The notes below the pieces were generated by a model, which saw only the letters and a list, made by a program, of their open reading frames with translations, searched no databases and was not told the origin of the DNA. From assembly GCF_018885305.1 (NCBI RefSeq), contig NZ_CP076544.1, positions 1,302,001 to 1,366,000 on the forward strand: 64,000 nucleotides of DNA, given 5' to 3'. Positions 1-64,000 of this stretch are shown one piece after another. The position numbers and the translations under genes are program-made. This stretch comes from Curtobacterium sp. L6-1. Its GTDB lineage: Bacteria; Actinomycetota; Actinomycetes; Actinomycetales; Microbacteriaceae. Positions within the stretch are counted from its first letter, which is position 1, and each line of letters opens with the position of its first letter.

Positions 1-645
1 GACCGTGCGGAAGGTCATGATGTTGTCCGCCATGGTGAGGGCGTCGGCGTAGCGGAGGTCGATCTCGTTCTGGCCGGGGCCGGCCTCGTGGTGGCTGAAC
101 TCCACCGAGATGCCGAGGTCCTCGAGCATGCGGACCGAGCGCCGACGGAAGTCGTGTGCGCTGCCGCCGGGGACGTTGTCGAAGTAGCCGGCCTGGTCGA
201 CGGGCTGCGGGCCGCCGTCCTTCCACTCGCGGCTCTTCAGGAGGTAGAACTCGATCTCGGGGTGTGTGTAGAACGTGAAGCCGCGGTCGCTCGCCTTCGC
301 CAGCGTCCGCTTGAGGACGTTGCGCGGGTCGGCCACGGCGGGCTGCCCGTCCGGGGTCGTGATGTCGCAGAACATCCGCGCGGTCGGGTCCACCTCGCCG
401 CGCCACGGCAGGATCTGGAACGTGGAGGGGTCCGGGTGCGCGAGCACGTCGGCCTCGTACGACCGGGAGAGCCCCTCGATCGCCGAACCGTCGAAGCCGA
501 TGCCCTCGGCGAACGCGCCCTCGACCTCGGCCGGTGCGATGGCGACCGACTTGAGCGTCCCGATCACGTCGGTGAACCAGAGCCGGATGAACTTGATCCC
601 GCGCTCCTCGATGGTGCGGAGCACGAAGTCCGTCTGCTTGTCCAT
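1..645 (-). CDS. glnA2: Glutamine synthetase GlnA2, N-terminal part (cut by window edge)
   Basis: Type I glutamine synthetase: ATP-dependent condensation of ammonia with glutamate, cytoplasmic dodecamer. Only the first 215 residues lie in the window. The N-terminus (MDKQTDFVLRTIEERGIKFI) with the following LWFTDVIGTLKSVAIAP and EGIGFDGSAIEG segments is the beta-grasp region seen in the actinobacterial GlnA2 paralogue rather than GlnA1. The start ATG at 645 has a GAAAGG-like ribosome site just upstream. Transcription runs away from the divergent gene at 832. The GlnA2 rather than GlnA1 call rests on recalled family similarity; the catalytic half and any adenylylation tyrosine lie outside the window. 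Confidence 0.93.
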   Translation of the reverse strand, partial: MDKQTDFVLRTIEERGIKFIRLWFTDVIGTLKSVAIAPAEVEGAFAEGIGFDGSAIEGLSRSYEADVLAHPDPSTFQILPWRGEVDPTARMFCDITTPDGQPAVADPRNVLKRTLAKASDRGFTFYTHPEIEFYLLKSREWKDGGPQPVDQAGYFDNVPGGSAHDFRRRSVRMLEDLGISVEFSHHEAGPGQNEIDLRYADALTMADNIMTFRTV

Positions 646-713
646 GCACGACCTTTCCGTGTTCGCCGGGCCGCGTCGCGGCTCGCCGGAGGCCGCATCG
701 CGACCGTGCACAC

Positions 714-719
714 AGGCTA
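714..719 (-). promoter_or_regulatory. Candidate -10 box for glnA2
   Basis: TAGCCT on the minus strand, about 70 nt upstream of the glnA2 start. No convincing -35 element is visible, so this is a motif-based guess. Confidence 0.3.
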
Positions 720-831
720 GTGCCCGAGTCGCCGGTCGTGGGCGGGACGCGCGCGGTCGGAGCGCTGCGCGGCCGGTTGTCAGGGGTACCGGGGAGTATC
801 GACCGGTACCGATCCGCGAAGGAGCCCCGTC

Positions 832-1950
832 ATGGCCGTCCTCGACGCCGCCGAAGTCCTCACCCAGACCCCCATGCCGACTCCGGAGGCCCGCGGCCCG
901 CTGAGCGCTGCCGTCCTCGACGCGCTGCTCGGTGGCGCACCCGGGGAGTCGTTGCCGACCACCGCGGCCGCTGCCGTCGCCGCGTCGTCCGACGTCCTGC
1001 ACGACGACGACCTCCAGCTCGCGCTCTTCGTCCTGTACGAGCTCCACTACGGCGGGGTCATCGGCGTCGACGACCGCCTCGAGTGGGACACGACACTGCT
1101 CGCGACGCGCGCCGTGCTCGAGACGGCCCTCGAGGCCGCAGTGCGCACCGTGGTGCCGGTGCCGGAACGGCCGGAGCCCACGGCGGAGGCGGTCTCGGCA
1201 GCCCTCTTCGCGCTGACCGCGGCGGACAGCGGGCCGAGCGTCTCGCGCTGGGTGGCACGGAAGGCCGACCGTGAGCAGATCCGCGAGTTCCTCGTGCAGA
1301 AGACTGCATACACGCTGAAGGAGGCCGACCCGCACAGCTGGGCGATCCCCCGGCTGTCCGGCCGCGCGAAGGCAGCGCTCGTGGAGATCCAGTCAGACGA
1401 GTACGGCGGCGGACGCCCGAAGCGCATGCACTCGGCGATCTTCGCGCGCACCCTCCGGGCAGCGGGGCTCGACGACGCGTACGGCGCCTACGTCGACCAC
1501 CTGCCCGCGATCACCCTCGGCGCGCTCAACATGATGAGCATGTTCGGGCTGCACCGTCGGCTCCGCGGCGCGATCGTCGGGCACCTCGCCGCGTTCGAGA
1601 TGACGTCGTCGATCCCGAGCAAGCTGTACGGCGACGGCTTCCGCCGGCACGGCTTCGACGAGGACGCCACCTGGTACTTCGACGAGCACGTCGAGGCCGA
1701 CGCGGTGCACGAGCAGATCGCCGGCCGGGACCTCGCCGGCGGCCTGGTCGAGGCGGACCCGACGCTGCTCGACGACGTCATGTTCGGCGCGGCCGCCTGC
1801 CTGACCGTCGAGGGGATGGCCGGGGCGCAGCTGCTGTCGAGCTGGGAGGCCGGGCGCAGCTCGCTCCGCCGACCGATCGACGGCGACGGCGCTGCTGCCG
1901 GTGCGGTGCCCGTCCCCGCCACGACGGGCGGTGTCGGCGATGTCGCGTGA
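832..1950 (+). CDS. Iron-containing redox enzyme family protein (heme-oxygenase-like fold)
   Basis: A 372-residue protein resembling the actinobacterial iron-containing redox enzyme family, whose members adopt a helical heme-oxygenase-like di-iron fold. Visible metal-ligand-type segments are YELHYGG near residue 67, HLAAFEMTSS near 249 and FDEHVEADAVHEQI near 283. The ATG is preceded by AAGGAG at a good distance. The end overlaps the start of the CDGSH gene by 11 nt, so the two are probably co-translated; such pairs are common in actinobacteria. Substrate and reaction are unknown; oxidative cleavage of a small or lipid-like molecule is plausible from the fold alone. Confidence 0.8.
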   Translation: MAVLDAAEVLTQTPMPTPEARGPLSAAVLDALLGGAPGESLPTTAAAAVAASSDVLHDDDLQLALFVLYELHYGGVIGVDDRLEWDTTLLATRAVLETALEAAVRTVVPVPERPEPTAEAVSAALFALTAADSGPSVSRWVARKADREQIREFLVQKTAYTLKEADPHSWAIPRLSGRAKAALVEIQSDEYGGGRPKRMHSAIFARTLRAAGLDDAYGAYVDHLPAITLGALNMMSMFGLHRRLRGAIVGHLAAFEMTSSIPSKLYGDGFRRHGFDEDATWYFDEHVEADAVHEQIAGRDLAGGLVEADPTLLDDVMFGAAACLTVEGMAGAQLLSSWEAGRSSLRRPIDGDGAAAGAVPVPATTGGVGDVA

Positions 1951-2185
1951 GCGGGACGACGAGCCGTCCATCGTCGCCTACCCGGACGGCCCGTTCCTGC
2001 TCCGCGGCGACGTCGCCGTGCTCGGTCCGGACGGGCAGGAACTCCCCCGCCGACGGCGCACGGTGGCGCTGTGCCGGTGCGGGAAGTCCGTGCTCAAGCC
2101 CTACTGCGACGGCACGCACAAGCTAATCGGGTTCCGCACCGAGCCCGAACCGCCGGCTGACACCACCGGCACCGCGACGGGCTGA
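1940..2185 (+). CDS. CDGSH iron-sulfur domain protein
   Basis: An 81-residue protein with one CDGSH-type [2Fe-2S] site, [17 protein letters not shown], near residues 45-61: two Cys in C-x-C, then Cys and His in CDGTH. The site normally binds a redox-active cluster through three Cys and one His. The ATG at 1940 lies inside the upstream gene and overlaps its stop, typical of translational coupling; an upstream in-frame start at 1901 is less likely because it would lengthen the overlap. Probably supplies electrons to, or stabilises, the upstream iron enzyme (inference from context). Confidence 0.85.
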
Positions 2186-2188
2186 GGG

Positions 2189-2374
2189 TCAGGCGTCGCC
2201 GTCGGCCGCGTCCGCACGCTCGTTGTTGGCCCGGATGCGGTCGAGGGCGTGCGCGGCCTCGTCACGGTTCGCGAACGGGCCGATGTGGTGCCGGTTCGGG
2301 GACTTGAGCCCCTGCTCGACCACACCGGTCTTGTCGTTGTACCACCACTGGGATTCGATGCGTTCGTCGCTCAT
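2189..2374 (-). CDS. Small SPOR-like domain protein
   Basis: A 61-residue protein (starts [20 protein letters not shown]) resembling short actinobacterial SPOR-domain-annotated proteins: a [13 protein letters not shown] strand, then [19 protein letters not shown]. No signal peptide or membrane segment. Its role is unknown. A TACCGT box 7 nt before the ATG suggests a leaderless mRNA. It converges on the CDGSH gene, with only 3 nt between the two stops. Confidence 0.75.
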
Positions 2375-2381
2375 GGGCTCG

Positions 2382-2387
2382 ACGGTA
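2382..2387 (-). promoter_or_regulatory. Leaderless-type -10 box (SPOR-like gene)
   Basis: TACCGT on the minus strand, separated by exactly 7 nt from the ATG at 2374, so the transcript would begin at or near the start codon. Confidence 0.45.
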
Positions 2388-2479
2388 CCCGCGGGGCGCA
2401 CCGGGCGGACGGCGGTCCGGACGAGCGGGCAGCGGTACCCGCGGGCATGCAGGGCGGACGGCCCGCTCCGACACGCCGC

Positions 2480-2485
2480 TAGAGT
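2480..2485 (+). promoter_or_regulatory. Leaderless-type -10 box (map)
   Basis: TAGAGT, 7 nt before the map ATG at 2493, with no Shine-Dalgarno sequence between. Supports the downstream start over longer alternatives. Confidence 0.5.
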
Positions 2486-2492
2486 GGTCGGC

Positions 2493-3356
2493 ATGCCCCG
2501 GGACGAACACGGACACCTGACCGCCGGCCGGATCGCACCGCAGCGGGCCGTGCCCAGGGACATCGAGCGTCCCGAGTACGTCGGCAAGGTCGAACCGCAC
2601 GAGCACGGCCTCGGGGACACCTACACCCCGGACGAGGTCGAGCGCATCCGTGCCGCGGGCCGCATCGCCTCCCGCGCCATCGACGCCGTCGGGGAGGCCA
2701 TCCGTCCCGGCGTCACGACCGACGAACTCGACCGGATCGGCCACGAGTACGTCGTCGCCCACGGTGCCTACCCGTCCACGCTCGGCTACCGCGGCTACCC
2801 GAAATCGCTGTGCTCCTCGCTCAACGAGGTCATCTGCCACGGCATCCCGGACGACACCGTGCTGCAGGACGGCGACATCGTCAACATCGACATCACCGCG
2901 TACAAGGACGGGATGCACGGCGACACGAACCGCACCTTCGTGGTCGGCTCGGCCTCGCAGGAGGTCCAGGACCTCGTCACCCGGACGGAGGAGGCCATGC
3001 ACCGCGGCATCCGCGCCGTCGCCCCCGGCCGTCAGGTGAACGTGATCGGACGGGCCATCGAGTCCTACGCCAAGCGTTTCGGCTACGGCGTCGTGCGCGA
3101 CTACACCGGACACGGCGTCGGTCGGGCATTCCACTCCGGGCTCATCATCCCGCACGTCGACGACGTCCGCCACGACACCGTCATCGAGCCCGGCATGGTC
3201 TTCACGATCGAGCCGATGCTCACCCTCGGCCGCGTCGAGGCCGACATCTGGGCCGACGACTGGACCGTCACCACGCGCGACAAGTCGTGGACCGCGCAGT
3301 TCGAGCACACCCTCCTGGTGACCGAACGCGGCACCGAACTCCTCACCGTCTCCTGA
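2493..3356 (+). CDS. map: Methionine aminopeptidase, type I
   Basis: Removes the N-terminal methionine of nascent proteins with a di-metal centre. The 287-residue product has the pita-bread fold signatures: [11 protein letters not shown] (substrate His), [18 protein letters not shown] (two Asp ligands), [11 protein letters not shown] (His ligand), FTIEPML (Glu ligand) and the final Glu in QFEHTLLVT. The roughly 40-residue N-terminal extension is typical of longer actinobacterial MetAPs. The start at 2493 fits a leaderless promoter. ppgK follows 44 nt downstream, perhaps in the same transcript. Confidence 0.95.
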
Positions 3357-3400
3357 CCACACCACCCCCGCAGCACGACCAACGGAAGGCACCGCTCCCC

Positions 3401-4153
3401 ATGACCTCACTCGCAGTCGGCGTCGACATCGGCGGAACAGGCATCAAGGGCGCGATCGTGGACACCGAGTCCGGGCAGCTCACCACCGACCGCATCAAGA
3501 AGGCGACCCCCGAGGGCGGCAAGCCGCACGACATCGTCGACGTGGCGAAGTCGATCCTCGACGACCTCTCGCCCGCGTCCGACGTCGCGGTCGGGGTCTG
3601 CTTCCCGGCGATCGTCCGCGACGGCAAGACCATGTCGGCGGCGAACGTGTCGAAGAAGTGGATCGGGTTCGAGGCCGAGTCGCTCTTCGAGAAGGAACTC
3701 GGCCGCTCCATCCACTTCGTGAACGACGCCGACGCCGCCGGTTTCGCCGAGCAGCAGTTCGGCGCGGCGAAGGGCCGCGACGGCCTGGTCATCATGACGA
3801 CGCTCGGCACCGGCATCGGCACCGCGCTCATCAACGACGGCGTGCTCATCGTCAACGCCGAGCTCGGCCACCTCGAGATCGAGGGCGTCGACTACGAGAC
3901 GAAGGCGTCGTTCGCCGCCAAGGAGCGGGACGACCTGACCTGGAAGCACTGGGCGAAGCGCCTGCAGAAGTACTACTCGCGCCTCGAGGCCCTGCTCTCC
4001 CCCGAGCTCATCGTCGTCGGTGGCGGCGTGTCGAAGCAGCACGAGGAGTTCCTGCCGCTGCTCGACCTGCAGGCGGAGATCATCCCGGCGACGCTCCGGA
4101 ACAACGCGGGCATCATCGGTGCCGCGACCCTCGCCGCGCGCAGCACCCGCTAG
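3401..4153 (+). CDS. ppgK: Polyphosphate glucokinase (ROK family)
   Basis: Phosphorylates glucose to glucose-6-phosphate using polyphosphate and/or ATP, an actinobacterial speciality. The 250-residue ROK-fold protein begins with the phosphate-binding loop GVDIGGTGIKGAIVD (residues about 7-21), then FVNDADAAGFAEQQFG with the catalytic Asp, and TTLGTGIGTALI in the second phosphate loop. The segment ELGHLEIEG corresponds to the sugar-binding loop; it lacks the zinc-binding Cys cluster of many ROK repressors, as expected for PPGKs. The intact length matches the family. Confidence 0.93.
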   Translation: MTSLAVGVDIGGTGIKGAIVDTESGQLTTDRIKKATPEGGKPHDIVDVAKSILDDLSPASDVAVGVCFPAIVRDGKTMSAANVSKKWIGFEAESLFEKELGRSIHFVNDADAAGFAEQQFGAAKGRDGLVIMTTLGTGIGTALINDGVLIVNAELGHLEIEGVDYETKASFAAKERDDLTWKHWAKRLQKYYSRLEALLSPELIVVGGGVSKQHEEFLPLLDLQAEIIPATLRNNAGIIGAATLAARSTR

Positions 4154-4180
4154 CCGGGCGACCGCCGCTCGGCGGCCCGC

Positions 4181-4186
4181 TACACT
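4181..4186 (+). promoter_or_regulatory. -10 box of rnpB
   Basis: TACACT positioned 9 nt before the first base of the P1 helix of RNase P RNA. No clear -35. Confidence 0.5.
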
Positions 4187-4191
4187 CGTCG

Positions 4192-4562
4192 GAGCGAACG
4201 GGTCGGTGAGACGGTCGCGTCACTCCCCCGGGAGTGCCGAGGAACGTCCGGGCTCCACAGAGCAGGGCGGTGGGTAACACCCACCCGGAGCAATCCGCGA
4301 GACAGTGCCACAGAGAACAGACCGCCGGCGGCGACGTCGGTAAGGGTGAAACGGTGGTGTAAGAGACCACCAGGGGTCCGGGTGACCGGATCCGCTCGGT
4401 AAACCTCGCCCGGAGCAAGGTCAGACAGAGGATGTCGAAGCTGCTCGCTGAGTCCTCGGGTAGACCGCTGGAGGCCGACGGCAACGTCGGTCCGAGAGAG
4501 ATGGCCGTCACCGCGGCGCGAGCCGCGGGACAGAACCCGGCGTACGGCCGGCCCGTTCGCCT
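4192..4562 (+). ncRNA. rnpB: RNase P RNA, bacterial type A
   Basis: Catalytic RNA that trims tRNA 5' leaders. The 5' strand CGAACGGGUCGG (4195-4206) pairs with CCGGCCCGUUCG (4548-4559) to form P1. The conserved core GAGGAACGUCCGGGCUCC-type segment lies at 4239-4256, and the GGGUAA, ACAGAGAACAG-like and AGGGUGAAACGGU motifs at 4272-4353 are hallmark RNase P elements. Exact ends are estimated from P1 pairing. A strong terminator hairpin follows 11 nt later. Confidence 0.95.
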
Positions 4563-4572
4563 CAGGACCGTG

Positions 4573-4618
4573 CACGCACGACAGCCCGGCACCGCGAGGT
4601 GCCGGGCTGTCGTGCGTG
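4573..4618 (+). terminator. rnpB terminator hairpin
   Basis: A perfect 21-bp stem (4573-4593 with 4598-4618) closed by a GCGA tetraloop, without a following U-run. It ends 17 nt before the stop codon of the convergent gene, so it may work for both directions. Confidence 0.8.
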
Positions 4619-4634
4619 CGTGGTGGGGTCCGCG

Positions 4635-5369
4635 CTAGAGGCCGGACTCCGCCGTGCGGACCAGGATGGCGTCGCTGTCCGGGCAGAGCACGACGTCGTC
4701 CGGCGCCGCAGCGCGGATCGCCGCGAGGTCGGAGTTCGTCAGCGTGACGCCCGACGCCGTGGACACGCCACCCTGCAGGAGCGACGCACCGAAGCCGTAG
4801 CGGGCGCGCTGCCGTTCGTAGAGCGCGAGCAGGTCGGCCGGCACCGCAGCGGCGACGTCGGCACGCGCCTGCTCCGCGGCGACGCGGTCCTTCTCGAAGC
4901 GGGCGATGCCGTCGTCGCGGACCCCCATGAGCCGTCCGCGCTCCCCGTCGAGTTCGGCGAGCTGCGACTCGATGTCGCCGACCCGGGCGCGGAAGCGGTC
5001 GAGCGACTCCATCACCTCGAGCTCCTGCGTCTCGAGGTCACCGATGCGGCGGTTCAGCGAGTCGAGTTCGTTCTGCAGCCCGGCGGCGTCCTTCGCGTTG
5101 CCGACGTTCTGCAGCAGCGTGGTGTCGCGGTCGACCCGGGCCTGCGCGGTCGCGGTGTCGGACTCGAGACGGGCGAGGTCGCGCTCGGCATCCTCGACCT
5201 CACCCGTGGCCGCGACGAGCTGCGCCCGGAGCGCCACGGCACGCGTGCCGAGCTCGGTCAGGTGCTCGCCCTTCTGCAGCGAGCTGATCCGGTGCGCCAG
5301 GCGCGTGATGTCGTTGTCGAGCCGCTGGAGGTCGAGCAGGGTGGCCTGGTCCTCGGGTGATGCCTTCAT
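4635..5369 (-). CDS. Coiled-coil protein with degenerate C4 zinc ribbon (zf-RING_7/DUF164 type)
   Basis: A 244-residue protein: two long coiled-coil helices (about residues 5-190) followed by a C-terminal ribbon region. Homologues in actinobacteria usually sit next to Nif3-like and RNase H/phosphatase genes, as here (the Nif3 gene ends 2 nt before this start). Family members carry four Cys in the ribbon. Here only one Cys remains, in DDVVLCPDSDAILVRTAESG near the end, with Ser, Gly and Asp at the other places. The fold may persist without zinc. Function is unknown; nucleic-acid binding has been suggested for the family. Confidence 0.85.
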   Translation of the reverse strand: MKASPEDQATLLDLQRLDNDITRLAHRISSLQKGEHLTELGTRAVALRAQLVAATGEVEDAERDLARLESDTATAQARVDRDTTLLQNVGNAKDAAGLQNELDSLNRRIGDLETQELEVMESLDRFRARVGDIESQLAELDGERGRLMGVRDDGIARFEKDRVAAEQARADVAAAVPADLLALYERQRARYGFGASLLQGGVSTASGVTLTNSDLAAIRAAAPDDVVLCPDSDAILVRTAESGL

Positions 5370-5371
5370 GG

Positions 5372-6205
5372 TCAGGCTCCTTCGTTGGGTGCGGATGGCA
5401 GGACGGCGAAGTCCCACGGGTCGGTTCGGAGGTCGCTGACGGTCACGCGGACCCCGGCGGCGGTGCGGAGCTGGTCGGCGGCGACGTCGAGCCAGAGCCA
5501 CTCGGTGGCCCAGTGCGACGTGTCGACGAGCGCCGGGCCGTCGGACACCATCGCCTGCTCCCGGAACTCGGAGGCCGGGTGGTGGCGGAGGTCGCTCGTG
5601 ACGTACACGTCGGCTCCCCGCACGGCGGCGTTGCCCAGGTACGCGTCCCCGGCACCGGCGCACAGGGCGACGGTGCGAACGGGCCGGTCGTACTCCCCCG
5701 ACACCCGGACCCCGGTCGCCGTCGCGGGCAGGACGTCCACGATGCGCCGCGCGAGGGCACCGAGGGACGTCGGCTCGGTGAGCACCCCGACACGACCGAT
5801 GCCGGTCGCACCGTCGGCCGCGGGTTCGAGCGGCCGCTGGTCGACGAGCCCGATGCGGTCGGCGAGCACGGCGGAGGTGCCGGTCGTCACGACGTCGGCG
5901 TTCGTGTGCGCGGCGAGGAGCGCGCACCCACCGCGGACGAGGGTGGCCAGCACGCTGCCCTTGTAGGTGGACTCGTCGATGGTCGTCACCCCCCGCAGGA
6001 GCAGCGGGTGGTGCGTGACGAGCAGGTCGGCACCGAGGGCGACGGCTTCGCGCGCGGTGTCCGGGACGGCGTCGACCGCGAGGTGCACGTGCTCGACGAC
6101 GGCGTCCGGGTCACCGGAGACGAGCCCGACGGCGTCCCAGGACTCCGCCCCGGCCGCCGGCCACAGGGACTCGACGACGGACTGCAGTTCTCGGAGCGTC
6201 GGCAT
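5372..6205 (-). CDS. Nif3-like dinuclear metal centre hexameric protein (YqfO/YbgI family)
   Basis: A 277-residue Nif3-like protein. Metal-ligand motifs visible are LLVTHHPLLL near residue 68 (His-His), CALLAAHTNAD near 100 (His and Asp) and a C-terminal DTSHWATEW (His). The family forms toroidal hexamers with two metals per subunit; cellular function is unsettled. The ATG at 6205 was chosen because a TACACT -10 box lies 6 nt upstream (leaderless pattern); a longer reading would add unrelated sequence. Likely co-transcribed with the zinc-ribbon-like gene, whose start lies 2 nt after this stop. Confidence 0.9.
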   Translation of the reverse strand: MPTLRELQSVVESLWPAAGAESWDAVGLVSGDPDAVVEHVHLAVDAVPDTAREAVALGADLLVTHHPLLLRGVTTIDESTYKGSVLATLVRGGCALLAAHTNADVVTTGTSAVLADRIGLVDQRPLEPAADGATGIGRVGVLTEPTSLGALARRIVDVLPATATGVRVSGEYDRPVRTVALCAGAGDAYLGNAAVRGADVYVTSDLRHHPASEFREQAMVSDGPALVDTSHWATEWLWLDVAADQLRTAAGVRVTVSDLRTDPWDFAVLPSAPNEGA

Positions 6206-6211
6206 CCCGTC

Positions 6212-6217
6212 AGTGTA
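6212..6217 (-). promoter_or_regulatory. Leaderless-type -10 box (Nif3-like gene)
   Basis: TACACT on the minus strand, 6 nt from the ATG at 6205. Confidence 0.45.
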
Positions 6218-6243
6218 CCGAGCGGCGCGGCCCCGACCGGCGG

Positions 6244-7473
6244 TCAGCGACGGCCGACGAGGTGCAGGAGCCGGGCGACGAGACGCGACCACCAGCCGGG
6301 CCGTGCGGCGTCGGTGGCGTCCGCACGGGCCTCCTGGCCGGCGTCGGCGCGCGTCGGCTCGTCGGCCGACGTCGGGGTCTCGTCGACGGTGACGACCGGC
6401 AGCGGCGCGGCCGCAGGGACGCTCACCGAGACCACCGGCGACTCCCCGGTGTGGGCGCGGAGGACCGCGGCAAAGGCCTCGCGGTCGATGACCGTGGGGC
6501 CGGTGGCCGGCTGCACCAGCGGCGTCGGTCGGCCGGACGCCGCGAGCGGCGGCGAGACGGGCGCGACGGACAGGAGGCCCGACACCGGGCGCGCGGGCAC
6601 GTCCGGTGCGTCCGTGGTCGCGTCGCGGACGGTGGTCGCCGCGGCGGCGACGGTCCGCCGGGACCGCGTGCCGCCGTCACTGGGACGGTCGGCGCCGGAG
6701 CGGTCGGTGTCCGACGGGAGGAAATCGTGCGGCAGCTCGAGGGCGACCGGTTCGGCGACCGCGCGGTGCGGCTCGGGGACGGCCGGGCAGACCGCGCCGA
6801 GCGACATCGGCGAGGTGGCTGCACGGCGGACGGCGGCACGCTCGCGGCGGTCGGCCTCGCGGGCGGCGTCGGCGAGCAGGTCGGCGAACACCTCGCGGGC
6901 GAAGGCGCGGGCACCCTCGACCTCGGCGCTCGAGACGTCGGCGACCACGGCTTCCCAGGCGGCCAGGCGGGCGAGGTCCTCGTCCCGGACGCGGACCTCG
7001 TCCTCGAGCAGGTCGATGCGCTCGATCGTGGTGCGACCGCTGGCCGGGTCGAGCGCGACGGCGAGGTCGTCGAACCGGAGGGCGATGCGCTCGGGCGGCT
7101 CGGGGAAGGACGGGGCGCAGACGGCGACGTGGCGCGCGCGGTCACGGCGGAAGGCGCGCTCGTCGCCGGGCGTCGACTCGGGTGCCGTCGCGGTCGCCGT
7201 TGCGGAAGTGTCCGTCTCTGCGTCCGCGGCGGGACCGGGCACGACGGGCGATGCGTCGGCGGGCGTGTCGATGGGCGTCGCGTCGGCGGGCGCCGCTGCG
7301 GCGGGTGCCTCGACCGACGGGAGCACGGGGCGACGGACCGGTCCGGTGACCGGGGGCACGACGAGGTCCGCGACGTACGGCGTGCGCGTCGCCGGGGCAT
7401 CGCGCAGCCACTCCTCGAGTTCCCGACCGAAGGGGTCCACGAGGGGGGTGCGTGCACCGGACTGCGTCTCCAT
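6244..7473 (-). CDS. Hypothetical protein, Ala/Pro/Asp-rich, 409 aa
   Basis: No family recognised. The first ~35 residues are an ordered-looking segment (METQSGARTPLVDPFGREL, then EEWLRDAP), followed by a long Ala/Pro/Thr-rich low-complexity stretch. A helical segment at about residues 120-200 contains ERIALRFDDLAVALDPASG and EDEVRVRDEDLARLAAWEAV, then more disordered sequence, and a short amphipathic Trp-containing C-terminal helix (PGWWSRLVARLLHLVGRR) that could touch membrane. No signal peptide. Start chosen because a CATACT box sits 6 nt upstream. Codon use and length support a real gene; function is unknown. Confidence 0.6.
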   Translation of the reverse strand: METQSGARTPLVDPFGRELEEWLRDAPATRTPYVADLVVPPVTGPVRRPVLPSVEAPAAAAPADATPIDTPADASPVVPGPAADAETDTSATATATAPESTPGDERAFRRDRARHVAVCAPSFPEPPERIALRFDDLAVALDPASGRTTIERIDLLEDEVRVRDEDLARLAAWEAVVADVSSAEVEGARAFAREVFADLLADAAREADRRERAAVRRAATSPMSLGAVCPAVPEPHRAVAEPVALELPHDFLPSDTDRSGADRPSDGGTRSRRTVAAAATTVRDATTDAPDVPARPVSGLLSVAPVSPPLAASGRPTPLVQPATGPTVIDREAFAAVLRAHTGESPVVSVSVPAAAPLPVVTVDETPTSADEPTRADAGQEARADATDAARPGWWSRLVARLLHLVGRR

Positions 7474-7616
7474 GTGAGGAGTATGAATATCGCGCGCCCG
7501 TACGCGTCGGACATCCGCGGAGTGTCGCGCGATCCGGTGGCATGTCGCGCCGGAGGTGAGCGGCGTGTCGGCCGCTCGGTGGTCGTCGTTGACCGAGCCC
7601 GGCGGGCTGGGCTCGG

Positions 7617-7660
7617 CCTCGTTCCGGCCTCGTTCCGGACTCGTTCCGGACTCGTTCCGG
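7617..7660. repeat. Four tandem 11-bp repeats
   Basis: Four consecutive copies of MCTCGTTCCGG (first base C, C, A, A) in the 245-nt gap between the hypothetical gene and the AraC gene. A 14-bp GGGCGAGGGTCCGG motif then occurs twice nearby. Confidence 0.85.
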
Positions 7661-7718
7661 GCGAGGGTCCGGCGCCGTCGCCGTCGAGTGTCCCACCCCG
7701 TCCCGGGCGAGGGTCCGG

Positions 7719-8678
7719 CTAGCTGCGCAGGGTGTCGCGGGGGTACTCGCCGAAGCGCCGCGTGTACGCCGCCGAGAAGCGACCGAGGTGCGCGAAGCCC
7801 CACCGCACGGCCACGCTCGCCACCGTGGTGTCGTTCGGCGTCCCGGCGCGGAGTTCGTCCCGGACACGGTCGAGTCGGATCCCCCGCAGCATCGCGTTCG
7901 GCGCCGTCCCGAGCTGCCGTTGGAACGCCTGCTGCAAGCCGCGGATGCTCAGCCCGACGTGCTCGGCGACGTCGGTCGTGGTGATCGGCGTGTTCGCCGC
8001 CGCGTGCATGTACTCGACGGCTTGCCGGACGCGGCCCGTCGCACCGGCCGGGACGGGGACCTCGGGCGCGACGATGCGGTGCGCGAACGTGCTCAGCACG
8101 GCCAGGGCGGTGCGCCGGGCGGTCTCGGCGAGGGCGAGCGTGGACACCGGGGTGGACCCGAGCACCACCCGCGCCGACTCCTGCACCGCGTGGTTCCACG
8201 CGCGGAGGGCCGGCGTGCTCGGGGCCACGGTGTGGTCGAACACGAGGGTGCCGGGTTCGGTGCCGTACGCCTCGGCCGCGACCCGCTCGAGGAAGACCCG
8301 GTCGAGCTGCACCAGGCTCTGGCGGACGTCGGCCAGGTCGAAGCGGAAGGGGCGACCCGAGGGGAACACGACCGGGCGGCCCGGGACGAGTGCGACCTCG
8401 TCACGACCGACGTCGAGCACGCCGCCGCCATCGGAAACCCAGGTCACCGAGAACTCGTCCGGGGTGTCGACCGTTCCCGTCATCCGGGCATCGAAGCGGG
8501 TCGACCGGAAGGACATCGACGGGTCGCCGACGGACCGGAAGCGGTAGTCGAACGACCGCGCCGACCGCTCGGGCAGGAACCCGTCGCCGTCGTACGCTTC
8601 CTCGAACACCGCGCGGGCGGCGTCGAGGTCGGAGCCGGACGTCTCGAAGACGGTCCGGGGGTCGGTCGGGGTGGTCAT
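7719..8678 (-). CDS. AraC-family transcriptional regulator
   Basis: A 319-residue DNA-binding regulator. Residues about 1-200 form a cupin-like AraC-binding sensor domain. Residues about 215-319 carry the two helix-turn-helix units: TTDVAEHVGLSIRGLQQAFQ in the first, and VASVAVRWGFAHLGRFSAAY followed by RRFGEYPRDTL in the second, a classic AraC/XylS ending. The effector is unknown and no adjacent catabolic operon is evident, so the target is likely elsewhere. Confidence 0.92.
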   Translation of the reverse strand: MTTPTDPRTVFETSGSDLDAARAVFEEAYDGDGFLPERSARSFDYRFRSVGDPSMSFRSTRFDARMTGTVDTPDEFSVTWVSDGGGVLDVGRDEVALVPGRPVVFPSGRPFRFDLADVRQSLVQLDRVFLERVAAEAYGTEPGTLVFDHTVAPSTPALRAWNHAVQESARVVLGSTPVSTLALAETARRTALAVLSTFAHRIVAPEVPVPAGATGRVRQAVEYMHAAANTPITTTDVAEHVGLSIRGLQQAFQRQLGTAPNAMLRGIRLDRVRDELRAGTPNDTTVASVAVRWGFAHLGRFSAAYTRRFGEYPRDTLRS

Positions 8679-8744
8679 CAGGGGAATGGTGGCACGCGGT
8701 CCGAGGGGTCTATGAATCCGGATGGACCGGCTGCGGGAACCGGC

Positions 8745-9173
8745 TCAGTCGCCGCGGGTGGCCTTCCGGACCGTCCACCGGTTCTCGTCGCCGAGCCGGT
8801 CGTAGCGCAGTTCGTCGACCACCATCTGCACCAGGGCGAGACCGCGACCGCTCTCGGCCAGTTCGTCCGGCAGGGTGGCACCGGCCACGTCGACCGTCGC
8901 GGGCCGACCGTCGTCGGTGATCCGTGCCTCCAGGCCGTCAGGTGCGACCGCGAGCGTCAGCGAGCAGGTCAGGGGCACGCCGGCGGTGGCGTGCTCGATG
9001 ACGTTGGACGCGAGCTCGATGATCGCGAGTTCGAGGGCCATGCGGTCCTCGACGGTGACGGCGGGTTCCGCCGTCCAGACGTCGCTGAGGAAGTCGTGGA
9101 CCGAGGAGACGTCGTCGGGCGGCGACGCGAAGTCCAGCCGGTGCTCGCCCACGACGGCCCCGGTCAGACCCAT
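8745..9173 (-). CDS. RsbW-like ATP-binding (HATPase_c) anti-sigma/serine kinase
   Basis: A 142-residue single GHKL ATPase domain: the N-box is IIELASNVIEHATAG (residues about 50-64), the G1 box ITDDGRP near 86 and the G2 box SGRGLALVQMVVD near 106. Such proteins bind a sigma factor or phosphorylate STAS partners. The gene overlaps the upstream STAS gene by 10 nt, supporting a partner-switching pair. No sigma factor gene is adjacent, so the target is unknown. Confidence 0.88.
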   Translation of the reverse strand: MGLTGAVVGEHRLDFASPPDDVSSVHDFLSDVWTAEPAVTVEDRMALELAIIELASNVIEHATAGVPLTCSLTLAVAPDGLEARITDDGRPATVDVAGATLPDELAESGRGLALVQMVVDELRYDRLGDENRWTVRKATRGD

Positions 9174-9502
9174 TCGCGGACGGCTTCGTCGCCGTCGGCG
9201 TAGCTGCGGAGGATCTTGTCGATGTTCGACAGCTTCAGCACCATCGCGACCTGCTCGGACGGCGCTGCGATCCGGAGGTCACCGCCGGCCTGCCGAGCGG
9301 TCTTCAGTGCGCCGACGAGCGCACCGAGGCCGGACGAGTCGAGGAACTCGACCCGGGAGAGCTCGACGGCGACACGGGGTCGTCCGCCTTCGATGACCGA
9401 CGCGACCGTCTCGCGGAAGGCCGGGGCCGACACCATGTTGAGGCGGCCCGAGCACTCGAGCACCGCCGCTTCGGTGCCGGCTTCGTGTACGACGATGTCC
9501 AT
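9164..9502 (-). CDS. STAS-domain anti-sigma factor antagonist (RsbV-like)
   Basis: A 112-residue STAS protein with the characteristic phosphorylation loop VEFLDSSGLGALVGAL near residue 52, where a Ser is normally phosphorylated by the partner kinase. First gene of a two-gene unit with the overlapping HATPase gene. Dephosphorylated STAS proteins bind the kinase and free its sigma factor, so this pair likely tunes a stress or housekeeping-alternative sigma response (family knowledge; target not visible here). Confidence 0.9.
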   Translation of the reverse strand: MDIVVHEAGTEAAVLECSGRLNMVSAPAFRETVASVIEGGRPRVAVELSRVEFLDSSGLGALVGALKTARQAGGDLRIAAPSEQVAMVLKLSNIDKILRSYADGDEAVREWV

Positions 9503-9610
9503 GGTGTGCGGGGCCTCCTCGAGAGCGTGCGCGTGCCTCCGTCAGAGGCTACCGATCCTTGGTGACCGGTGGTGCAGGACGCGCTGACGTCCGGCACCCC
9601 GGTCCGGGGG

Positions 9611-12268
<2,658 letters not shown>

Positions 12269-12374
12269 CTCGTCCTTCCCGGGTCGGTCCGGGCTGTCCC
12301 GGCGTGCAGCAGCGTAGCGGGCGCGGCGGGCACGTGACGACGACCGTCCGGACGGCCTCCGACGCCCGGTGGGG

Positions 12375-13052
12375 TCAGGCCGGGTCGGCCAGGGACGTGC
12401 GGACGTCCGGCATCCGGGTGCCGTCCACGGCCGCGAGCAGTCCCGCGTCGAGCCGGTAGGCCAGTTCGACCTCGCAGATGACGCGCTCACGCTCGTCCTC
12501 GGTCCACGGTGCCGCGTCGAGCTCGGCACGGTACGTGTCGGTGAAGGCCGCCGGGTCCGCGACCTGGTCGAAGATCCAGAGCAGGACGCCGTTCGTCTCG
12601 AAGCCGAACTGGTCGGCGAGCAACCGGCCGAGGGCGTGCCCGCCGGTCAGGTCGCCGAGGTAGCGCGTGTAGTGGTGCGCGACGAAGCCGCCCGGCCACG
12701 TCGCCGCGACCTCGTTCAGCCGGCGGACGTACGCCGTCGTCGCGGGCAGCGGGGTCACGAGCTCCTGCCAGTCCGGCCCGATGAGGTACTCGAGGTCCGC
12801 CCGGATGCCGGGCATGCGCGTCAACCGGCTGGTCACGAACGGAGCGGCGACCGGGTGGTCGGCCATCCGCTCGGCGGCTCGTTCGAGGGCGTCGTACACG
12901 AAGGCGTACTGCCCGAGCAGGGCCGCGTAGTCCGCGACGTCGCAGCGCCCCTCGACGAGGTCGTGCATGAAGCCGTTCCCCGCGGAGTCACCGTGCGAGC
13001 GCCGGGTCCGGACCCGGAGGGCCTCGGAGAACGGGACGACGTTGGTGCTCAT
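12375..13052 (-). CDS. hmuO: Biliverdin-producing heme oxygenase
   Basis: Oxidatively opens heme to biliverdin, CO and iron. The 225-residue single-domain protein has the proximal heme ligand at His20 (RTRRSHGDS) and the distal helix HYTRYLGDLTGGHALGRLL around residue 128 with the Gly-Gly bend. The ATG overlaps a perfect DtxR/IdeR operator, so the gene is probably repressed by iron. It is divergent from the siderophore-interacting protein gene, and the two together suggest iron acquisition from host heme and siderophores. Confidence 0.94.
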   Translation of the reverse strand: MSTNVVPFSEALRVRTRRSHGDSAGNGFMHDLVEGRCDVADYAALLGQYAFVYDALERAAERMADHPVAAPFVTSRLTRMPGIRADLEYLIGPDWQELVTPLPATTAYVRRLNEVAATWPGGFVAHHYTRYLGDLTGGHALGRLLADQFGFETNGVLLWIFDQVADPAAFTDTYRAELDAAPWTEDERERVICEVELAYRLDAGLLAAVDGTRMPDVRTSLADPA

Positions 13053-13070
13053 GAGGTGAGGCTAACCTCA
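13052..13070. promoter_or_regulatory. DtxR/IdeR iron box between divergent iron genes
   Basis: The 19-bp site TGAGGTGAGGCTAACCTCA fits the DtxR-family consensus TNAGGTNAGNCTNACCTNA at every defined position. It begins at the last base of the hmuO start codon and lies 69 nt before the siderophore-interacting gene, so one repressor dimer pair could control both directions. Confidence 0.85.
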
Positions 13071-13138
13071 CCAGGTGTCCGCCGTCACCATCCGGCGCCA
13101 CGACACAGCGAGATCACGTGAAAGGAGGCTCGTCCCCG

Positions 13139-13984
13139 ATGAGCCCGAAGCCGAAGCGCACCCAGCACGTCCTGGTCGTCGAGCGCACCGAACGCCGCAC
13201 CCCGCACATGGTCCGCGTCCACCTGGGCGGCCCCGGCTACGACGCGTTCGTCGACGGCGCCGACCCCGAGAAGCTCGCGATGACCGACAAGTACGTCAAG
13301 CTCCTGCTCCCCGCGCCCGGGTCCGGCCTGGAGCCCCCGTACGACCTCGACGCCCTGCGTGCGACGCTGCCGAAGGCTGAGCTGCCCTCGCGCCGCACCT
13401 ACACCGTGCGCGCGGTGGACCCCGTCGCCCGCACGATCGCGATCGACTTCGTCGTGCACGGCACCGACGGCCTGGCCGGACCCTGGGCCGCCGCCGCACG
13501 GCCCGGGGACCGCATCGCCCTCTCCGGCCCGGGCGGCGGGTACGCGCCCCCGACCGACCCGGACGTCACGCACGTGCTGCTCGGCGACGACAGCGCCCTG
13601 CCGGCGATCGGTGCCGCCCTCGAGGCCATGGGGCCGGACGCGACGGGCGTCGCCCTCGTCGAGGTCGCCGGGCCGGCCGACGAACAGCCGCTCGTGCACC
13701 CGGCGGGCGTCGTGCTGCGCTGGCTGCACCGCGACGCGGCGGGGGCCGAGCCGGGCACCCTGCTGCTGGCGGCGACCCGGGAGCTGCCGCGGGCCTCCAC
13801 CCCGGTACGGGTCTTCGCGCACGGCGAGCGGGCGGCCGTCAAGGCCATCCGCCGACTCCTCCAGGACGACTGGGGGCTGGCGAAGGCGGACCTGTCGTTG
13901 TCGGCCTACTGGGCGCTCGGCCGGGCCGAGGACCGGTTCCAGGAGGAGAAGCGCGAGCCCGTCGGCGCGGTCTTCGAGGACTGA
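13139..13984 (+). CDS. Siderophore-interacting protein (FAD-dependent ferric-siderophore reductase)
   Basis: Ferric-siderophore reductase of the SIP/ViuB family: reduces Fe(III)-siderophore in the cytosol to release iron. The 281-residue product has the FAD-binding RRTYTVRAVD motif near residue 86, the phosphate loop GPGGGYAPP near 130 and a C-terminal NAD(P)H domain with LGDDSALPAIGAALE. AAAGGAGG at 13121-13128 supports the ATG at 13139; the in-frame GTG at 13118 would overlap it. Probably iron-repressed through the shared DtxR box. Confidence 0.92.
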   Translation: MSPKPKRTQHVLVVERTERRTPHMVRVHLGGPGYDAFVDGADPEKLAMTDKYVKLLLPAPGSGLEPPYDLDALRATLPKAELPSRRTYTVRAVDPVARTIAIDFVVHGTDGLAGPWAAAARPGDRIALSGPGGGYAPPTDPDVTHVLLGDDSALPAIGAALEAMGPDATGVALVEVAGPADEQPLVHPAGVVLRWLHRDAAGAEPGTLLLAATRELPRASTPVRVFAHGERAAVKAIRRLLQDDWGLAKADLSLSAYWALGRAEDRFQEEKREPVGAVFED

Positions 13985-14025
13985 CGACCGGACGGGAGGC
14001 CCGCCCGCACGTCGGTGGGCGCCGG

Positions 14026-14031
14026 TAGCGT
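14026..14031 (+). promoter_or_regulatory. Leaderless-type -10 box (GIY-YIG gene)
   Basis: TAGCGT, 7 nt before the ATG at 14039; it argues against the upstream GTG at 14015. Confidence 0.45.
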
Positions 14032-14038
14032 CCGGCGC

Positions 14039-14614
14039 ATGGTCCGGTCCGCAGTCGTCACACCGTGCTGTGCCCCCGGGTGCGCGCACGCCGCCGCTCC
14101 CGGTGCGCCCGTGCCGCTGTGCGCGGGCCACGTCACGCTCGCGGCCGAGTTCGCGGCGGAGCACGTCGGGGCCGAGGACGTCCTGCCCGGCCCGTGCATC
14201 GTGTGCGGCGGGCGGATCGGTGTCCGCTTCCCGTCCGGCGCGGTGTGCGCCGTGTGCGAGTGGCGGTTCGGGGACGTGCCGGACGGCGAGCTCGGCGCGC
14301 CGCGTGTCGACGTCGTCTACTACCTGCGCATGACCGACGCGACGGGTGACCGGGTCAAGATCGGCACGACGGCGAACCCGCGGCAGCGGCTCGGGCGGAT
14401 CGCGCACCAGGACGTGCTCGGGTTCGAGCGGGGCGACCGGACGCTCGAACGGCGGCGGCACGCGCAGTTCGCGGCGTCGCGGTACCCGGGCACCGAGTGG
14501 TTCCGTGTGACTCCGGCGCTCCTCGCCCACGTGGCCGTCGTCGCGGCGGGCGTGCCCGATCCCTGGGCGCTGCACACCCGGTGGATGAGCGAGGCGCTGG
14601 CCCTCCGGGGGTGA
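14039..14614 (+). CDS. GIY-YIG nuclease family protein with Cys-rich N-terminus
   Basis: A 191-residue protein. The N-terminal ~75 residues hold Cys/His clusters (CCAPGC, CAGH, CIVCGG, CAVC) suggesting one or two zinc fingers. The C-terminal domain fits the T5orf172-like GIY-YIG branch: VYYLRM and VKIGTTANPRQRL supply the two Tyr/Gly strands and Arg, and RTLERRRHAQF supplies a Glu near residue 145. This family cuts DNA with one divalent metal. It sits beside another nuclease-like gene and a toxin-antitoxin pair, pointing to defence or mobile DNA, but no partner methylase is present. Confidence 0.8.
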   Translation: MVRSAVVTPCCAPGCAHAAAPGAPVPLCAGHVTLAAEFAAEHVGAEDVLPGPCIVCGGRIGVRFPSGAVCAVCEWRFGDVPDGELGAPRVDVVYYLRMTDATGDRVKIGTTANPRQRLGRIAHQDVLGFERGDRTLERRRHAQFAASRYPGTEWFRVTPALLAHVAVVAAGVPDPWALHTRWMSEALALRG

Positions 14615-14707
14615 CGCTCCGGGCTGACGCTCCGGGGGGCGACGCTCCGAGGGGGGTGACGGTGTGGCGCAGACACTGCTGTGCCGACGGTGCGGCGCCG
14701 TGGGCGG

Positions 14708-15742
14708 TCAGCGGCGGTAGGCGTCCACGAACAGCGGCCCGCGGATCTCGCGCAGGACGTCGACGAGGCGGTCGACGGTCCGGCCGGACACCCCGGACAC
14801 CTGCAGGTCCCACGGCCCGAGCGCGGGCAGGCGACCGGTGCGGATGCGGACGACCTCCCACCCGACGGCCCGGGTGGCGCGGTCCTTCCGGCGGTCGGAC
14901 TCCTCGCGGGAGCCGACGTGTTCGAGTCCGTGCCGGCCGGTGGAGTCGTACTCGATCGCGACGCGGAGCTCGGGCAGCACGATGTCCGGCCAGACCTCGA
15001 GGTGCTCGTGGAAGGGCCGGTCGAGCCGGATCGCAGTGTGGTCGAACGTGACGTCCAGTCGTGCGCGGAGGGCGGAGCGGAGCTCGGCCTCGACCGCGGA
15101 GGCCGGCGCGGGCGCACACCGGCTGACGAAGGACTCCCCCGACGGGAGCTTCGGCGTCTTCGGGCAGATCGTCCGTGGTGCGGTGGTCCGTGCTGCGCTC
15201 GTGCGGGGTGCCACCGTGCCCCGGGGTGCGGCGGTGCCCCGGGGTGCGGCGGTGCCCCGCGGTGTCGCCGTGCCCGGCGCTGTGGTGGCGCTCCGTGCCG
15301 AGGCCCGGGCGCTGCGCCCGCGTCCGGCACCGCGGGCGAGTGCCGCCGGAAGCGTCTGCCGACCGGCGGACCGGACGGCGCGCTGCGGCACCGGGACGCC
15401 GACCGGCCAGTCCTCGGGCAGGACCGGCCAGCGCTGCGGCTGCGCGAGGACCGCGCACTCCGGGCACCACACCGAGCGGCGGCGCTCCCGGCCGGGTCGG
15501 GACCGCTGCTCGGCCGGGGTGGCGACGAACACGTGGCCGACGTCGCACTCCCACGTCAGCAGGACCTCGGCGGCCGGGGGGACCTGGGTGAGGACGACGC
15601 CCGCGTTCCACTCCGGGTGGTACTGCCGGACGAGGACGGGCCACGACGCCCACTCGGCGCGGAACTCCCCCACGGCGTACGGCACCGGCACGCCGCGCGA
15701 CCACTGCCGGCGGCGCCACCACGCATCGACTGGTTCTGCCAC
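14708..15742 (-). CDS. DUF4379 zinc-ribbon plus DUF559 nuclease-like protein
   Basis: A 344-residue two-domain protein. Residues about 1-105 match the DUF4379 treble-clef pattern: Trp/Asn-rich YHPEWNAGVV, then WECDVGHVFVATP and WCPEC for zinc binding. A low-complexity linker at about 150-180 is encoded by tandem 18-bp repeats. The C-terminal ~120 residues resemble DUF559/Vsr-like PD-(D/E)xK nucleases: VWPDIVLPELRVAIEYD and GWEVVRIRTGRL carry the Asp, Glu and following basic residue. Start is GTG with TACCGT 6 nt upstream. DNA repair or defence role is inferred from the fold only. Confidence 0.72.
   Translation of the reverse strand: MAEPVDAWWRRRQWSRGVPVPYAVGEFRAEWASWPVLVRQYHPEWNAGVVLTQVPPAAEVLLTWECDVGHVFVATPAEQRSRPGRERRRSVWCPECAVLAQPQRWPVLPEDWPVGVPVPQRAVRSAGRQTLPAALARGAGRGRSARASARSATTAPGTATPRGTAAPRGTAAPRGTVAPRTSAARTTAPRTICPKTPKLPSGESFVSRCAPAPASAVEAELRSALRARLDVTFDHTAIRLDRPFHEHLEVWPDIVLPELRVAIEYDSTGRHGLEHVGSREESDRRKDRATRAVGWEVVRIRTGRLPALGPWDLQVSGVSGRTVDRLVDVLREIRGPLFVDAYRR
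15216..15269. repeat. 18-bp tandem repeats inside the DUF4379-DUF559 gene
   Basis: Two perfect copies of GTGCCCCGGGGTGCGGCG and a third diverged copy. They encode a Pro-Arg-Gly-Thr-Ala-Ala-like linker. Confidence 0.85.
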
Positions 15743-15748
15743 GAGCGC

Positions 15749-15754
15749 ACGGTA
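15749..15754 (-). promoter_or_regulatory. Leaderless-type -10 box (DUF559 gene)
   Basis: TACCGT on the minus strand, 6 nt from the GTG start at 15742. Confidence 0.4.
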
Positions 15755-15884
15755 GGACGAGCCACCGACACCCACCGACGCCTCCGCGGGGGTGCGGCGG
15801 CGCTGTCTCGCCGGCGGCGGGGCGGCGGCGCTGTTGCCGGCGGCGGAGCGACGGCGCTGCGTCGCTGGCGGGGCGCCGGGCGGC

Positions 15885-16565
15885 TCAGCGCGGCGGCGCG
15901 ACGATCGTGAAGCGCTCGGGTCCTGCGGAGGACCCGTCCTCGAGCACCCGGATGCCGGACTCCCGGCATGCGGTGATGCCGTCCCGGTGCACGCGCTCCG
16001 GCCGTGGCCGGCGCGGGACCCCGGCGCTGCCGAAGACGGCCCACGCGTTGGCTGCCGAGGCGCTCGTGAACCGCGTGCTGTACCGCACACCGGCGAACCC
16101 GACCGCGTCGAAGGCCCGTGCCCATGCCTGGGGCACGCGGTAGTCCCCCATCGTCTGCAGCTCGGCTCCGACGCCGGAGCGGACCGCGGCCGGGTCGGTG
16201 ACGTCGGCGAAGCGGCGACCGCGGGAGGCCCGGGCGGCCACGACGACCATCTCGCGGGCCCGGCCAGCGAACACGGTGTTCGTGTGCAGCGTGTGGTGGG
16301 CCAGGCGCTCCCGCACGGCGACCTCCACCGAGTCCGCCCAGTAGCAGGTGCCACGGGGTTCGGCCAGGTCGAAGCGGCCGCCGTCGACACCGTCCGCACC
16401 GGCCGGTGTCGAGGCGAACCACCAGGCCCCGCGGTCGTGGCGCTTCGCACGGTAGAAGGTCGTACCGCGGGACTCCACCGCCGGGAACCCGGCGAGGTCG
16501 AGGCCGTCCGGCGGCCCCTGCTGCGCGACGTCGGTGCGGTGGGCCGGGTCGACCGCTCCCGTCAC
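15885..16565 (-). CDS. RES-domain toxin (NAD+ phosphorylase/ADP-ribosyltransferase-like)
   Basis: A 226-residue RES-domain protein. Known RES toxins such as MbcT break down NAD+. Conserved features: TTFYRAKR near residue 36 with the key Arg, RGTCYWADSVEVAVRERL near 74 with the Tyr and catalytic Glu, and VRYSTRFTSASAAN near 172 with the conserved Ser. The GTG start at 16565 overlaps the antitoxin stop by three bases (GTGA), the usual antitoxin-first order. Residues 1-20 are variable, so an internal start cannot be excluded. Confidence 0.88.
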   Translation of the reverse strand: MTGAVDPAHRTDVAQQGPPDGLDLAGFPAVESRGTTFYRAKRHDRGAWWFASTPAGADGVDGGRFDLAEPRGTCYWADSVEVAVRERLAHHTLHTNTVFAGRAREMVVVAARASRGRRFADVTDPAAVRSGVGAELQTMGDYRVPQAWARAFDAVGFAGVRYSTRFTSASAANAWAVFGSAGVPRRPRPERVHRDGITACRESGIRVLEDGSSAGPERFTIVAPPR

Positions 16566-17167
16566 GCGTCGGCCAACCAGGCGTGCTCCGCGCGACGAGC
16601 GGCGTCGAGCACGACCGTGGTCCGCCCTTCGCGCAGCGCCTCGGCCGCGGTCGTGCCGCCGAAGACGTCCGCGACGGTGTTCAACCAGAGCGCGCTGCCC
16701 CACGGGTCGATGCGGTCCGGGTCGAGCAGCGCGAGGACCTCGCGCAGGTGCGGGAGCGGTGCGCCGGACGGTCCGAACTGGAACGAGGGGAAGATCCGGC
16801 TGCCGTCGCCGATCTTCAGGCCGAGCAGGTCGCCCTTGGTGCTCGCCTTCGCGATCGCCTGCCGGGTGACCCCCCGCCACGCGGCGACGGAGGCCGTGTC
16901 GTGGAAGGGGCCGATGAGGGCGTCGGCCTCGTGCTTCACCGTCGGCAGCGCGGCGACCATCCGGTCGGCCATCGCGTCGACGTCGGCGTCGACCGGGAGC
17001 GCGCCGTGCCTGCCGTCGCGCAGCCGGTCGGCCAGTGCCGTGACGAGTGCGGTCTCGACGGGGCCCAGGCCGTCGCGCGGTGGCCCGTCGGTCGGTCCCG
17101 CGGTCCCGATGCCGTCTCCGTCCGATCGGACGCGCATCGTCCCCGCGCCTCGCTGTCCCGGTGTCAT
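16562..17167 (-). CDS. Xre/MbcA/ParS-type antitoxin of the RES pair
   Basis: A 201-residue antitoxin. A short DNA-binding-like region contains VAAWRGVTRQAIAKASTKG (residues about 94-112). The C-terminal toxin-binding domain is recognisable: RIFPSFQFGPSGAPLPHL, LDPDRIDPWGSALWLN and GGTTAAEALREG. The first 45 residues look disordered. AGGAGGAGG at 17172-17180 precedes the ATG closely. A good sigma70-type promoter and three direct repeats upstream suggest autoregulation by the antitoxin or toxin-antitoxin complex. Confidence 0.88.
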   Translation of the reverse strand: MTPGQRGAGTMRVRSDGDGIGTAGPTDGPPRDGLGPVETALVTALADRLRDGRHGALPVDADVDAMADRMVAALPTVKHEADALIGPFHDTASVAAWRGVTRQAIAKASTKGDLLGLKIGDGSRIFPSFQFGPSGAPLPHLREVLALLDPDRIDPWGSALWLNTVADVFGGTTAAEALREGRTTVVLDAARRAEHAWLADA

Positions 17168-17186
17168 CGCGCCTCCTCCTGCAACC

Positions 17187-17228
17187 GTGTCAACCCGACG
17201 CTACGCCGGAGTGTCAACCGCGTCAACC
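17187..17228 (-). promoter_or_regulatory. RES-Xre promoter with three operator-like repeats
   Basis: On the minus strand a -35 TTGACG (17221-17226), a 17-nt spacer and a -10 TAGCGT (17198-17203). The 9-bp word GGTTGACRC occurs three times (17220-17228, 17211-17219, 17187-17195), overlapping the -35, the spacer and the initial transcribed region. This arrangement fits repression by a DNA-binding antitoxin. Confidence 0.65.
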
Positions 17229-17316
17229 AGTTCGACCAGACTGACGACGCCGACGACGCCTCCTGTGCAGTGGCGTGCACCGGACGCACCGAGACCGACG
17301 GGAGGCCCGTGGCCGG

Positions 17317-17352
17317 GTGCGGCACCGTCGGACGTCGCCGACGGTGCCGCAC
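17317..17352 (-). terminator. Terminator of the His-rich gene
   Basis: A perfect 15-bp stem (17317-17331 with 17338-17352) with a 6-nt loop, 11 nt past the stop codon. The GACGGGAGGC word recurs 10 bp further on (17297-17306). Confidence 0.75.
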
Positions 17353-17363
17353 TCGACGGTCGG

Positions 17364-17543
17364 TCAGTGCTCGTCGTAGTGGTCGTCGTGCCGCGCGTGC
17401 CGGTGGCCGTCGTGGACGTGGTCGACGTGGTCGCCGTGCTGGACGGTCTCGTGCTCGTCGCCCTCGACCGCGTGGTCGTGCTCCTCGACGCCGTGCTCCG
17501 CGATGCGGTGCTCGTCGTGCTCGGTGCCGTCGGTGTCCGTCAT
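17364..17543 (-). CDS. Small His-rich protein (candidate zinc chaperone or buffer)
   Basis: A 59-residue protein with 15 His and many Asp/Glu, ending in HARHDDHYDEH; no hydrophobic segment and no Cys. A composition like this usually means Zn(II) or Ni(II) binding. The ATG at 17543 follows AACGGAAGGAACGG-like sequence. A palindrome resembling a Zur box lies 19 nt upstream of the start and a perfect hairpin follows, so this is a monocistronic, probably zinc-regulated gene. Function is inferred from composition and operator. Confidence 0.75.
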   Translation of the reverse strand: MTDTDGTEHDEHRIAEHGVEEHDHAVEGDEHETVQHGDHVDHVHDGHRHARHDDHYDEH

Positions 17544-17561
17544 GGTCCGTTCCTTCCGTTG

Positions 17562-17576
17562 TGAGATCGGTTCTCA
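17562..17576 (-). promoter_or_regulatory. Zur-like operator upstream of the His-rich gene
   Basis: TGAGATCGGTTCTCA: TGAGA and TCTCA arms around a 5-nt centre, matching the TGA-n9-TCA frame and size of actinobacterial Zur boxes, though less A/T-rich than the usual consensus. Confidence 0.55.
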
Positions 17577-17646
17577 ACAGACTACGGGCCGCGCGCATCG
17601 GTGTCCGCCCTTCCGGCACGGACCGTGGCGTGCCAGGGTCGGAAGC

Positions 17647-18615
17647 GTGTACACCGACATCACCGGCCCCGAACTCACCTCGTACCGCGGCAGCGTCGCC
17701 GAACCGGACGACTTCGACGACTTCTGGCGGCGCACCCTCGAGGCAGCCCGCCAGCACGAGGTCGACGTCCGGCTGACCCCGGTCGACACCGGCCTGACGA
17801 CGGTCGACACCTACGACGTGACCTTCGCCGGGTGGGATGGGCAGCGCATCGCGGCGTGGCTCACCGTCCCGGCCGGCACCGCACCGGGTGCACCGGTCCC
17901 CGCGGTCGTCGAGTACCTCGGGTACGGCGGCGGACGCGGCCTGCCGACCGAGCGGCTGCTCTGGGCATCGGCCGGGTACGCGCACCTGCTCATGGACACG
18001 CGCGGCCAGGGGTCGGGGTGGGCGACCGGTGACACCCCGGACCCGGACGGCAGCGGCCCGGCGATCCCGGGCGTGATGACGCGCGGCATCGAGTCGCCGG
18101 AGACGTACTACTACCGGCGACTGACCACCGACGCGGTCCGCGCCGTGGACGCCGTGCGGGCCGTCGACCTGGTGGACGGCACCCGGGTGGCGGTGCTCGG
18201 CGGCAGCCAGGGCGGCGGCATGGCGATCGCGGTGGCCGGTCTCGTCGAGGGCCTGGCCGGGGTGTTCCCGCGGGTGCCGTTCCTGTGCGACCAGCGGCAC
18301 GCCACGACGATCACGGACGCGTACCCGTACCACGAGGTCGTCGACTACCTGGCGACGCACCGGACCGCGACGGAGCGGGTGTTCCGCACGCTGGCGTACT
18401 TCGACGGGGTGCTGCACGCGGCGCGTGCGACGGCGCCGGCGTGGTTCTCGGTGGCGCTGATGGACCCGATCTGCCCGCCGTCGACGGTCTACGCCGCCCA
18501 CAACGCCTGGGCCGGCCCGAAGGAGATCACCGTCTGGGAGTACAACGGCCACGACGGCGGCGGAGCGCACGAGGACGCGGACACGCTGCCCCGCCTGCGG
18601 TCCGTGCTCGGCTGA
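17647..18615 (+). CDS. Acetylxylan esterase (AXE1 family alpha/beta hydrolase)
   Basis: Deacetylates acetylated sugars or xylan, also cephalosporin-C-deacetylase-like. The 322-residue length is typical. The nucleophile elbow GGSQGGGMAIA lies near residue 187 with Ser as nucleophile, the MDTRGQGSGW strand near 117, SVALMDPICPPST near 270 with the Asp, and YNGHDGGG near 300 with the terminal His. No signal peptide, so it acts on imported oligosaccharides. Start is GTG at 17647, with a CAGGGT box 7 nt upstream. Confidence 0.92.
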   Translation: MYTDITGPELTSYRGSVAEPDDFDDFWRRTLEAARQHEVDVRLTPVDTGLTTVDTYDVTFAGWDGQRIAAWLTVPAGTAPGAPVPAVVEYLGYGGGRGLPTERLLWASAGYAHLLMDTRGQGSGWATGDTPDPDGSGPAIPGVMTRGIESPETYYYRRLTTDAVRAVDAVRAVDLVDGTRVAVLGGSQGGGMAIAVAGLVEGLAGVFPRVPFLCDQRHATTITDAYPYHEVVDYLATHRTATERVFRTLAYFDGVLHAARATAPAWFSVALMDPICPPSTVYAAHNAWAGPKEITVWEYNGHDGGGAHEDADTLPRLRSVLG

Positions 18616-18761
18616 CGAGCGGGCTGCTCGACCGAGGGACGGGCCGCTCGCCTGCCGGAGGGCTGTCCAGGCGAGCGCGGTGCGCACGTACGCCACGAGG
18701 GCGTTTGCGCGCCCGAGCCCCATCCCGTGCTCGGTCCCGAGCCCCCAACGACCTCCATGTG

Positions 18762-19013
18762 TCACGCCGGCCCGGCCAGGGCCAGGAGCGCCGTCCGCGC
18801 GACGGCCAGCTCCCGGTCGTCCAGGTAGCGCGCGACGGACGCCGCGTTCGCCAGGCCCTCCGCCGCGTGCCGGAACACGAGGGCCCGGTCCTCCGGCAGC
18901 CCGTCCTGCGCGAACACGGTGCGCCAGTGCGCCGCGTCGGCGGCGATCACCCGCTCCATGCCCGGAAGACCCATCAGGCTCCCCCACAGCGCGGTCGGCG
19001 AGAAGAACGCCAT
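18762..19013 (-). CDS. Hypothetical small protein, possibly the 3' part of a broken gene
   Basis: An 83-residue reading frame (MAFFSPTALWGSLMGLPGME, then RVIAADAAHWRTVFAQDG) with helical, gene-like composition but no recognised family. Directly upstream, from 19165 to about 19050, another frame reads TPTDQLLAVAEHGLQEFTDE and then VMRHVDESEERR, which also looks like real protein but has no good start codon (GTC where GTG would fit) and is out of frame. The two may be one gene broken by a frameshift. The 18,616-18,761 gap before the esterase shows nothing supportable. Confidence 0.4.
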   Translation of the reverse strand: MAFFSPTALWGSLMGLPGMERVIAADAAHWRTVFAQDGLPEDRALVFRHAAEGLANAASVARYLDDRELAVARTALLALAGPA

Positions 19014-19194
19014 GGCCCGCTCGCTGCCACCGCAGAGCGTCCGCACCTACGCGCGGAGCACCCGACCCGCCGCTCCTCGGACTCGTCGACGTGTCGCATC
19101 ACCTCGTCCGTGAACTCCTGGAGGCCGTGCTCCGCCACCGCCAGGAGCTGGTCGGTCGGCGTGACGCGGTCGTGATCCGCTGGCGGTGGCGTCG

Positions 19195-19233
19195 GACGGG
19201 AGGCAGGACACCGGCCGTCACGCGCCTCCCGTC
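19195..19233 (-). terminator. Terminator downstream of the reverse transcriptase
   Basis: Perfect 10-bp arms GACGGGAGGC (19195-19204) and GCCTCCCGTC (19224-19233) with a 19-nt loop, 36 nt past the RT stop codon; separates the RT from the small genes further on. Confidence 0.65.
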
Positions 19234-19269
19234 GGCGTGCCAGCGGCGTTCCGGACCGACGGTGGCCCG

Positions 19270-20583
19270 TCACCACCTGATGCGCGCGAACTCCTCGTGC
19301 AGCCGGCGTGCCCGGCCCGGGTGCACCTGTTCGACCCACCCGATCCGTCCGAGCAGGTGTGCCCGGAAGTCCGCGTGGCCGGCACGGTCCTGGGACGCCG
19401 GCCCGTGCTCCACGCAGTTGTGCAGGACGGCGTGCAGGCGGTCGACCTCGCGGCGGCCGGGGGACGTCCGCTCGTTCACCACCACGCCGGTGACCGACTG
19501 TCGGACCCCGCGTCGGCGCACCCGCGTCTTGGCGGGGTTGAGGCGGTGGCCCTGGTCGGTCACGATGCGGTCGACGCCGCGGAGGAACGCGTCCACCCGA
19601 CCGGCGAGTGCCGTCCCGCCGCTGAAGGTGAGGTCGTCGGCGTACCGGGTGTAGACCGCCCCGGACGCGGCGGCCCACCCGGCCAGGCGGGCGTCGAGGT
19701 GTCGGAGCACCGTGTTCGCGAGCGCCGGGGACGACGGTGCGCCCTGCGGCAGGTGCGCGTCGGCGAGTGCTCGCCGGAGAGCGGCGCGGTCGTCCAGGCT
19801 GCCGCCGTCCGGCATCGCGCGGAGGACGTGGACGGGGACGCTGTGGGTGCAGAGGCCGGTGAGGACGTGGGCGAGCGGTTCGGCGTACCCGGCGGACCGG
19901 AGGACGCCGTACACGGAAGGGGCCCGGACCGACGCGAAGAACGTGGTGAGGTCGGCGGTGACGACGACCTCCTGACCCGTGTGCGCGGCGGCGCCGGTGA
20001 CGACGCTGCGGCCGGCGACGAAGCCGTGTGCCGCGTCGTGGACGGGCAGGTGCACGAGGAGCTCGTCGAGGAGCGTCCGCTGGGTCCGTCGCAGCAGGTC
20101 CATGGGCTTCTCGAGCAGGCGGGGAGTCCTGCCGGGGCGGCGGACCCACTCGTGCCGGTGGTGGTGCAGCGGGCTCGACGCTCCCGGTCGTCGGTTCCAC
20201 CCGCGGGTGTCGGCGAGCCAGAGCAGGTGCCCGACGGTCAGGTCGAGCTCCCGTGCCAGCTCGGGCAGGGTGTCGACGAGCAGGCGGCTCGACACGGTGG
20301 GGACCGCGCGGACCGGCACCGCGCGCCGCTGCAGCACCCGGACGGGACGTCGGTCCGCCCGACGGTGGTGGAGGCGCGCCAGGGCGGGTGCGCGGGCGAC
20401 GACGGCCGCCAGTTGCCGCGGTGCTCCGACGGGAGGCCGGGGGTACGTCTCGAGGGCGGCCCGGACCGCGAGTCCCACGTAGGCGCGCTCCGGCCCGACG
20501 ACGTCGAGGCCCGCGGCCGTCAGGTGCGCTGTGTCCCACCCCTCGGCGGCGAGGAACGCGTCGGCGAGCGCCGTGGCGACCAC
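19270..20583 (-). CDS. Retron-type reverse transcriptase
   Basis: A 437-residue RNA-directed DNA polymerase. Motifs, numbered from the GTG at 20583: AHGFVAGRS at about 185-193, motif A DLTTFF at 211-216, motif B QGAPSSP at 280-286, catalytic YADD at 314-317 (TRYADDLTFSG) and the retron Y-region VTGVVVNE at 364. No maturase, HNH or other fused domain. The retron NAxxH motif appears as GAAAH (197-201). The frame stays open to 20754, but that part overlaps the candidate msr-msd RNA, so the GTG 8 nt after the second inverted-repeat arm is preferred. The N-terminal ~130 residues resemble the extension of myxobacterial Mx162-type RTs (from memory). No effector gene is evident. Confidence 0.85.
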   Translation of the reverse strand: MVATALADAFLAAEGWDTAHLTAAGLDVVGPERAYVGLAVRAALETYPRPPVGAPRQLAAVVARAPALARLHHRRADRRPVRVLQRRAVPVRAVPTVSSRLLVDTLPELARELDLTVGHLLWLADTRGWNRRPGASSPLHHHRHEWVRRPGRTPRLLEKPMDLLRRTQRTLLDELLVHLPVHDAAHGFVAGRSVVTGAAAHTGQEVVVTADLTTFFASVRAPSVYGVLRSAGYAEPLAHVLTGLCTHSVPVHVLRAMPDGGSLDDRAALRRALADAHLPQGAPSSPALANTVLRHLDARLAGWAAASGAVYTRYADDLTFSGGTALAGRVDAFLRGVDRIVTDQGHRLNPAKTRVRRRGVRQSVTGVVVNERTSPGRREVDRLHAVLHNCVEHGPASQDRAGHADFRAHLLGRIGWVEQVHPGRARRLHEEFARIRW

Positions 20584-20591
20584 GTCGAGGG

Positions 20592-20756
20592 GCGTGGGGT
20601 TCCCGGGGGACCTGTCGGTGCCTCCGTGAGGGAGCGCGCGCGGAGCGCGCCGAGCCTCTCGGGGCGTGTGGTCCTGCTGGTCCTGCGTGCCCCGGGGTGA
20701 CCCCGGGGAGGGCGACGCGTCGCGCGCGCCGTCCGCCTCCCCCGGGAACTCCACGC
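20592..20756 (-). ncRNA. Candidate retron msr-msd RNA with a1/a2 inverted repeats
   Basis: Minus-strand RNA starting with GCGUGGAGUUCCCGGGGGA (20756-20738, a1) and ending with UCCCCCGGGAACCCCACGC (20610-20592, a2): 18 of 19 positions pair, with one A-C mismatch. Between them lie 127 nt of consecutive hairpins: 20690-20708 (7-bp stem), 20651-20661, 20636-20650 and 20622-20634, plus two tandem GCAGGACCA copies at 20669-20686. The RT start follows 8 nt after a2. This is the msr-msd-RT order of retrons. The priming G and the msr/msd boundary cannot be placed from sequence alone. Confidence 0.62.
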
Positions 20757-20760
20757 GCTC

Positions 20761-20766
20761 ACCCTA
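20761..20766 (-). promoter_or_regulatory. Candidate retron promoter -10
   Basis: TAGGGT on the minus strand; a start 6-8 nt downstream would fall at the first bases of the a1 arm (20756-20754). The -35 (TCGTCA, 17 nt upstream) is weak. It lies 12 nt from the opposing -10 TACCGT (20779-20784) of the divergent gene. Confidence 0.45.
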
Positions 20767-20778
20767 CGAGGATCGCGC

Positions 20779-20784
20779 TACCGT
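20779..20784 (+). promoter_or_regulatory. Candidate -10 box for the HbpS-like gene
   Basis: TACCGT 34 nt before the ATG at 20819, head to head with the retron promoter. Confidence 0.35.
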
Positions 20785-20818
20785 GACGAGCGACACCGCC
20801 GTCCCCGTGAGGAGCACC

Positions 20819-21358
20819 ATGTCCGAGAACCCCGGAGCACCCGGTCCCACCGCACCGTCCGACGCGTCGGGAGGGCGGTACCGTGCGCTCGACACCGACG
20901 CGAAGCTCGCCGTGCTGCTCGCCGAGGAGCGCGAACTCGACCACGACGTGTTCGACCTCGACGACGCGTGGGCGGTCGGGTCGTGGATCCGTCGGACGGC
21001 GCTGGAGCGGGGGCTCGGCGTGGGCTTCGCGGTGTCGTTCGGTGAGCAGCGGGTCTTCCACGCGGCGACGCCCGGGTCCGGCGCGGTGAACGATGCCTGG
21101 CTGGACCGGAAGTTCCGGGTGGTGCGGCACTTCGCGCACTCGACCCTCGCCGTCCGCACGCAGTACGAGGCGGGCGGGTCGACCTTCGACGAGGCAGCGG
21201 CCCTCGATCCCCGGCAGTACCAGGCGGCGGGCGGTGGTTTCCCGCTGCTCGTCCGCGGGCTGCTCGTCGGTGCCGTCGGTGTCAGCGGGCTGGAGATGCA
21301 CGACGACCACGCGCTCGTCGTCGAGGCCCTCCGCGCACACCGGGCCGGACGCGCGTGA
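20819..21358 (+). CDS. UPF0303/HbpS-like (DUF336) protein
   Basis: A 179-residue protein of the HbpS/GlcG-like family, alpha/beta proteins some of which bind heme or cobalamin. Recognisable parts: ERGLGVGFAVSFGEQRVFH (residues about 65-83) and GFPLLVRGLLVGAVGVSGL near 139. The ATG at 20819 has GAGGAG 5 nt upstream. The end overlaps the HIT gene start by 4 nt (GTGA), and the Rid-family gene follows with the same overlap, so the three form an operon. Ligand unknown. Confidence 0.82.
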   Translation: MSENPGAPGPTAPSDASGGRYRALDTDAKLAVLLAEERELDHDVFDLDDAWAVGSWIRRTALERGLGVGFAVSFGEQRVFHAATPGSGAVNDAWLDRKFRVVRHFAHSTLAVRTQYEAGGSTFDEAAALDPRQYQAAGGGFPLLVRGLLVGAVGVSGLEMHDDHALVVEALRAHRAGRA

Positions 21359-21807
21359 CGGACCGGGCGCGCGTGACGGACCGGACCGCGGAGGACTGCG
21401 TCTTCTGCCGGCTCATCGCGACGGACGACCCCGACGTCACGTGGATCGAGCGGGAGCCGGACGCGGTCGCGTTCCGGCCGCTGCCGGAGTCGGTCCTCGC
21501 CCCGGGGCACACGCTGGTCGTCCCGCGGGAGCACGCTACGGGCCTCCTGGACGCGTCCCCGGACGCGCTCCGCGCGACGACCCTGCTCGCGCAGCGGGTC
21601 GGCCGGGCGATGCGGGGTGCGCTCGGCGCGACCGGTGTTGTCGTGCTCAGCGCGACCGGGGCGGACGCGGGGCAGAGCGTGCCGCACCTGCACCTGCACG
21701 TCGTGCCCTGCTGGCCGGACGACGGGGTGCTGCGCTGGCCGGAGCAGCGGTCAGCCCACGTGGTGGACGGCGACGCGTCGGCGATGCTCGCGGAGATGTT
21801 CGAGTGA
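21355..21807 (+). CDS. HIT-family nucleotide hydrolase/transferase
   Basis: A 150-residue histidine-triad protein. The HIT motif HLHLHVVP is at about residues 104-111, with the middle His as nucleophile. CVFCRLIA near 16 has the two Cys common in HIT zinc sites; the second zinc pair is not obvious. Such proteins hydrolyse nucleoside phosphoramidates or dinucleotides. GTG start overlapping the preceding stop; the end overlaps the next gene by 4 nt. Confidence 0.9.
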   Translation: MTDRARVTDRTAEDCVFCRLIATDDPDVTWIEREPDAVAFRPLPESVLAPGHTLVVPREHATGLLDASPDALRATTLLAQRVGRAMRGALGATGVVVLSATGADAGQSVPHLHLHVVPCWPDDGVLRWPEQRSAHVVDGDASAMLAEMFE

Positions 21808-22241
21808 CCGTGCCGGACGGACGCCCGACGGCGGTGCGGCTCGTCCGCTCCCCCTCGTTGAGCCCGACGGCGGAGTACGCGTACGCCGCGACCGTCCCGG
21901 CCGGCACGCGACTGGTGTTCCTCGCCGGCTCGTGTCCGATCGACGCCTCGGGGGCGACCGTCGCACCGGGCGACCACGCGGCCCAGGCGGCGCAGTGCGT
22001 CGCGAACCTGCGGCAGGCGCTCCCGGACGCGGGTGCTCGGATGCGGGACGTCGTCAGTACCCGCGTGCTCGTGGCGTCGTCGCGGCAGGCCGACCTGGTG
22101 CGCGCGTGGGAGGTCGTCCGCGACGCGTTCGGCGAGCACGACGTGCCGAGCACCCTGCTCGGCGTGACCGTGCTCGGGTACGACGACCAGTTGGTCGAGG
22201 TCGAAGCGGTGGCGGCGGTCCTCGACGACACGGCGGACTGA
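21804..22241 (+). CDS. Rid-family (YjgF/YER057c) protein
   Basis: A 145-residue Rid-fold protein: LVFLAGSCPIDASG (residues about 30-43), QAAQCVANLRQAL, and C-terminal QLVEVEAVAAVL. RidA enzymes hydrolyse reactive imines using an Arg that binds the substrate carboxylate in a Pro-x-Arg segment; here the equivalent reads DVPSTLLGV without the Arg, so it probably belongs to another Rid subfamily and may not be an imine deaminase. Third gene of the HbpS-HIT-Rid operon. A CCGGCA hexamer repeated about four times follows near 22,256-22,278. Confidence 0.82.
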   Translation: MTVPDGRPTAVRLVRSPSLSPTAEYAYAATVPAGTRLVFLAGSCPIDASGATVAPGDHAAQAAQCVANLRQALPDAGARMRDVVSTRVLVASSRQADLVRAWEVVRDAFGEHDVPSTLLGVTVLGYDDQLVEVEAVAAVLDDTAD

Positions 22242-22357
22242 CCCGCAGTACGACCCGGCACCGGCACCGGCACCGGCACAGACCCCCGCAGTGCGCGGGC
22301 ACCGTGCGCGGGTCCCAGGCGCGGGTCCCCGGCTCAGGACCCGGCTCGGGCCCCGGC

Positions 22358-23554
22358 TCAGAGGGCTTCGAGCACTTCGAGCGCCCGCTGCACCCCGTGC
22401 TCCCGCCGCATGCGCCCGCCTACCTCGGCTGCCCGCTCCCGGCGGTCGAGGGCGTCGCGCACCGCGGGCACGAGGGTGTCGGCCGTCAGGTGGCGCAGCG
22501 GGACCGGGGCGGCGGCGATCCCCCGTCGGTGCAGCTGGGCGGCCCAGAACGGCTGGTCGGCGGTGACCGGCACGACGACCGCGGGCACGCCGGCTCGGGC
22601 GACCGCGTGCGAGGTCCCGGCCCCGCCGTGGTGCACGGCGAGCGTCGCGGCCGGCAGCACCGCGTCGAACGGCACCGACCGCACCGCCAGCACGTCGGGA
22701 CCGCGGCACTCCGCCGGCAGCACGAGCCCGCCCCACCCGGTGACGAGCAGGACACGGAGGCCGTGGGAGCGGGCGGCGGTGACGATCGCGCTCCCCCGTG
22801 CCGACGGGTCCCCGGTCGCCATCGAGCCGAACGAGGCGACGACGAACGGTCCGGCGCGCACGAAGTCGTCGACGATCGGCCCCGGGGACGCGGTCGGCCC
22901 CTCCTCGTACCAGGCGCCCGTCTGGTGGACCCGGTCCGGCCAGTCGTCGGGCCGGGGCAGCAGCTCGGGGCTCACGGCCATGAGCGTGGCGCGCGAGGGC
23001 GACCGCCGGCTGGGCCGACGACCGCTCGGCAGCTCGGCGGCGGCGCGGGCCACGTCACCGTCGAAGAGGCGTGCGACGGCGCGCGGCACCCGGTAGGTGA
23101 CCCGGTTGCCCCCGCCGAGGTCACGCGTGGCCGTGGGACCGCCGGCCGCGGGGAACCGCTCGCTCGGGGTGGCCACCGGCGCGAACTCCGCCAGCACCCG
23201 GGGCACGCCGAGCGCGTCCGCCACCATCGGGGCGCTGAGGACCAGCGGGTGGTGCACCACCACGTCGGGCTCGAAGGCGACCGTCTCACGCACCGCGCTG
23301 GCGAGCATCCGCCGCATCCCGGGCCGGACCTCGGCGTGCAGGTGGTGTGCGAGCGCCCACGGGTTGCGACCGGCCGGGGCGAGCACCCGCCGCACGTCGA
23401 GACCGAGCGGCACGGTGTCCACCCCCTCGGGTGCGTGCGCGTCGTCGGGCAGTGCCAGCCGGACCTCGTGTCCGCGGGACGCGGCGTGTCGCGCGAGGGC
23501 GGCGAAGGGCTCCACGTCGCCCCGGGTGCCGGCGGTGAGGAGCATCATGCGCAT
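22358..23554 (-). CDS. UGT-like glycosyltransferase (CrtX/macrolide GT type)
   Basis: A 398-residue GT-B glycosyltransferase of family GT1. Its N-terminus MRMMLLTAGTRGDVEPFAAL is typical of sterol, macrolide and carotenoid GTs. The nucleotide-sugar signature is VHHGGAGTSHAVARAGVP, then TADQPFWAAQLHRRG, at residues about 307-345. It transfers a hexose from a nucleotide sugar to a lipophilic acceptor. Divergent from a prenyltransferase/CrtI-like operon 62 nt away, so carotenoid glycosylation is a reasonable inference. CACACT lies 6 nt upstream of the ATG. Confidence 0.88.
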   Translation of the reverse strand: MRMMLLTAGTRGDVEPFAALARHAASRGHEVRLALPDDAHAPEGVDTVPLGLDVRRVLAPAGRNPWALAHHLHAEVRPGMRRMLASAVRETVAFEPDVVVHHPLVLSAPMVADALGVPRVLAEFAPVATPSERFPAAGGPTATRDLGGGNRVTYRVPRAVARLFDGDVARAAAELPSGRRPSRRSPSRATLMAVSPELLPRPDDWPDRVHQTGAWYEEGPTASPGPIVDDFVRAGPFVVASFGSMATGDPSARGSAIVTAARSHGLRVLLVTGWGGLVLPAECRGPDVLAVRSVPFDAVLPAATLAVHHGGAGTSHAVARAGVPAVVVPVTADQPFWAAQLHRRGIAAAPVPLRHLTADTLVPAVRDALDRRERAAEVGGRMRREHGVQRALEVLEAL

Positions 23555-23603
23555 CCGCCCAGTGTGGCCGGGCCGCGGTGGACCGACGTCGAGGTGTGCC
23601 GGG

Positions 23604-23609
23604 TACGCT
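23604..23609 (+). promoter_or_regulatory. Leaderless-type -10 box (UbiA gene)
   Basis: TACGCT, 7 nt before the GTG at 23617. Confidence 0.45.
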
Positions 23610-23616
23610 CGGGCGC

Positions 23617-24513
23617 GTGACCGACGGCAGCGAGCGGGTGTCGCGCACAGCACCGTCGGAGATCGGCGTGGCCGTGCGCCGCCTCGTGCACATCTCGCGC
23701 CCGGTGCTGTGGATCAACACCATCGGCTCCGGGCTCGTCGCCGTGTGGCTCACCGGCGCGCTGTTCGACCTGCGGGCCCTGCCGGTCATCCTGTGGCTGA
23801 CCTTGCCGTTCAACCTGCTCATCTACGGCGTCAACGACATCTACGACCAGGACACGGACGCGACCAACCCCCGCAAGGGCTCCATCGAGGGCGCCCGGAT
23901 CCGGCAGTCGGAGGTGCGGCTCATCGCCTGGGCCGTCGCGGTCGTCAACGTCCCGTTCCTCGTCGTCTTCCTGCTGACGCTGCCGCCGCTCGCGAACGCC
24001 GCGATCCTGCTCTACGCCGGCGTCTTCGTCTTCTACTCCGCCCCGCCGCTGCGCTTCAAGGCACGGCCCTTCGTCGACTCGCTGAGCAACGCGGCCTACG
24101 CGCTGCCGCTGGCCATCGTCCCCGCGGCCCTCTCGGTGCCGCCGGTCTGGCCCGCCGCCCTCGGTCTGATGGCGTGGAGCGTGGCCAAGCACGCGTTCGA
24201 CGCGGTCCAGGACATCGTGGAGGACCGGGACGCCGGCATCACCACCACCGCGGTCCGGCTCGGTGCGCGCGGGACGGCCCTGTGGAGCGGCGCCTGGTGG
24301 ATCGTCTCCACGGCGCTGTTCGCCGTGGTGAGCGTGCCCGTGGCGGCCGTCAACCTGCTCATCGCCGGTGTCCTCGTGGTGCGCCTGCTCCGCGACCCGA
24401 CGCCGGAGACCGGGCACCGCCTCTACCGGCTGTCGGTCGCCTTCCCGTACATCGCGGGGTCGTTCGCCGGGGTCCTGCTCATGGTCTGGATCGTGCTGGG
24501 AGGCGCCTCGTGA
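23617..24513 (+). CDS. UbiA-family prenyltransferase (lycopene-elongase-like)
   Basis: A 298-residue polytopic membrane prenyltransferase with about eight helices. The two Asp-rich motifs are NDIYDQDTDA near residue 73 and DAVQDIVEDRDAG from residue 195, which bind Mg-diphosphate. It resembles carotenoid elongases (CrtEb/LbtB) and related UbiA enzymes. The stop overlaps the start of a CrtI-like oxidoreductase gene by 3 nt, so the pair is translationally coupled. GTG start fits a leaderless promoter. Confidence 0.88.
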   Translation: MTDGSERVSRTAPSEIGVAVRRLVHISRPVLWINTIGSGLVAVWLTGALFDLRALPVILWLTLPFNLLIYGVNDIYDQDTDATNPRKGSIEGARIRQSEVRLIAWAVAVVNVPFLVVFLLTLPPLANAAILLYAGVFVFYSAPPLRFKARPFVDSLSNAAYALPLAIVPAALSVPPVWPAALGLMAWSVAKHAFDAVQDIVEDRDAGITTTAVRLGARGTALWSGAWWIVSTALFAVVSVPVAAVNLLIAGVLVVRLLRDPTPETGHRLYRLSVAFPYIAGSFAGVLLMVWIVLGGAS

Positions 24514-25943
24514 AGCGCATCGTCGTCGTCGGTGGCGGGATCGGTGGCCTCACCGCCGCCGCACTGCTCGCACACGCCGGACACCGGGTCACCCTGTTCG
24601 AGGCCTCCACCGAGCTCGGCGGCAAGAGCCGACGCATCCAGCTGGGCGAGGACCGCATCGACACCGGTCCGTCGCTCGTGACGTTCCCGGCGGTGTGGGA
24701 CGAACTGCTGCGACGGCTCGGCGACGGTGGACGCGACGCCGACCGCACCCGTGACGACGGCCACCTCGACCTGGTGCGCATGCCCGAGGTGGGCCGCTAC
24801 TACCACGACGGCGAGGAGACCTCGCTGCCGGTGGCACCGGACCACCCCTGGTACCCCGCGTGGCGCCGCTTCTCCGACCTGCACGCGCCCCTCGCCGACG
24901 ACGTGACCGAACTGCTGCTCGCCGACCCGCTCGACCGGGCCGCCCTCCCGGCGCTCCGACGGTTGCTCGCGGTGTACGGCTCCCGCCTCACCACCCGCGC
25001 GTACCTCGACAGCCTGCCGTGGCTGCCGGACGGCCTGCGCGAGGTCATCGCGATCCACACCCTCAACGCCGGCGTCTCGCCCGCCCGCACCCCGGCCCTC
25101 TACGCGAGCATGCCGGCGATCATGGCCGAGACCGGGGCCTGGGTGCCTCGCGGAGGCGTCCACGAGATCGTGCTCGCGCTGGGCCGGCTGTCCGAGGCGG
25201 CCGGGGTCGAGGTGCGCACCGGCGAGGCCGTCACCCGGATCGAGCGCGGGTCGGTCACCACCGACGCCGGCCACCACCCCGCCGACCTCGTCGTGAGCGC
25301 CCTGGACGCAGACCGGCTCGCCACGCTGACGGCACCGTCGCGGCTCCCGACGCTCCCCCGGCTGCGCCCCCGCACCCTCTCCTGCTCGGCGATCGCGGTC
25401 TACGGCGTGCTGCGGGAGGAGCTGCCCGCGGACCTCGCGACGCACAGCGTGGTGCTGCCGACGAAGCCTGCTGCGCTGCACCGCAGCCTCGAGGCGGGTG
25501 ACGAGCCGGCGGACACCATGGTGTTCGTCAACCAGTACCGCGCCGGCGAGGTGTACCCGAACCCGCACAGCACCCTCGGCATCCTGCTCACCGCGCCCGC
25601 CGACGGCGGTCACTACTCGGTCGAGCACCCGTTCGTGCGGCGCGAGGTCGACCGCGTCTCGCGCGCGATGGGACTCGACGGGCCGCTCACCGACCTCCTC
25701 GACGAGCAGGTCGTGCTCGATCCGCAGTACTACGGCGGGGGCGGCGAACCGCACGGCGCGCTGTACGGCGCGGCGCGACCACCGTGGCTGAGCGGGCCGT
25801 TCCACCGCCCCTCGTACAACGACCCCTGGCGGCCCTGGCTGTGGCGGGTCGGTGCGTCCGTGCACCCCGGCGGCGGCATCCCGGCCGTCGTGGGCGGCGC
25901 GATGATCGCGGTGACCCGCCTGCTGAAGTCGACCCCGGCCTGA
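24510..25943 (+). CDS. CrtI-like FAD-dependent phytoene desaturase/oxidoreductase
   Basis: A 477-residue flavoenzyme. The dinucleotide-binding loop VVVGGGIGGLTAAALLAHAG is at residues 5-24, followed by FEASTELGGKSR, and the C-terminal FAD motif VGASVHPGGGIPAVVGGAMI lies near 445. The family dehydrogenates, isomerises or hydroxylates carotenoids. In-operon with the UbiA gene. It could be a dedicated carotenoid end-group enzyme rather than the main phytoene desaturase, since no crtB or crtE is nearby. Confidence 0.85.
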   Translation: MKRIVVVGGGIGGLTAAALLAHAGHRVTLFEASTELGGKSRRIQLGEDRIDTGPSLVTFPAVWDELLRRLGDGGRDADRTRDDGHLDLVRMPEVGRYYHDGEETSLPVAPDHPWYPAWRRFSDLHAPLADDVTELLLADPLDRAALPALRRLLAVYGSRLTTRAYLDSLPWLPDGLREVIAIHTLNAGVSPARTPALYASMPAIMAETGAWVPRGGVHEIVLALGRLSEAAGVEVRTGEAVTRIERGSVTTDAGHHPADLVVSALDADRLATLTAPSRLPTLPRLRPRTLSCSAIAVYGVLREELPADLATHSVVLPTKPAALHRSLEAGDEPADTMVFVNQYRAGEVYPNPHSTLGILLTAPADGGHYSVEHPFVRREVDRVSRAMGLDGPLTDLLDEQVVLDPQYYGGGGEPHGALYGAARPPWLSGPFHRPSYNDPWRPWLWRVGASVHPGGGIPAVVGGAMIAVTRLLKSTPA

Positions 25944-26012
25944 CACCGCGGCGCCGGCGGCACCGTCGAGCATTCGGACGCGACCGACGCACCGTCGGAC
26001 ACGACCGGTGAC

Positions 26013-26053
26013 GGACGGGAGGCCCGGGACCAGCTGGTCCCGGGCCTCACGTC
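26013..26053. terminator. Bidirectional terminator between convergent genes
   Basis: A 30-nt perfect palindrome at 26019-26048 (arms GAGGCCCGGGACCAG and its complement), extended outward by GGACG/CGTCC. It contains the recurring GACGGGAGGC word and lies between the CrtI-like and SDR gene ends. Confidence 0.85.
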
Positions 26054-26068
26054 CGACAGGGCGTCGCG

Positions 26069-27031
26069 TCAGCGGCGCGAGCCGCCGCGCACGACCAGCA
26101 GCGCCGCACCGGCGAGGCCGAGCCAGACCAGCGGACGCGTGACGCGCCGGCGCTTCGCGACCCAGCCGCCGTCGGTAGCGTTGCCCTGGTCGGCGGGGGC
26201 GTAGAGGTTGCCGTCCGTGGGCGCCTGCTGCCCGCGCAGCGCGAAGACCTCGACGGCCGGGCGCGTGATGCGGTGGAACAGCCACGGCACGATGAACTCG
26301 GCCGGGACGAGCGACGCCTGGATGCGGCCGACGTAGCGGTTGCGCTTCGGGTGCCGGGCCTCGGCGACGACGGCCTTCGCCGCGCGCTGCACGGACACGG
26401 TCGGCGGCAGCGGGTGCGAGGCCTTCTCGGTGTAGTTGGCGCCGTTCTGGTAGATCGGGGTGTCGATCGTCGACGGCAGCACGGCGCCGAAGCGGATGCG
26501 CGTGCCGATGTGCTCGTCGGCGAGGACGTCCATCAGGCCGAGGGCCGCGTGCTTGCTCGTCACGTAGGCCGACTGGTACGGCGCTGAGAGCAGCGACTGG
26601 ATCGAGCCGACGAGGACGTACGTGCCCTCGCCGCGCTGCTTCCAGTGCGGCAGGAGTGCCTTCACCGCGTGGACGTGGCCGTGCAGGTTCGTGTCGACGA
26701 CGCGCTTGAAGGCCTCGGTCGGGGTCTGCTCGAACAGCCCGTAGACGAAGAGCGCCGCGTTGCCGACGAAGACGTCGATGCGTCCGTAGCGGCTGGTCAC
26801 GGTGCCGACCAGGTCGTTCACCTGGCGCTCGTCGGCGACGTCGGTGGGGATCGCGGTCGCCTCGGCGCCGAGCTCCCGGCACTCGGCGGCGGCGGCCTCG
26901 AGGCTCTCGACCCCGCGTGCGGCGAGGACGAGCGTGGCGCCCTGCTTCGCGAACTCGTGCGCAGCCGCTCGGCCGATGCCGCTCGATGCTCCGGTGATGA
27001 CGACGACCTTGCCGCGGAAACGTGAACCCAT
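26069..27031 (-). CDS. Short-chain dehydrogenase/reductase with C-terminal membrane anchor
   Basis: A 320-residue classical SDR. The NAD(P)-binding TGASSGIGRAAA starts near residue 13; VGNAALF is at the NNAG position near 90; catalytic Ser is in LVGSIQSLLS and Tyr/Lys in YVTSKHAALG, near 155. The roughly 80-residue extension ends with VTRPLVWLGLAGAALLVVRG, a single membrane helix. Substrate unknown; similar anchored SDRs act on lipids. AGGGGAGC precedes the ATG. Confidence 0.9.
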   Translation of the reverse strand: MGSRFRGKVVVITGASSGIGRAAAHEFAKQGATLVLAARGVESLEAAAAECRELGAEATAIPTDVADERQVNDLVGTVTSRYGRIDVFVGNAALFVYGLFEQTPTEAFKRVVDTNLHGHVHAVKALLPHWKQRGEGTYVLVGSIQSLLSAPYQSAYVTSKHAALGLMDVLADEHIGTRIRFGAVLPSTIDTPIYQNGANYTEKASHPLPPTVSVQRAAKAVVAEARHPKRNRYVGRIQASLVPAEFIVPWLFHRITRPAVEVFALRGQQAPTDGNLYAPADQGNATDGGWVAKRRRVTRPLVWLGLAGAALLVVRGGSRR

Positions 27032-27088
27032 GCTCCCCTGGCTACCCGCTCGCCGCTGGTCGCGGGCACAGCGCGACTGTCCCCCGGG

Positions 27089-29158
27089 TCAGCGGGCCGT
27101 GCGCAGCGCCGCGTCGGTCCGGCGGCCGAGGGGCCCCACGAGGGTCGTCACGTACGTGCGGGTCAGGTGGTGCGAGTCCCGGTAGACGAGCACGTTGCCG
27201 ATGACCGCCGGGCAGGACCCCGCGGTGCAGAACGAGGACGTCATGTCCACCACGACGGCGCCGGGCGTCGCGCGGGCGGCGTCCACGAGCCGGTCCCCGG
27301 ACGCGAAGGCCCGGTCGGTGCCGATCCGGCAGGCCCCCGGCGCCTCCGGGTGCCGGTCGACGCAGCGCTGCACGCCGCTGCCGACCGCGGGCGTGTCCCG
27401 GATCGCGACGATCGTCGCGCCCCGGTCGACCAGGGGCTGCCAGGAGGCCCGGTACCCGTCACGCGCGCTGCTCGCCGGGTCCGCCCCCACCGGGGTGCCG
27501 CGGAGGTCCGCCCGCGCGGCCGTGAAGACGAGGTCGAACGGCGCCTGGGCCGCGAAGGAGCGGTCGACCGCCCGGTTCCAGGAACCGCACCGGCCCCGGT
27601 CGGCGGCGGACACGTCGGACCACGCGACGTGGGAGAACTCGCACCCGCCCTTCACGACGAGGTGCAGCTCCCACCCGCGCTGGCGGGCGAGTGCGCCGAG
27701 CGCCGACGACCACTGGTGCGCGTGCGAGTCCCCGACCAGGGCGACCCGTGTGCCGCCCCGGACGCCGACGACGCAGCTGCGGGCCGCGGTCGCCTCGGCC
27801 TGGCAGTCGTCCCACGTCGGGTCGACGTCGTACGCGGCGGTCATCGTCGACGGCGTGGTCCCGCGCCCGGGCAGTCCGGCGACGTCGCAGCCGCTGCCCG
27901 GAGCGATGGCCGCCGCGCCCCAGCACCGGTCGCCGTCGGTGCGGAGCTCGGCGGCGAGCGCCCGGTCCTCGCGGAGCTGGCCGGTCAGGGCCGCCCACCC
28001 GGCCGTCGGGGCGAGGAGCACCAGGGCGGTGCCGGCCGCCACGACGGCGAAGGTGACGCGCGGGCGGAGGCGGGCGAGCCTCCCGGCCGTGACGCGACGC
28101 TCGACGAGGACCGCGGTGAGGTGCGCGAGGACGGCGGACAGGAGGACCGTGGCGGCGACGCGGGCCGGGGTCGGCAGGTCGACGGCGCGCGGGAGCAGGA
28201 GCGCGACCGGCCAGTGCCAGAGGTACAGCGGGTAGGAGACGTCCCCGAGCCAGCGGACCGGCCGGAGGGTCGTGGCGCGGGCGAGCGGACCGTGCTCGGC
28301 GCGGGCGGCGACGACGAGGGCGGTGGCGACGACGGGGAGGACGGCGGCGGACCCGGGGTACGGGACCGCGGGGGTGAAGAGCACCCCGCAGGCGACGAGG
28401 CCGGCCCAGCCGACGAGCGCGACGGCGGTCCGGACCCGCGGGCGCTGCCCGGTGCCGGTGGGCAGGACCGCGAGGAGGCCGCCGACGCCGAACTCCCACG
28501 CCCGGGTGTGCGGCCAGAAGTAGGCCGGCGCCGGGTCCGTGGCGGTGAGGACCACCGAGCAGGCGAGCGACGCGACCACGACGGCGACGATGGCGAGGCC
28601 GACCGCGACCGTCCCGGGGCCGGTGCCGGTGCCGGTGCCGGACGGTGCCGTCCGGCGCCCGCCGCTCACTCGCCACACGGCCAGGAGCAGGAGCGGCCAC
28701 ACCAGGTAGGACTGCTCCTCGACGCCGAGGGACCAGAAGTGCTCGAACGGGGTGGACGGGTCCCCGGCGGCGAGGTAGTCGGTGCTCGATGCGGCGAGCG
28801 CCCAGTTCTCGACGGACAGCGCACTCGCGGCGAGGTGCGTGCCGAGGGTGGGCCAGTCCTCGCGGGGGGACAGCAGGACGGCGGCGACGGCGGTCACGGC
28901 GAGGACGAGCAGCGCCCCTGGGGCGAGTCGGCGTGCCCGGCGTGCCCAGAACCCGGCGAGGTCGATGCGTCCGTCGTGCCGCAGCCCGCGGAGGAGCTGG
29001 CCGGTGATGAGGTACCCGGAGACGACGAAGAACGCGTCCACGCCGACGAAGCCGCCGCGCAGCCAGCCGACGTCGAGGTGGTAGACGAGCACGAGCACGA
29101 CGGCCACGGCGCGGATCGCGTGGACGTCGGTGCGGAAGGGGCCGTGCTGCGGTGCCAT
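27089..29158 (-). CDS. OafA/YrhL-type O-acyltransferase with SGNH domain
   Basis: A 689-residue two-domain protein. The N-terminal acyltransferase-3 domain has about ten membrane helices (from VHAIRAVAVVLVLVYHLD through FVGVDAFFVVSGYLITGQ to about residue 390), with the RHD-like active region. The C-terminal extracytoplasmic SGNH domain has the nucleophile in VALVGDSHAHQW near 480 and the final Asp/His in RDSHHLTRTYV near 665. It acetylates exported glycans such as exopolysaccharide or peptidoglycan. The ATG at 29158 opens directly onto the first domain; an upstream reading is unsupported. Confidence 0.92.
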   Translation of the reverse strand: MAPQHGPFRTDVHAIRAVAVVLVLVYHLDVGWLRGGFVGVDAFFVVSGYLITGQLLRGLRHDGRIDLAGFWARRARRLAPGALLVLAVTAVAAVLLSPREDWPTLGTHLAASALSVENWALAASSTDYLAAGDPSTPFEHFWSLGVEEQSYLVWPLLLLAVWRVSGGRRTAPSGTGTGTGPGTVAVGLAIVAVVVASLACSVVLTATDPAPAYFWPHTRAWEFGVGGLLAVLPTGTGQRPRVRTAVALVGWAGLVACGVLFTPAVPYPGSAAVLPVVATALVVAARAEHGPLARATTLRPVRWLGDVSYPLYLWHWPVALLLPRAVDLPTPARVAATVLLSAVLAHLTAVLVERRVTAGRLARLRPRVTFAVVAAGTALVLLAPTAGWAALTGQLREDRALAAELRTDGDRCWGAAAIAPGSGCDVAGLPGRGTTPSTMTAAYDVDPTWDDCQAEATAARSCVVGVRGGTRVALVGDSHAHQWSSALGALARQRGWELHLVVKGGCEFSHVAWSDVSAADRGRCGSWNRAVDRSFAAQAPFDLVFTAARADLRGTPVGADPASSARDGYRASWQPLVDRGATIVAIRDTPAVGSGVQRCVDRHPEAPGACRIGTDRAFASGDRLVDAARATPGAVVVDMTSSFCTAGSCPAVIGNVLVYRDSHHLTRTYVTTLVGPLGRRTDAALRTAR

Positions 29159-29343
29159 CAGGGGTGACGGTAGGCACGGTGGGTGAACGGCAGGGGACGC
29201 CACCGGCTCTCGGGCACCAGGCGTGCTCCGCGGGCCCCGCGCGCCGCCGACCGGGTACCGTCGTGGCGGGTCGTCGCTGCCGTGACCCGTCCCCCGCAGC
29301 GGCCCGGCCACGTCGTCGTGCCGCGCTGACCGCTCGGAGCGCC

Positions 29344-30498
29344 ATGCCCTTCTTCCGTCCCGGCTCCTCGTCGTCGTCCACGACGACCCCCGACACCGAG
29401 CCGAGCCGCCGCTCGCCCTGGTCCGACGGCTTCGGTCGTCTCGCGGTCCGCTGCTTCCAGGTGATCGGGGTCGCCGTCATCCTGGCCGGCGTGGTGTCCG
29501 CGCTGGGCCAGGTCGGCGTCGTCACGATCCCCGTGCTGCTGGCGCTCATCATCGCGTCGGCCATGCACCCGCTGGCCGGCTGGCTCCGGCGGCACGGGGT
29601 GCCGTCGGTGCTCGCGACGATCATCTGCTTCGTGTCGGTCCTCGCGGTGCTCGGGGCGATCGGGTGGTTGCTCGTCACGGCGGTCTCGCAGCAGCTGCCG
29701 GCGCTGCGCGAGTCGGCGGTCGACGGGCTCCAGCAGCTGCAGGACCTGGCGCGGCACCTGCCGGTGACCATCACCGACCAGCAGATCGACGACGCGGTGG
29801 ACACCGTCGTCGGCTTCGTCACGAGTGCCCGGTTCGGGTCGAGTGCGCTGGCGGGCATCTCCGCCGTGACGAGCTTCGTCACCGGCGCGGTCCTCACCGC
29901 GGTGATCCTGTTCTTCTTCGTCAAGGACGGTCCGGCGCTCTGGGAGTTCCTGCTCCGTCCGTTCACCGGCGCCTCGTACGACCGGGCGCGCCGGATCGGC
30001 GACCGCGTGGTGTCGACCCTCGGGGGCTACGTGCGTGGCACGGCAGCGGTCGCCGCGTTCGACGGCGTCGCGATCGGGACGGGACTCGTCCTGCTCGGGG
30101 TGCCGTTGGCGGTGCCGCTCGCGGTGGTGGCGTTCGTGACGTCGTTCATCCCGATGATCGGCGCACCGATCGCGGGCACCCTGGCCGCACTCGTGACGCT
30201 CGTCGCCCTGGGCCCCTGGCAGGCGGTGGTCGTCGTGGTCATCGTGGTGGTCGTGAACCAGATCGAGGGGAACTTCCTGCAGCCGGTGCTCATGGGCAGG
30301 ACGCTGCAGCTGCACGGCCTGGTCATCCTGGTCGCCCTGACCGCGGGCACGGTCGTGGCGGGCATCATCGGCGCGATCGTCGCGGTGCCGCTCGTCGCGG
30401 CGGTGTGGGGTGTCGTGCAGGTGTGGGACGGCGAGGACCGTCCGGCCCGGCCGTGGCGGCAGAAGCGTCGGGAGACGGTGACGGTCGGGTCCGACTGA
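29344..30498 (+). CDS. AI-2E family permease (first copy)
   Basis: A 384-residue membrane protein of the AI-2 exporter/PerM family with about eight helices: two near residues 45-105, a central soluble part (ITDQQIDDAVDTVVGFVTSA) and a C-terminal bundle with VTSFIPMIGAPIAGTLAALV and VVNQIEGNFLQPVLMGRTLQ, the conserved family signature. Substrates vary (autoinducer, small molecules, Na/H). A GACGGGAGGC word occurs 3 nt after the stop. A second family member lies at 56,308. Confidence 0.9.
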   Translation: MPFFRPGSSSSSTTTPDTEPSRRSPWSDGFGRLAVRCFQVIGVAVILAGVVSALGQVGVVTIPVLLALIIASAMHPLAGWLRRHGVPSVLATIICFVSVLAVLGAIGWLLVTAVSQQLPALRESAVDGLQQLQDLARHLPVTITDQQIDDAVDTVVGFVTSARFGSSALAGISAVTSFVTGAVLTAVILFFFVKDGPALWEFLLRPFTGASYDRARRIGDRVVSTLGGYVRGTAAVAAFDGVAIGTGLVLLGVPLAVPLAVVAFVTSFIPMIGAPIAGTLAALVTLVALGPWQAVVVVVIVVVVNQIEGNFLQPVLMGRTLQLHGLVILVALTAGTVVAGIIGAIVAVPLVAAVWGVVQVWDGEDRPARPWRQKRRETVTVGSD

Positions 30499-30594
30499 CC
30501 GACGGGAGGCGCGGGATCCGGCCGGAGTGCGGGATCCGGCCTCTGGGGCCCGGCCGGGTTGACCCGTCCCCCGGGTGCGAGCGATCGTGGATCG

Positions 30595-31056
30595 ATGCTC
30601 TCCCTCGTCTACATGTCCGTCGCCGTCGACGACCTCACCGACGCCCAGCTCGTCGACCTGCTGCGGGACGCCCGCCTGAAGAACGACGCACTCGGCGTGT
30701 CCGGCCTGCTCGTCGCGAAGGAGGGCCGCTTCATGCAGGTCCTCGAGGGTCCGGCCTGGAGCGTCGAGGACCGCTTCGCCGCGATCCAGCACGACCCGCG
30801 GCACACCGACGTCCGGTCCCTCAGCCGCGAGGACGTCGACGCCCGCCGGTTCGACGGCTGGTCGATGGCGTTCGGCACGCCCTCGGACGCGGCCCTCCGC
30901 GACGAGCCCGGCTTCAGCGACTTCCTGCAGCGCCGCGGCGGGCTGCCCGCGGGGCTGGCCGGCTCGCCCGCCGACTGGCTCCTCCGCTGGTTCCGCGGCC
31001 GACAGCTGCAGGAGACGCCCCTCGAGGCCGTCTCGCTCGGCAGGCACGCCGCCTGA
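30595..31056 (+). CDS. BLUF-domain blue-light photoreceptor
   Basis: A 153-residue short BLUF protein binding FAD. Key residues are present: Tyr6 (SLVYMS), Asn30 (RLKNDALGVSGLL) and Gln48 (GRFMQVLEG), which form the light-switching hydrogen-bond network. The C-terminal ~50 residues form the helical cap. There is no fused output domain, so it signals through a protein partner. TTGACC at 30559 could be a -35. No obvious partner in the neighbourhood; AI-2E and APC permeases flank it. Confidence 0.92.
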   Translation: MLSLVYMSVAVDDLTDAQLVDLLRDARLKNDALGVSGLLVAKEGRFMQVLEGPAWSVEDRFAAIQHDPRHTDVRSLSREDVDARRFDGWSMAFGTPSDAALRDEPGFSDFLQRRGGLPAGLAGSPADWLLRWFRGRQLQETPLEAVSLGRHAA

Positions 31057-31207
31057 CGCCACCGGCCCCCGCAGCGACGGTCCCGGCGGCCCCGGTGCCT
31101 GTGGCCCGGTTCCCGACCGTGGCGGTCCTGGTCACCGATCGCACCGACGCCGGCCGCCCGGGTGGCCGCGGTACCCGGTGTTCACCTCCGTCCGGCATCG
31201 TGTCGGG

Positions 31208-32470
31208 GTGCAGTCCCCGCCCGTGACCGGTCCCCTCGCCCGACGCCTCCGACTGTCCGACGCCGTCGTCATCGGCCTCGGGTCGATGATCGGCGCCGGG
31301 GTCTTCGCCGCCTTCGCCCCCGCGGCCGCAGCGGCGGGCGGCGGCCTGTTCGTCGCCCTCGTCCTGGCCGGGGTCGTCGCCTTCTGCAACGCCACCTCGT
31401 CGGCGCAGCTCGCCGCGCAGTACCCCACCTCCGGAGGCGCGTACGTCTCCGGCCGCGAGCGCCTCGGCCCGTGGGCGGGCTTCGCGGCCGGCTGGGGGTT
31501 CGTCATCGGCAAGACCGCCAGTTCGGCGGCGATGGCGATCACGTTCGCCGCCTACGTCGTCCCGGAGCCGTGGCAGAAGCCCGTCGCGATCGCCGCGGTC
31601 GTGGCACTCACGGCGGTGAACACGGTCGGCATCACCCGGACGGCGCTCCTCACCCGGGTGCTCGTCGTCGTGTCGCTGCTCGCGCTGGCCGTCGTCGTCG
31701 TCATCGGCACCACCCACAGCGGACCGACCGCCGCCGATCCTGGCACCCCGGCGACACCGCTCGGCGTCCTGCAGGCCGCGGGCTTCCTGTTCTTCGCCTT
31801 CGCCGGGTACGCCCGCATCGCCACCCTCGGCGAGGAGGTCGTCGACCCCGCCCGGACCATCCCCCGCGCCGTCACGACGGCGCTCACCGTCACGCTCGTC
31901 GTCTACGCGCTCGTCGCGCTCGCCGCGGTGCACGCGCTCGGTCCGGGAGGCACGGCCGCCTCCCCCGCCCCCCTCCGGTCCGTCGTCGCCACAGCCGGGC
32001 TCGCCTGGCCCGGCGTCGTCGTGCAGGTCGGCGCAGCCGCAGCGTCGCTCGGCGCACTGCTCGCGATGATCGCCGGGGTCGGCCGGACGAGCCTGGCCAT
32101 GGCGCGGAACCGGGACCTGCCCGGGTGGTTCGCCGCCGTGCACCCCCGCTGGCAGGTGCCCGCACGGGCCGAACTCGCCCTCGGGCTCGCGGTCTGCGTC
32201 CTGGTCGCGGTCGCAGACCTGCGCGGAGCGATCGGGTTCTCGTCCTTCGGGGTACTGCTCTACTACTTCATCGCGAACGTGGCCGCCCTGACGCAGGAGC
32301 GACGCGACCGGCGGTACCCGCGCCTCCTGGCCGTGGTCGGCGCGGTCGGGTGCGTCGTCCTGGTCGCGGCGCTGCCGGTCGTCTCGATCGTGGGCGGGCT
32401 CGTCGTCACCGCCGTGGGACTCGGGTACCGGGGCGCGCGGCTCGCACTGGAGCGTCGGGCCGCGCGCTGA
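31208..32470 (+). CDS. APC-family amino acid permease
   Basis: A 420-residue, roughly 12-helix transporter of the amino acid-polyamine-organocation family. The helix 1 signature DAVVIGLGSMIGAGVFAAF lies near residues 17-35 with the unwound GSMIGAG, helix 3 is YVSGRERLGPWAGFAAGW, and helix 6 contains FFAFAGYARIATLGEEV. Substrate unknown, probably a cationic or neutral amino acid. GTG at 31208 chosen; an alternative GTG lies at 31178. Confidence 0.88.
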   Translation: MQSPPVTGPLARRLRLSDAVVIGLGSMIGAGVFAAFAPAAAAAGGGLFVALVLAGVVAFCNATSSAQLAAQYPTSGGAYVSGRERLGPWAGFAAGWGFVIGKTASSAAMAITFAAYVVPEPWQKPVAIAAVVALTAVNTVGITRTALLTRVLVVVSLLALAVVVVIGTTHSGPTAADPGTPATPLGVLQAAGFLFFAFAGYARIATLGEEVVDPARTIPRAVTTALTVTLVVYALVALAAVHALGPGGTAASPAPLRSVVATAGLAWPGVVVQVGAAAASLGALLAMIAGVGRTSLAMARNRDLPGWFAAVHPRWQVPARAELALGLAVCVLVAVADLRGAIGFSSFGVLLYYFIANVAALTQERRDRRYPRLLAVVGAVGCVVLVAALPVVSIVGGLVVTAVGLGYRGARLALERRAAR

Positions 32471-32489
32471 GGGGCGGCCCGGTGAAGCT

Positions 32490-32557
32490 GCGTCACCGGG
32501 TGGTCACGGGGACGCTGGCCCGGTCGGGCAGCGTCACCGGGCGGTCACCGGGACGCT
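32490..32557. repeat. 27-bp direct repeat pair around the end of ltrA
   Basis: Copies at 32490-32516 and 32531-32557 match at 25 of 27 positions, 14 nt apart. The second copy covers the last codons and stop of the convergent LtrA gene, so its 3' end has been partly duplicated into the intergenic space. Confidence 0.75.
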
Positions 32558-33715
32558 CGGCGCGCGGGCGCCGCGAGGGGAGGCCACCTCGAGCGTCACG
32601 ACCACCGCCACGACGAGCAGCGCGGTCGCCGGCAACGACAGCGTCGGCACCGCGACCGAGGCGAGGACCGCGAGCGCCAGCGCCACGACGACCGCGTTCG
32701 CGCGCAGTGACAGGGACGGTCGGATCGCGAGCGCCCAGATCGACAGCACGAACAGCGCGACCGGCACGGCGACGGTCGCCGCGACGGCCGAGGACGACAG
32801 GTCGACGTGGCCGGCATCGGCGCGGACCGCCACCTCGATGCCCGCCGGCAGCGCACCGGCCACCGCGAAGACGACGTAGTGGCCGTACCCGAAGACGAGC
32901 GCCGAGCGCAGGTCGCGGATGTGGTCGTGTTGCTCCCGGGAGAAGTAGATCCACCACATGCCCACGGTCACGACGAGCCCGCAGGCGGCGAGGGTGAGCA
33001 GGGAGCCGAGGTGCTCGGTGTGCTCGAGGGCGTCGATCACGGCGTTCGCCGACGCGAGCAGCCCCTCGCCCAGGACGATGAGGGTGAACAGCGAGTACCG
33101 CTCCGCCAGGTGGTGGGTGTGCCACGGGGTCGTCTCCGCCCGGGACTCCACCCACACCGGCACGAGCAGCTCGCCGAGGATCAGGAGCGGCGCGGCGAAC
33201 GGACGCGCCTCGTGCGGCAGGGCGAGCGACGCCACCCACAGGACCTGCACGACCGTGACGCCCACGGCGTACCGGATCGCGCTCGGGCGGTACCGGGCCG
33301 ACGAGACCGCGGCCCGGACCCACTGCGCGACGAGCGCCAGCCGCATGACGACGTACCCGGTGATCCCGACCGTGAAGTCGCCGTCGACCATCACGGCGTG
33401 CACCCCCGCGGCCAGGACGAGGACGCCGGCCATCTGCACGACGGTCGTGACGCGGTAGAGCCAGTCGTCGGTGTCGAACGACGTGGCGAACCAGGTGAAG
33501 TTCATCCAGGCCCACCAGATCGAGAAGAACACCAGCGCGTACGACAGCACCGCGGACGTCACCGCGCCCTCGGCCTCGATCTCGTGCAGGTTCGTCGCCG
33601 CGAGCCCGACCGCCACGACGAACACCAGGTCGAAGAGCAGTTCCAGGGGGCTCGCGGCCCGGTGTCGTTGGGTCGGGTCGCGGGGCACCATCCGCCGCAG
33701 TCCGAGAGTGGTCAC
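32534..33715 (-). CDS. Low-temperature-requirement protein A (LtrA) family membrane protein
   Basis: A 393-residue membrane protein with about ten helices. The N-terminal SPLELLFDLVFVVAVGLAAT near residue 22 is the family hallmark; HHLAERYSLFTLIVLGEGLL near 200 is the second. Role uncertain; the family was named for a Listeria low-temperature mutant. GTG start. Converges on the APC permease. Confidence 0.9.
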   Translation of the reverse strand: MTTLGLRRMVPRDPTQRHRAASPLELLFDLVFVVAVGLAATNLHEIEAEGAVTSAVLSYALVFFSIWWAWMNFTWFATSFDTDDWLYRVTTVVQMAGVLVLAAGVHAVMVDGDFTVGITGYVVMRLALVAQWVRAAVSSARYRPSAIRYAVGVTVVQVLWVASLALPHEARPFAAPLLILGELLVPVWVESRAETTPWHTHHLAERYSLFTLIVLGEGLLASANAVIDALEHTEHLGSLLTLAACGLVVTVGMWWIYFSREQHDHIRDLRSALVFGYGHYVVFAVAGALPAGIEVAVRADAGHVDLSSSAVAATVAVPVALFVLSIWALAIRPSLSLRANAVVVALALAVLASVAVPTLSLPATALLVVAVVVTLEVASPRGARAPSVPVTAR

Positions 33716-33891
33716 CAGGGAACGCTACGGCGCTGCCGGTCCGCCCACCAGTGCGCCGGAGCGAGGTCGGGCGATCACTGACGAAGTGTCGTTCCCTGCC
33801 GATCTGTCCGAGTACAGGTCCGGCACCACCGGACCCGTCCGGGCGCAGCCCATTCCGCCGCGTCCGGACCACCCCACGACAGGAGTCCACG

Positions 33892-36800
33892 GTGACCGCA
33901 CCGCGCCCCGCCGTCCGATCGAGGTCCGTCCTCGCCGTCACCGCCACGGCCCTCACGGCAGCGACCCTGCTCGCCTTCGTCGTCACGCCCGCGTCGGCCG
34001 CGACCGTCGACGATCCTCGGTCACCCGCGGGTCCGACGAGCTCCCTCGACCCCGTCGCGGCGGCGGGCACGGAGCGGGACGCAGCCGTACCGGCGGCCGG
34101 GCAGCCGTCCGGCGGACCGACGGCCGACGGCGTGCGGGTCGGCGACGGCTCCTACGCGCCGACCCCGCCGGCGACCATCACCGACATCGGTGACGTGCGG
34201 AAGACCCTCGACCAGCACCTGTACGTCGACCCGTCGCAGGCCGGGAAGCCCGTGCCGACGAACCAGTGGTGGACGGACCTGCTCGTCAGCCGGTACTCCG
34301 GCGACATGTGGGCGTACCCCTTCGTCTCGTCGAACAGCGCCGCCGGCACGAAGGTCACCATCCCGACGCGGTGGAACAGCGACGGCACGGCCATGCGCCT
34401 GGAGGCCCCGGTCACCGTCGGCGGGACCGTCGACCCGACGCCGGACGCCTCCGACCGGGTACTGGCCGACTTCGAGGACGGCGTCCCCGACGGCTGGGTC
34501 GCGACCGGGGACGCGTTCGACCGGACCGCGACGGGCACGAGCACCGGCCAGAGCGAGGTCTCCGGCTGGCTCGGCAGCCGCTTCCTCGACTCGTTCACCG
34601 ACGACGGCGGGGACGGCGCGACCGGCACCCTGACGTCGCCGTCGTTCACGATCGACCGGTCGACCCTCGCCTTCCTCGTCGGCGGCGGCCACCACCCCGA
34701 CCACGAGGCCGTGCAGCTCGTCGTCGACGGCAAGGTCGTGGCCAGCAGCACCGGCACCGACAGCGAACGGCTGCGGTGGGACAGCTGGGACGTCTCGGCC
34801 CTCCGCGGGCGGACCGCCACGTTCCGGGTCGTCGACGACCTCCGGGCCGGGTGGGCGCACGTCATGGTCGACCAGGTGCTCCTCACCGACGCCCCGGACG
34901 GACTCGCGGAGCGCTCCTCGACCACGTTCACCGCGAAGCAGGCCGACGCCCTGCGGTGGGGCGACTGGAACGTCAGCTGGCGGATGCCGCAGGACGGCCC
35001 CGGTGGACAGTACATGGACGTGACGAGCATGCAGGGCTCGCCCTACGAGTGGTTCGAGTTCCACGGCATGACACCCCGCATCACCCTGCAGGACGGCGCC
35101 GAGGTCACCGACGGCGACGGGCGGGCGCTGACGCTGCCAGTCACGACCGACCGGTTCGAGATCCGGCAGGACGGCCACGTGTTCGGCGTGCACGCCCCGG
35201 ACCGCACCACCTTCACCCGCGTCGGCAACGCCCTCGAGACGTCGTCGGGCACGCCGTACCTCGTCCTCAGTGCCGTCCCGGACCACGGGATGTCGTTGGA
35301 CGACCTGCACCGCACCGCCTTCGCCGTCCCGCGCGACACCCGGATGGAGTACTCCTACGACCCCGCGGCCGCGAACGTGCGGCAGCAGTGGTCGATCCGG
35401 ACGGACCCGCTGCAGGGCGACGACCACGACACCGTGCAGGGCTGGCTGCAGCACCAGTACGCCGACGCCACCACGAACCTCCGCTTCACCGGCGCCACCT
35501 ACGCGACGCCCCGCGGCACCATGAGGACCACGGTCGGCCACGGCGGGTGGACGCTCGACTACGCCTTCACGGGCACCACCCCGATCGGCGCGACCCCGCA
35601 GGCCGTCGGCGACTCCCCGTACTCCGAGCAGGTCATGCGCGAGTACCTGCACGACTACGCGGCGAAGACCACGTACGGCGGCGACACTTACTGGGGCGGC
35701 AAGGACGTGCTGCAACTGGCGGAGTACATGACCATCGCCCGGCAGATCGGGGACACCGAGGACGCCCGCAGACTGCAGGAGACGCTCGAGACGGCCCTGA
35801 CCGACTGGTACACCTACACCGACGGCGAGCGGGAGCACTTCTTCGCCATGTACCCGACGTGGAAGGCGCTCGTCGGGTTCGCCGACTCGTACGGCTCCGC
35901 GCAGTTCAACGACAACCACTTCCACTACGGGTACTTCGCCGTCGCGACGGCCCTGCTCGGCCGGGTCGACCACGCCTGGGCCGACCGCTACGAGGGCATG
36001 GCGACCCTCGTCGTCAAGCAGTACGCGAACTGGGACCGCGACGACGCCCGCTTCCCGCACATGCGCACCTTCGGCGTCTGGGAGGGCCGCTCGAACGCCG
36101 GTGGTGTCTCCTCCCCCGGCGGCAACAACCAGGAGTCCTCGTCCGAGGCGATCCAGTCCGAGGCGGGCCTGTTCCTGCTCGGCACCGTCCTGGGCGACAC
36201 GGACATGCAGGCCGCCGGCGCCGTGCAGTACGTCACCGAACGGGCAGCCGTCCGCGACTACTGGCAGAACGTCCGCGGCAACCCGGCCTCGGCGTCGTAC
36301 GACGGCAACGGCGCGTTCCCCGACGCGTACCGGCACGGGCAGGCCGGCATCCTCTTCGACTCCGGCCAGGCCCACGCCACCTACTTCTCCGGCGACCCCG
36401 CGTGGATCTCCGGCATCCAGTGGATGCCGACCGCGCCCTGGTTCGACTACTTCGGGTGGGACCCGGACTTCTCGAAGGCCCTCATGCGCGAGATGATGGC
36501 GGCCCGCCCCGCAGCGCTCGGCCAGGCCGGCACCACCGACGGCAACGCCGGCCGCATCCAGATGCTCACGAAGAAGTGGTGGGGTGTCGGCACCTACGGC
36601 GACACGAGGATCACCCGCGACCGCCAGGCCGCCATCGGCGAGCTGCAGGACGCGATCCGCGCCGTCGAGACGAACCACCCCGGGTACGTCACCCGACGCA
36701 CCACCGCCAACCCGCTCTGGGACCGCGCGACCGACACCCTGTCCGTCTCCGTGGACGACGACGGCCGCGTGGTGTTCCCCGAGCGGTACTGGACCCCGGA

Positions 36801-39423
36801 GACCCTGCCCGCGGCACTCGTCCCCGCCGAGCTCGACGGACCGACGGCGGACCGGCTGCCGGAGGACTGGCCGATCCCGTCCCCGCTCATGCCCTTCCTG
36901 GTGGACGACTTCCGGGCAGACACCGCCACCATCGACGGGCTCTACGGCGTCGACCTGACCGACCACACCCCGGGACGGGACACCGCCCACGCCGCGCGGG
37001 TGTTCAGCGGCATGGGCGACGCCCTCGGCAACGTCGTGCTCGGCTTCCTCGGCCAGTACGACCCCGACACGTACGCCGACGTGCATGCCGCCCTGTGGCA
37101 GGCCGCCGACCCGGCCGTCACCGGGCAGTCGATGGCCGGCCTGGTCTACCACCAGGCGATGTCGAACCGGACGGTCGGCACCGAGGTCACCGACCGGCAC
37201 ACCTCCGACCCGCTCAGCCAGGTGTTCCGCGCCGCCGACGGCACGATCAGCTACGTCCTCGACAACCCCGACACCGTTCAGCACACCTACGACGTGTACG
37301 AGGGCTCCGAGGTCATCGGTCGGATCGCGGTGCCGGCGCAGACGCAGATCACCTCGCACCTCGACGCGCACCTCGCCGAGGTCGTGGTCAGCACCGACGG
37401 CTCCCCGAGGACGATCGTCCCCGGTGCCACCACCACGTTCACCGTGACCGGCTGCGACCAGTACGGCGCGACGACGGACCTCGACGACGTGCGCTGGTCC
37501 ACCGACGCCGGCACGATCAGCGCCACGGGCGTCCACCGCGCCTCCGGACCGGCCGAGCACGCCACGGTCACCGCGACCGTCGGCGGCGTCTCGGGGTCGT
37601 ACCGCTTCCGCATCGCCCCCGCGCCGGTCCTCACCGGCATCGACGTCTCGCCCGGCGCCGACCGGCTCGTCGTCGGCAGCCCGCAGCACTTCCACGCCGC
37701 CGGCCACGACCAGTACGGCGACCGCGCCGACCTGCCCGACGACCTCACCTGGTCGACCACCGCACCCGGCGCGATCGACGCCGACGGCACCCTCACCACC
37801 ACCGCGGCGGGCTCCGGGTACGTCGTCGCGACCGCCGGCGGGGTCGAGGGGACGGCGGTCGTCGCCTCCGTGATGACGATCCCCGACGCCGCGGCCGGCA
37901 CCTCCCCCGTCGCCTCCTCGTCGGACGGCGCCAACACCGCCGACCGGGCCGTCGACGGCGACCGCGGCACGCGCTGGGAGAGCGCCCACGGGATCGACGA
38001 CGTCGACTACACGATCGACCTCGGCCGCCGGACCGACGTCACCGACGTCGAGGTCGACTGGGAGAACGCCGCCGCGCAGCAGTACGTCGTCCAGGTGAAG
38101 GACACCGCCGACGACACGTGGCGGGACGTCCGCCGGGTCGAGAAGACCACGCCGAGCGCGGACACCGTCGCCGTCGACACGACCGCCCGGTACGTCCGCC
38201 TGCACCTCGAGCGGCGGCTGACCGGCTACGGGTACTCGATCTGGGACGTCCGGGTGCTCGGCACCCCGTCCGCGGCGACCGTCGACGTGACCGACCTGCT
38301 CGTCGCACCACGGGCCTCCACGGTGCGACCGTCCGCCACGGCGGCGCTCGCCGCGTACGGCTTCGACCGCGACGGGTACGGCGGGCGGCTCGACGCGGCA
38401 CAGCCGGACTGGTCCGCGACCGGCGGCGGCAGCGTCGACCGCCAGGGCACCGTCACCGCGGCCGCGACCGGCGACGTGACGACCACCGTCACGGCCAGCG
38501 TGGGACGGGCCTCCGGTCGGGCGACCGTGACCACGCTCGCCGAGCCGACCGGCGACGACGGGACCGGTGCCGGCGGGGCCGGCGACGACGGGACCGGTGC
38601 CGGCGGGGCCGGCGACGACGGGACCCTGCCGAGCGCGCCGCGGGACGTGGCCGTCGGCAAGCCCGTCACCACCTCGTCCGACGAACGCGGCGACCTGGCT
38701 GGCCGCAACGCGGTCGACGCCGACGGCCGGACCCGGTGGTCGAGCGCAGCCCGCGACGGCGAGTGGCTGGCCGTCGACCTCGGTGCCGTCCTGCCCGTCG
38801 ACCGGGTCGAGGTCGACTGGGAGGCCGCCTCGGCCGAGGCCTACCGGCTCCAGGTCCGCGACACCGCCGACGACGACTGGCGCACGGTCGCGACGGAGAC
38901 GCACGGCGCCGGCGGTGGAGCGGTGCACCCGCTCGACGACGTCCGGGCCCGGTACGTCCGCATCGTGGCGGACCGTCGGCACACCGCGTACGGCGTGTCG
39001 CTCTGGGCGTTCCGGGTGCTCTCGACGGCGGGTGCCCCGACCCCCGACCTCGCACGCGGAGCCGCCGTGTCGTCCTCGTCCGACGAGGGCCACGGCGTCC
39101 CGGCGCGGAACGCCGTCGACGGTGACTCCGGGTCGCGCTGGGCGAGCGGGCACACCGACGACCAGTGGCTCGCCGTCGACCTGGGCGCACGGCACCGGCT
39201 CCACGGCGCGGTGCTCCGGTGGGAGGACGCCTCCGGTCGTGCCTACCGGATCGAGGCGCGGAACGCGGACGACGACGCGTGGACGACGCTCGCCACCGAG
39301 ACCGCCGGCGACGGCGGTACGGACACCCAGGACCTGGACGGCTCGTGGCGGTACGTGCGCCTGCACGGCGTGGAACGGGCGACCCCGTACGGCTACTCGC
39401 TGTACGACCTCGAGATCCGCTGA
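33892..39423 (+). CDS. Secreted GH81 endo-beta-1,3-glucanase, multidomain
   Basis: An 1843-residue secreted enzyme. Signal peptide at residues 1-38, cleaved after PASA. The GH81 catalytic region (about 100-1140) is interrupted by a beta-sandwich insert (about 190-333) resembling the levanase/GH32-associated domain. Catalytic landmarks: FNDNHFHYGYF at 672-682 (acid Asp674) and NNQESSSEA at 745-753 (Glu748/Glu752). Then come two Ig-like domains (about 1160-1325), a first F5/8 type C (discoidin) domain (about 1335-1458), a third Ig-like domain, a Gly-rich linker from three 30-bp repeats, and two more discoidin domains (about 1583-1714, 1720-1843). AGGAG 8 nt before the GTG supports the start. 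Likely degrades fungal or plant beta-1,3-glucan. Confidence 0.93.
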   Translation: MTAPRPAVRSRSVLAVTATALTAATLLAFVVTPASAATVDDPRSPAGPTSSLDPVAAAGTERDAAVPAAGQPSGGPTADGVRVGDGSYAPTPPATITDIGDVRKTLDQHLYVDPSQAGKPVPTNQWWTDLLVSRYSGDMWAYPFVSSNSAAGTKVTIPTRWNSDGTAMRLEAPVTVGGTVDPTPDASDRVLADFEDGVPDGWVATGDAFDRTATGTSTGQSEVSGWLGSRFLDSFTDDGGDGATGTLTSPSFTIDRSTLAFLVGGGHHPDHEAVQLVVDGKVVASSTGTDSERLRWDSWDVSALRGRTATFRVVDDLRAGWAHVMVDQVLLTDAPDGLAERSSTTFTAKQADALRWGDWNVSWRMPQDGPGGQYMDVTSMQGSPYEWFEFHGMTPRITLQDGAEVTDGDGRALTLPVTTDRFEIRQDGHVFGVHAPDRTTFTRVGNALETSSGTPYLVLSAVPDHGMSLDDLHRTAFAVPRDTRMEYSYDPAAANVRQQWSIRTDPLQGDDHDTVQGWLQHQYADATTNLRFTGATYATPRGTMRTTVGHGGWTLDYAFTGTTPIGATPQAVGDSPYSEQVMREYLHDYAAKTTYGGDTYWGGKDVLQLAEYMTIARQIGDTEDARRLQETLETALTDWYTYTDGEREHFFAMYPTWKALVGFADSYGSAQFNDNHFHYGYFAVATALLGRVDHAWADRYEGMATLVVKQYANWDRDDARFPHMRTFGVWEGRSNAGGVSSPGGNNQESSSEAIQSEAGLFLLGTVLGDTDMQAAGAVQYVTERAAVRDYWQNVRGNPASASYDGNGAFPDAYRHGQAGILFDSGQAHATYFSGDPAWISGIQWMPTAPWFDYFGWDPDFSKALMREMMAARPAALGQAGTTDGNAGRIQMLTKKWWGVGTYGDTRITRDRQAAIGELQDAIRAVETNHPGYVTRRTTANPLWDRATDTLSVSVDDDGRVVFPERYWTPETLPAALVPAELDGPTADRLPEDWPIPSPLMPFLVDDFRADTATIDGLYGVDLTDHTPGRDTAHAARVFSGMGDALGNVVLGFLGQYDPDTYADVHAALWQAADPAVTGQSMAGLVYHQAMSNRTVGTEVTDRHTSDPLSQVFRAADGTISYVLDNPDTVQHTYDVYEGSEVIGRIAVPAQTQITSHLDAHLAEVVVSTDGSPRTIVPGATTTFTVTGCDQYGATTDLDDVRWSTDAGTISATGVHRASGPAEHATVTATVGGVSGSYRFRIAPAPVLTGIDVSPGADRLVVGSPQHFHAAGHDQYGDRADLPDDLTWSTTAPGAIDADGTLTTTAAGSGYVVATAGGVEGTAVVASVMTIPDAAAGTSPVASSSDGANTADRAVDGDRGTRWESAHGIDDVDYTIDLGRRTDVTDVEVDWENAAAQQYVVQVKDTADDTWRDVRRVEKTTPSADTVAVDTTARYVRLHLERRLTGYGYSIWDVRVLGTPSAATVDVTDLLVAPRASTVRPSATAALAAYGFDRDGYGGRLDAAQPDWSATGGGSVDRQGTVTAAATGDVTTTVTASVGRASGRATVTTLAEPTGDDGTGAGGAGDDGTGAGGAGDDGTLPSAPRDVAVGKPVTTSSDERGDLAGRNAVDADGRTRWSSAARDGEWLAVDLGAVLPVDRVEVDWEAASAEAYRLQVRDTADDDWRTVATETHGAGGGAVHPLDDVRARYVRIVADRRHTAYGVSLWAFRVLSTAGAPTPDLARGAAVSSSSDEGHGVPARNAVDGDSGSRWASGHTDDQWLAVDLGARHRLHGAVLRWEDASGRAYRIEARNADDDAWTTLATETAGDGGTDTQDLDGSWRYVRLHGVERATPYGYSLYDLEIR
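38551..38625. repeat. 30-bp tandem repeats encoding the Gly-rich linker
   Basis: Two perfect 30-bp copies (38551-38580, 38581-38610) and a 15-bp partial copy. They encode repeats of GDDGTGAGGA between the third Ig-like domain and the second discoidin domain. Confidence 0.9.
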
Positions 39424-39425
39424 CA

Positions 39426-39476
39426 CCGGTGCACCGGGCGCCGCTCCGACACGGGGCGGCGCCCGAGCGCACCGGA
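39426..39476 (+). terminator. Terminator after the GH81 gene
   Basis: Nested inverted repeats: outer CCGGTGC/GCACCGG and inner CGGGCGCCGC (39435-39444) with GCGGCGCCCG (39456-39465). Confidence 0.75.
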
Positions 39477-39631
39477 GCGCGGGCGGGACCGGAAGCGCGG
39501 GCCGACCCGGGACAGGAAGCGCGGAGCACCGATGCATTCGCATCTCGTCGCCCTATGGTGACGGCAAGTGCACGAGCACGAACTCCCTCACCGGCCGAAG
39601 GGCCGATGACGATGGAAGGTCGGTCCCGACC

Positions 39632-40741
39632 GTGACCACCACCCCGATCCAGGCGGGCTTCACCCGCACCCGTCCGAGCACCGGCACCCGGGGCTCGAGC
39701 ACGTCGACCTACTCGGCGGTCCTCGCCCAGGTCAAGCAACAGGACCTGCTCCGCCGCAGGACCGGCTTCTACTGGACCCTCTTCGGCTCCCTCGTCGGGA
39801 CGCTCGTCATCGCCTGGGTGGTGTTCGCGCTCCTCGGTGACTCCTGGTTCCAGCTCATCGTCGCCGGCGCCCTCGGCGTGCTGTTCACGCAGTTCGCCTT
39901 CCTGTCCCACGAGGCCGCGCACCGCCAGGTGTTCGCGTCGCAGCGCTGGAACGACCGAGCGGGCCGGTACGTCGGCACGTTCCTGGTCGGCCTGAGCTAC
40001 TCGTGGTGGATGAACAAGCACACCCGTCACCACGGCAACCCGAACACCATCGGCAAGGACCCGGACATCGCGCCGGGCGTCATCCGCTTCACCCCGGAGG
40101 ACGCGGCCGCCACCTCCGGCGCGCGCAGCGTGTTCACCCGCTTCCAGGGCTGGCTGTTCTTCCCGCTCCTCACCCTCGAGGGCGTGAACCTGCACTGGTC
40201 CGCCGTCCGTGCGGTCATGAGCGGCACCGACACCAAGGCCGACCTCCGCCACCGCATGGTCGAGGCCGCCCTCCTGGTCGCACGCTTCGGCATCTACCTG
40301 ACCGCGGTGTTCTGGTTCCTGCCGTTCGGGATGGCGTGTGCGTTCCTCGGCGTCCAGCTCGCCGTGTTCGGCGTCATGATGGGCGCCTCGTTCGCTCCCA
40401 ACCACAAGGGCATGCCCACCATCGCCCACGACGCCAAGGTCGACTTCTTCAGCCGCCAGGTCCGCACCTCCCGCAACATCCGCGGCGGCTGGTTCGTCTC
40501 CTTCCTCATGGGCGGACTCAACCACCAGGTCGAACACCACCTCTTCCCCTCCATGCCCCGCCCCGCCCTCAAGCGGGCACGCCTGCTCGTCAAGCAACAC
40601 TGCGACACCCTCGACGTCCCCTACACCGAGACGAGCCTCCTCCGCTCGTACGGTCTGGTCGTCGCCCACCTGAACAAGGTCGGGATCGCCGCCCGCGACC
40701 CGTTCACCTGCCCGATGGTCGCGCAGCTCCGGATCCACTGA
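39632..40741 (+). CDS. Membrane fatty acid desaturase
   Basis: A 369-residue di-iron acyl desaturase with four membrane helices. The three His boxes are complete: HEAAHR near residue 93, HTRHHGN near 130 and HQVEHHLFP near 300. It introduces a double bond in an acyl lipid or acyl-CoA. GTG start at 39632 with GGAAGG about 12 nt upstream. A TATGGT box at 39554-39559 may be the promoter. An acyl-CoA ligase gene follows 76 nt downstream. Confidence 0.9.
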   Translation: MTTTPIQAGFTRTRPSTGTRGSSTSTYSAVLAQVKQQDLLRRRTGFYWTLFGSLVGTLVIAWVVFALLGDSWFQLIVAGALGVLFTQFAFLSHEAAHRQVFASQRWNDRAGRYVGTFLVGLSYSWWMNKHTRHHGNPNTIGKDPDIAPGVIRFTPEDAAATSGARSVFTRFQGWLFFPLLTLEGVNLHWSAVRAVMSGTDTKADLRHRMVEAALLVARFGIYLTAVFWFLPFGMACAFLGVQLAVFGVMMGASFAPNHKGMPTIAHDAKVDFFSRQVRTSRNIRGGWFVSFLMGGLNHQVEHHLFPSMPRPALKRARLLVKQHCDTLDVPYTETSLLRSYGLVVAHLNKVGIAARDPFTCPMVAQLRIH

Positions 40742-40817
40742 CGCGTCCCGCGGGCCGTGCCGCGCTCCGCCACGTACGATCGGGGAGACCCCATCGTCAG
40801 AGGAGACGGAGCCCGGC

Positions 40818-42485
40818 ATGGCACCCACCCACCCCGCGGAAACGACGGAGGCCCGAGCCGGCTCCGGCACACAGGCCGCCGGTCCCGTGACGGGCTCCGG
40901 CACGGACCGGCCGCACCACGCCACCGCGTCCGTCGCCGCGATCCTGGCCGAGTCCGCGGACCGCTACCCGGACGACGTCGCGATCATCGTCGGTGAGCAG
41001 CGGATCACCTACGCGGAACTGTGGGACCAGACCCTCGCCTACGCCGGCGCCCTCCGCGCCCAGGGCGTCACCGAGGGCAGCCGCGTCGCGATGCTCGTCC
41101 CGAACGTCCCCGACTTCCCGCGCGTCTACTACGCCACGCTGGCACTCGGGGCCGTCGTCGTCCCCGTGCACGCGCTCCTCAAGCGGCACGAGATCGAGTA
41201 CGTGCTCCGGGACAGCGGCGCCGCGCTGCTCGTCTGCGCCGCACCGCTCCTCGCCGAGGGCGCTGCCGGTGCCGCGCTGGCCGGCGTCGACGTCGTCACG
41301 GTCCTCGCGCCCGGTGACGACGCCGCGACACCGCCCCGCCTGGAGGCCCTGGCCGCGTCGAGCGCACCCCTCACCACCTACACGCCCCGCGACCCGTTCG
41401 ACACCGCGACCATCCTGTACACGAGCGGCACGACCGGGCAGCCGAAGGGGGCAGAGGGCTCCCACTTCGCCCTGCTCGAACAGGTGAACACGCTCCTGAT
41501 GAGCACGTTCGACATGCACCGCGGCGACGTGCTGCTCGGCGCGCTCCCCCTGTTCCACACCTTCGGGCAGACCTGCACGATGAACACCGGCTTCCGCACC
41601 GGCGCGACGATCGTCATGCTGCCGAAGTTCGACGGGGCGACCGCCCTCACGGCGATGGTCGAGCACCACTGCGGGATCTTCATGGGTGTGCCGACGATGT
41701 ACATGGCGCTGCTCGACGCCGCCTTGCGCTCCGAGGAGCGGCCGACCCTGCGGTACGCGATCTCCGGCGGCGCCTCCCTGCCGCTCGCCGTGCTCGAGCG
41801 CTTCCAGACGGTGTTCGGCGCCCCGATCCACGAGGGCTACGGGCTGACCGAGACCTCCCCGGTCGCGAGCTTCAACCACGTCGGCCGGACGCCGCGACCC
41901 GGCACCATCGGCACGCCGATCTGGGGCATCGAGGTCGAGATCGCTGACCCGGGCACGACGGACGCGGTCGTGCTGCTCCCCCGCGGCGAGATCGGCGAGC
42001 TCGTCATCCGCGGCCACAACCTCATGAACGGGTACCTGAACCGGCCCGGGGACACCGCTGCGGCGATCGTCGACGGCTGGTTCCGCACCGGTGACCTCGG
42101 CACGAAGGACGACCAGGGCTTCCTGACCATCGTCGACCGGACGAAGGACATGATCATCCGGAACGGCTACAACGTGTACCCCCGGGAGGTCGAAGAGGTC
42201 CTCGCGACCCACCCCGACGTCACGATGGCCGCGGTCTTCGGCGTTCCGCACGACCTGCACGGCCAGGAGATCGCCGCGGCCGTGGTCCTCGGCGACGGGG
42301 CCACGACGACGTCCGACGAACTCGTCCACTTCGTCGCCGACGCGATCGCCGCCTACAAGTACCCGCGCGTCGTGCACGTGCTCGACGCGCTGCCCCTCGG
42401 ACCGAGCGGCAAGGTGCTCAAGCGCGAACTCGTCGACCGCTTCTCCGGGGCGGTGGCGGACGCCGAGCCGACCACGGCCGGCTGA
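40818..42485 (+). CDS. Long-chain acyl-CoA ligase (AMP-dependent)
   Basis: A 555-residue ANL-superfamily enzyme that activates carboxylic acids through acyl-AMP to acyl-CoA. The AMP-binding P-loop ILYTSGTTGQPKGAEGSH lies near residue 196, EGYGLTETSP near 340, the hinge GWFRTGDLGTKDDQGF near 420, IIRNGYNVYPREVEEV near 448, and the catalytic Lys in LGPSGKVLKREL near 530. FadD-like specificity for fatty acids is inferred from context next to the desaturase. Confidence 0.93.
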   Translation: MAPTHPAETTEARAGSGTQAAGPVTGSGTDRPHHATASVAAILAESADRYPDDVAIIVGEQRITYAELWDQTLAYAGALRAQGVTEGSRVAMLVPNVPDFPRVYYATLALGAVVVPVHALLKRHEIEYVLRDSGAALLVCAAPLLAEGAAGAALAGVDVVTVLAPGDDAATPPRLEALAASSAPLTTYTPRDPFDTATILYTSGTTGQPKGAEGSHFALLEQVNTLLMSTFDMHRGDVLLGALPLFHTFGQTCTMNTGFRTGATIVMLPKFDGATALTAMVEHHCGIFMGVPTMYMALLDAALRSEERPTLRYAISGGASLPLAVLERFQTVFGAPIHEGYGLTETSPVASFNHVGRTPRPGTIGTPIWGIEVEIADPGTTDAVVLLPRGEIGELVIRGHNLMNGYLNRPGDTAAAIVDGWFRTGDLGTKDDQGFLTIVDRTKDMIIRNGYNVYPREVEEVLATHPDVTMAAVFGVPHDLHGQEIAAAVVLGDGATTTSDELVHFVADAIAAYKYPRVVHVLDALPLGPSGKVLKRELVDRFSGAVADAEPTTAG

Positions 42486-42493
42486 GCGCCGGC

Positions 42494-42729
42494 GTGGAGC
42501 TGCTCACCGACCGGAGCCGGTCCGACTGGCTAGCCACGACGACGACCTGCTGGTCGGCGAGGGGCACGTCGTCCGACCCGAGGAGGGACGCCTCGACCCG
42601 TCGCTGCTGTCCGCCCTCACGACCCACCTGGCACCGGCCAGGTCGACGCCGCTCGACCTCGGCGCGGCGGTCTGGGACGGCTGGGGCGAGCTGGCCGCGG
42701 TCCTCGACCCGGTGACGAGCGACCGGTAG
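42494..42729 (+). pseudogene. Frameshifted remnant of an unidentified small protein gene
   Basis: A GTG at 42494 opens VELLTDRSRSDWL; one base out of phase from about 42532 a second, protein-like frame reads LASHDDDLLVGEGHVVRPEE and continues, with a natural end LAAVLDPVTSDR, to the TAG at 42727. The 236-nt span is not a multiple of three. The simplest reading is one gene broken at the CTAGCC around 42,530. No family recognised. Confidence 0.45.
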
Positions 42730-42757
42730 GTTCGGGACGACAGGGAAGGGGGACACC

Positions 42758-42838
42758 ATGACTGCACTCGTCTGGCTGGCCGCGGTCGCCGCGGGGCTCG
42801 TCGTCGTCGCCGTGCTCGCGCGCGCCCGGCGCCGCTAG
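42758..42838 (+). CDS. 26-residue single-helix membrane peptide
   Basis: Begins MTALVWLAAVAAG, continues as one hydrophobic helix and ends in RARRR. GGGAAGGGGG lies just upstream. Short hydrophobic peptides like this are common in Microbacteriaceae intergenic regions; function unknown. Confidence 0.5.
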   Translation: MTALVWLAAVAAGLVVVAVLARARRR

Positions 42839-42894
42839 GGACGGCACGGAAGGGACGCCTGCGGTGGTGCCGCGCTGTGGGGGCCGTGTGCGGT

Positions 42895-42966
42895 GGGCTC
42901 TGCCGGGCTCGAACCGACGACATCTTCCGTGTAAAGGAAGCGCTCTACCAACTGAGCTAAGAGCCC
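42895..42966 (-). tRNA. tRNA-Val (anticodon TAC)
   Basis: 72-nt cloverleaf: acceptor GGGCTCT/AGAGCCC-type pairing, D-arm AGCTCAGTTGGTAGAGC, anticodon loop CTTTACAC giving TAC, T-arm GGTTCGAGCC. Confidence 0.97.
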
Positions 42967-43037
42967 CTCCTCCCGATCCTAGAGGGACGCGGGAGTGGTG
43001 CCGGTCGGCGGGCGGGCACACCCGCCGACCGACCGGG

Positions 43038-43274
43038 TCAGGCGCCGGGCGTCATGCCGGCGCCACCGGTCAGGCCGGGGTGCGCCGACTTCGACAGGCC
43101 CTCGGCGGTCGACCGTGCGTGCTCGGCGTCGGCCACGGCGCGGGCCCCGATCGCCGGGTCGGTGGGCTCGAGGTGGGCGAGCGCACGGCGTCGGCGGCGG
43201 TTCTGCACCTCCACGACGACGAGCACGGCCGCGATGGCGACGACCACGGCGATGACGGTGACGACGATGATCAT
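43038..43274 (-). CDS. Small membrane protein, 78 aa
   Basis: An N-terminal hydrophobic helix (MIIVVTVIAVVVAIAAVLVV), a basic cluster QNRRRRRALAH, then an acidic and Ala/Gly-rich tail ending GMTPGA. The basic residues after the helix imply a cytosolic tail. The ATG at 43274 is preceded by GAGGGGGAACACC. No known family. Confidence 0.7.
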   Translation of the reverse strand: MIIVVTVIAVVVAIAAVLVVVEVQNRRRRRALAHLEPTDPAIGARAVADAEHARSTAEGLSKSAHPGLTGGAGMTPGA

Positions 43275-43424
43275 GGTGTTCCCCCTCTGCACCGGGTGGT
43301 GCACCCGGTCCGGCCACCATAACCAGTCCGCCCGCCCGCCGTCAGGTCCGCCGCGCTCCGCCGTCGTGGGCGGCGCCCGTCCCCCGTCCTCCGGGCGCGC
43401 CGTGCGCCCCGCCTCCGCCCTGAC

Positions 43425-43430
43425 TACGCT
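43425..43430 (+). promoter_or_regulatory. Leaderless-type -10 box (lipoprotein gene)
   Basis: TACGCT, 7 nt before the ATG at 43438, the same sequence and spacing as before the UbiA gene. Confidence 0.45.
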
Positions 43431-43437
43431 CGGCCGC

Positions 43438-44001
43438 ATGCGCCGTTCCCCCGCCGTCGTCGCCGCGGTGCTCGTCACCCTGCTCGGCACCGTCCTGACC
43501 GGCTGCTCGACCCCCGGCGCGGACACGAGCAGCACGACGCCGCCGTGGCCGCGCCCGACCGACCTGCAGCACCGTGCCGACGAGGCCGGGCTCGAGAACG
43601 TCTGGGGCCAGCGCCTGGCGGAGCACGTGCACACCCACCTGACCATCACGGACGGCGACACCCCTGTCGTGGTGCCGGGCGACGTCGGGCACTCCGCGAG
43701 CGAGCGCTTCGCCGCACAGCTGCACACGCACGACACCTCGGGCATCTTGCACGTCGAGTCGCCGACGCGCGAGCGGTTCACCCTCGGGCAGTTCTTCGAC
43801 GAGTGGGGCGTCTCCCTCGGTCCGGCGCACGTCGGCGGCCTCCGGGGCGAACTGACCGTGTGGGTCGACGGGAAGCGCTCCCTGGGCAACCCGCGGTCGA
43901 TCGAGCTGACGAACCGCCGTCAGATCGACCTGGCCGTCACGACGATCGGTGAGGTGCCGCACCGCCCGGCGGCGTTCGACTGGCCGCCGCAGTACCGCTG
44001 A
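43438..44001 (+). CDS. Hypothetical lipoprotein, His-rich core
   Basis: A 187-residue lipoprotein: signal peptide with lipobox LTGC (Cys at about 22). The mature domain has EHVHTHLTITDGDTPVV near 60 and AAQLHTHDTSGILHVES near 92, with paired His-Thr-His motifs that could bind a metal, then RFTLGQFFDEWGVSLG. Similar proteins are annotated only as hypothetical in actinobacteria, some next to copper or DSBA-type genes. No metal gene is adjacent here. Confidence 0.78.
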   Translation: MRRSPAVVAAVLVTLLGTVLTGCSTPGADTSSTTPPWPRPTDLQHRADEAGLENVWGQRLAEHVHTHLTITDGDTPVVVPGDVGHSASERFAAQLHTHDTSGILHVESPTRERFTLGQFFDEWGVSLGPAHVGGLRGELTVWVDGKRSLGNPRSIELTNRRQIDLAVTTIGEVPHRPAAFDWPPQYR

Positions 44002-44109
44002 GACCGCCGGGCGCTCGCGGACGGGGCACCGTCCCTCGACCGCTCGCAGGCTCGGTCTGGGATGCTGTCCTGCAGGGGTCGCACGCTGGGGACAGGGGAT
44101 GATGCAGCC

Positions 44110-45069
44110 ATGACGCAACCGTCGGGAGCACCGGAGCAGGACGGGCCGCCGACCGGCGCACGGCGCTGGTGGATCGTCGGGTCCGGCGCGCTGGCCGTCG
44201 TGGTCGCCGCCGCGACCGTCGGTTGGTCGCTGCACCGGTCCGGCCAGGAGGCCCGCCCCACCCCCGTCGCGGCCGTCACCTCCGCCCCGCCCACGCCCAC
44301 CCCCTCGCGGACGCCGTTGCCGGACGTCCCGGACCGCCCCTCGGACGAGGCCCTCGCCGCGCTCCCCCTCGCGTTCCACGACGCCGTCATCGGCGGTCTC
44401 CTCGACGGCACCCAGGTCGACGCCCGGAACGCCTGGACGACGGCGACCCCCAAGGTGCCCCTGGTGCCGCTCTACGCCGCTCCCGACGCCGACGCCGACC
44501 CGGTCGCGACCCTGTCGTCGTCGGTGTCCACGCTGAACACCCCGACCGTGACCGCCGTCTGGGACCGGTCCCCGGGACGGGACGGCGGCATGGTGCTCGT
44601 GTCGACGCCGTCCCGGAACCGGACGCCCGGCGACGGCGACGGGGCCACCGCGCCGAGTGCCACGTTCGCGTGGGCCCGCGCCGCGGACTTCACGCTGACG
44701 GGTGTCGACCGGGTCGTCCGGATCGACAACGCGGACTCGACGATCGCGATCGTCCGTCGTGACGGGTCGACCGAGACGAGCGAGACCGCGCGGCTCGGCA
44801 CCCCGCAGGACCCGACGCCCGTGGACACGAAGACGTACATGGAGGCGAACTACGTCGACCCGCAGGTGACGTACACGCAGGGCCACCCGATCTCCCTGAC
44901 CGGGGCGCACTCGGCCACGCTCGCCGGGTACGGCGGGAACGCGGCCCTCACCGCCCTGCACTACTACCCGGACCCGACGGGTTCCTCGCACGGCTGCGTG
45001 CGGATCTCGGCGGAGATGACCCAGGCCCTCGCACGACTGCCGATCGGGACGCCGATCGAGTTCAGCTGA
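44110..45069 (+). CDS. L,D-transpeptidase (YkuD domain), membrane-anchored
   Basis: A 319-residue peptidoglycan cross-linking enzyme. A single N-terminal membrane helix (about residues 20-38) is followed by a Pro/Thr-rich stalk. The C-terminal YkuD domain has the catalytic SHGCVRIS with His294 and Cys296, and ALHYYPDPTGSSHG just before. It forms 3-3 cross-links outside the membrane. Its last codons overlap the convergent hydrolase gene by 8 nt. Confidence 0.88.
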   Translation: MTQPSGAPEQDGPPTGARRWWIVGSGALAVVVAAATVGWSLHRSGQEARPTPVAAVTSAPPTPTPSRTPLPDVPDRPSDEALAALPLAFHDAVIGGLLDGTQVDARNAWTTATPKVPLVPLYAAPDADADPVATLSSSVSTLNTPTVTAVWDRSPGRDGGMVLVSTPSRNRTPGDGDGATAPSATFAWARAADFTLTGVDRVVRIDNADSTIAIVRRDGSTETSETARLGTPQDPTPVDTKTYMEANYVDPQVTYTQGHPISLTGAHSATLAGYGGNAALTALHYYPDPTGSSHGCVRISAEMTQALARLPIGTPIEFS

Positions 45070-45991
45070 AGAGCTCCTGCACCACCGCGTCCGGACGTTC
45101 GACGTGGGCGAAGTGCCCGCAGGCCTCGAGCAGCACGGTCCGCACGTCCGGCAGTGTGCTGCGCAGTGCGTCCAGGTCCTCGACCCGCGCGAACACGTCC
45201 TGTCGTCCCGCGATCGCGACGACCGGACACGTGACGGCCGCCCAGCGACGGGTGTCGTAGCGGGCGGCCGACCGGGCGGCCCCGAGGAACCCGGCGGGCC
45301 GGAACTCGTCGACGAAGGCGTCCAGGACACTGCGGTCCAGCCGACGGACGGCGGCGAAGACCGGCGCGGCGAGCAGTGGGAGCACCCCGGTGCCCGCCGC
45401 ACCTCGGAGGAGGCCGTGTGCAGCACCCCGCGTGACCGCGATCCCGGCCCGGAGCAGGGTGAACGCGGGCAGCGTCCGCAGCGCACGCACCGGGTGGCGG
45501 GCAGCGTCGGTCGTCGCCACGGTGGTGCCGGACACGAGCCCGAGCGACCGCACCCGCGCCGGGTCGGTCACGGCCAGGTGCAGGCCGACGAAGGCACCCA
45601 TCGAGTGCCCGACCACGTCGACCGGTCCGGTGCCGAGGGCCTCGAGCACCTCACCGAGCACCGCGGCCGACCCGTCGACGTCGAGCGGCCGTGCCGGTGC
45701 CGGTGAGGAGCCCCACCCGGGCAGATCCACGAGCACCAGACCTCGACCGGGGAGACCCGCCGCCGCGGTGAGGACGGGCGTCCACGTCGTCCACGACCCG
45801 GCGACGCCGTGCAGGAACAGCACGGGACGCACGCCGGGACGGTGCCGCACGACGGTCGGGCCGGCGCTCGTCGTGACGGTCACCGTCGTGAGGCCCCAGC
45901 GCGCCGGGTCGTCGACCACGGGGTGGGGCGCGTAGCGCCCTCGCTCCGACGCCGGGCCCTGCGGGGCCGCGCCGGTCTCGGTGACGGTCAC
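45062..45991 (-). CDS. Alpha/beta hydrolase
   Basis: A 309-residue alpha/beta-hydrolase. The oxyanion segment is LFLHGVAGSWTTW near residue 58, the nucleophile elbow VGHSMGAFVGLHL near 124 with Ser as nucleophile, the late Asp in AIAGRQDVFARVEDL near 258, and catalytic His in EACGHFAHVERPD near 290. The GTG at 45991 was preferred because GGAGG lies 4-5 nt upstream. Substrate unknown. Confidence 0.88.
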   Translation of the reverse strand: MTVTETGAAPQGPASERGRYAPHPVVDDPARWGLTTVTVTTSAGPTVVRHRPGVRPVLFLHGVAGSWTTWTPVLTAAAGLPGRGLVLVDLPGWGSSPAPARPLDVDGSAAVLGEVLEALGTGPVDVVGHSMGAFVGLHLAVTDPARVRSLGLVSGTTVATTDAARHPVRALRTLPAFTLLRAGIAVTRGAAHGLLRGAAGTGVLPLLAAPVFAAVRRLDRSVLDAFVDEFRPAGFLGAARSAARYDTRRWAAVTCPVVAIAGRQDVFARVEDLDALRSTLPDVRTVLLEACGHFAHVERPDAVVQELFS

Positions 45992-46145
45992 CGTGCCTCC
46001 AGTCCGGTGCGTCGACCGCACCCCCGAGGGTTCGGAGCGGACGTCGGGACGGAGTGCCCGGTGGGTCACAGCGTGCCGGGAGGCGCGGGGCGGCGTGCGC
46101 GGACGGCCAGCCTGCGCGGACGCGAGAGCGGTCGGCAGGTCTCGG

Positions 46146-46634
46146 TCAGCCGACGGGGACGGGTGCGGTGCAGGAGGCGAGGCGGTCGAGGGCCGCGCGG
46201 TACTCGGTGACGTCGCGGGCGACGCCGGGCTCGCTGATGATCGAGGCCTTGATCCGGCCCTGCACGTCGATCACGAAGGTCGCCCGGGTGGCGAAGCCCT
46301 TCTTCTCGAGGAAGACGCCGTACTCCTTCGACACCGCTCCGTGCGGCCAGAAGTCGGCGAGGAGCTCGAAGTCGTAACCGTTGGTCTGGGCGAACGAGCG
46401 GAGCGTGGCCTTGGAGTCGACCGAGATGCCGATGAGCTCGATGCGCTGGTCCTGGAACATCGCGATGTTGTCCTGGAGCGTGCAGAGCTCGTCCGTGCAG
46501 GTGGACGAGAACGCGAGGGGGAAGAAGACGAGGGCGACCGGGCGTCGGCCGCGGTGGTCGCTGAGTCGGACGTGCTCACCGAACTGGTTCGGGAGCTCGA
46601 AGTCCGGCGCGAGTGAGCCGATCTCCAGTGCCAT
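46146..46634 (-). CDS. Peroxiredoxin (AhpE-like)
   Basis: A 162-residue thioredoxin-fold peroxidase reducing hydroperoxides and peroxynitrite. Peroxidatic Cys46 lies in [16 protein letters not shown], with a second Cys at 51; AhpE enzymes are 1-Cys or atypical. [13 protein letters not shown] is the AhpE-type active-site segment. The ATG at 46634 follows GGGGAGAGAAGC. Divergent from aceE. Confidence 0.92.
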
Positions 46635-46790
46635 CGGTGGTGCTTCTCTCCCCGGGCGTTGGGTGTGCCCGTCGGTTCCACACGTCCGCAGGTCGCGCGA
46701 CGCACGATCGGCCATGCTACGCCGACGCCACGCGAACGCAAGTGCCGTCCACGCCACGTCGTCATCAGCATCGGCGTCGGTGCGGGGGCC

Positions 46791-46796
46791 TAGAGT
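46791..46796 (+). promoter_or_regulatory. Candidate -10 box of aceE
   Basis: TAGAGT 80 nt upstream of the aceE start; no strong -35. Confidence 0.4.
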
Positions 46797-46876
46797 GGAC
46801 GCGGCCCGTCCCCGGTCGCGACCCGACCACCGACGGCTCGACATGTCCACCACCACGAGAACGAACGAGGTCAACG

Positions 46877-49621
46877 GTGACGGTGAACGACCAGGACCCG
46901 CGCAGCACCGCAGGGCAGGACCAGGACCCCGAGGAGACCGCCGAGTGGCGTGAGTCCCTCGACGGCCTCGTCGCGACGCACGGCCACCAGCGGGCCCGCG
47001 AGATCATGCAGAGCCTGCTGAAGCGCTCGAACGAGCTGCACCTCGGTGTGCCGATGGTCCCGACGACCGACTACGTGAACACCATCGCGCCCGAGGACGA
47101 GCCCGAGTTCCCCGGGGACGAAGAGCTCGAGCGTCGCTACCGCCGGTGGATCCGTTGGAACGCGGCCATCACGGTGCACCGCGCGCAGCGCCCCGGCATC
47201 GCCGTCGGCGGCCACATCTCGACCTACGCGTCGAGCGCCGCCATGTACGAGGTCGGCTACAACCACTTCTTCCGCGCGCAGGACCACCCGTCCGGCGGCG
47301 ACCAGGTGTTCTTCCAGGGCCACGCCTCCCCCGGCATGTACGCCCGCGCCTACATGGAAGGGCGCCTCAGCGAGGACCAGCTCGACGGCTTCCGCCAGGA
47401 GCAGTCCCACGCCGGCGGCGGACTGTCGTCCTACCCGCACCCGCGCCTCATGCCGCACTTCTGGCAGTTCCCGACCGTGTCGATGGGCATCGGCCCGATC
47501 AACGCGATCTACCAGGCGCAGCAGGCCAAGTACCTGTCCAACCGTGGGATCAAGGACGCCGCCGACCAGCAGGTCTGGGCGTTCCTCGGCGACGGCGAGA
47601 TGGACGAGGTCGAGTCCCGCGGGCAGCTCCAGGTCGCGGCGAACGACGGCCTCGACAACCTGAACTTCGTCATCAACTGCAACCTGCAGCGGCTCGACGG
47701 CCCGGTGCGCGGCAACGGCAAGATCATCCAGGAGCTCGAAGCGTTCTTCCGCGGTGCGGGCTGGAACGTCATCAAGGTCGTCTGGGGCCGCGAGTGGGAC
47801 GACCTGCTCAAGCGGGACACCGACGGCGCGCTCCTCAACCTGATGAACGCCACGCCGGACGGCGACTACCAGACGTACAAGGCCGAGAACGGTGCCTACG
47901 TCCGCGAGAACTTCTTCGGGCGCGACCCGAAGGCGCTCGAGCTGGTCAAGGACTACTCGGACGACCAGATCTGGAACCTCAAGCGCGGCGGGCACGACTA
48001 CCGCAAGGTCTACGCGGCCTTCAAGGCGGCGACCGAGCACAAGGGCCAGCCGACCGTCATCCTGGCGAAGACCGTCAAGGGCTACGGCCTCGGCCCGAGC
48101 TTCGAGGGCCGCAACGCGACCCACCAGATGAAGAAGCTGACGCTCGACAACCTCAAGCAGTTCCGTGACGAGATGCGCATCCCGATCACCGACGCGCAGC
48201 TCGACGAGAACCCCTACACGCCGCCGTACTACCACCCGGGCAACGACGACGAGGCGATCCAGTACATGCACGAGCGTCGCCGTGAACTCGGCGGCTACGT
48301 GCCGGAGCGTCGCACGAAGTACACGCAGGTGAACCTGCCCGACGAGTCGAAGTACCAGATCGTGAAGAAGGGCTCCGGCAAGCAGGAGGTCGCCACGACG
48401 ATGGCGTTCGCCCGCCTGCTCAAGGACCTGCTCCGCGCGCCGGACTTCGGCAACCGCGTCGTCCCGATCATCCCGGACGAAGCGCGCACGTTCGGCATGG
48501 ACGCCTACTTCCCGACGGCGAAGATCTACAACCCGAACGGCCAGCACTACACGTCGGTCGACCGCGAGCTCCTCCTGGCGTACAAGGAGAGCCCGCAGGG
48601 CCAGATCATCCACGTGGGCATCAACGAGGCCGGGGCACTGGCCGCGTTCACCGCCGTCGGCACCTCGTACTCGACGCAGGGCGAGCCGCTCATCCCGGTC
48701 TACGTCTTCTACTCGCAGTTCGGGTTCCAGCGCACCGGTGACGCCATCTGGGCCGCCGGTGACCAGATGACCCGTGGCTTCATGATCGGCGCCACGGCCG
48801 GTCGCACCACCCTGACCGGTGAGGGCCTGCAGCACGCCGACGGCCACTCCCCGCTCCTGGCGGCGACGAACCCCGCGGTCGTCTCGTACGACCCCGCCTA
48901 CGGGTACGAGATCGGGCACATCGTCCGGTCCGGCCTCGAGCGGATGTACGGCACGAACGAGGACGGCACGCCCGCCCACCAGGACCCGAACGTCATGTAC
49001 TACCTGACGGTCTACAACGAGCCGCTCGTGCAGCCGGCCGAGCCCGAGGGCGTCGACGTCGAGGGCATCGTCAAGGGCATGTACCTGCTCAAGCGCAGCG
49101 AGCACGACGGCCCGAAGGCCCAGCTGCTCGCGTCCGGTGTCGCCGTGCCGTGGATCCTCGAGGCGCAGCAGCTCCTCGCCGAGGACTGGGGCGTGTCGGC
49201 GGACGTCTGGAGCGTCACGAGCTGGGGCGAGCTCACCCGTGACGGTCTCGCCGCGGAGCAGCACGCGTTCCTCAACCCGAACGAGGAGCCCCGCACCCCG
49301 TTCGTCACCGAGCGCCTGCTCGGCACCGAAGGACCCGTCGTGGCGGTGAGCGACTTCATGCACGCCGTGCAGGAGCAGATCCGTCCGTTCGTCCCCTCCG
49401 ACTACGCCACGCTCGGCGCCGACGGCTTCGGCTTCTCGGACACCCGTCCGGCAGCACGCCGCTTCTTCCACATCGACGGCCCCTCGGTCGTCGTGCGGAC
49501 GCTGCAGCAGCTGGTCCGCCAGGGCAAGCTCGACGCCTCGGTCCTGCAGCAGGCGATCGACAAGTACCGTCTGCACGACGTGACCGCCGGCACGACCGGC
49601 AGCGCGGGCGGCGAGAGCTGA
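46877..49621 (+). CDS. aceE: Pyruvate dehydrogenase E1 component, homodimeric
   Basis: Thiamine-diphosphate-dependent decarboxylation of pyruvate and reductive acetylation of the E2 lipoyl group. The 914-residue length matches AceE. The ThDP/Mg motif is [17 protein letters not shown] from residue 238, ending in [29 protein letters not shown] near 110 and [14 protein letters not shown] near 580 are further signatures. GTG at 46877 is preceded by GAGG; a second in-frame GTG is at 46883. The PucR regulator gene starts 7 nt later, linking acetyl-CoA production to fatty acid synthesis. Confidence 0.97.
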
Positions 49622-49628
49622 TCTCCTC

Positions 49629-50852
49629 GTGACGACCGTCCGACCTGACGCCGCGGGCCGGGAGCGCGAGCGGGAACGCACGCTCTCCTGGCTCCGGCAG
49701 GTCTCCGGGGAACTCTCGACCGCCACCGTCAAGCGGCTCGAGGACACCCTCCCCTGGTACAGCGAGATGCCGCCGGGCCGGCGCTCGGCCGTCGGCATGG
49801 TCGCCCAGGCGGGCATCTCGTCGTTCGTGTCGTGGTTCGACGGCACGCTCTCGACGCCGTGGATCGCGGCTGCCGACGTGTTCGGCTCCGCGCCGCGGGA
49901 GCTCCTGCGCTCGGTGAGCCTGCAGCAGACGCTGCAGCTGATCCGGGTCGTGGTGACCGTGGTCGAGGAGCGCGCGAAGGACGACGCGATGCTGCAGGAG
50001 GCGATCCTCGTCTACTCGCGGGACATCGCGTTCGCCGCCGCCGACGTCTACGCCCGTGCGGCCGAGGCCCGCGGGCTCTGGGACGCCCGGCTCGAGGCGC
50101 TCGTGGTCGACTCGATCCTGTCCGGCGAGTACGACGACGAGTTGCCCTCGCGGATCGCGGCCCTCGGCTGGCACGGTCACGGCGAGGTCGCGGTGCTCGT
50201 GGGCACGGCGCCGAAGCAGCTCGAGGTCGACCAGGTCCGGCGGACGGCGCGGCACCAGGACGCCGACGTGCTCATCGGCGTGCAGGGCTCCCGCCTGGTC
50301 GTCGTGATCGGGCGGGCCACCCCACGGGACGACGTGCCCGAGGGCGAGGAGCCCGTGTCGTTCATGTCGATCGCGCAGGCGCTCGAACCGCTGTTCGGTG
50401 AGGGCCACCTGGTGCTCGGCAACGAAGTCCCGGGGGTCGTCGACGCGTCGACCAGCGCGAAGGCAGCCCTGGCCGGGTTCGCCGTGGCCCGGGCCTGGCG
50501 CGGTGCACCCCGTCCGGCACTGGCCGACGACCTGCTGCCCGAACGGGCACTGGCCGGCGACCCGCTCGCCCGGTCCGCTCTCGTGCAGCGCATCTACACG
50601 CCACTGAAGGACCAGTCGACCGAGCTGCTGCAGACGCTGTGGTGCTACCTCGACACCGGTCGTTCGCTCGAGGCGACGGCGCGCGAGCTGTTCGTGCACC
50701 CGAACACCGTCCGGTACCGGCTGCGCCGCGTCGCGGACATCATCGGGTGGGACGCCACGCACGCCCGTGACGCCCTCATCGTGCAGTCGGCGCTCATCCT
50801 CGGGGCGATGTCCGAGTCCGCCTCGACCCGCCGCCGACCGCCGCGTCGCTGA
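49629..50852 (+). CDS. fasR: PucR/CdaR-family regulator, FasR-like
   Basis: A 407-residue regulator with a GGDEF-like middle region and a C-terminal PucR HTH: LEATARELFVHPNTVRYRLR near residue 350. In Streptomyces, an orthologous-position regulator (FasR) sits before fabD-fabH-acpP-fabF and activates it; the same order is seen here, so FasR function is inferred from synteny and domain. Probably binds the dyad at 50894-50927. The preceding aceE is 7 nt away. Confidence 0.85.
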   Translation: MTTVRPDAAGRERERERTLSWLRQVSGELSTATVKRLEDTLPWYSEMPPGRRSAVGMVAQAGISSFVSWFDGTLSTPWIAAADVFGSAPRELLRSVSLQQTLQLIRVVVTVVEERAKDDAMLQEAILVYSRDIAFAAADVYARAAEARGLWDARLEALVVDSILSGEYDDELPSRIAALGWHGHGEVAVLVGTAPKQLEVDQVRRTARHQDADVLIGVQGSRLVVVIGRATPRDDVPEGEEPVSFMSIAQALEPLFGEGHLVLGNEVPGVVDASTSAKAALAGFAVARAWRGAPRPALADDLLPERALAGDPLARSALVQRIYTPLKDQSTELLQTLWCYLDTGRSLEATARELFVHPNTVRYRLRRVADIIGWDATHARDALIVQSALILGAMSESASTRRRPPRR

Positions 50853-50893
50853 CCTTCATGGCGACCGGTCTGTAGGAAGTCGACGATGTCCGG

Positions 50894-50927
50894 TCCGAAT
50901 CCGTGTGGGATGTCCACACGGGTCGGA
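50894..50927. promoter_or_regulatory. Large dyad upstream of fabD, candidate FasR operator
   Basis: CCGTGTGG (50901-50908) and CCACACGG (50914-50921) around a 5-nt centre, extended by TCCGA/TCGGA: a 34-bp near-symmetric site between the regulator and fabD. Confidence 0.6.
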
Positions 50928-50953
50928 TCGGAGCGGACGACGAGGATTGACCG

Positions 50954-51898
50954 GTGATCGTCGTCGTCGCGCCCGGACAGGGCTCCCAGACCCCCGGCTT
51001 CCTCGCCCCCTGGCTCGAGGACGCCGCCGTGCGTGAACGTGTCGGACAGTGGTCCGAAGCCATCGGCGTGGACCTCGCCGAGCACGGCACGAACTCGGAC
51101 GCCGACACCATCAAGGACACCGCGCTCGCGCAGCCGCTCATCGTGGCCGCCGGACTCGTCACCGCGGACGCCCTGCTCGCCGAGGGTCGCCGTGCCCTCG
51201 TCGGCGGCGTCGCGGGCCACTCCGTGGGCGAGTTCACCGCCGCCGCGGTGGCCGGCGTCCTCACCCCGACCGACGCCGTGGCGCTGGTCGCCGAGCGCGG
51301 CCGTGCCATGGCCGACGCCGCCGCCCTCGAGCCGACCTCGATGGCCGCGGTGCTCGGTGGCGACGCCGACGAGCTGGCCGCCACGCTCGAGTCGCTCGGC
51401 CTCACCGCCGCGAACCACAACGGTGGCGGCCAGACCGTCGTCGCCGGCCCCGTCGACGCGATCGCCCGGCTCGCCGAGCAGCCGCCCGCGAAGGCCCGCA
51501 TCGTGCCGCTGGCCGTCGCCGGCGCCTTCCACACCCGCTTCATGGCGCCCGCCGTCGACCGGGTCGCCCCCGTCGCCGCCGCCACGGCCGTGCAGGACCC
51601 CACCCTGCCGCTCTGGACGAACGCCGACGGTTCCCGCGTCGACGACGGCCGGCACTTCGTCGACCTCATGGTCCGGCAGATCGCCAGCCCCGTGCACTGG
51701 GACGCCGTGATGACGTCCTTCCAGGAGGCCGGTGTCACCGGGATCATCGAGCTCGCGCCCGCGGGCGCCCTCGTCGGGCTCGCCAAGCGCGGACTGCGCG
51801 GCACCCCGACGGTCGCGATCAAGACACCCGACGACCTGCCCGCCGCGATCGCCCTGCTCCAGCAGGCCGACGACGAGACCACCGAGGCCGCACGATGA
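50954..51898 (+). CDS. fabD: Malonyl-CoA:ACP transacylase
   Basis: Loads malonyl groups onto ACP for type II fatty acid synthesis. The 314-residue product has GHSVGE with catalytic Ser90, GQGSQ in the oxyanion segment near residue 8, and AGAFHTRFM near 193 with the active-site His. GTG start. The stop overlaps the fabH ATG by 4 nt (ATGA). Confidence 0.96.
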   Translation: MIVVVAPGQGSQTPGFLAPWLEDAAVRERVGQWSEAIGVDLAEHGTNSDADTIKDTALAQPLIVAAGLVTADALLAEGRRALVGGVAGHSVGEFTAAAVAGVLTPTDAVALVAERGRAMADAAALEPTSMAAVLGGDADELAATLESLGLTAANHNGGGQTVVAGPVDAIARLAEQPPAKARIVPLAVAGAFHTRFMAPAVDRVAPVAAATAVQDPTLPLWTNADGSRVDDGRHFVDLMVRQIASPVHWDAVMTSFQEAGVTGIIELAPAGALVGLAKRGLRGTPTVAIKTPDDLPAAIALLQQADDETTEAAR

Positions 51899-52956
51899 CC
51901 GACGACCGCACCCCCGCCACCGACGCGCCGGACGCGGCCACGGGCCTCCAGGCCGGCGCCCGCCCGCTGCTGTCCCAGCGACGCGGCCACGAGTTCACCC
52001 GCATCCTCGCCTTCGGTGCCGCCCGCGGCGAGAACGTCGTGCCGAACGACGACCTGGTCGGTCCGATCGACTCGTCGGACGAGTGGATCCGTCAGCGCAC
52101 CGGCATCGTCACGCGCAAGCGTGCCGGGCGCGACGTCGAGGCCGTCGACCTCGCCGAGGCGGCCGCTCGCGAAGCGATCGAAAAGGCGGGCATCGTACCC
52201 GAGCAGATCGGTGTCGTCCTCGTCGCGACCGTCACGCACACGGTGGCGACGCCGTCGATGGCCTCGCTGCTCGCGGAGCGCATCGGCGCCACGCCCGCCG
52301 CCGCCTACGACATCAGCGCCGCCTGTGCCGGGTACGCGTACGGGATCGCCCAGGCGGACTCGTTCATCAAGTCCGGCATCGCCGAGCACGTCCTCGTGAT
52401 CGGGGCCGAGAAGCTCAGCGACGTCGTCGACCCGACCGACCGGTCGATCTCGTTCCTCCTCGGTGACGGAGCGGGCGCAGCCGTCGTCGGCCCGAGCGAC
52501 TTCGCCGGCATCGGGCCGAGCATCTGGGGGTCCGACGGCTCGAAGTGGGACGCGATCGGCATGACCGCGACCTACAACGAGTGGGAGGCCGGCGCACCCC
52601 GGCCGACCATGCGCCAGGCCGGCCAGACGGTCTTCCGCTGGGCGGTCTGGGAGATGGTCAAGGTCGCGCGCGAGGCACTCGAGGCCGCCGGCGTCCGCGC
52701 CGACCAGCTCGCCGCGTTCGTGCCGCACCAGGCGAACATCCGGATCATCGACGAGTTCGCGAAGCAGCTCGGCATCCCGGACACGGTCGCCATCGCCCGC
52801 GACATCACCACGACCGGCAACACCTCCGCGGCGAGCATCCCGCTCGCCACGCACCGCCTGCTCACCGAGCAGCCCGAGCTGTCCGGCGGTCTCGCACTGC
52901 AGATCGGGTTCGGCGCCGGACTCGTCTTCGGCGCGCAGGTCGTCGTCCTCCCCTAG
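51895..52956 (+). CDS. fabH: Beta-ketoacyl-ACP synthase III
   Basis: Starts fatty acid chains by condensing acyl-CoA with malonyl-ACP. The Cys-His-Asn triad is complete: Cys144 in SAACAGYAYG, His278 in VPHQANIRI and Asn309 in TTTGNTSAAS. In actinobacteria this enzyme usually prefers branched starters (family knowledge). The ~30 N-terminal residues are an extension over E. coli FabH. Confidence 0.96.
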   Translation: MTDDRTPATDAPDAATGLQAGARPLLSQRRGHEFTRILAFGAARGENVVPNDDLVGPIDSSDEWIRQRTGIVTRKRAGRDVEAVDLAEAAAREAIEKAGIVPEQIGVVLVATVTHTVATPSMASLLAERIGATPAAAYDISAACAGYAYGIAQADSFIKSGIAEHVLVIGAEKLSDVVDPTDRSISFLLGDGAGAAVVGPSDFAGIGPSIWGSDGSKWDAIGMTATYNEWEAGAPRPTMRQAGQTVFRWAVWEMVKVAREALEAAGVRADQLAAFVPHQANIRIIDEFAKQLGIPDTVAIARDITTTGNTSAASIPLATHRLLTEQPELSGGLALQIGFGAGLVFGAQVVVLP

Positions 52957-53039
52957 TCCCTCGCGCCTCCGGGCGCGGGCGGTGCCCGTGCCCTAGGCTG
53001 TCCCACGGTCAAACGACACCCCCCTCAAGGAGAACCCCC

Positions 53040-53288
53040 ATGGCCCTGTCCAACGAAGAAGTCCTCGCCGGCCTGGCCGAGCTGATCAACGACGAGACCG
53101 GCATCGCGACCGACACCGTCGCCGCCGACAAGTCGTTCACCGACGACCTCGACATCGACTCCATCTCGATGATGACCATCGTCGTGAACGCCGAAGAGAA
53201 GTTCGACGTCAAGATCCCCGACGAAGAGGTCAAGAACCTCAAGACCGTCGGCGACGCCGTCGACTTCATCGTCAAGGCCCAGGCCTGA
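53040..53288 (+). CDS. acpP: Acyl carrier protein
   Basis: An 82-residue, strongly acidic ACP. The phosphopantetheine site is Ser41 in DDLDIDSISMM, with IDS replacing the more usual DSL. GGAGAA lies 6 nt before the ATG. Third gene of the fab operon, 83 nt after fabH. Confidence 0.97.
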   Translation: MALSNEEVLAGLAELINDETGIATDTVAADKSFTDDLDIDSISMMTIVVNAEEKFDVKIPDEEVKNLKTVGDAVDFIVKAQA

Positions 53289-53375
53289 GTCGAGCTTCCT
53301 GAGCGCCGCGGGCCGCTGACCCTCGAGTCGTGGCCCGCGGCGCTCGTCTTGTCCCTCGCAGAAAGAACGTCGTTC

Positions 53376-54620
53376 ATGACCAAGAGAACCGTCGTCGTCA
53401 CCGGTATCGGTGCGATCAGTCCCCTCGCTGCGACCGCCAAGGAATCCTGGGCGGCCCTGCTCGCCGGTGAGTCCGGCATCAGCCGCATCGAGGACCCGCG
53501 CTACGCCGACCTCGAGCTCCCCGTCGAGTTCGCCGGTCAGGCCCGTCGCTTCGTCACCGACCAGCTCACCCGCCCCGAGTCGAAGCGGCTCGACCCCTCC
53601 TCGCAGCTGTCGCTCATCGCGGCCCGAGAGGCCTGGGCCGACGCCGGCATCGACGCCGAGTCCGTCGTGCCCGAGCGCCTCATCGTCGACTGGGCGACCG
53701 GCATCGGCGGCGTGAACACCCTCCTCGACGCCTGGGACACCCTGCGCGAGAAAGGCCCGCGTCGCGTCATGCCGATGACGGTCCCGATGCTCATGGCGAA
53801 CGGCCCCGCCGCCGCCATCGAGATGGAGTTCGGCGCCCGCGGTGGCGCCCGCACCTACCTCTCCGCCTGCGCCTCCTCGACCGAGTCCCTGGCCGAGGCG
53901 TACCGGCACGTCGCGTTCGGCGACGCCGACATCGTCATCGCCGGTGGCGCCGAGGCCGCACTGCACCCGCTGCCCCTCGCGTCCTTCGCCGCGATGCAGG
54001 CCCTGTCGCGCCGCAACGACTCCCCCGAGACAGCCTCGCGTCCGTACGACGTCACCCGCGACGGCTTCGTGCTCGCCGACGGTGCCGCCGCGCTGATCCT
54101 CGAGACCAAGGAGCACGCCGAGGCCCGCGGAGCGCACATCTACGCCGAGGTCGCAGGCTCCGGCATCACCTCGGACGCGTTCCACATCACCGCTCCGGAC
54201 CCGGAGGGCTCCGCTGCTGCCCGTGCCGTCATCATGGCGCTCGAGCACGCGGACGCCAGCCGCGAGGACGTCGCCCACGTCAACGCCCACGCGACCTCGA
54301 CGCCGGTCGGCGACGTGGCCGAGTACCACGCCATGCGCCGCGTCTTCGGCGACCACCTCGACTCGGTGGTCGTCTCGGCCACCAAGGCGTCCACCGGGCA
54401 CCTGCTCGGCGGCGCCGGCGCGATCGAGGCGGTCTTCACCGTCCTCGCGCTCGAGAACCGCGTCGCTCCGCCGACGATCAACCTCACCGAGCAGGACCCG
54501 GAGATCGTCATGGACGTCGCGACGGCGCCCCGCGACCTGCCGCAGGGCGACCTGCTCGCGGTGAGCAACTCGTTCGGCTTCGGCGGGCACAACGCCGTGG
54601 TGGCGTTCCGCTCGGTCTGA
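53376..54620 (+). CDS. fabF: Beta-ketoacyl-ACP synthase II
   Basis: Elongating ketosynthase of type II fatty acid synthesis. The 414-residue product has Cys165 in [10 protein letters not shown], His in [12 protein letters not shown] near 305 and His in [12 protein letters not shown] near 341, plus FGFGGHNA at the end. AGAAAG precedes the ATG at 53376. A terminator follows the stop. Confidence 0.96.
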
Positions 54621-54633
54621 TCCACGCTCCGTC

Positions 54634-54668
54634 CGGAGGCCCGTCCCGCGTCGCGGGGCGGGCCTCCG
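54634..54668 (+). terminator. Terminator of the fab operon
   Basis: CGGAGGCCCG (54634-54643) with CGGGCCTCCG (54659-54668) and a further inner CCCGC/GCGGG stem, followed by TTCCGT. Confidence 0.85.
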
Positions 54669-54713
54669 TTCCGTCTGGGGCTCGTCCCGCTGGCCGCCGG
54701 GCGGGCGGCGGCT

Positions 54714-54749
54714 GGCGGGCGGGCGACGGTTGGCGGGCGGGCGACGGTT
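54714..54749. repeat. Two tandem 18-bp repeats
   Basis: GGCGGGCGGGCGACGGTT twice, between the fab terminator and the long repeat array. Confidence 0.85.
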
Positions 54750-54776
54750 GGCGTGCCGAGAGCAAAGCCGAGGTCG

Positions 54777-55459
54777 CACAATCTGCCGCTCACGTCCGCC
54801 GAGGTGACACGAACGGCCGCCCAGGACGCCGGCACCCGACCGAACGCGCGACCTCGCCGTCGTATCCCGGGCGCTCCGTCTCCCGGGCGCTCGGGGCGTA
54901 CCGCCCGGACCGCAGGCGCCGAGGTCGCACGACTTGCCGCTCCCGTCCGCCGACGTGACAGAAACCGCCGCCCGGGAAGCCCGCACCAGACCGAACGCGC
55001 GACCTCGCCGTCGTATCCCGGGCGCTCCGTCTCCCGGGTGCGCGGGGCGTACCGCCCGGACCGGAGGCGCCGAGGTCGCACGACTTGCCGCTCCCGTCCG
55101 CAGACGTGACAGAAACCGCCGCCCGGGGGCCCGGCCGCGGCAGGACGTGCGACCTCGCGGATCGAGCGCGGGCGCGTCGGCGGCTGGGCGCCCGCGGCGT
55201 TCGGGTCGGACCGGAGGCGCCGAGGTCGCACGACCCGCCGCTCCCGTCCGCCGACCTCACAGAAACCGCCGCCCGGGAGGCCCGCACCCGACAGAACGCG
55301 CGACCTCGCCGTCGTATCCCGGGCGCTCCGTCTCCCGGGCACGCGGGGCGTGCGGCCCGGATCGGAGGCGCATAGGTCCCACGACCCGCCGCTCGCGTCC
55401 GCCGACGTGACACGAACTGTGGCCCAGGAGGCCCGGGCCCGGCAGGACGTGCGACCTCG
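54777..55459. repeat. Array of five ~88-bp elements with fixed 63-bp spacers
   Basis: Elements at 54779-54856, 54920-55007, 55071-55157, 55221-55308 and 55372-55459, each bounded by inverted ends CGAGGTCGCAC and GYGCGACCTCG (the fifth has a degenerate left end). Every gap between elements is 63 bp. The left ~70 bp is conserved in all copies. The right part exists in two versions: copies 1, 2 and 4 share one, 3 and 5 share CAGGACGTGCGACCTCG. The first copy is 10 bp shorter. Nothing in it reads as a credible protein. Together with its flanks it fills the 967-nt gap between fabF and the DUF3145 gene. Confidence 0.88.
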
Positions 55460-55533
55460 GCGAGCCCCGCTGGGCGCGGCGACCCCGCCGGGTGCGCCGA
55501 CCCACACCCGCGCGCGCGCACGCCGCACGCACG

Positions 55534-55565
55534 ACGAAGCGCCGCCCCGGAGGACGGCGCTTCGT
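55534..55565 (-). terminator. Terminator of the DUF3145 gene
   Basis: Perfect 11-bp arms ACGAAGCGCCG (55534-55544) and CGGCGCTTCGT (55555-55565), 22 nt past the stop. Confidence 0.8.
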
Positions 55566-55587
55566 GCGGATCGGAGTGTCGGGAGCG

Positions 55588-56088
55588 TCAGCCCACGCGG
55601 TGGAGCCAGACGACCGGGTTGCCCTCGGCCGCCTGACGGAAGGGCTCGAGCTCGTCGTCCCACGCCTGCCCGAGCGCGAGACGCAGTTCGCGGTGCAGTT
55701 CGAGCGCGTTGCTGCCCGCGAGCTCCATGGCGTAGCGGATGCGGTCCTCGGGCACGACCATGTTGCCCGTGACGTCGGTCTGCGCGTAGAAGACGCCGAG
55801 GTCGGGCGTGTGCATCCACCGGCCGCCATCGGACTCGCCGGTGGCGTCCTCGGTGACCTCGAAGCGGAGGTGCTCCCACCCACGCAGCGCGGAGGCGATC
55901 GCCGCCCCGGAGCCGACGGGCCCGGACCACGTGAACTCGGTGCGCCGCGATCCGTCCAGCGCGGGCTGGTCGAGCCACGAGAAGTTCACGGCACGACTCA
56001 TCGCGCGACCTGCCGCCCATTCGACGTGCGGGCAGAGCGCGCGTGGTGAGGAGTGCACGTAGAGCACTCCTGACGTTGTCCCAGTCAC
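55588..56088 (-). CDS. DUF3145 family protein
   Basis: A 166-residue protein of the actinobacteria-specific DUF3145 family: GVLYVHSSPRALCPHVEWAA at residues about 7-26, then FSWLDQPA, YAQTDVTGNMVVPEDRIRYA and a final NPVVWLHRVG. Function unknown; essential-looking conservation in actinobacteria. The GTG at 56088 was chosen because GGAGGA ends 3 nt upstream, overlapping codons of a longer reading from the ATG at 56121. Confidence 0.9.
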   Translation of the reverse strand: MTGTTSGVLYVHSSPRALCPHVEWAAGRAMSRAVNFSWLDQPALDGSRRTEFTWSGPVGSGAAIASALRGWEHLRFEVTEDATGESDGGRWMHTPDLGVFYAQTDVTGNMVVPEDRIRYAMELAGSNALELHRELRLALGQAWDDELEPFRQAAEGNPVVWLHRVG

Positions 56089-56307
56089 GATTCCTCCGAT
56101 CGTCAGGTGCGACTTCCCCATCGACCTGTACAGCGGAGGACCCGTTCCGGGTCATCGGTATGCGATTGTGATGTCCCGCAGGACAGGCCCATCATGCCAG
56201 TGCGCACTGGGAACGGCAAGCACCCCGCAGCGACTCGCGCACGGAGCGGAGTACCAGCAGCCAGAGGCCGGAGGCCCCGACCTCCAGGCACCCAGGCGCG
56301 CCGTCGA

Positions 56308-57441
56308 CTACGCGAGCTCCTGGCGCGGGTAGATCACCTTCTGCACGATGATGATGACCGATGCCGCTGCCGGCACGGCCACGAGCGCACCGAGCACTCC
56401 GCCGATCGTCGCACCCGCGACTGCGGCGATCACCACGAGGGCACCGGGCACCTGCACGGCACGCGACATGATGCGGGGCGAGATGACGTACGCCTCGACC
56501 TGCATGTACACGAGGTAGTAGACGGCCGCGGCGAGGGCGGTCGCCGGCGAGGCGAACAGGCAGAGCAGCGAGATCAGGACCGCGGCGCCGAGCGTGCCGA
56601 CGAGCGGGATGAGCGACCCGAGGAACGCGAACGACGCGAGCAGCACGGGCAGCGGCGCGCCGATGACGAGCAGCCAGATAATGCTGAGCACGCCGTTGAT
56701 GCCGGCCTGGGTGATCTGCCCGACGACGTACCGGCCGACCGAGGAGGTGACCTGTTCGCTGACCTCGACGAAGTTCTCGCGACGGGACGCCGGCACGAAC
56801 CGGTACGCCATGGTCTTCAGCCCACGCATCGACGCGAGGAAGTACAGCATCAGGATGATGACGATGAGCGCCCCGGTCAGGCCGGACAGGATGCCGCTGC
56901 CGACCGCCAGGATCCCGCCCCCGAGCGAAAGCAGGTTGCCCGGGTTCTCGACGAAGGTCTGCACCGACTCGAGCGCGTGGTCGACGTCGAACGACCCCTC
57001 GAACTGACGCGAGAGGTCCTGCACCCACCTCTGCCGGGAGATGTCACCGACGATCTCCGGGAAGTTCTGCACCAGGTTCGTCGCCTGCTCGACCAGGATC
57101 GGCACGATCGCGAACACGACACCGACGAACGCCCCGAGCACGGCCACGACGACGATCAGGATGGCCGACCACCGCGGGATGTAGCGCTCGAGCAGGTTCA
57201 CGAGCGGGTCGAGGCCCAGCGCGATGAACAGGGCGACGCCGATGTAGACGAGGACCGTGCTCAGTTCGCGGACGAGCGAACCGGCGAGCAGTGCGACGAG
57301 CACTCCGATCGCGCCCATGAACCCGAGGCGGAACGCGTTGACGCGCACCCCGGTGCCCGCTCGGCTGACCTCGAACGTCACGTTCGGGGTCGGCCCGGGG
57401 CTGTGGTGCTCGGGAGGGCGCTTCTTCGACGGCAGGTGCAC
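56308..57441 (-). CDS. AI-2E family permease (second copy)
   Basis: A 377-residue membrane protein with about eight helices. Family signatures are GSLIPLVGTLGAAVLISLL near 255 and QVEAYVISPRIMSRAVQVPG near 305. The N-terminal ~30 residues are hydrophilic. The GTG at 57441 lies only 2 nt from the 3' end of a tRNA gene, so an internal GTG at 57348 is possible. Substrate unknown. Confidence 0.85.
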   Translation of the reverse strand: MHLPSKKRPPEHHSPGPTPNVTFEVSRAGTGVRVNAFRLGFMGAIGVLVALLAGSLVRELSTVLVYIGVALFIALGLDPLVNLLERYIPRWSAILIVVVAVLGAFVGVVFAIVPILVEQATNLVQNFPEIVGDISRQRWVQDLSRQFEGSFDVDHALESVQTFVENPGNLLSLGGGILAVGSGILSGLTGALIVIILMLYFLASMRGLKTMAYRFVPASRRENFVEVSEQVTSSVGRYVVGQITQAGINGVLSIIWLLVIGAPLPVLLASFAFLGSLIPLVGTLGAAVLISLLCLFASPATALAAAVYYLVYMQVEAYVISPRIMSRAVQVPGALVVIAAVAGATIGGVLGALVAVPAAASVIIIVQKVIYPRQELA

Positions 57442-57442
57442 G

Positions 57443-57517
57443 TAGGGCGGGCGGGACTTGAACCCGCGAATCGTTCGGTTATGAGCCGACTGCCTTGACC
57501 AGCTTGGCTACCGCCCC
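57443..57517 (-). tRNA. tRNA with CAT anticodon (elongator Met or Ile2)
   Basis: 75-nt cloverleaf: acceptor GGGGCGG with CCGCCCT, D-stem GCC/GGC, anticodon loop CTCATAA, T-arm GCGGGTTCAAGTCCCGC. The stem below the anticodon has one mismatch. Met versus Ile2 (lysidine-modified) cannot be settled by eye. Its first 10 nt overlap the end of the glycosyltransferase gene. Confidence 0.88.
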
Positions 57518-58740
57518 TCGGGGCCAGCGGCCACCGGTTCCCCACGATACAACGCCTCGAACGTGGAGAGCGTGCGGTTGATGTCGTGTGCCTCGATCAT
57601 CGTCAGGCTGCGCTCCCGCATCGCCATGTACTCGTCGTCCGGGGCGGTGAGCACCGTGGTCAGCTTGGCCGCGAGATCGTGCTCGTTCCCGGGCGTGAAC
57701 AGTGCCCCGTTGCCGTCGATCAGGTGCGGCAACGCCATCGCGTCGGCGGCGACGACGGGCAGACCGGATGCCATCGCCTCGAGCGAGGAGATGCTCTGCA
57801 GTTCGGCGGTCGACGGCATCACGAAGACGGTGCCCTCGGTGAGCGTGCGCAGCTTGACCTCGTCGGACACGAACCCGAGGAAGCGCACCCGGTCCTCGAC
57901 CCCGAGTTCCTGGGCGAGCGCGGTGAGCTTCGGGATCATGTCGCCGTCGCCGACCACCGTGAAGCGGGCGTCGAGCGAGGCCGGTAGGAGCGGCAGCGCC
58001 CGGATGACGACGTCGAGGTTCTTCTCGGGCGCGACCCGGCCGACGAAGACGATCTCGTTGCCGGTCGGACGACCGCTCGCCGCCGTGTAGCGGGAGGCGT
58101 CGACGCCGCACGAGATCGCGAGCACGGGCTGCCCGGCGATCGCGTCGCGGAGGTAGTCGGCAGCGAGCTCGGTCGGCGTGGTGATCGCCTCGGCGAGCCG
58201 GTAGGTCTTCGCCGCGTCCCGCCAGGCGACCTTGAGCGCAATGGGCGTCGTGCGCTTGCCGAAGGGTGTGTACTCGAGCAGGTTCTCGGGCATGAAGTGG
58301 TTCGTACCGATGATCCGGATGCCACGGTCGTGCGCCTCGCGGGCGACGCCGCGACCGACGACGATGTGCGACTGGATGTGCACCACGTCGGGCTGCAGCG
58401 CGTCGATGACGGGCGCGGTGTGCTTGCGGACGGTCCACGGCCACGCGAACCGGTACCAGGCGTGCGCCGGCCAGCGGTACGAGGCCAGGCGGTGCACCGT
58501 GAGGGTGACGCCCCGGTACTCCTCGTCGAAGGACCCGTGGTGCGTCCGGTTCCAGGACGGTGCGATGACGTGGACCTCGTGCCCGCGCTCGGCGAGCCCG
58601 ACCGCGAGCTCCTCGGTGAAGGTCGCGGCTCCGTTGACGTCGGGGGCGAAGGTGTCGGCGGCGATGAGCACCCGCAGCGGCCGTCGCCCTCCGGTGGCGG
58701 CCGTGGTGTCGGTCGTCTCGGTCGTGGCGTCTGCTGACAC
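57508..58740 (-). CDS. GT4-family glycosyltransferase
   Basis: A 410-residue retaining GT-B enzyme. The N-terminal ADTFAPDVNGAATFTEEL near residue 28, VFVGRVAPEKNLDVVIRAL near 230, and the E-x7-E motif AELQSISSLEAMASGLPVV near 316 are family GT4 signatures, as in PimB-type mannosyltransferases. Acceptor unknown, likely a phosphoinositide or glycolipid. The TAG stop lies inside the tRNA sequence, so processing of the tRNA would clip the mRNA end. Confidence 0.92.
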   Translation of the reverse strand: MSADATTETTDTTAATGGRRPLRVLIAADTFAPDVNGAATFTEELAVGLAERGHEVHVIAPSWNRTHHGSFDEEYRGVTLTVHRLASYRWPAHAWYRFAWPWTVRKHTAPVIDALQPDVVHIQSHIVVGRGVAREAHDRGIRIIGTNHFMPENLLEYTPFGKRTTPIALKVAWRDAAKTYRLAEAITTPTELAADYLRDAIAGQPVLAISCGVDASRYTAASGRPTGNEIVFVGRVAPEKNLDVVIRALPLLPASLDARFTVVGDGDMIPKLTALAQELGVEDRVRFLGFVSDEVKLRTLTEGTVFVMPSTAELQSISSLEAMASGLPVVAADAMALPHLIDGNGALFTPGNEHDLAAKLTTVLTAPDDEYMAMRERSLTMIEAHDINRTLSTFEALYRGEPVAAGPEGR

Positions 58741-58973
58741 GGCGGGTGTCGTCCTCTCGTCGTGGTGGCCGGCACGCGCACGCGTCGCGCGTCGGCCTGG
58801 TCGGTTCGGAACGCTACCGCACCCCTCCGGCCGCCCGCCTCCGCCGCGCGGCGGACCCCGGTCATCCTGTGGGACGGCCCGGCATGACCGGCGGGATCGG
58901 CGGGATCGGCAGGATCGGCGGCGCCGGGCCGCACCGGTCGCCTCCCCGTGTGGACGGACGTTCGCGACGTGCC

Positions 58974-58997
58974 GGACGGGAGGCGCGCCTCCCGTCC
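58974..58997 (-). terminator. Terminator of the DMT transporter gene
   Basis: A 24-nt perfect palindrome GGACGGGAGGCG/CGCCTCCCGTCC, 4 nt past the stop at 59002. Confidence 0.8.
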
Positions 58998-59001
58998 GTC
59001 G

Positions 59002-59916
59002 TCAGCGTCGCGTGTCGGGGTGGTGCTTCGCGAGCAGGAAGACGCCGGTCACGGCGATCGCGCCGGCGACGAGGAAGCCGACGCCGGCGCCGACGGGCGC
59101 CCCGGCAGCCTCGTCGAGGACGACCACGCCGATGCCGACCGCGACGATCGGGTCGACGACGGTGAGACCCGCGATGACCAGGTCGGCGGACCCGCTCGAG
59201 TAGGCGTTCTGCACGAAGTACGCGCCGACGGCCGACGCGACGACGACGCCGACGATGGCGAACACCGTCACCCAGTCGAAGGTGCCGTTCACGATCCGGT
59301 TGAGCGTGACCTTCGCGAGCGTCGCGACGAACCCGTAGAGCACGCCGGCGCCGATGATGTAGTACAGGGCGTTCCGGTGCTTCGCGACGATCCGGAACGA
59401 CACCGCGACGAGCGCCAGGACGACCGCGAGCACGACCAGGACGGTGATGAGCTGTCCGCGGCCGATCGCGCTCTCGCGCCCGTACAGCGCGGCGATGAGG
59501 ACGAAGAGGCCGACACCGCCGATGCACGTCCAGACCGCCCGTCTGGCCTGGGCGCCGAGCGGGACGCCGCTGCTCCGCGACGAGAACCACGTCGTGACGA
59601 CGAGGGCGACGGCGCCGAGGGGCTGGACGACGATGAGCGGCGCGTAGGTGATGCTGACCAGCTGCAGGACGATCGCGGCGCCGAGCATGAGCGTGCCGAG
59701 CACCCAGTTGCCGCTGCCGAGCAGGGCGAGGACGTGCCGCACGGACAGGCCGGTCGACTGCTGTCCGAGTCGGGCCTCGACGCGCTGGACCCCCCGGCTC
59801 TGGAACTGCGCACCGAGCGAGAGGAACACCGCGCCGATGAGGGCCACGGGGATCATCAGCGCCGCGAACGGGGTCAGGTTCTGCACCGCGTCGGGGATCG
59901 GCAGGTCCGGTGTCAC
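59002..59916 (-). CDS. DMT-family (EamA/NIPA-like) membrane transporter
   Basis: A 304-residue protein with nine to ten predicted helices. LGAQFQSRGVQRVEARL near 34 and VQPLGAVALVVTTWFSS near 98 are typical of actinobacterial DMT proteins related to NIPA or multidrug exporters. Substrate unknown. GTG start with TAGCCT 6 nt upstream, divergent from def with only 39 nt between the starts. Confidence 0.85.
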   Translation of the reverse strand: MTPDLPIPDAVQNLTPFAALMIPVALIGAVFLSLGAQFQSRGVQRVEARLGQQSTGLSVRHVLALLGSGNWVLGTLMLGAAIVLQLVSITYAPLIVVQPLGAVALVVTTWFSSRSSGVPLGAQARRAVWTCIGGVGLFVLIAALYGRESAIGRGQLITVLVVLAVVLALVAVSFRIVAKHRNALYYIIGAGVLYGFVATLAKVTLNRIVNGTFDWVTVFAIVGVVVASAVGAYFVQNAYSSGSADLVIAGLTVVDPIVAVGIGVVVLDEAAGAPVGAGVGFLVAGAIAVTGVFLLAKHHPDTRR

Positions 59917-59922
59917 GCGTCG

Positions 59923-59949
59923 AGGCTATCCGACCCGCGCGGATACCCT
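59923..59949. promoter_or_regulatory. Back-to-back leaderless promoters (DMT gene and def)
   Basis: TAGCCT on the minus strand (59923-59928), 6 nt from the GTG at 59916, and TACCCT on the plus strand (59944-59949), 6 nt from the ATG at 59956. Confidence 0.5.
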
Positions 59950-59955
59950 GGGAAC

Positions 59956-60531
59956 ATGCCCGTCCTGCCGATCCGGATCACCGGTGAACCCGTCCTGCAC
60001 ACCCCCGCGACCGAGGTGACCGTCTTCGACGACGCCCTCCGCTCGCTCGTCGCCGACATGTACGAGACGATGGACCTCGCTCCCGGGGTCGGCCTCGCGG
60101 GTCCGCAGGTCGGCGTCGACAAGCGCCTGTTCGTCTACTCGTGGACGGACGACGACGACGTCCTGTGGCGAGGTGTCGCGGTCAACCCGGTGCTCTGGGC
60201 CACTCCCCCACTGCCCGAGTCCGTCGAGGAGCTCGACGAGGACGACGAGTCCGAGGGCTGCCTCTCCGTGCCGGGCGAGCGCTACCCGCTCCGTCGCTCC
60301 GAGGGCGTCCTGCTCCGCGCGGTGGACGAGCACGGCGAGCCGTTCGAGATCGAGGCGCACGGCTGGCTCGCCCGGGTCTTCCAGCACGAGTACGACCACC
60401 TGGACGGGTTGCTCTACGTCGACCGGCTCGTGCACCCCTACGCGAAGCAGGCGCTCAAGGCCGTGCGGAAGAACAGCTGGGGCGGACCGGGCAAGTCCTG
60501 GCTGCCGGGCCGCGACCACCCCGAGGGCTGA
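59956..60531 (+). CDS. def: Peptide deformylase
   Basis: Removes the formyl group from N-terminal fMet with Fe(II). All three motifs are present in the 191-residue product: GVGLAGPQVG near residue 44 (Gly replacing the usual Ala), EGCLSVPGE near 99 with the Cys ligand, and QHEYDHLDG near 142 with two His and the catalytic Glu. Leaderless-type start. Works upstream of methionine aminopeptidase, encoded at 2.5 kb. Confidence 0.95.
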   Translation: MPVLPIRITGEPVLHTPATEVTVFDDALRSLVADMYETMDLAPGVGLAGPQVGVDKRLFVYSWTDDDDVLWRGVAVNPVLWATPPLPESVEELDEDDESEGCLSVPGERYPLRRSEGVLLRAVDEHGEPFEIEAHGWLARVFQHEYDHLDGLLYVDRLVHPYAKQALKAVRKNSWGGPGKSWLPGRDHPEG

Positions 60532-60532
60532 C

Positions 60533-60607
60533 GCCCGCCCATCCCGTGGTGGCTGGCGCCCGCCCATCCCGTGGTGGCTGGCGCCGACCCACCCCGTGGT
60601 GGCTAGC
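60533..60607. repeat. Three tandem 25-bp repeats after def
   Basis: Unit GCCCGCCCATCCCGTGGTGG plus CTGGC at 60533-60557 and 60558-60582, and a third copy with changes at 60583-60607. Confidence 0.9.
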
Positions 60608-60626
60608 GCCCACCCCCCCCGGGTGG

Positions 60627-60680
60627 CTGCTGCGCGCCGGAGGGCTGCTGCTGCGCGCCGGAGGGCTGCTGCTGCGCGCC
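60627..60680. repeat. 21-bp tandem repeats before the lipoprotein 3' end
   Basis: Unit CTGCTGCGCGCCGGAGGG plus CTG at 60627-60647 and 60648-60668, then a 12-bp partial copy. They lie in the def-lipoprotein intergenic space, not in the lipoprotein frame. Confidence 0.88.
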
Positions 60681-60718
60681 AGCGGGTGCGCAGCGTACGG
60701 ACGAGCGCGAGTCGCTGG

Positions 60719-61234
60719 TCAGCGCCGGTAGACCGTCAACGCGTCGCGGAGCCGGTCGATCTCCGGGTGTCCCGGGCAGTACCGCTCGAGCCCGGCGGCG
60801 ACGTTCGCCTGCTCCCGGCTCCGCACCGGCGTCGTCCACGGTGCGGTCCCGCTGACGGCGCACCCCTCCGCCAGTTCCGCGAGGGTCGCGTCGCCGGCGG
60901 CGGCGTCGAGGGCGGACTGCTGCTGCCGTGACGGCTGCGTGCCGGTGATGGGCGCCGCCGTGCACGAGGTGCGGCCGTCCTCCCACACCGCGGCGGAGGT
61001 CGTGTACGTCTCGGTCGCGGACCCGTCGCCGACCGAGCAGGTGAAGGTGAAGACGACGGGCGACGACCCGGACGGCCCCGACGACTCGGAGACGCCTGCG
61101 CCCCCTGTGGGCTCGTCCGCCTCGGCACGGTCGGCCGGGTCCGCGAAGGACGAGCAGCCGGTGAGCACGGTCAGGGCCACCGCGGACGCCAGCGCGGCGA
61201 CGATGGTCGCGGAGCGGCGGGGACGACGAGGCAC
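60719..61234 (-). CDS. Hypothetical lipoprotein, 171 aa
   Basis: Signal peptide with lipobox LTGC (Cys at about 27), a Ser/Gly-rich stalk, then a compact domain with three Cys: FTFTCSVGDGSATE, DGRTSCTAAPITG and EGCAVSG, plus a terminal YCPGHPEIDRLRDAL that adds a fourth. Two disulfides are likely. GTG start with TAACGT 6 nt upstream. No known family. Confidence 0.75.
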   Translation of the reverse strand: MPRRPRRSATIVAALASAVALTVLTGCSSFADPADRAEADEPTGGAGVSESSGPSGSSPVVFTFTCSVGDGSATETYTTSAAVWEDGRTSCTAAPITGTQPSRQQQSALDAAAGDATLAELAEGCAVSGTAPWTTPVRSREQANVAAGLERYCPGHPEIDRLRDALTVYRR

Positions 61235-61240
61235 CTGTGG

Positions 61241-61246
61241 ACGTTA
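61241..61246 (-). promoter_or_regulatory. Leaderless-type -10 box (171-aa lipoprotein)
   Basis: TAACGT on the minus strand, 6 nt from the GTG at 61234. Confidence 0.4.
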
Positions 61247-61400
61247 ACAGCTTCCGGCGGGTCCCCGCCTGTGGAAGCGCACCACGGAGCCCACGAACCG
61301 CAGCGACGCGCGTCGCCGTGCACCGCGTGGCGCGGGGCCCCACGACGCGAGCCTGCCCGGCCCGAGCTGGCCCACGACCCGAGCTGCCCCACAACGCAAG

Positions 61401-61427
61401 AGGCCCCCACCCCGAAGGGTGAGGGCC
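61401..61427 (-). terminator. Terminator of tRNA-Asn
   Basis: AGGCCC-CACCC with GGGTG-GGGCCT around a CGAA loop, with one internal mismatch; on the minus strand it is followed by TCTTGCGTTG. Confidence 0.7.
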
Positions 61428-61432
61428 TGTCG

Positions 61433-61505
61433 CTCCCCGAGTTGGACTCGAACCAACAACCTGCCGGTTAACAGCCGGCTGCTCTGCCAATTGAGCTATC
61501 GAGGA
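61433..61505 (-). tRNA. tRNA-Asn (anticodon GTT)
   Basis: 73-nt cloverleaf: acceptor TCCTCGA with TCGGGGA, D-arm AGCTCAATTGGCAGAGC, anticodon loop CTGTTAA giving GTT, T-arm GTTGGTTCGAGTCCAAC. Confidence 0.97.
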
Positions 61506-61617
61506 TCACTGTCCGCTTGAACAGCAGGTGAAACTGTAGCAGACCCCTGCACGACTGCCGGACATCGGCCGTGCATCCCGGGCGTGCCGCCCTCGGGCAC
61601 CACCCCGCAGGCGTGAA

Positions 61618-62631
61618 TCAGTACCCCGCCGCCGGGTCGACGACCCCGACGAAGCCGGTGCCGTTGCCGCGCAGGAAGGCCCGCACGTTCGCGCCCACCC
61701 GCTCCGCCAGCAGCGGCGCGACCATCTCGGGGGTGTCGGCCTGGTGCGGCGTGACGAGCACGCCCGGCTCGTCCCACAGCGGGTGCCCGTCCGGCAGCGG
61801 CTCGGGGTCGGTAACGTCGAGCCCCGCCGCGGCGATCGCCCCGGAGCGCAGCGCCTCGAGCAGCGCGCCCGTGTCGACGAGCCCCCCGCGGGCGATGTTC
61901 ACGAGCCGGGCGTGGTCGGGCATGATCGCGAACTGACGGGCGCCGAGCAGCCCCGACGTCCCCGTGGTCATGGCCGCGGCCACGACGACGACGTCCGCGT
62001 CCGCCAGGACCTCGTCGAGCCGGTCGGTCGTGACGGTGCGCTCGGCTCCCGTGACGGCCTCGGCGGACCGGCGCACGACGGTCACCCGGACGTCGAACGG
62101 GGCGACGAGCCGCAGGTACTCGAGGGCGATGCCGCCCGCACCGATGAGGACGATGTGCCGCCCGTAGAGCGACACGCCCTCCGGCTCGCGGGACCACGTC
62201 GTGGTGCGAGCTCGCTTCTGCAGCACGCGGAGGGTCGCCAGGGTGAGGGCGAGCGCGTGCTCGGCGACGGGTTCGGCGTAGGCGCCCTTCGCCGAGGTGA
62301 ACAGCACCCGGTCCCCGTGCTCGGCGATGAGGTGGGCGAACGCGTCGACGCCGGCGAACGGCAGCTGCACCCAGCTCACCGTCGGGGCCGTCCGCAGCGC
62401 CTCCTGCAGGCCGTCCGGGTCGCTCGCGTCGAGCCAGACGATGCCACGCGTGTCCTCGCCGAGCGGGGCGAGGGTCCCCCCGGCCGAGCGGACCGCGTCC
62501 TCGTGCAGGGCGGTGGGCGTCGGCAGGATCGTCACCGCGCCGGCAGCCGGGGCGTCGACGGGCAGGGGTCGGCCCGCGTCGGTGACGACCGCTCGGTGTC
62601 CGCGGGGCTGCTGCTGGTCGTTCGTGGTCAT
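61618..62631 (-). CDS. NAD-dependent D-2-hydroxyacid dehydrogenase
   Basis: A 337-residue dehydrogenase. The Rossmann loop IVLIGAGGIALEYLRLV lies near 160. Catalytic Arg is in LVNIARGGLVDTGAL near 253, Glu in DVTDPEPLPDGHPLW near 279 and His in VLVTPHQADTPEM near 298. Reduces 2-keto acids or oxidises D-2-hydroxy acids; substrate not assignable. Its ATG overlaps the stop of the upstream ABC ATPase gene by 4 nt. Confidence 0.9.
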   Translation of the reverse strand: MTTNDQQQPRGHRAVVTDAGRPLPVDAPAAGAVTILPTPTALHEDAVRSAGGTLAPLGEDTRGIVWLDASDPDGLQEALRTAPTVSWVQLPFAGVDAFAHLIAEHGDRVLFTSAKGAYAEPVAEHALALTLATLRVLQKRARTTTWSREPEGVSLYGRHIVLIGAGGIALEYLRLVAPFDVRVTVVRRSAEAVTGAERTVTTDRLDEVLADADVVVVAAAMTTGTSGLLGARQFAIMPDHARLVNIARGGLVDTGALLEALRSGAIAAAGLDVTDPEPLPDGHPLWDEPGVLVTPHQADTPEMVAPLLAERVGANVRAFLRGNGTGFVGVVDPAAGY

Positions 62632-63503
62632 GCTTGTCGCACTCCTCCTCGGCCGGCGGCCACCGGCTTGCGCTTCACCGGGCGCGACGCCGTCGCCGCG
62701 AGGGTCCGGACGTACGGGTCGACCGGGTTGTCGAGCACCTCGTCGAACGTCCCGAGGCCGACGAGCCGTCCCTCGCTCATCACGGCGACGCGGTCCGCCA
62801 GGGCGCGTGCCTCGCGCAGGTCGCTGGAGACGACGACGGCCGAGAACTGCCGGTGCCGCTGCAGTCCGGCCAGGGCCTCGAGCACGGACTGTCGGACGAG
62901 CACGTCGACGCCGCGCGCCGGTTCGTCGGCCACGAGCAGGCGCGGCTCGAGGACGAGCGCCCGGGCCAGTGCGACGCGCTGCCGCTGCCCGCTCGAGAGC
63001 TCCCACGTGTTCAGCCGGAGGATGCCGAGGGGCAGGTGCACCGCGTCGACGAGGCGCGCGACGATCAGCCCGGCCTCCTTGCGGTCGAACCGGCGGTCGC
63101 GCGCGTAGATGGGTTCGGCGATGGCCTCGCCGACGAGCAGGTCGGGTCGGAGGCGGTCGGCCCCGTCCTGCGGCAGGTACCCGATCTGGCCGGTGAGCCG
63201 CGCGTACCGCCGCGAGGACGGTCGGATGCGACGGACCGGTTGGCCGAGCACGGTGAGCTCGCCGCCGACGATGCGGCGACGGTGCGCACCCTCGCCCTCG
63301 CCGTGGGTGCCGAGCTGCCCGGCGATCGCGGCCGCGAACGTCGACTTGCCGGAGCCGGACTCACCGAGCACGGCGAGGATCTCCCCCCAGCCGAGCGTCA
63401 GGCTCACGCCGTCGACGGCGCGGACGGGGCTGCTGACGGCGCCGCCCCGGTACTCGATGCTGACGTCGTCCGCGACGACGGCCGGACCGTTCTCCCCGGT
63501 CAT
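62628..63503 (-). CDS. Peptide-type ABC transporter ATP-binding protein (DppF/OppF-like)
   Basis: A 291-residue ABC ATPase. Walker A GESGSGKST near residue 47, Q-loop GYLPQDG near 109, signature ELSSGQRQR near 167 (LSSGQ rather than LSGGQ), Walker B LLVADEPARGVD near 188 with catalytic Glu, and VVVSSDLREARALAD where the switch His is replaced by Ser or Asp. It probably energises oligopeptide or nickel uptake with the ATPase encoded at 63643. The missing switch His suggests a weak or degenerate ATPase site, as in some asymmetric pairs. Confidence 0.88.
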   Translation of the reverse strand: MTGENGPAVVADDVSIEYRGGAVSSPVRAVDGVSLTLGWGEILAVLGESGSGKSTFAAAIAGQLGTHGEGEGAHRRRIVGGELTVLGQPVRRIRPSSRRYARLTGQIGYLPQDGADRLRPDLLVGEAIAEPIYARDRRFDRKEAGLIVARLVDAVHLPLGILRLNTWELSSGQRQRVALARALVLEPRLLVADEPARGVDVLVRQSVLEALAGLQRHRQFSAVVVSSDLREARALADRVAVMSEGRLVGLGTFDEVLDNPVDPYVRTLAATASRPVKRKPVAAGRGGVRQA

Positions 63504-63548
63504 GGAACCCCTTCTCCTGCCGCGTGCGCCCTGCCGCGGTCACCTGGA

Positions 63549-63606
63549 AGGAGGCCCGGCCACCTCGTCCGCGCGACGTGCGTCGCGGACGGGGGCCGGG
63601 CCTCCT
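63549..63606 (-). terminator. Long hairpin between the two ABC ATPase genes
   Basis: AGGAGGCCCGGCC (63549-63561) with GGCCGGGCCTCCT (63594-63606), and an inner GTCCGCG/CGCGGAC arm. It lies 36 nt past the stop of the upstream gene. Confidence 0.75.
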
Positions 63607-63642
63607 GGCTGGTCGGGCCTGCCGACGGTCGTGACCGTCGGG

Positions 63643-64000
63643 TCAGGACCCGGCCTGCTCCAGTCGCTCCAGCGTACGCCGTCGCTCGGCCTGCTCCTCC
63701 GGGTCGGGCACCGGCAGCGAGGCCAGCAGCCGCTGCGTGTACGGGTGCTGCGGCGCCCCGAGGACCTGCGCGGTGGTGCCGGTCTCGACCAGGTCGCCGC
63801 GGTACAGCACCGCGATCCGGTCGGACAGCGCACCGACGACGGCCAGGTCGTGGCTGATGAACAGCGACGCGAAGCCGAAGTCCTGCTGCAGCTCGAGGAA
63901 GAGCTCCAGCACGCGGGCCTGCACCGACACGTCGAGCGCACTGGTCGGCTCGTCCGCGATGAGCAGCTTCGGCCGGAGCGCGAGCGACCGGGCGAGCGAG
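63643..64000 (-). CDS. Peptide-type ABC transporter ATP-binding protein, C-terminal part (cut by window edge)
   Basis: The visible 118 residues begin LARSLALRPKLLIADEPTSA with Walker B and D-loop, then VSVQARVLELFLELQQDFG, the switch SLFISHDLAVV with His, and the oligopeptide-type tail APQHPYTQRLLASLPVPDP. This is DppD/OppD- or DppF-like; the 5' half lies beyond 64000. The hairpin at 63549 separates it from the next ATPase gene. Confidence 0.93.
   Translation of the reverse strand, partial: SLARSLALRPKLLIADEPTSALDVSVQARVLELFLELQQDFGFASLFISHDLAVVGALSDRIAVLYRGDLVETGTTAQVLGAPQHPYTQRLLASLPVPDPEEQAERRRTLERLEQAGS

Follow-up and report, generated by a model that had tools for sequence, protein, structure and literature searches.

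Among the described retrons, Retron-Eco1 (Ec86) offers a point of reference for the locus considered here, the transcript of its reverse transcriptase (RT) being described, in the passages of the source that concern it, as cleaved from the msr-msd (PMC6868368). The same source, so far as it treats the region X motif NAXXH, indicates that its N is missing in 2 of 16 validated retrons (PMC6868368). The locus itself lies on the minus strand of a 64-kb stretch of Curtobacterium DNA (the window, by which we mean this whole stretch), and the PADLOC profiles that its RT matches best carry no retron type in their names, namely RT_other (PDLC02949; 563.5 bits) and RT_outgroup (PDLC03740; 521.9 bits), both covering most of the protein. 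The next-best profile, RT_XIII, reaches 288.1 bits as against 563.5 for RT_other, which leaves the RT outside type XIII. The same order of the three profiles was found in 10 of 10 relatives in one scan and in 2 of 10 and 2 of 6 proteins in two further scans, and RT_other and RT_outgroup also rank first in relatives whose record titles name other phyla. Searches of the literature, which are no proof of absence, returned only a Mariniflexile description for retron with Curtobacterium and only matches unrelated by title for retron with leaderless, and almost all terms combining retron with coding overlap came back empty.

So what kind of system is this? We propose, with a probability of about 0.63, that the locus is a stand-alone retron on the chromosome, from a clade that spans several phyla and has no assigned type, and that the 5′ end of its RNA serves, in Curtobacterium, as the leaderless start of the RT.

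A structured RNA family and its retron RT

The original prediction described an RNA bounded by two 19-nt repeats, a1 (20738-20756) and a2 (20592-20610), which enclose 127 nt and pair at 18 of 19 positions; direct reading of the sequence agrees on every count. In a scan for 19-nt arms with at least 18 matches at a distance of 60-260 nt, this is the sole such pair in the 64-kb window, and 12 first-order simulated sequences of equal length yielded none. The segment 20584-20760 folds at -109.9 kcal/mol (z -4.64), a stability equalled by none of 200 shuffles. From the outer end of a1 to the outer end of a2, the RNA (msr-msd; 20592-20756, minus strand) scores 139.7 bits with our covariance model R1. 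The first base past a1, within a GAGG, is the candidate priming (branch) guanosine at 20737, which is invariant in all 39 aligned RNAs, the AG being kept at the same position in most of the distant rows. It is followed by msr hairpin 1 (20711-20733; helix 2), the near-invariant msr hairpin 2 (20690-20708; helix 3), a linker that is unpaired in the consensus structure of the 39-RNA alignment (20665-20690) and the predicted msd (20611-20664), the presumptive cDNA template, in which helices 4 and 5 covary, the extent of which is modelled on canonical retrons and along which copying would run from 20611 upwards.

The RNAalifold structure of these 39 RNAs (the window and 38 other loci) comprises 43 pairs, 29 of them changed on both sides, including 12 of the 14 in helix 1, to which a1 contributes, and all 9 in helix 2; helix 3 shows no both-side change, with 98.7% of its cells paired. 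Overall, 94.1% of cells are paired compared to 76.0% after shuffling (none of 500 shuffles was as high), and sliding the partners by 1-3 columns lowers the value to 40-47%; both of these controls are biased towards the structure, which was obtained from the same set of related sequences. The RNA is a real structured family, with no Rfam family matching at the locus.

The distribution of this family follows that of the RT. Model R1 matches 44 of 66 genomes of the genus, exactly the 44 that possess the RT, the RT match being incomplete in two of these, G021 (at a contig end) and G035 (where the protein is partly unmatched). In the latter case (locus L123), the match is broken between residues 265 and 315 inside one open frame, perhaps by an internal deletion or by divergence. 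Among 296 genomes of the class, stricter filters retained the RNA in 11 and, besides the window's own genome, the RT was present within the fetched flank in 10 of 10. As relatives from the protein search we took the best 80 of 489 loci; for 36 of them that were found through the protein alone and did not contribute to training (L042, L044-L048, L050-L064, L066-L080), R1 matches at E <= 0.002 upstream of the RT and on the same strand in 34, with no match in L078 and L079. Record titles among these 36 include Planctomycetes, Acidobacteria, Verrucomicrobiales, Myxococcales and Burkholderia, along with many metagenome bins. Of the 90 locus sources scanned, 86 gave an R1 match at E <= 0.01, a figure that includes 29 sources from the training set and 10 (L153-L162) found through R1 itself; no match was obtained in L033, which has almost no upstream DNA, L078, L079 and L132. 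No R1 match at E <= 1 was found for 10 control loci with other kinds of RT, nor for 12 loci (L190-L201) from the family to which L042's genome (record titled Archangium) belongs and in which only the later part of the RT is matched, whereas the eight full-length RT matches in that family (L182-L189) all have one at E <= 0.002. Four of the 12 (L192, L196, L198 and L200, multi-copy RTs) match RT_XIII best. Thus, the covariance-model search bore out the expectation that the repeats are kept and covary along with the RT in relatives. The description of the locus as an uncharacterised actinobacterial retron needs to be amended: the RT is indeed untyped in PADLOC, but the family is not solely actinobacterial, the RNA being found beside the RT in several other phyla.

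In one genus (g45), the arrangement varies: in L138, L140, L141 and L145 the RNA and the RT occupy different strands and diverge, and the palindromic CAGCCTAGGCTG between the two offers a -10 box both ways; in the fifth locus of this genus, L137, the RNA is on the RT's own strand.

The conserved RT fold occupies 19270-20583 (minus strand; 437 aa counted from GTG 20583). The QGAP, YADD and VTG motifs originally recognised in this frame are all present; of 85 aligned rows, all have YADD (19633-19644 in the window), 69 have QGAP and 67 have the VTG of region Y. In region X the window RT has GAAAH, with the A and H of NAXXH retained and the N substituted. In a tree of 28 RTs (13 clade members, 9 other retron-like RTs and 6 group II RTs), the clade has support of 99/99 and joins the other retron-like RTs at 100/100, with group II apart and the branching order among retrons unresolved; eight of the nine retron-like rows are typed by PADLOC or are plainly retron by annotation, and L167 lay outside the PADLOC scan. 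This phylogeny places the window RT with retron RTs and away from group II introns, as had been predicted. An AlphaFold2 model (pLDDT 95.3) aligns with retron RTs from about residue 89 to 437, and retron RTs rank top in PDB comparisons, with no solved structure nearer to the window RT than those of other retron types. Residues 2-78 are modelled as a helical domain; this N-terminal region (residues 1 to about 95; 20299-20583), folded alone as 96 residues, reaches pLDDT 85.6 and has no Foldseek match in the PDB at E <= 0.001. We conclude that the protein is a retron RT which additionally carries a helical N-domain and belongs to an untyped clade for which the searches made returned no function. 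With the repeats conserved and covarying with the RT, and the RT placed among retron RTs, the retron reading of the original prediction is supported, and we consider it very probable indeed that the locus is a retron; by analogy with known retrons, it would be expected to produce branched msDNA.

The genetic unit and its neighbours

It had been suggested that no effector is adjacent and that the RT might be a stand-alone unit, and two comparisons bear this out. When the flanking frames of the best 80 of 489 loci were clustered, those among the 25 largest clusters listed that comprise at least 9 loci consisted almost entirely of loci from the genus and were scattered in position, and none of the 25 included more than 8 loci from outside the genus, so that no effector beside the RNA and RT emerged; the cluster with 8 such loci has varied positions and looks, by eye, like a common ABC-type protein. 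At one site, two retron-bearing loci could be compared with two genomes from which RT and RNA are both absent. Where G052 (L210) has 99 bases, L106 has about 1.58 kb and L107 about 1.62 kb; in G059 (L212), about 340-355 bases take the place of about 1.5 kb in either locus. At this site, the DNA gained or lost consists of promoter, RNA and RT, with flanking hairpins. Single-linkage clustering sorts the upstream flanks of 44 genus loci into 10 clusters and the downstream flanks of 43 into 9. A PADLOC scan of 9 frames beside the locus returned only a HIT-family ThsC2|ThsC match (46.5 bits), C3a186 (37 bits) and LmuA (18 bits), the last two in one FAD-enzyme frame. The HIT-domain protein (21355-21807, plus strand), for which the ThsC2|ThsC match is probably generic, follows an HbpS-like gene that diverges from the retron. 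A tripartite defence system, with an effector encoded together with RNA and RT, is therefore not what is found here.

The terminator that was thought to follow the RT did not hold up: the sequence at 19195-19233 (minus strand) is a strong hairpin without a T-run, the terminator scan finds none, and the hairpin is only a possible 3′ end of the unit. The GACGGGAGGC...CCTCCCGTC hairpin occurs near retron boundaries in several genomes, at 19195-19233 in the window and in the upstream flanks of L091, L094, L096 and L103, and may be a genus-wide terminator or repeat. Beyond it on the minus strand, a 79-residue frame (18777-19013) matches TetR_C_28 below the cut-off and is perhaps a tetR remnant. By eye, the retrons of L117 and L118 lie shortly after an apparent tRNA 3′ end in the upstream flank. 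Elsewhere in the window, class A RNase P RNA is encoded at 4199-4559 (plus strand). A different retron RT, resembling type III-A, occurs in five genomes of the family (L164-L168; 4 of 5 typed) and in G061 and G185 coexists with a retron of the window's clade.

Where the RT reading frame begins

The RT frame had been taken to begin 8 nt after a2. There is indeed an in-frame GTG at this place (20583), additional to the one discussed below, but translation in the cell probably does not begin there. Although the RT fold of the genus starts directly after a2, there is no ATG, GTG or TTG within the RNA or between a2 and RT residue 16 in 30 of the 43 Curtobacterium loci in which RNA and RT are adjacent, the next in-frame starts in these 30 lying at +69 or later. 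In all 43, there is a start codon in the RT frame at the first base of a1 (counted as GTG 20754; GTG in 41, ATG in L119 and TTG in L092), and the frame runs from it into the RT without a stop. In the window, the proposed leaderless start codon, at the predicted transcription start, is the GTG at 20752-20754, and the reading frame so extended (19270-20754, minus strand) has 494 codons for amino acids, 57 of which form an RNA-encoded tail.

The TAGGGT box predicted to start the RNA at a1 is present (20761-20766, minus strand), but there is no match to the sigma-70 consensus in 18600-21000, so the case for a -10 box is that for TANNNT, which is identically placed in 43 of 43 adjacent loci, ending exactly 6 nt before the start codon of a1. 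Among 30 aligned genus loci, there is little conservation upstream of the box and near-invariance from the box to a2. The same spacing is preferred before other ORFs of the genus: 16 cases fall at 6 nt and 8 at 7 nt, with no other spacing among the 33 counting more than 3, from 612 start candidates of 157 ORFs in the window and L001-L021, which are related genomes, the 21 RT ORFs being excluded. In Mycobacterium tuberculosis, according to the sections of the source on transcription starts, about a quarter of the genes with a primary transcription start site are leaderless, and 73% of primary start sites are preceded by a TANNNT box (PMC3898074). By analogy, this leaderless pattern would carry over to Curtobacterium.

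Outside the genus, we examined 37 loci with an RT match beginning at residue 16 or earlier, counting a 5′ start when it lay between 12 nt before and 6 nt after a1. Where no start follows a2, an open frame with a start near a1 is present in 6 of 6 loci; where one does, in 11 of 31. Four of these six belong to a single genus and the RNA of four contains additional starts, which leaves L030 and L125 as the clean cases. The start-codon analysis excluded L022, L026, L028, L032 and L037 (near-copies of L126, L127, L131, L146 and L143, respectively), L057, L059, L062 and L153-L162, the inverted L138, L140, L141 and L145, and the split L163.

In L163, the RNA lies about 2 kb from the RT, the frame of which begins with a GTG 6 nt after TAGCCT and encodes an unrelated 41-residue tail, so the RT seems to tolerate odd tails. 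The gap between the two parts (L163:3600-6000, genome G023) holds opposite-strand frames that, judged by eye, resemble a PIN toxin/antitoxin pair and a phosphotransferase, and each part keeps a promoter-like box. Six-base insertions after a2 preserve the frame. The tail peptide shows no codon-type constraint, so its sequence would hardly matter if translated. Open frames are frequent at this GC, and the RTG at the 5′ end of the RNA is also present where it is not needed.

On this evidence, it appears moderately probable that the msr-msd is part of the RT coding sequence in Curtobacterium, the likeliest form being a leaderless RT mRNA of which the first 57 codons would be the msr-msd. With odds somewhat better than even, the entire msr-msd would be translated, one molecule could act either as message or as primer-template, and msDNA synthesis would destroy the RT message. 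Such an arrangement could have arisen because the RTG at the RNA 5′ end and transcription start was a ready leaderless start, after which the old start following a2 was lost, clearly in Curtobacterium and possibly also in Microbacteriaceae genus g5 (with L125 the cleanest case) and in Arthrobacter L030.

The strongest competing explanation is an ordinary layout, in which translation of the RT begins after a2, at GTG 20583 in the window and in other loci at a near-cognate codon, for instance ACG, and the frame stays open across the RNA simply as a consequence of high GC. Thirteen of the 43 genus loci do have a GTG as codon 1 or 2 of the RT, and a start follows a2 in 31 of the 37 loci outside the genus; within the genus, however, the residue-1 codon of the other 30 is GTC, GAG or GCG, so that the GTG is not kept as a start. 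Of the 30 loci that lack another start, 27 have an ACG at -12, and one is present at +3 in L120 and L121, but the -12 ACG falls within a2, is missing at that place in L119-L121 and, in the main group, is not preceded by a GGAGG-like sequence at the usual spacing (by eye). Given also that the 5′ start codon is retained in 43 of 43 loci at a fixed spacing from the -10 box, we regard this layout as unlikely, albeit still a serious contender.

Alternatively, the RNA might be only a cis-regulatory leader of the RT mRNA, for instance a feedback site bound by the RT, and no template for msDNA. The mRNA of the RT is indeed predicted to begin with this RNA, and the cDNA is a prediction from sequence. 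This possibility is nevertheless quite improbable in view of the enclosure by a1 and a2, the invariant AG at the end of a1 and the covarying msd-type hairpin; furthermore, the RNA cannot be a cis leader only in L138, L140, L141 and L145, where it diverges from the RT, or in L163, where about 2 kb separate it from an RT with its own start. It is barely credible that the RT is of a different class (group II intron, DRT or DGR) and the repeats are incidental, the weak group II match (TIGR04416, 36.4 bits against a cut-off of 300) being opposed by the tree, fold and profile results and by the co-conservation of the RNA with the RT.

A possible switch and comparison with known retrons

The leaderless retron that we favour would operate as follows. 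Transcription from the TANNNT promoter would yield an RNA that starts at the GTG, which is also the first base of the core of a1, and that folds as a1-msr-msd-a2. cDNA synthesis by the RT would be primed at the invariant G 20737, which adjoins the a1/a2 stem, and would proceed along the msd from 20611; the resulting branched msDNA, judging from known retrons, might be roughly 55-75 nt long. In Curtobacterium, the ribosome would read the whole msr-msd to make an RT with a 57-residue tail, such that folding, cleavage or copying of the msr-msd would remove the coding start and msDNA synthesis would limit RT synthesis. With no effector in the neighbourhood, the partner might be supplied in trans, or the RT's own N-domain might act.

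If this is true, coding and template functions reside on the same nucleotides and constitute a built-in switch between the enzyme and msDNA synthesis. Independently of this, the covariance model associates a single RNA family, in several phyla, with a single RT clade that has no type, and annotation tools could use it to call such loci; the gain or loss of RNA and RT alone makes the clade suited to asking what a retron without a neighbouring effector does.

As in the myxobacterial retrons Mx162, Mx65 and Sa163, likened by description only and as far as the source details them, the N-terminus of the RT is extended, and as in Mx65 the N of NAXXH is substituted (PMC6868368); the GAGG at the candidate priming site would be a variant of the AGC motif named in the same source (PMC6868368). 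In contrast, the structural match to Ec86 begins only at model residue 89, so Ec86 lacks the N-domain, which of the two is found in the window RT only; and Ec86 has an effector in its complex (title of 7v9x), whereas the window retron has none beside it. A further difference concerns processing: cleavage of the Retron-Eco1 type would take away the proposed start codon of the window retron, so that here message and template should be mutually exclusive.
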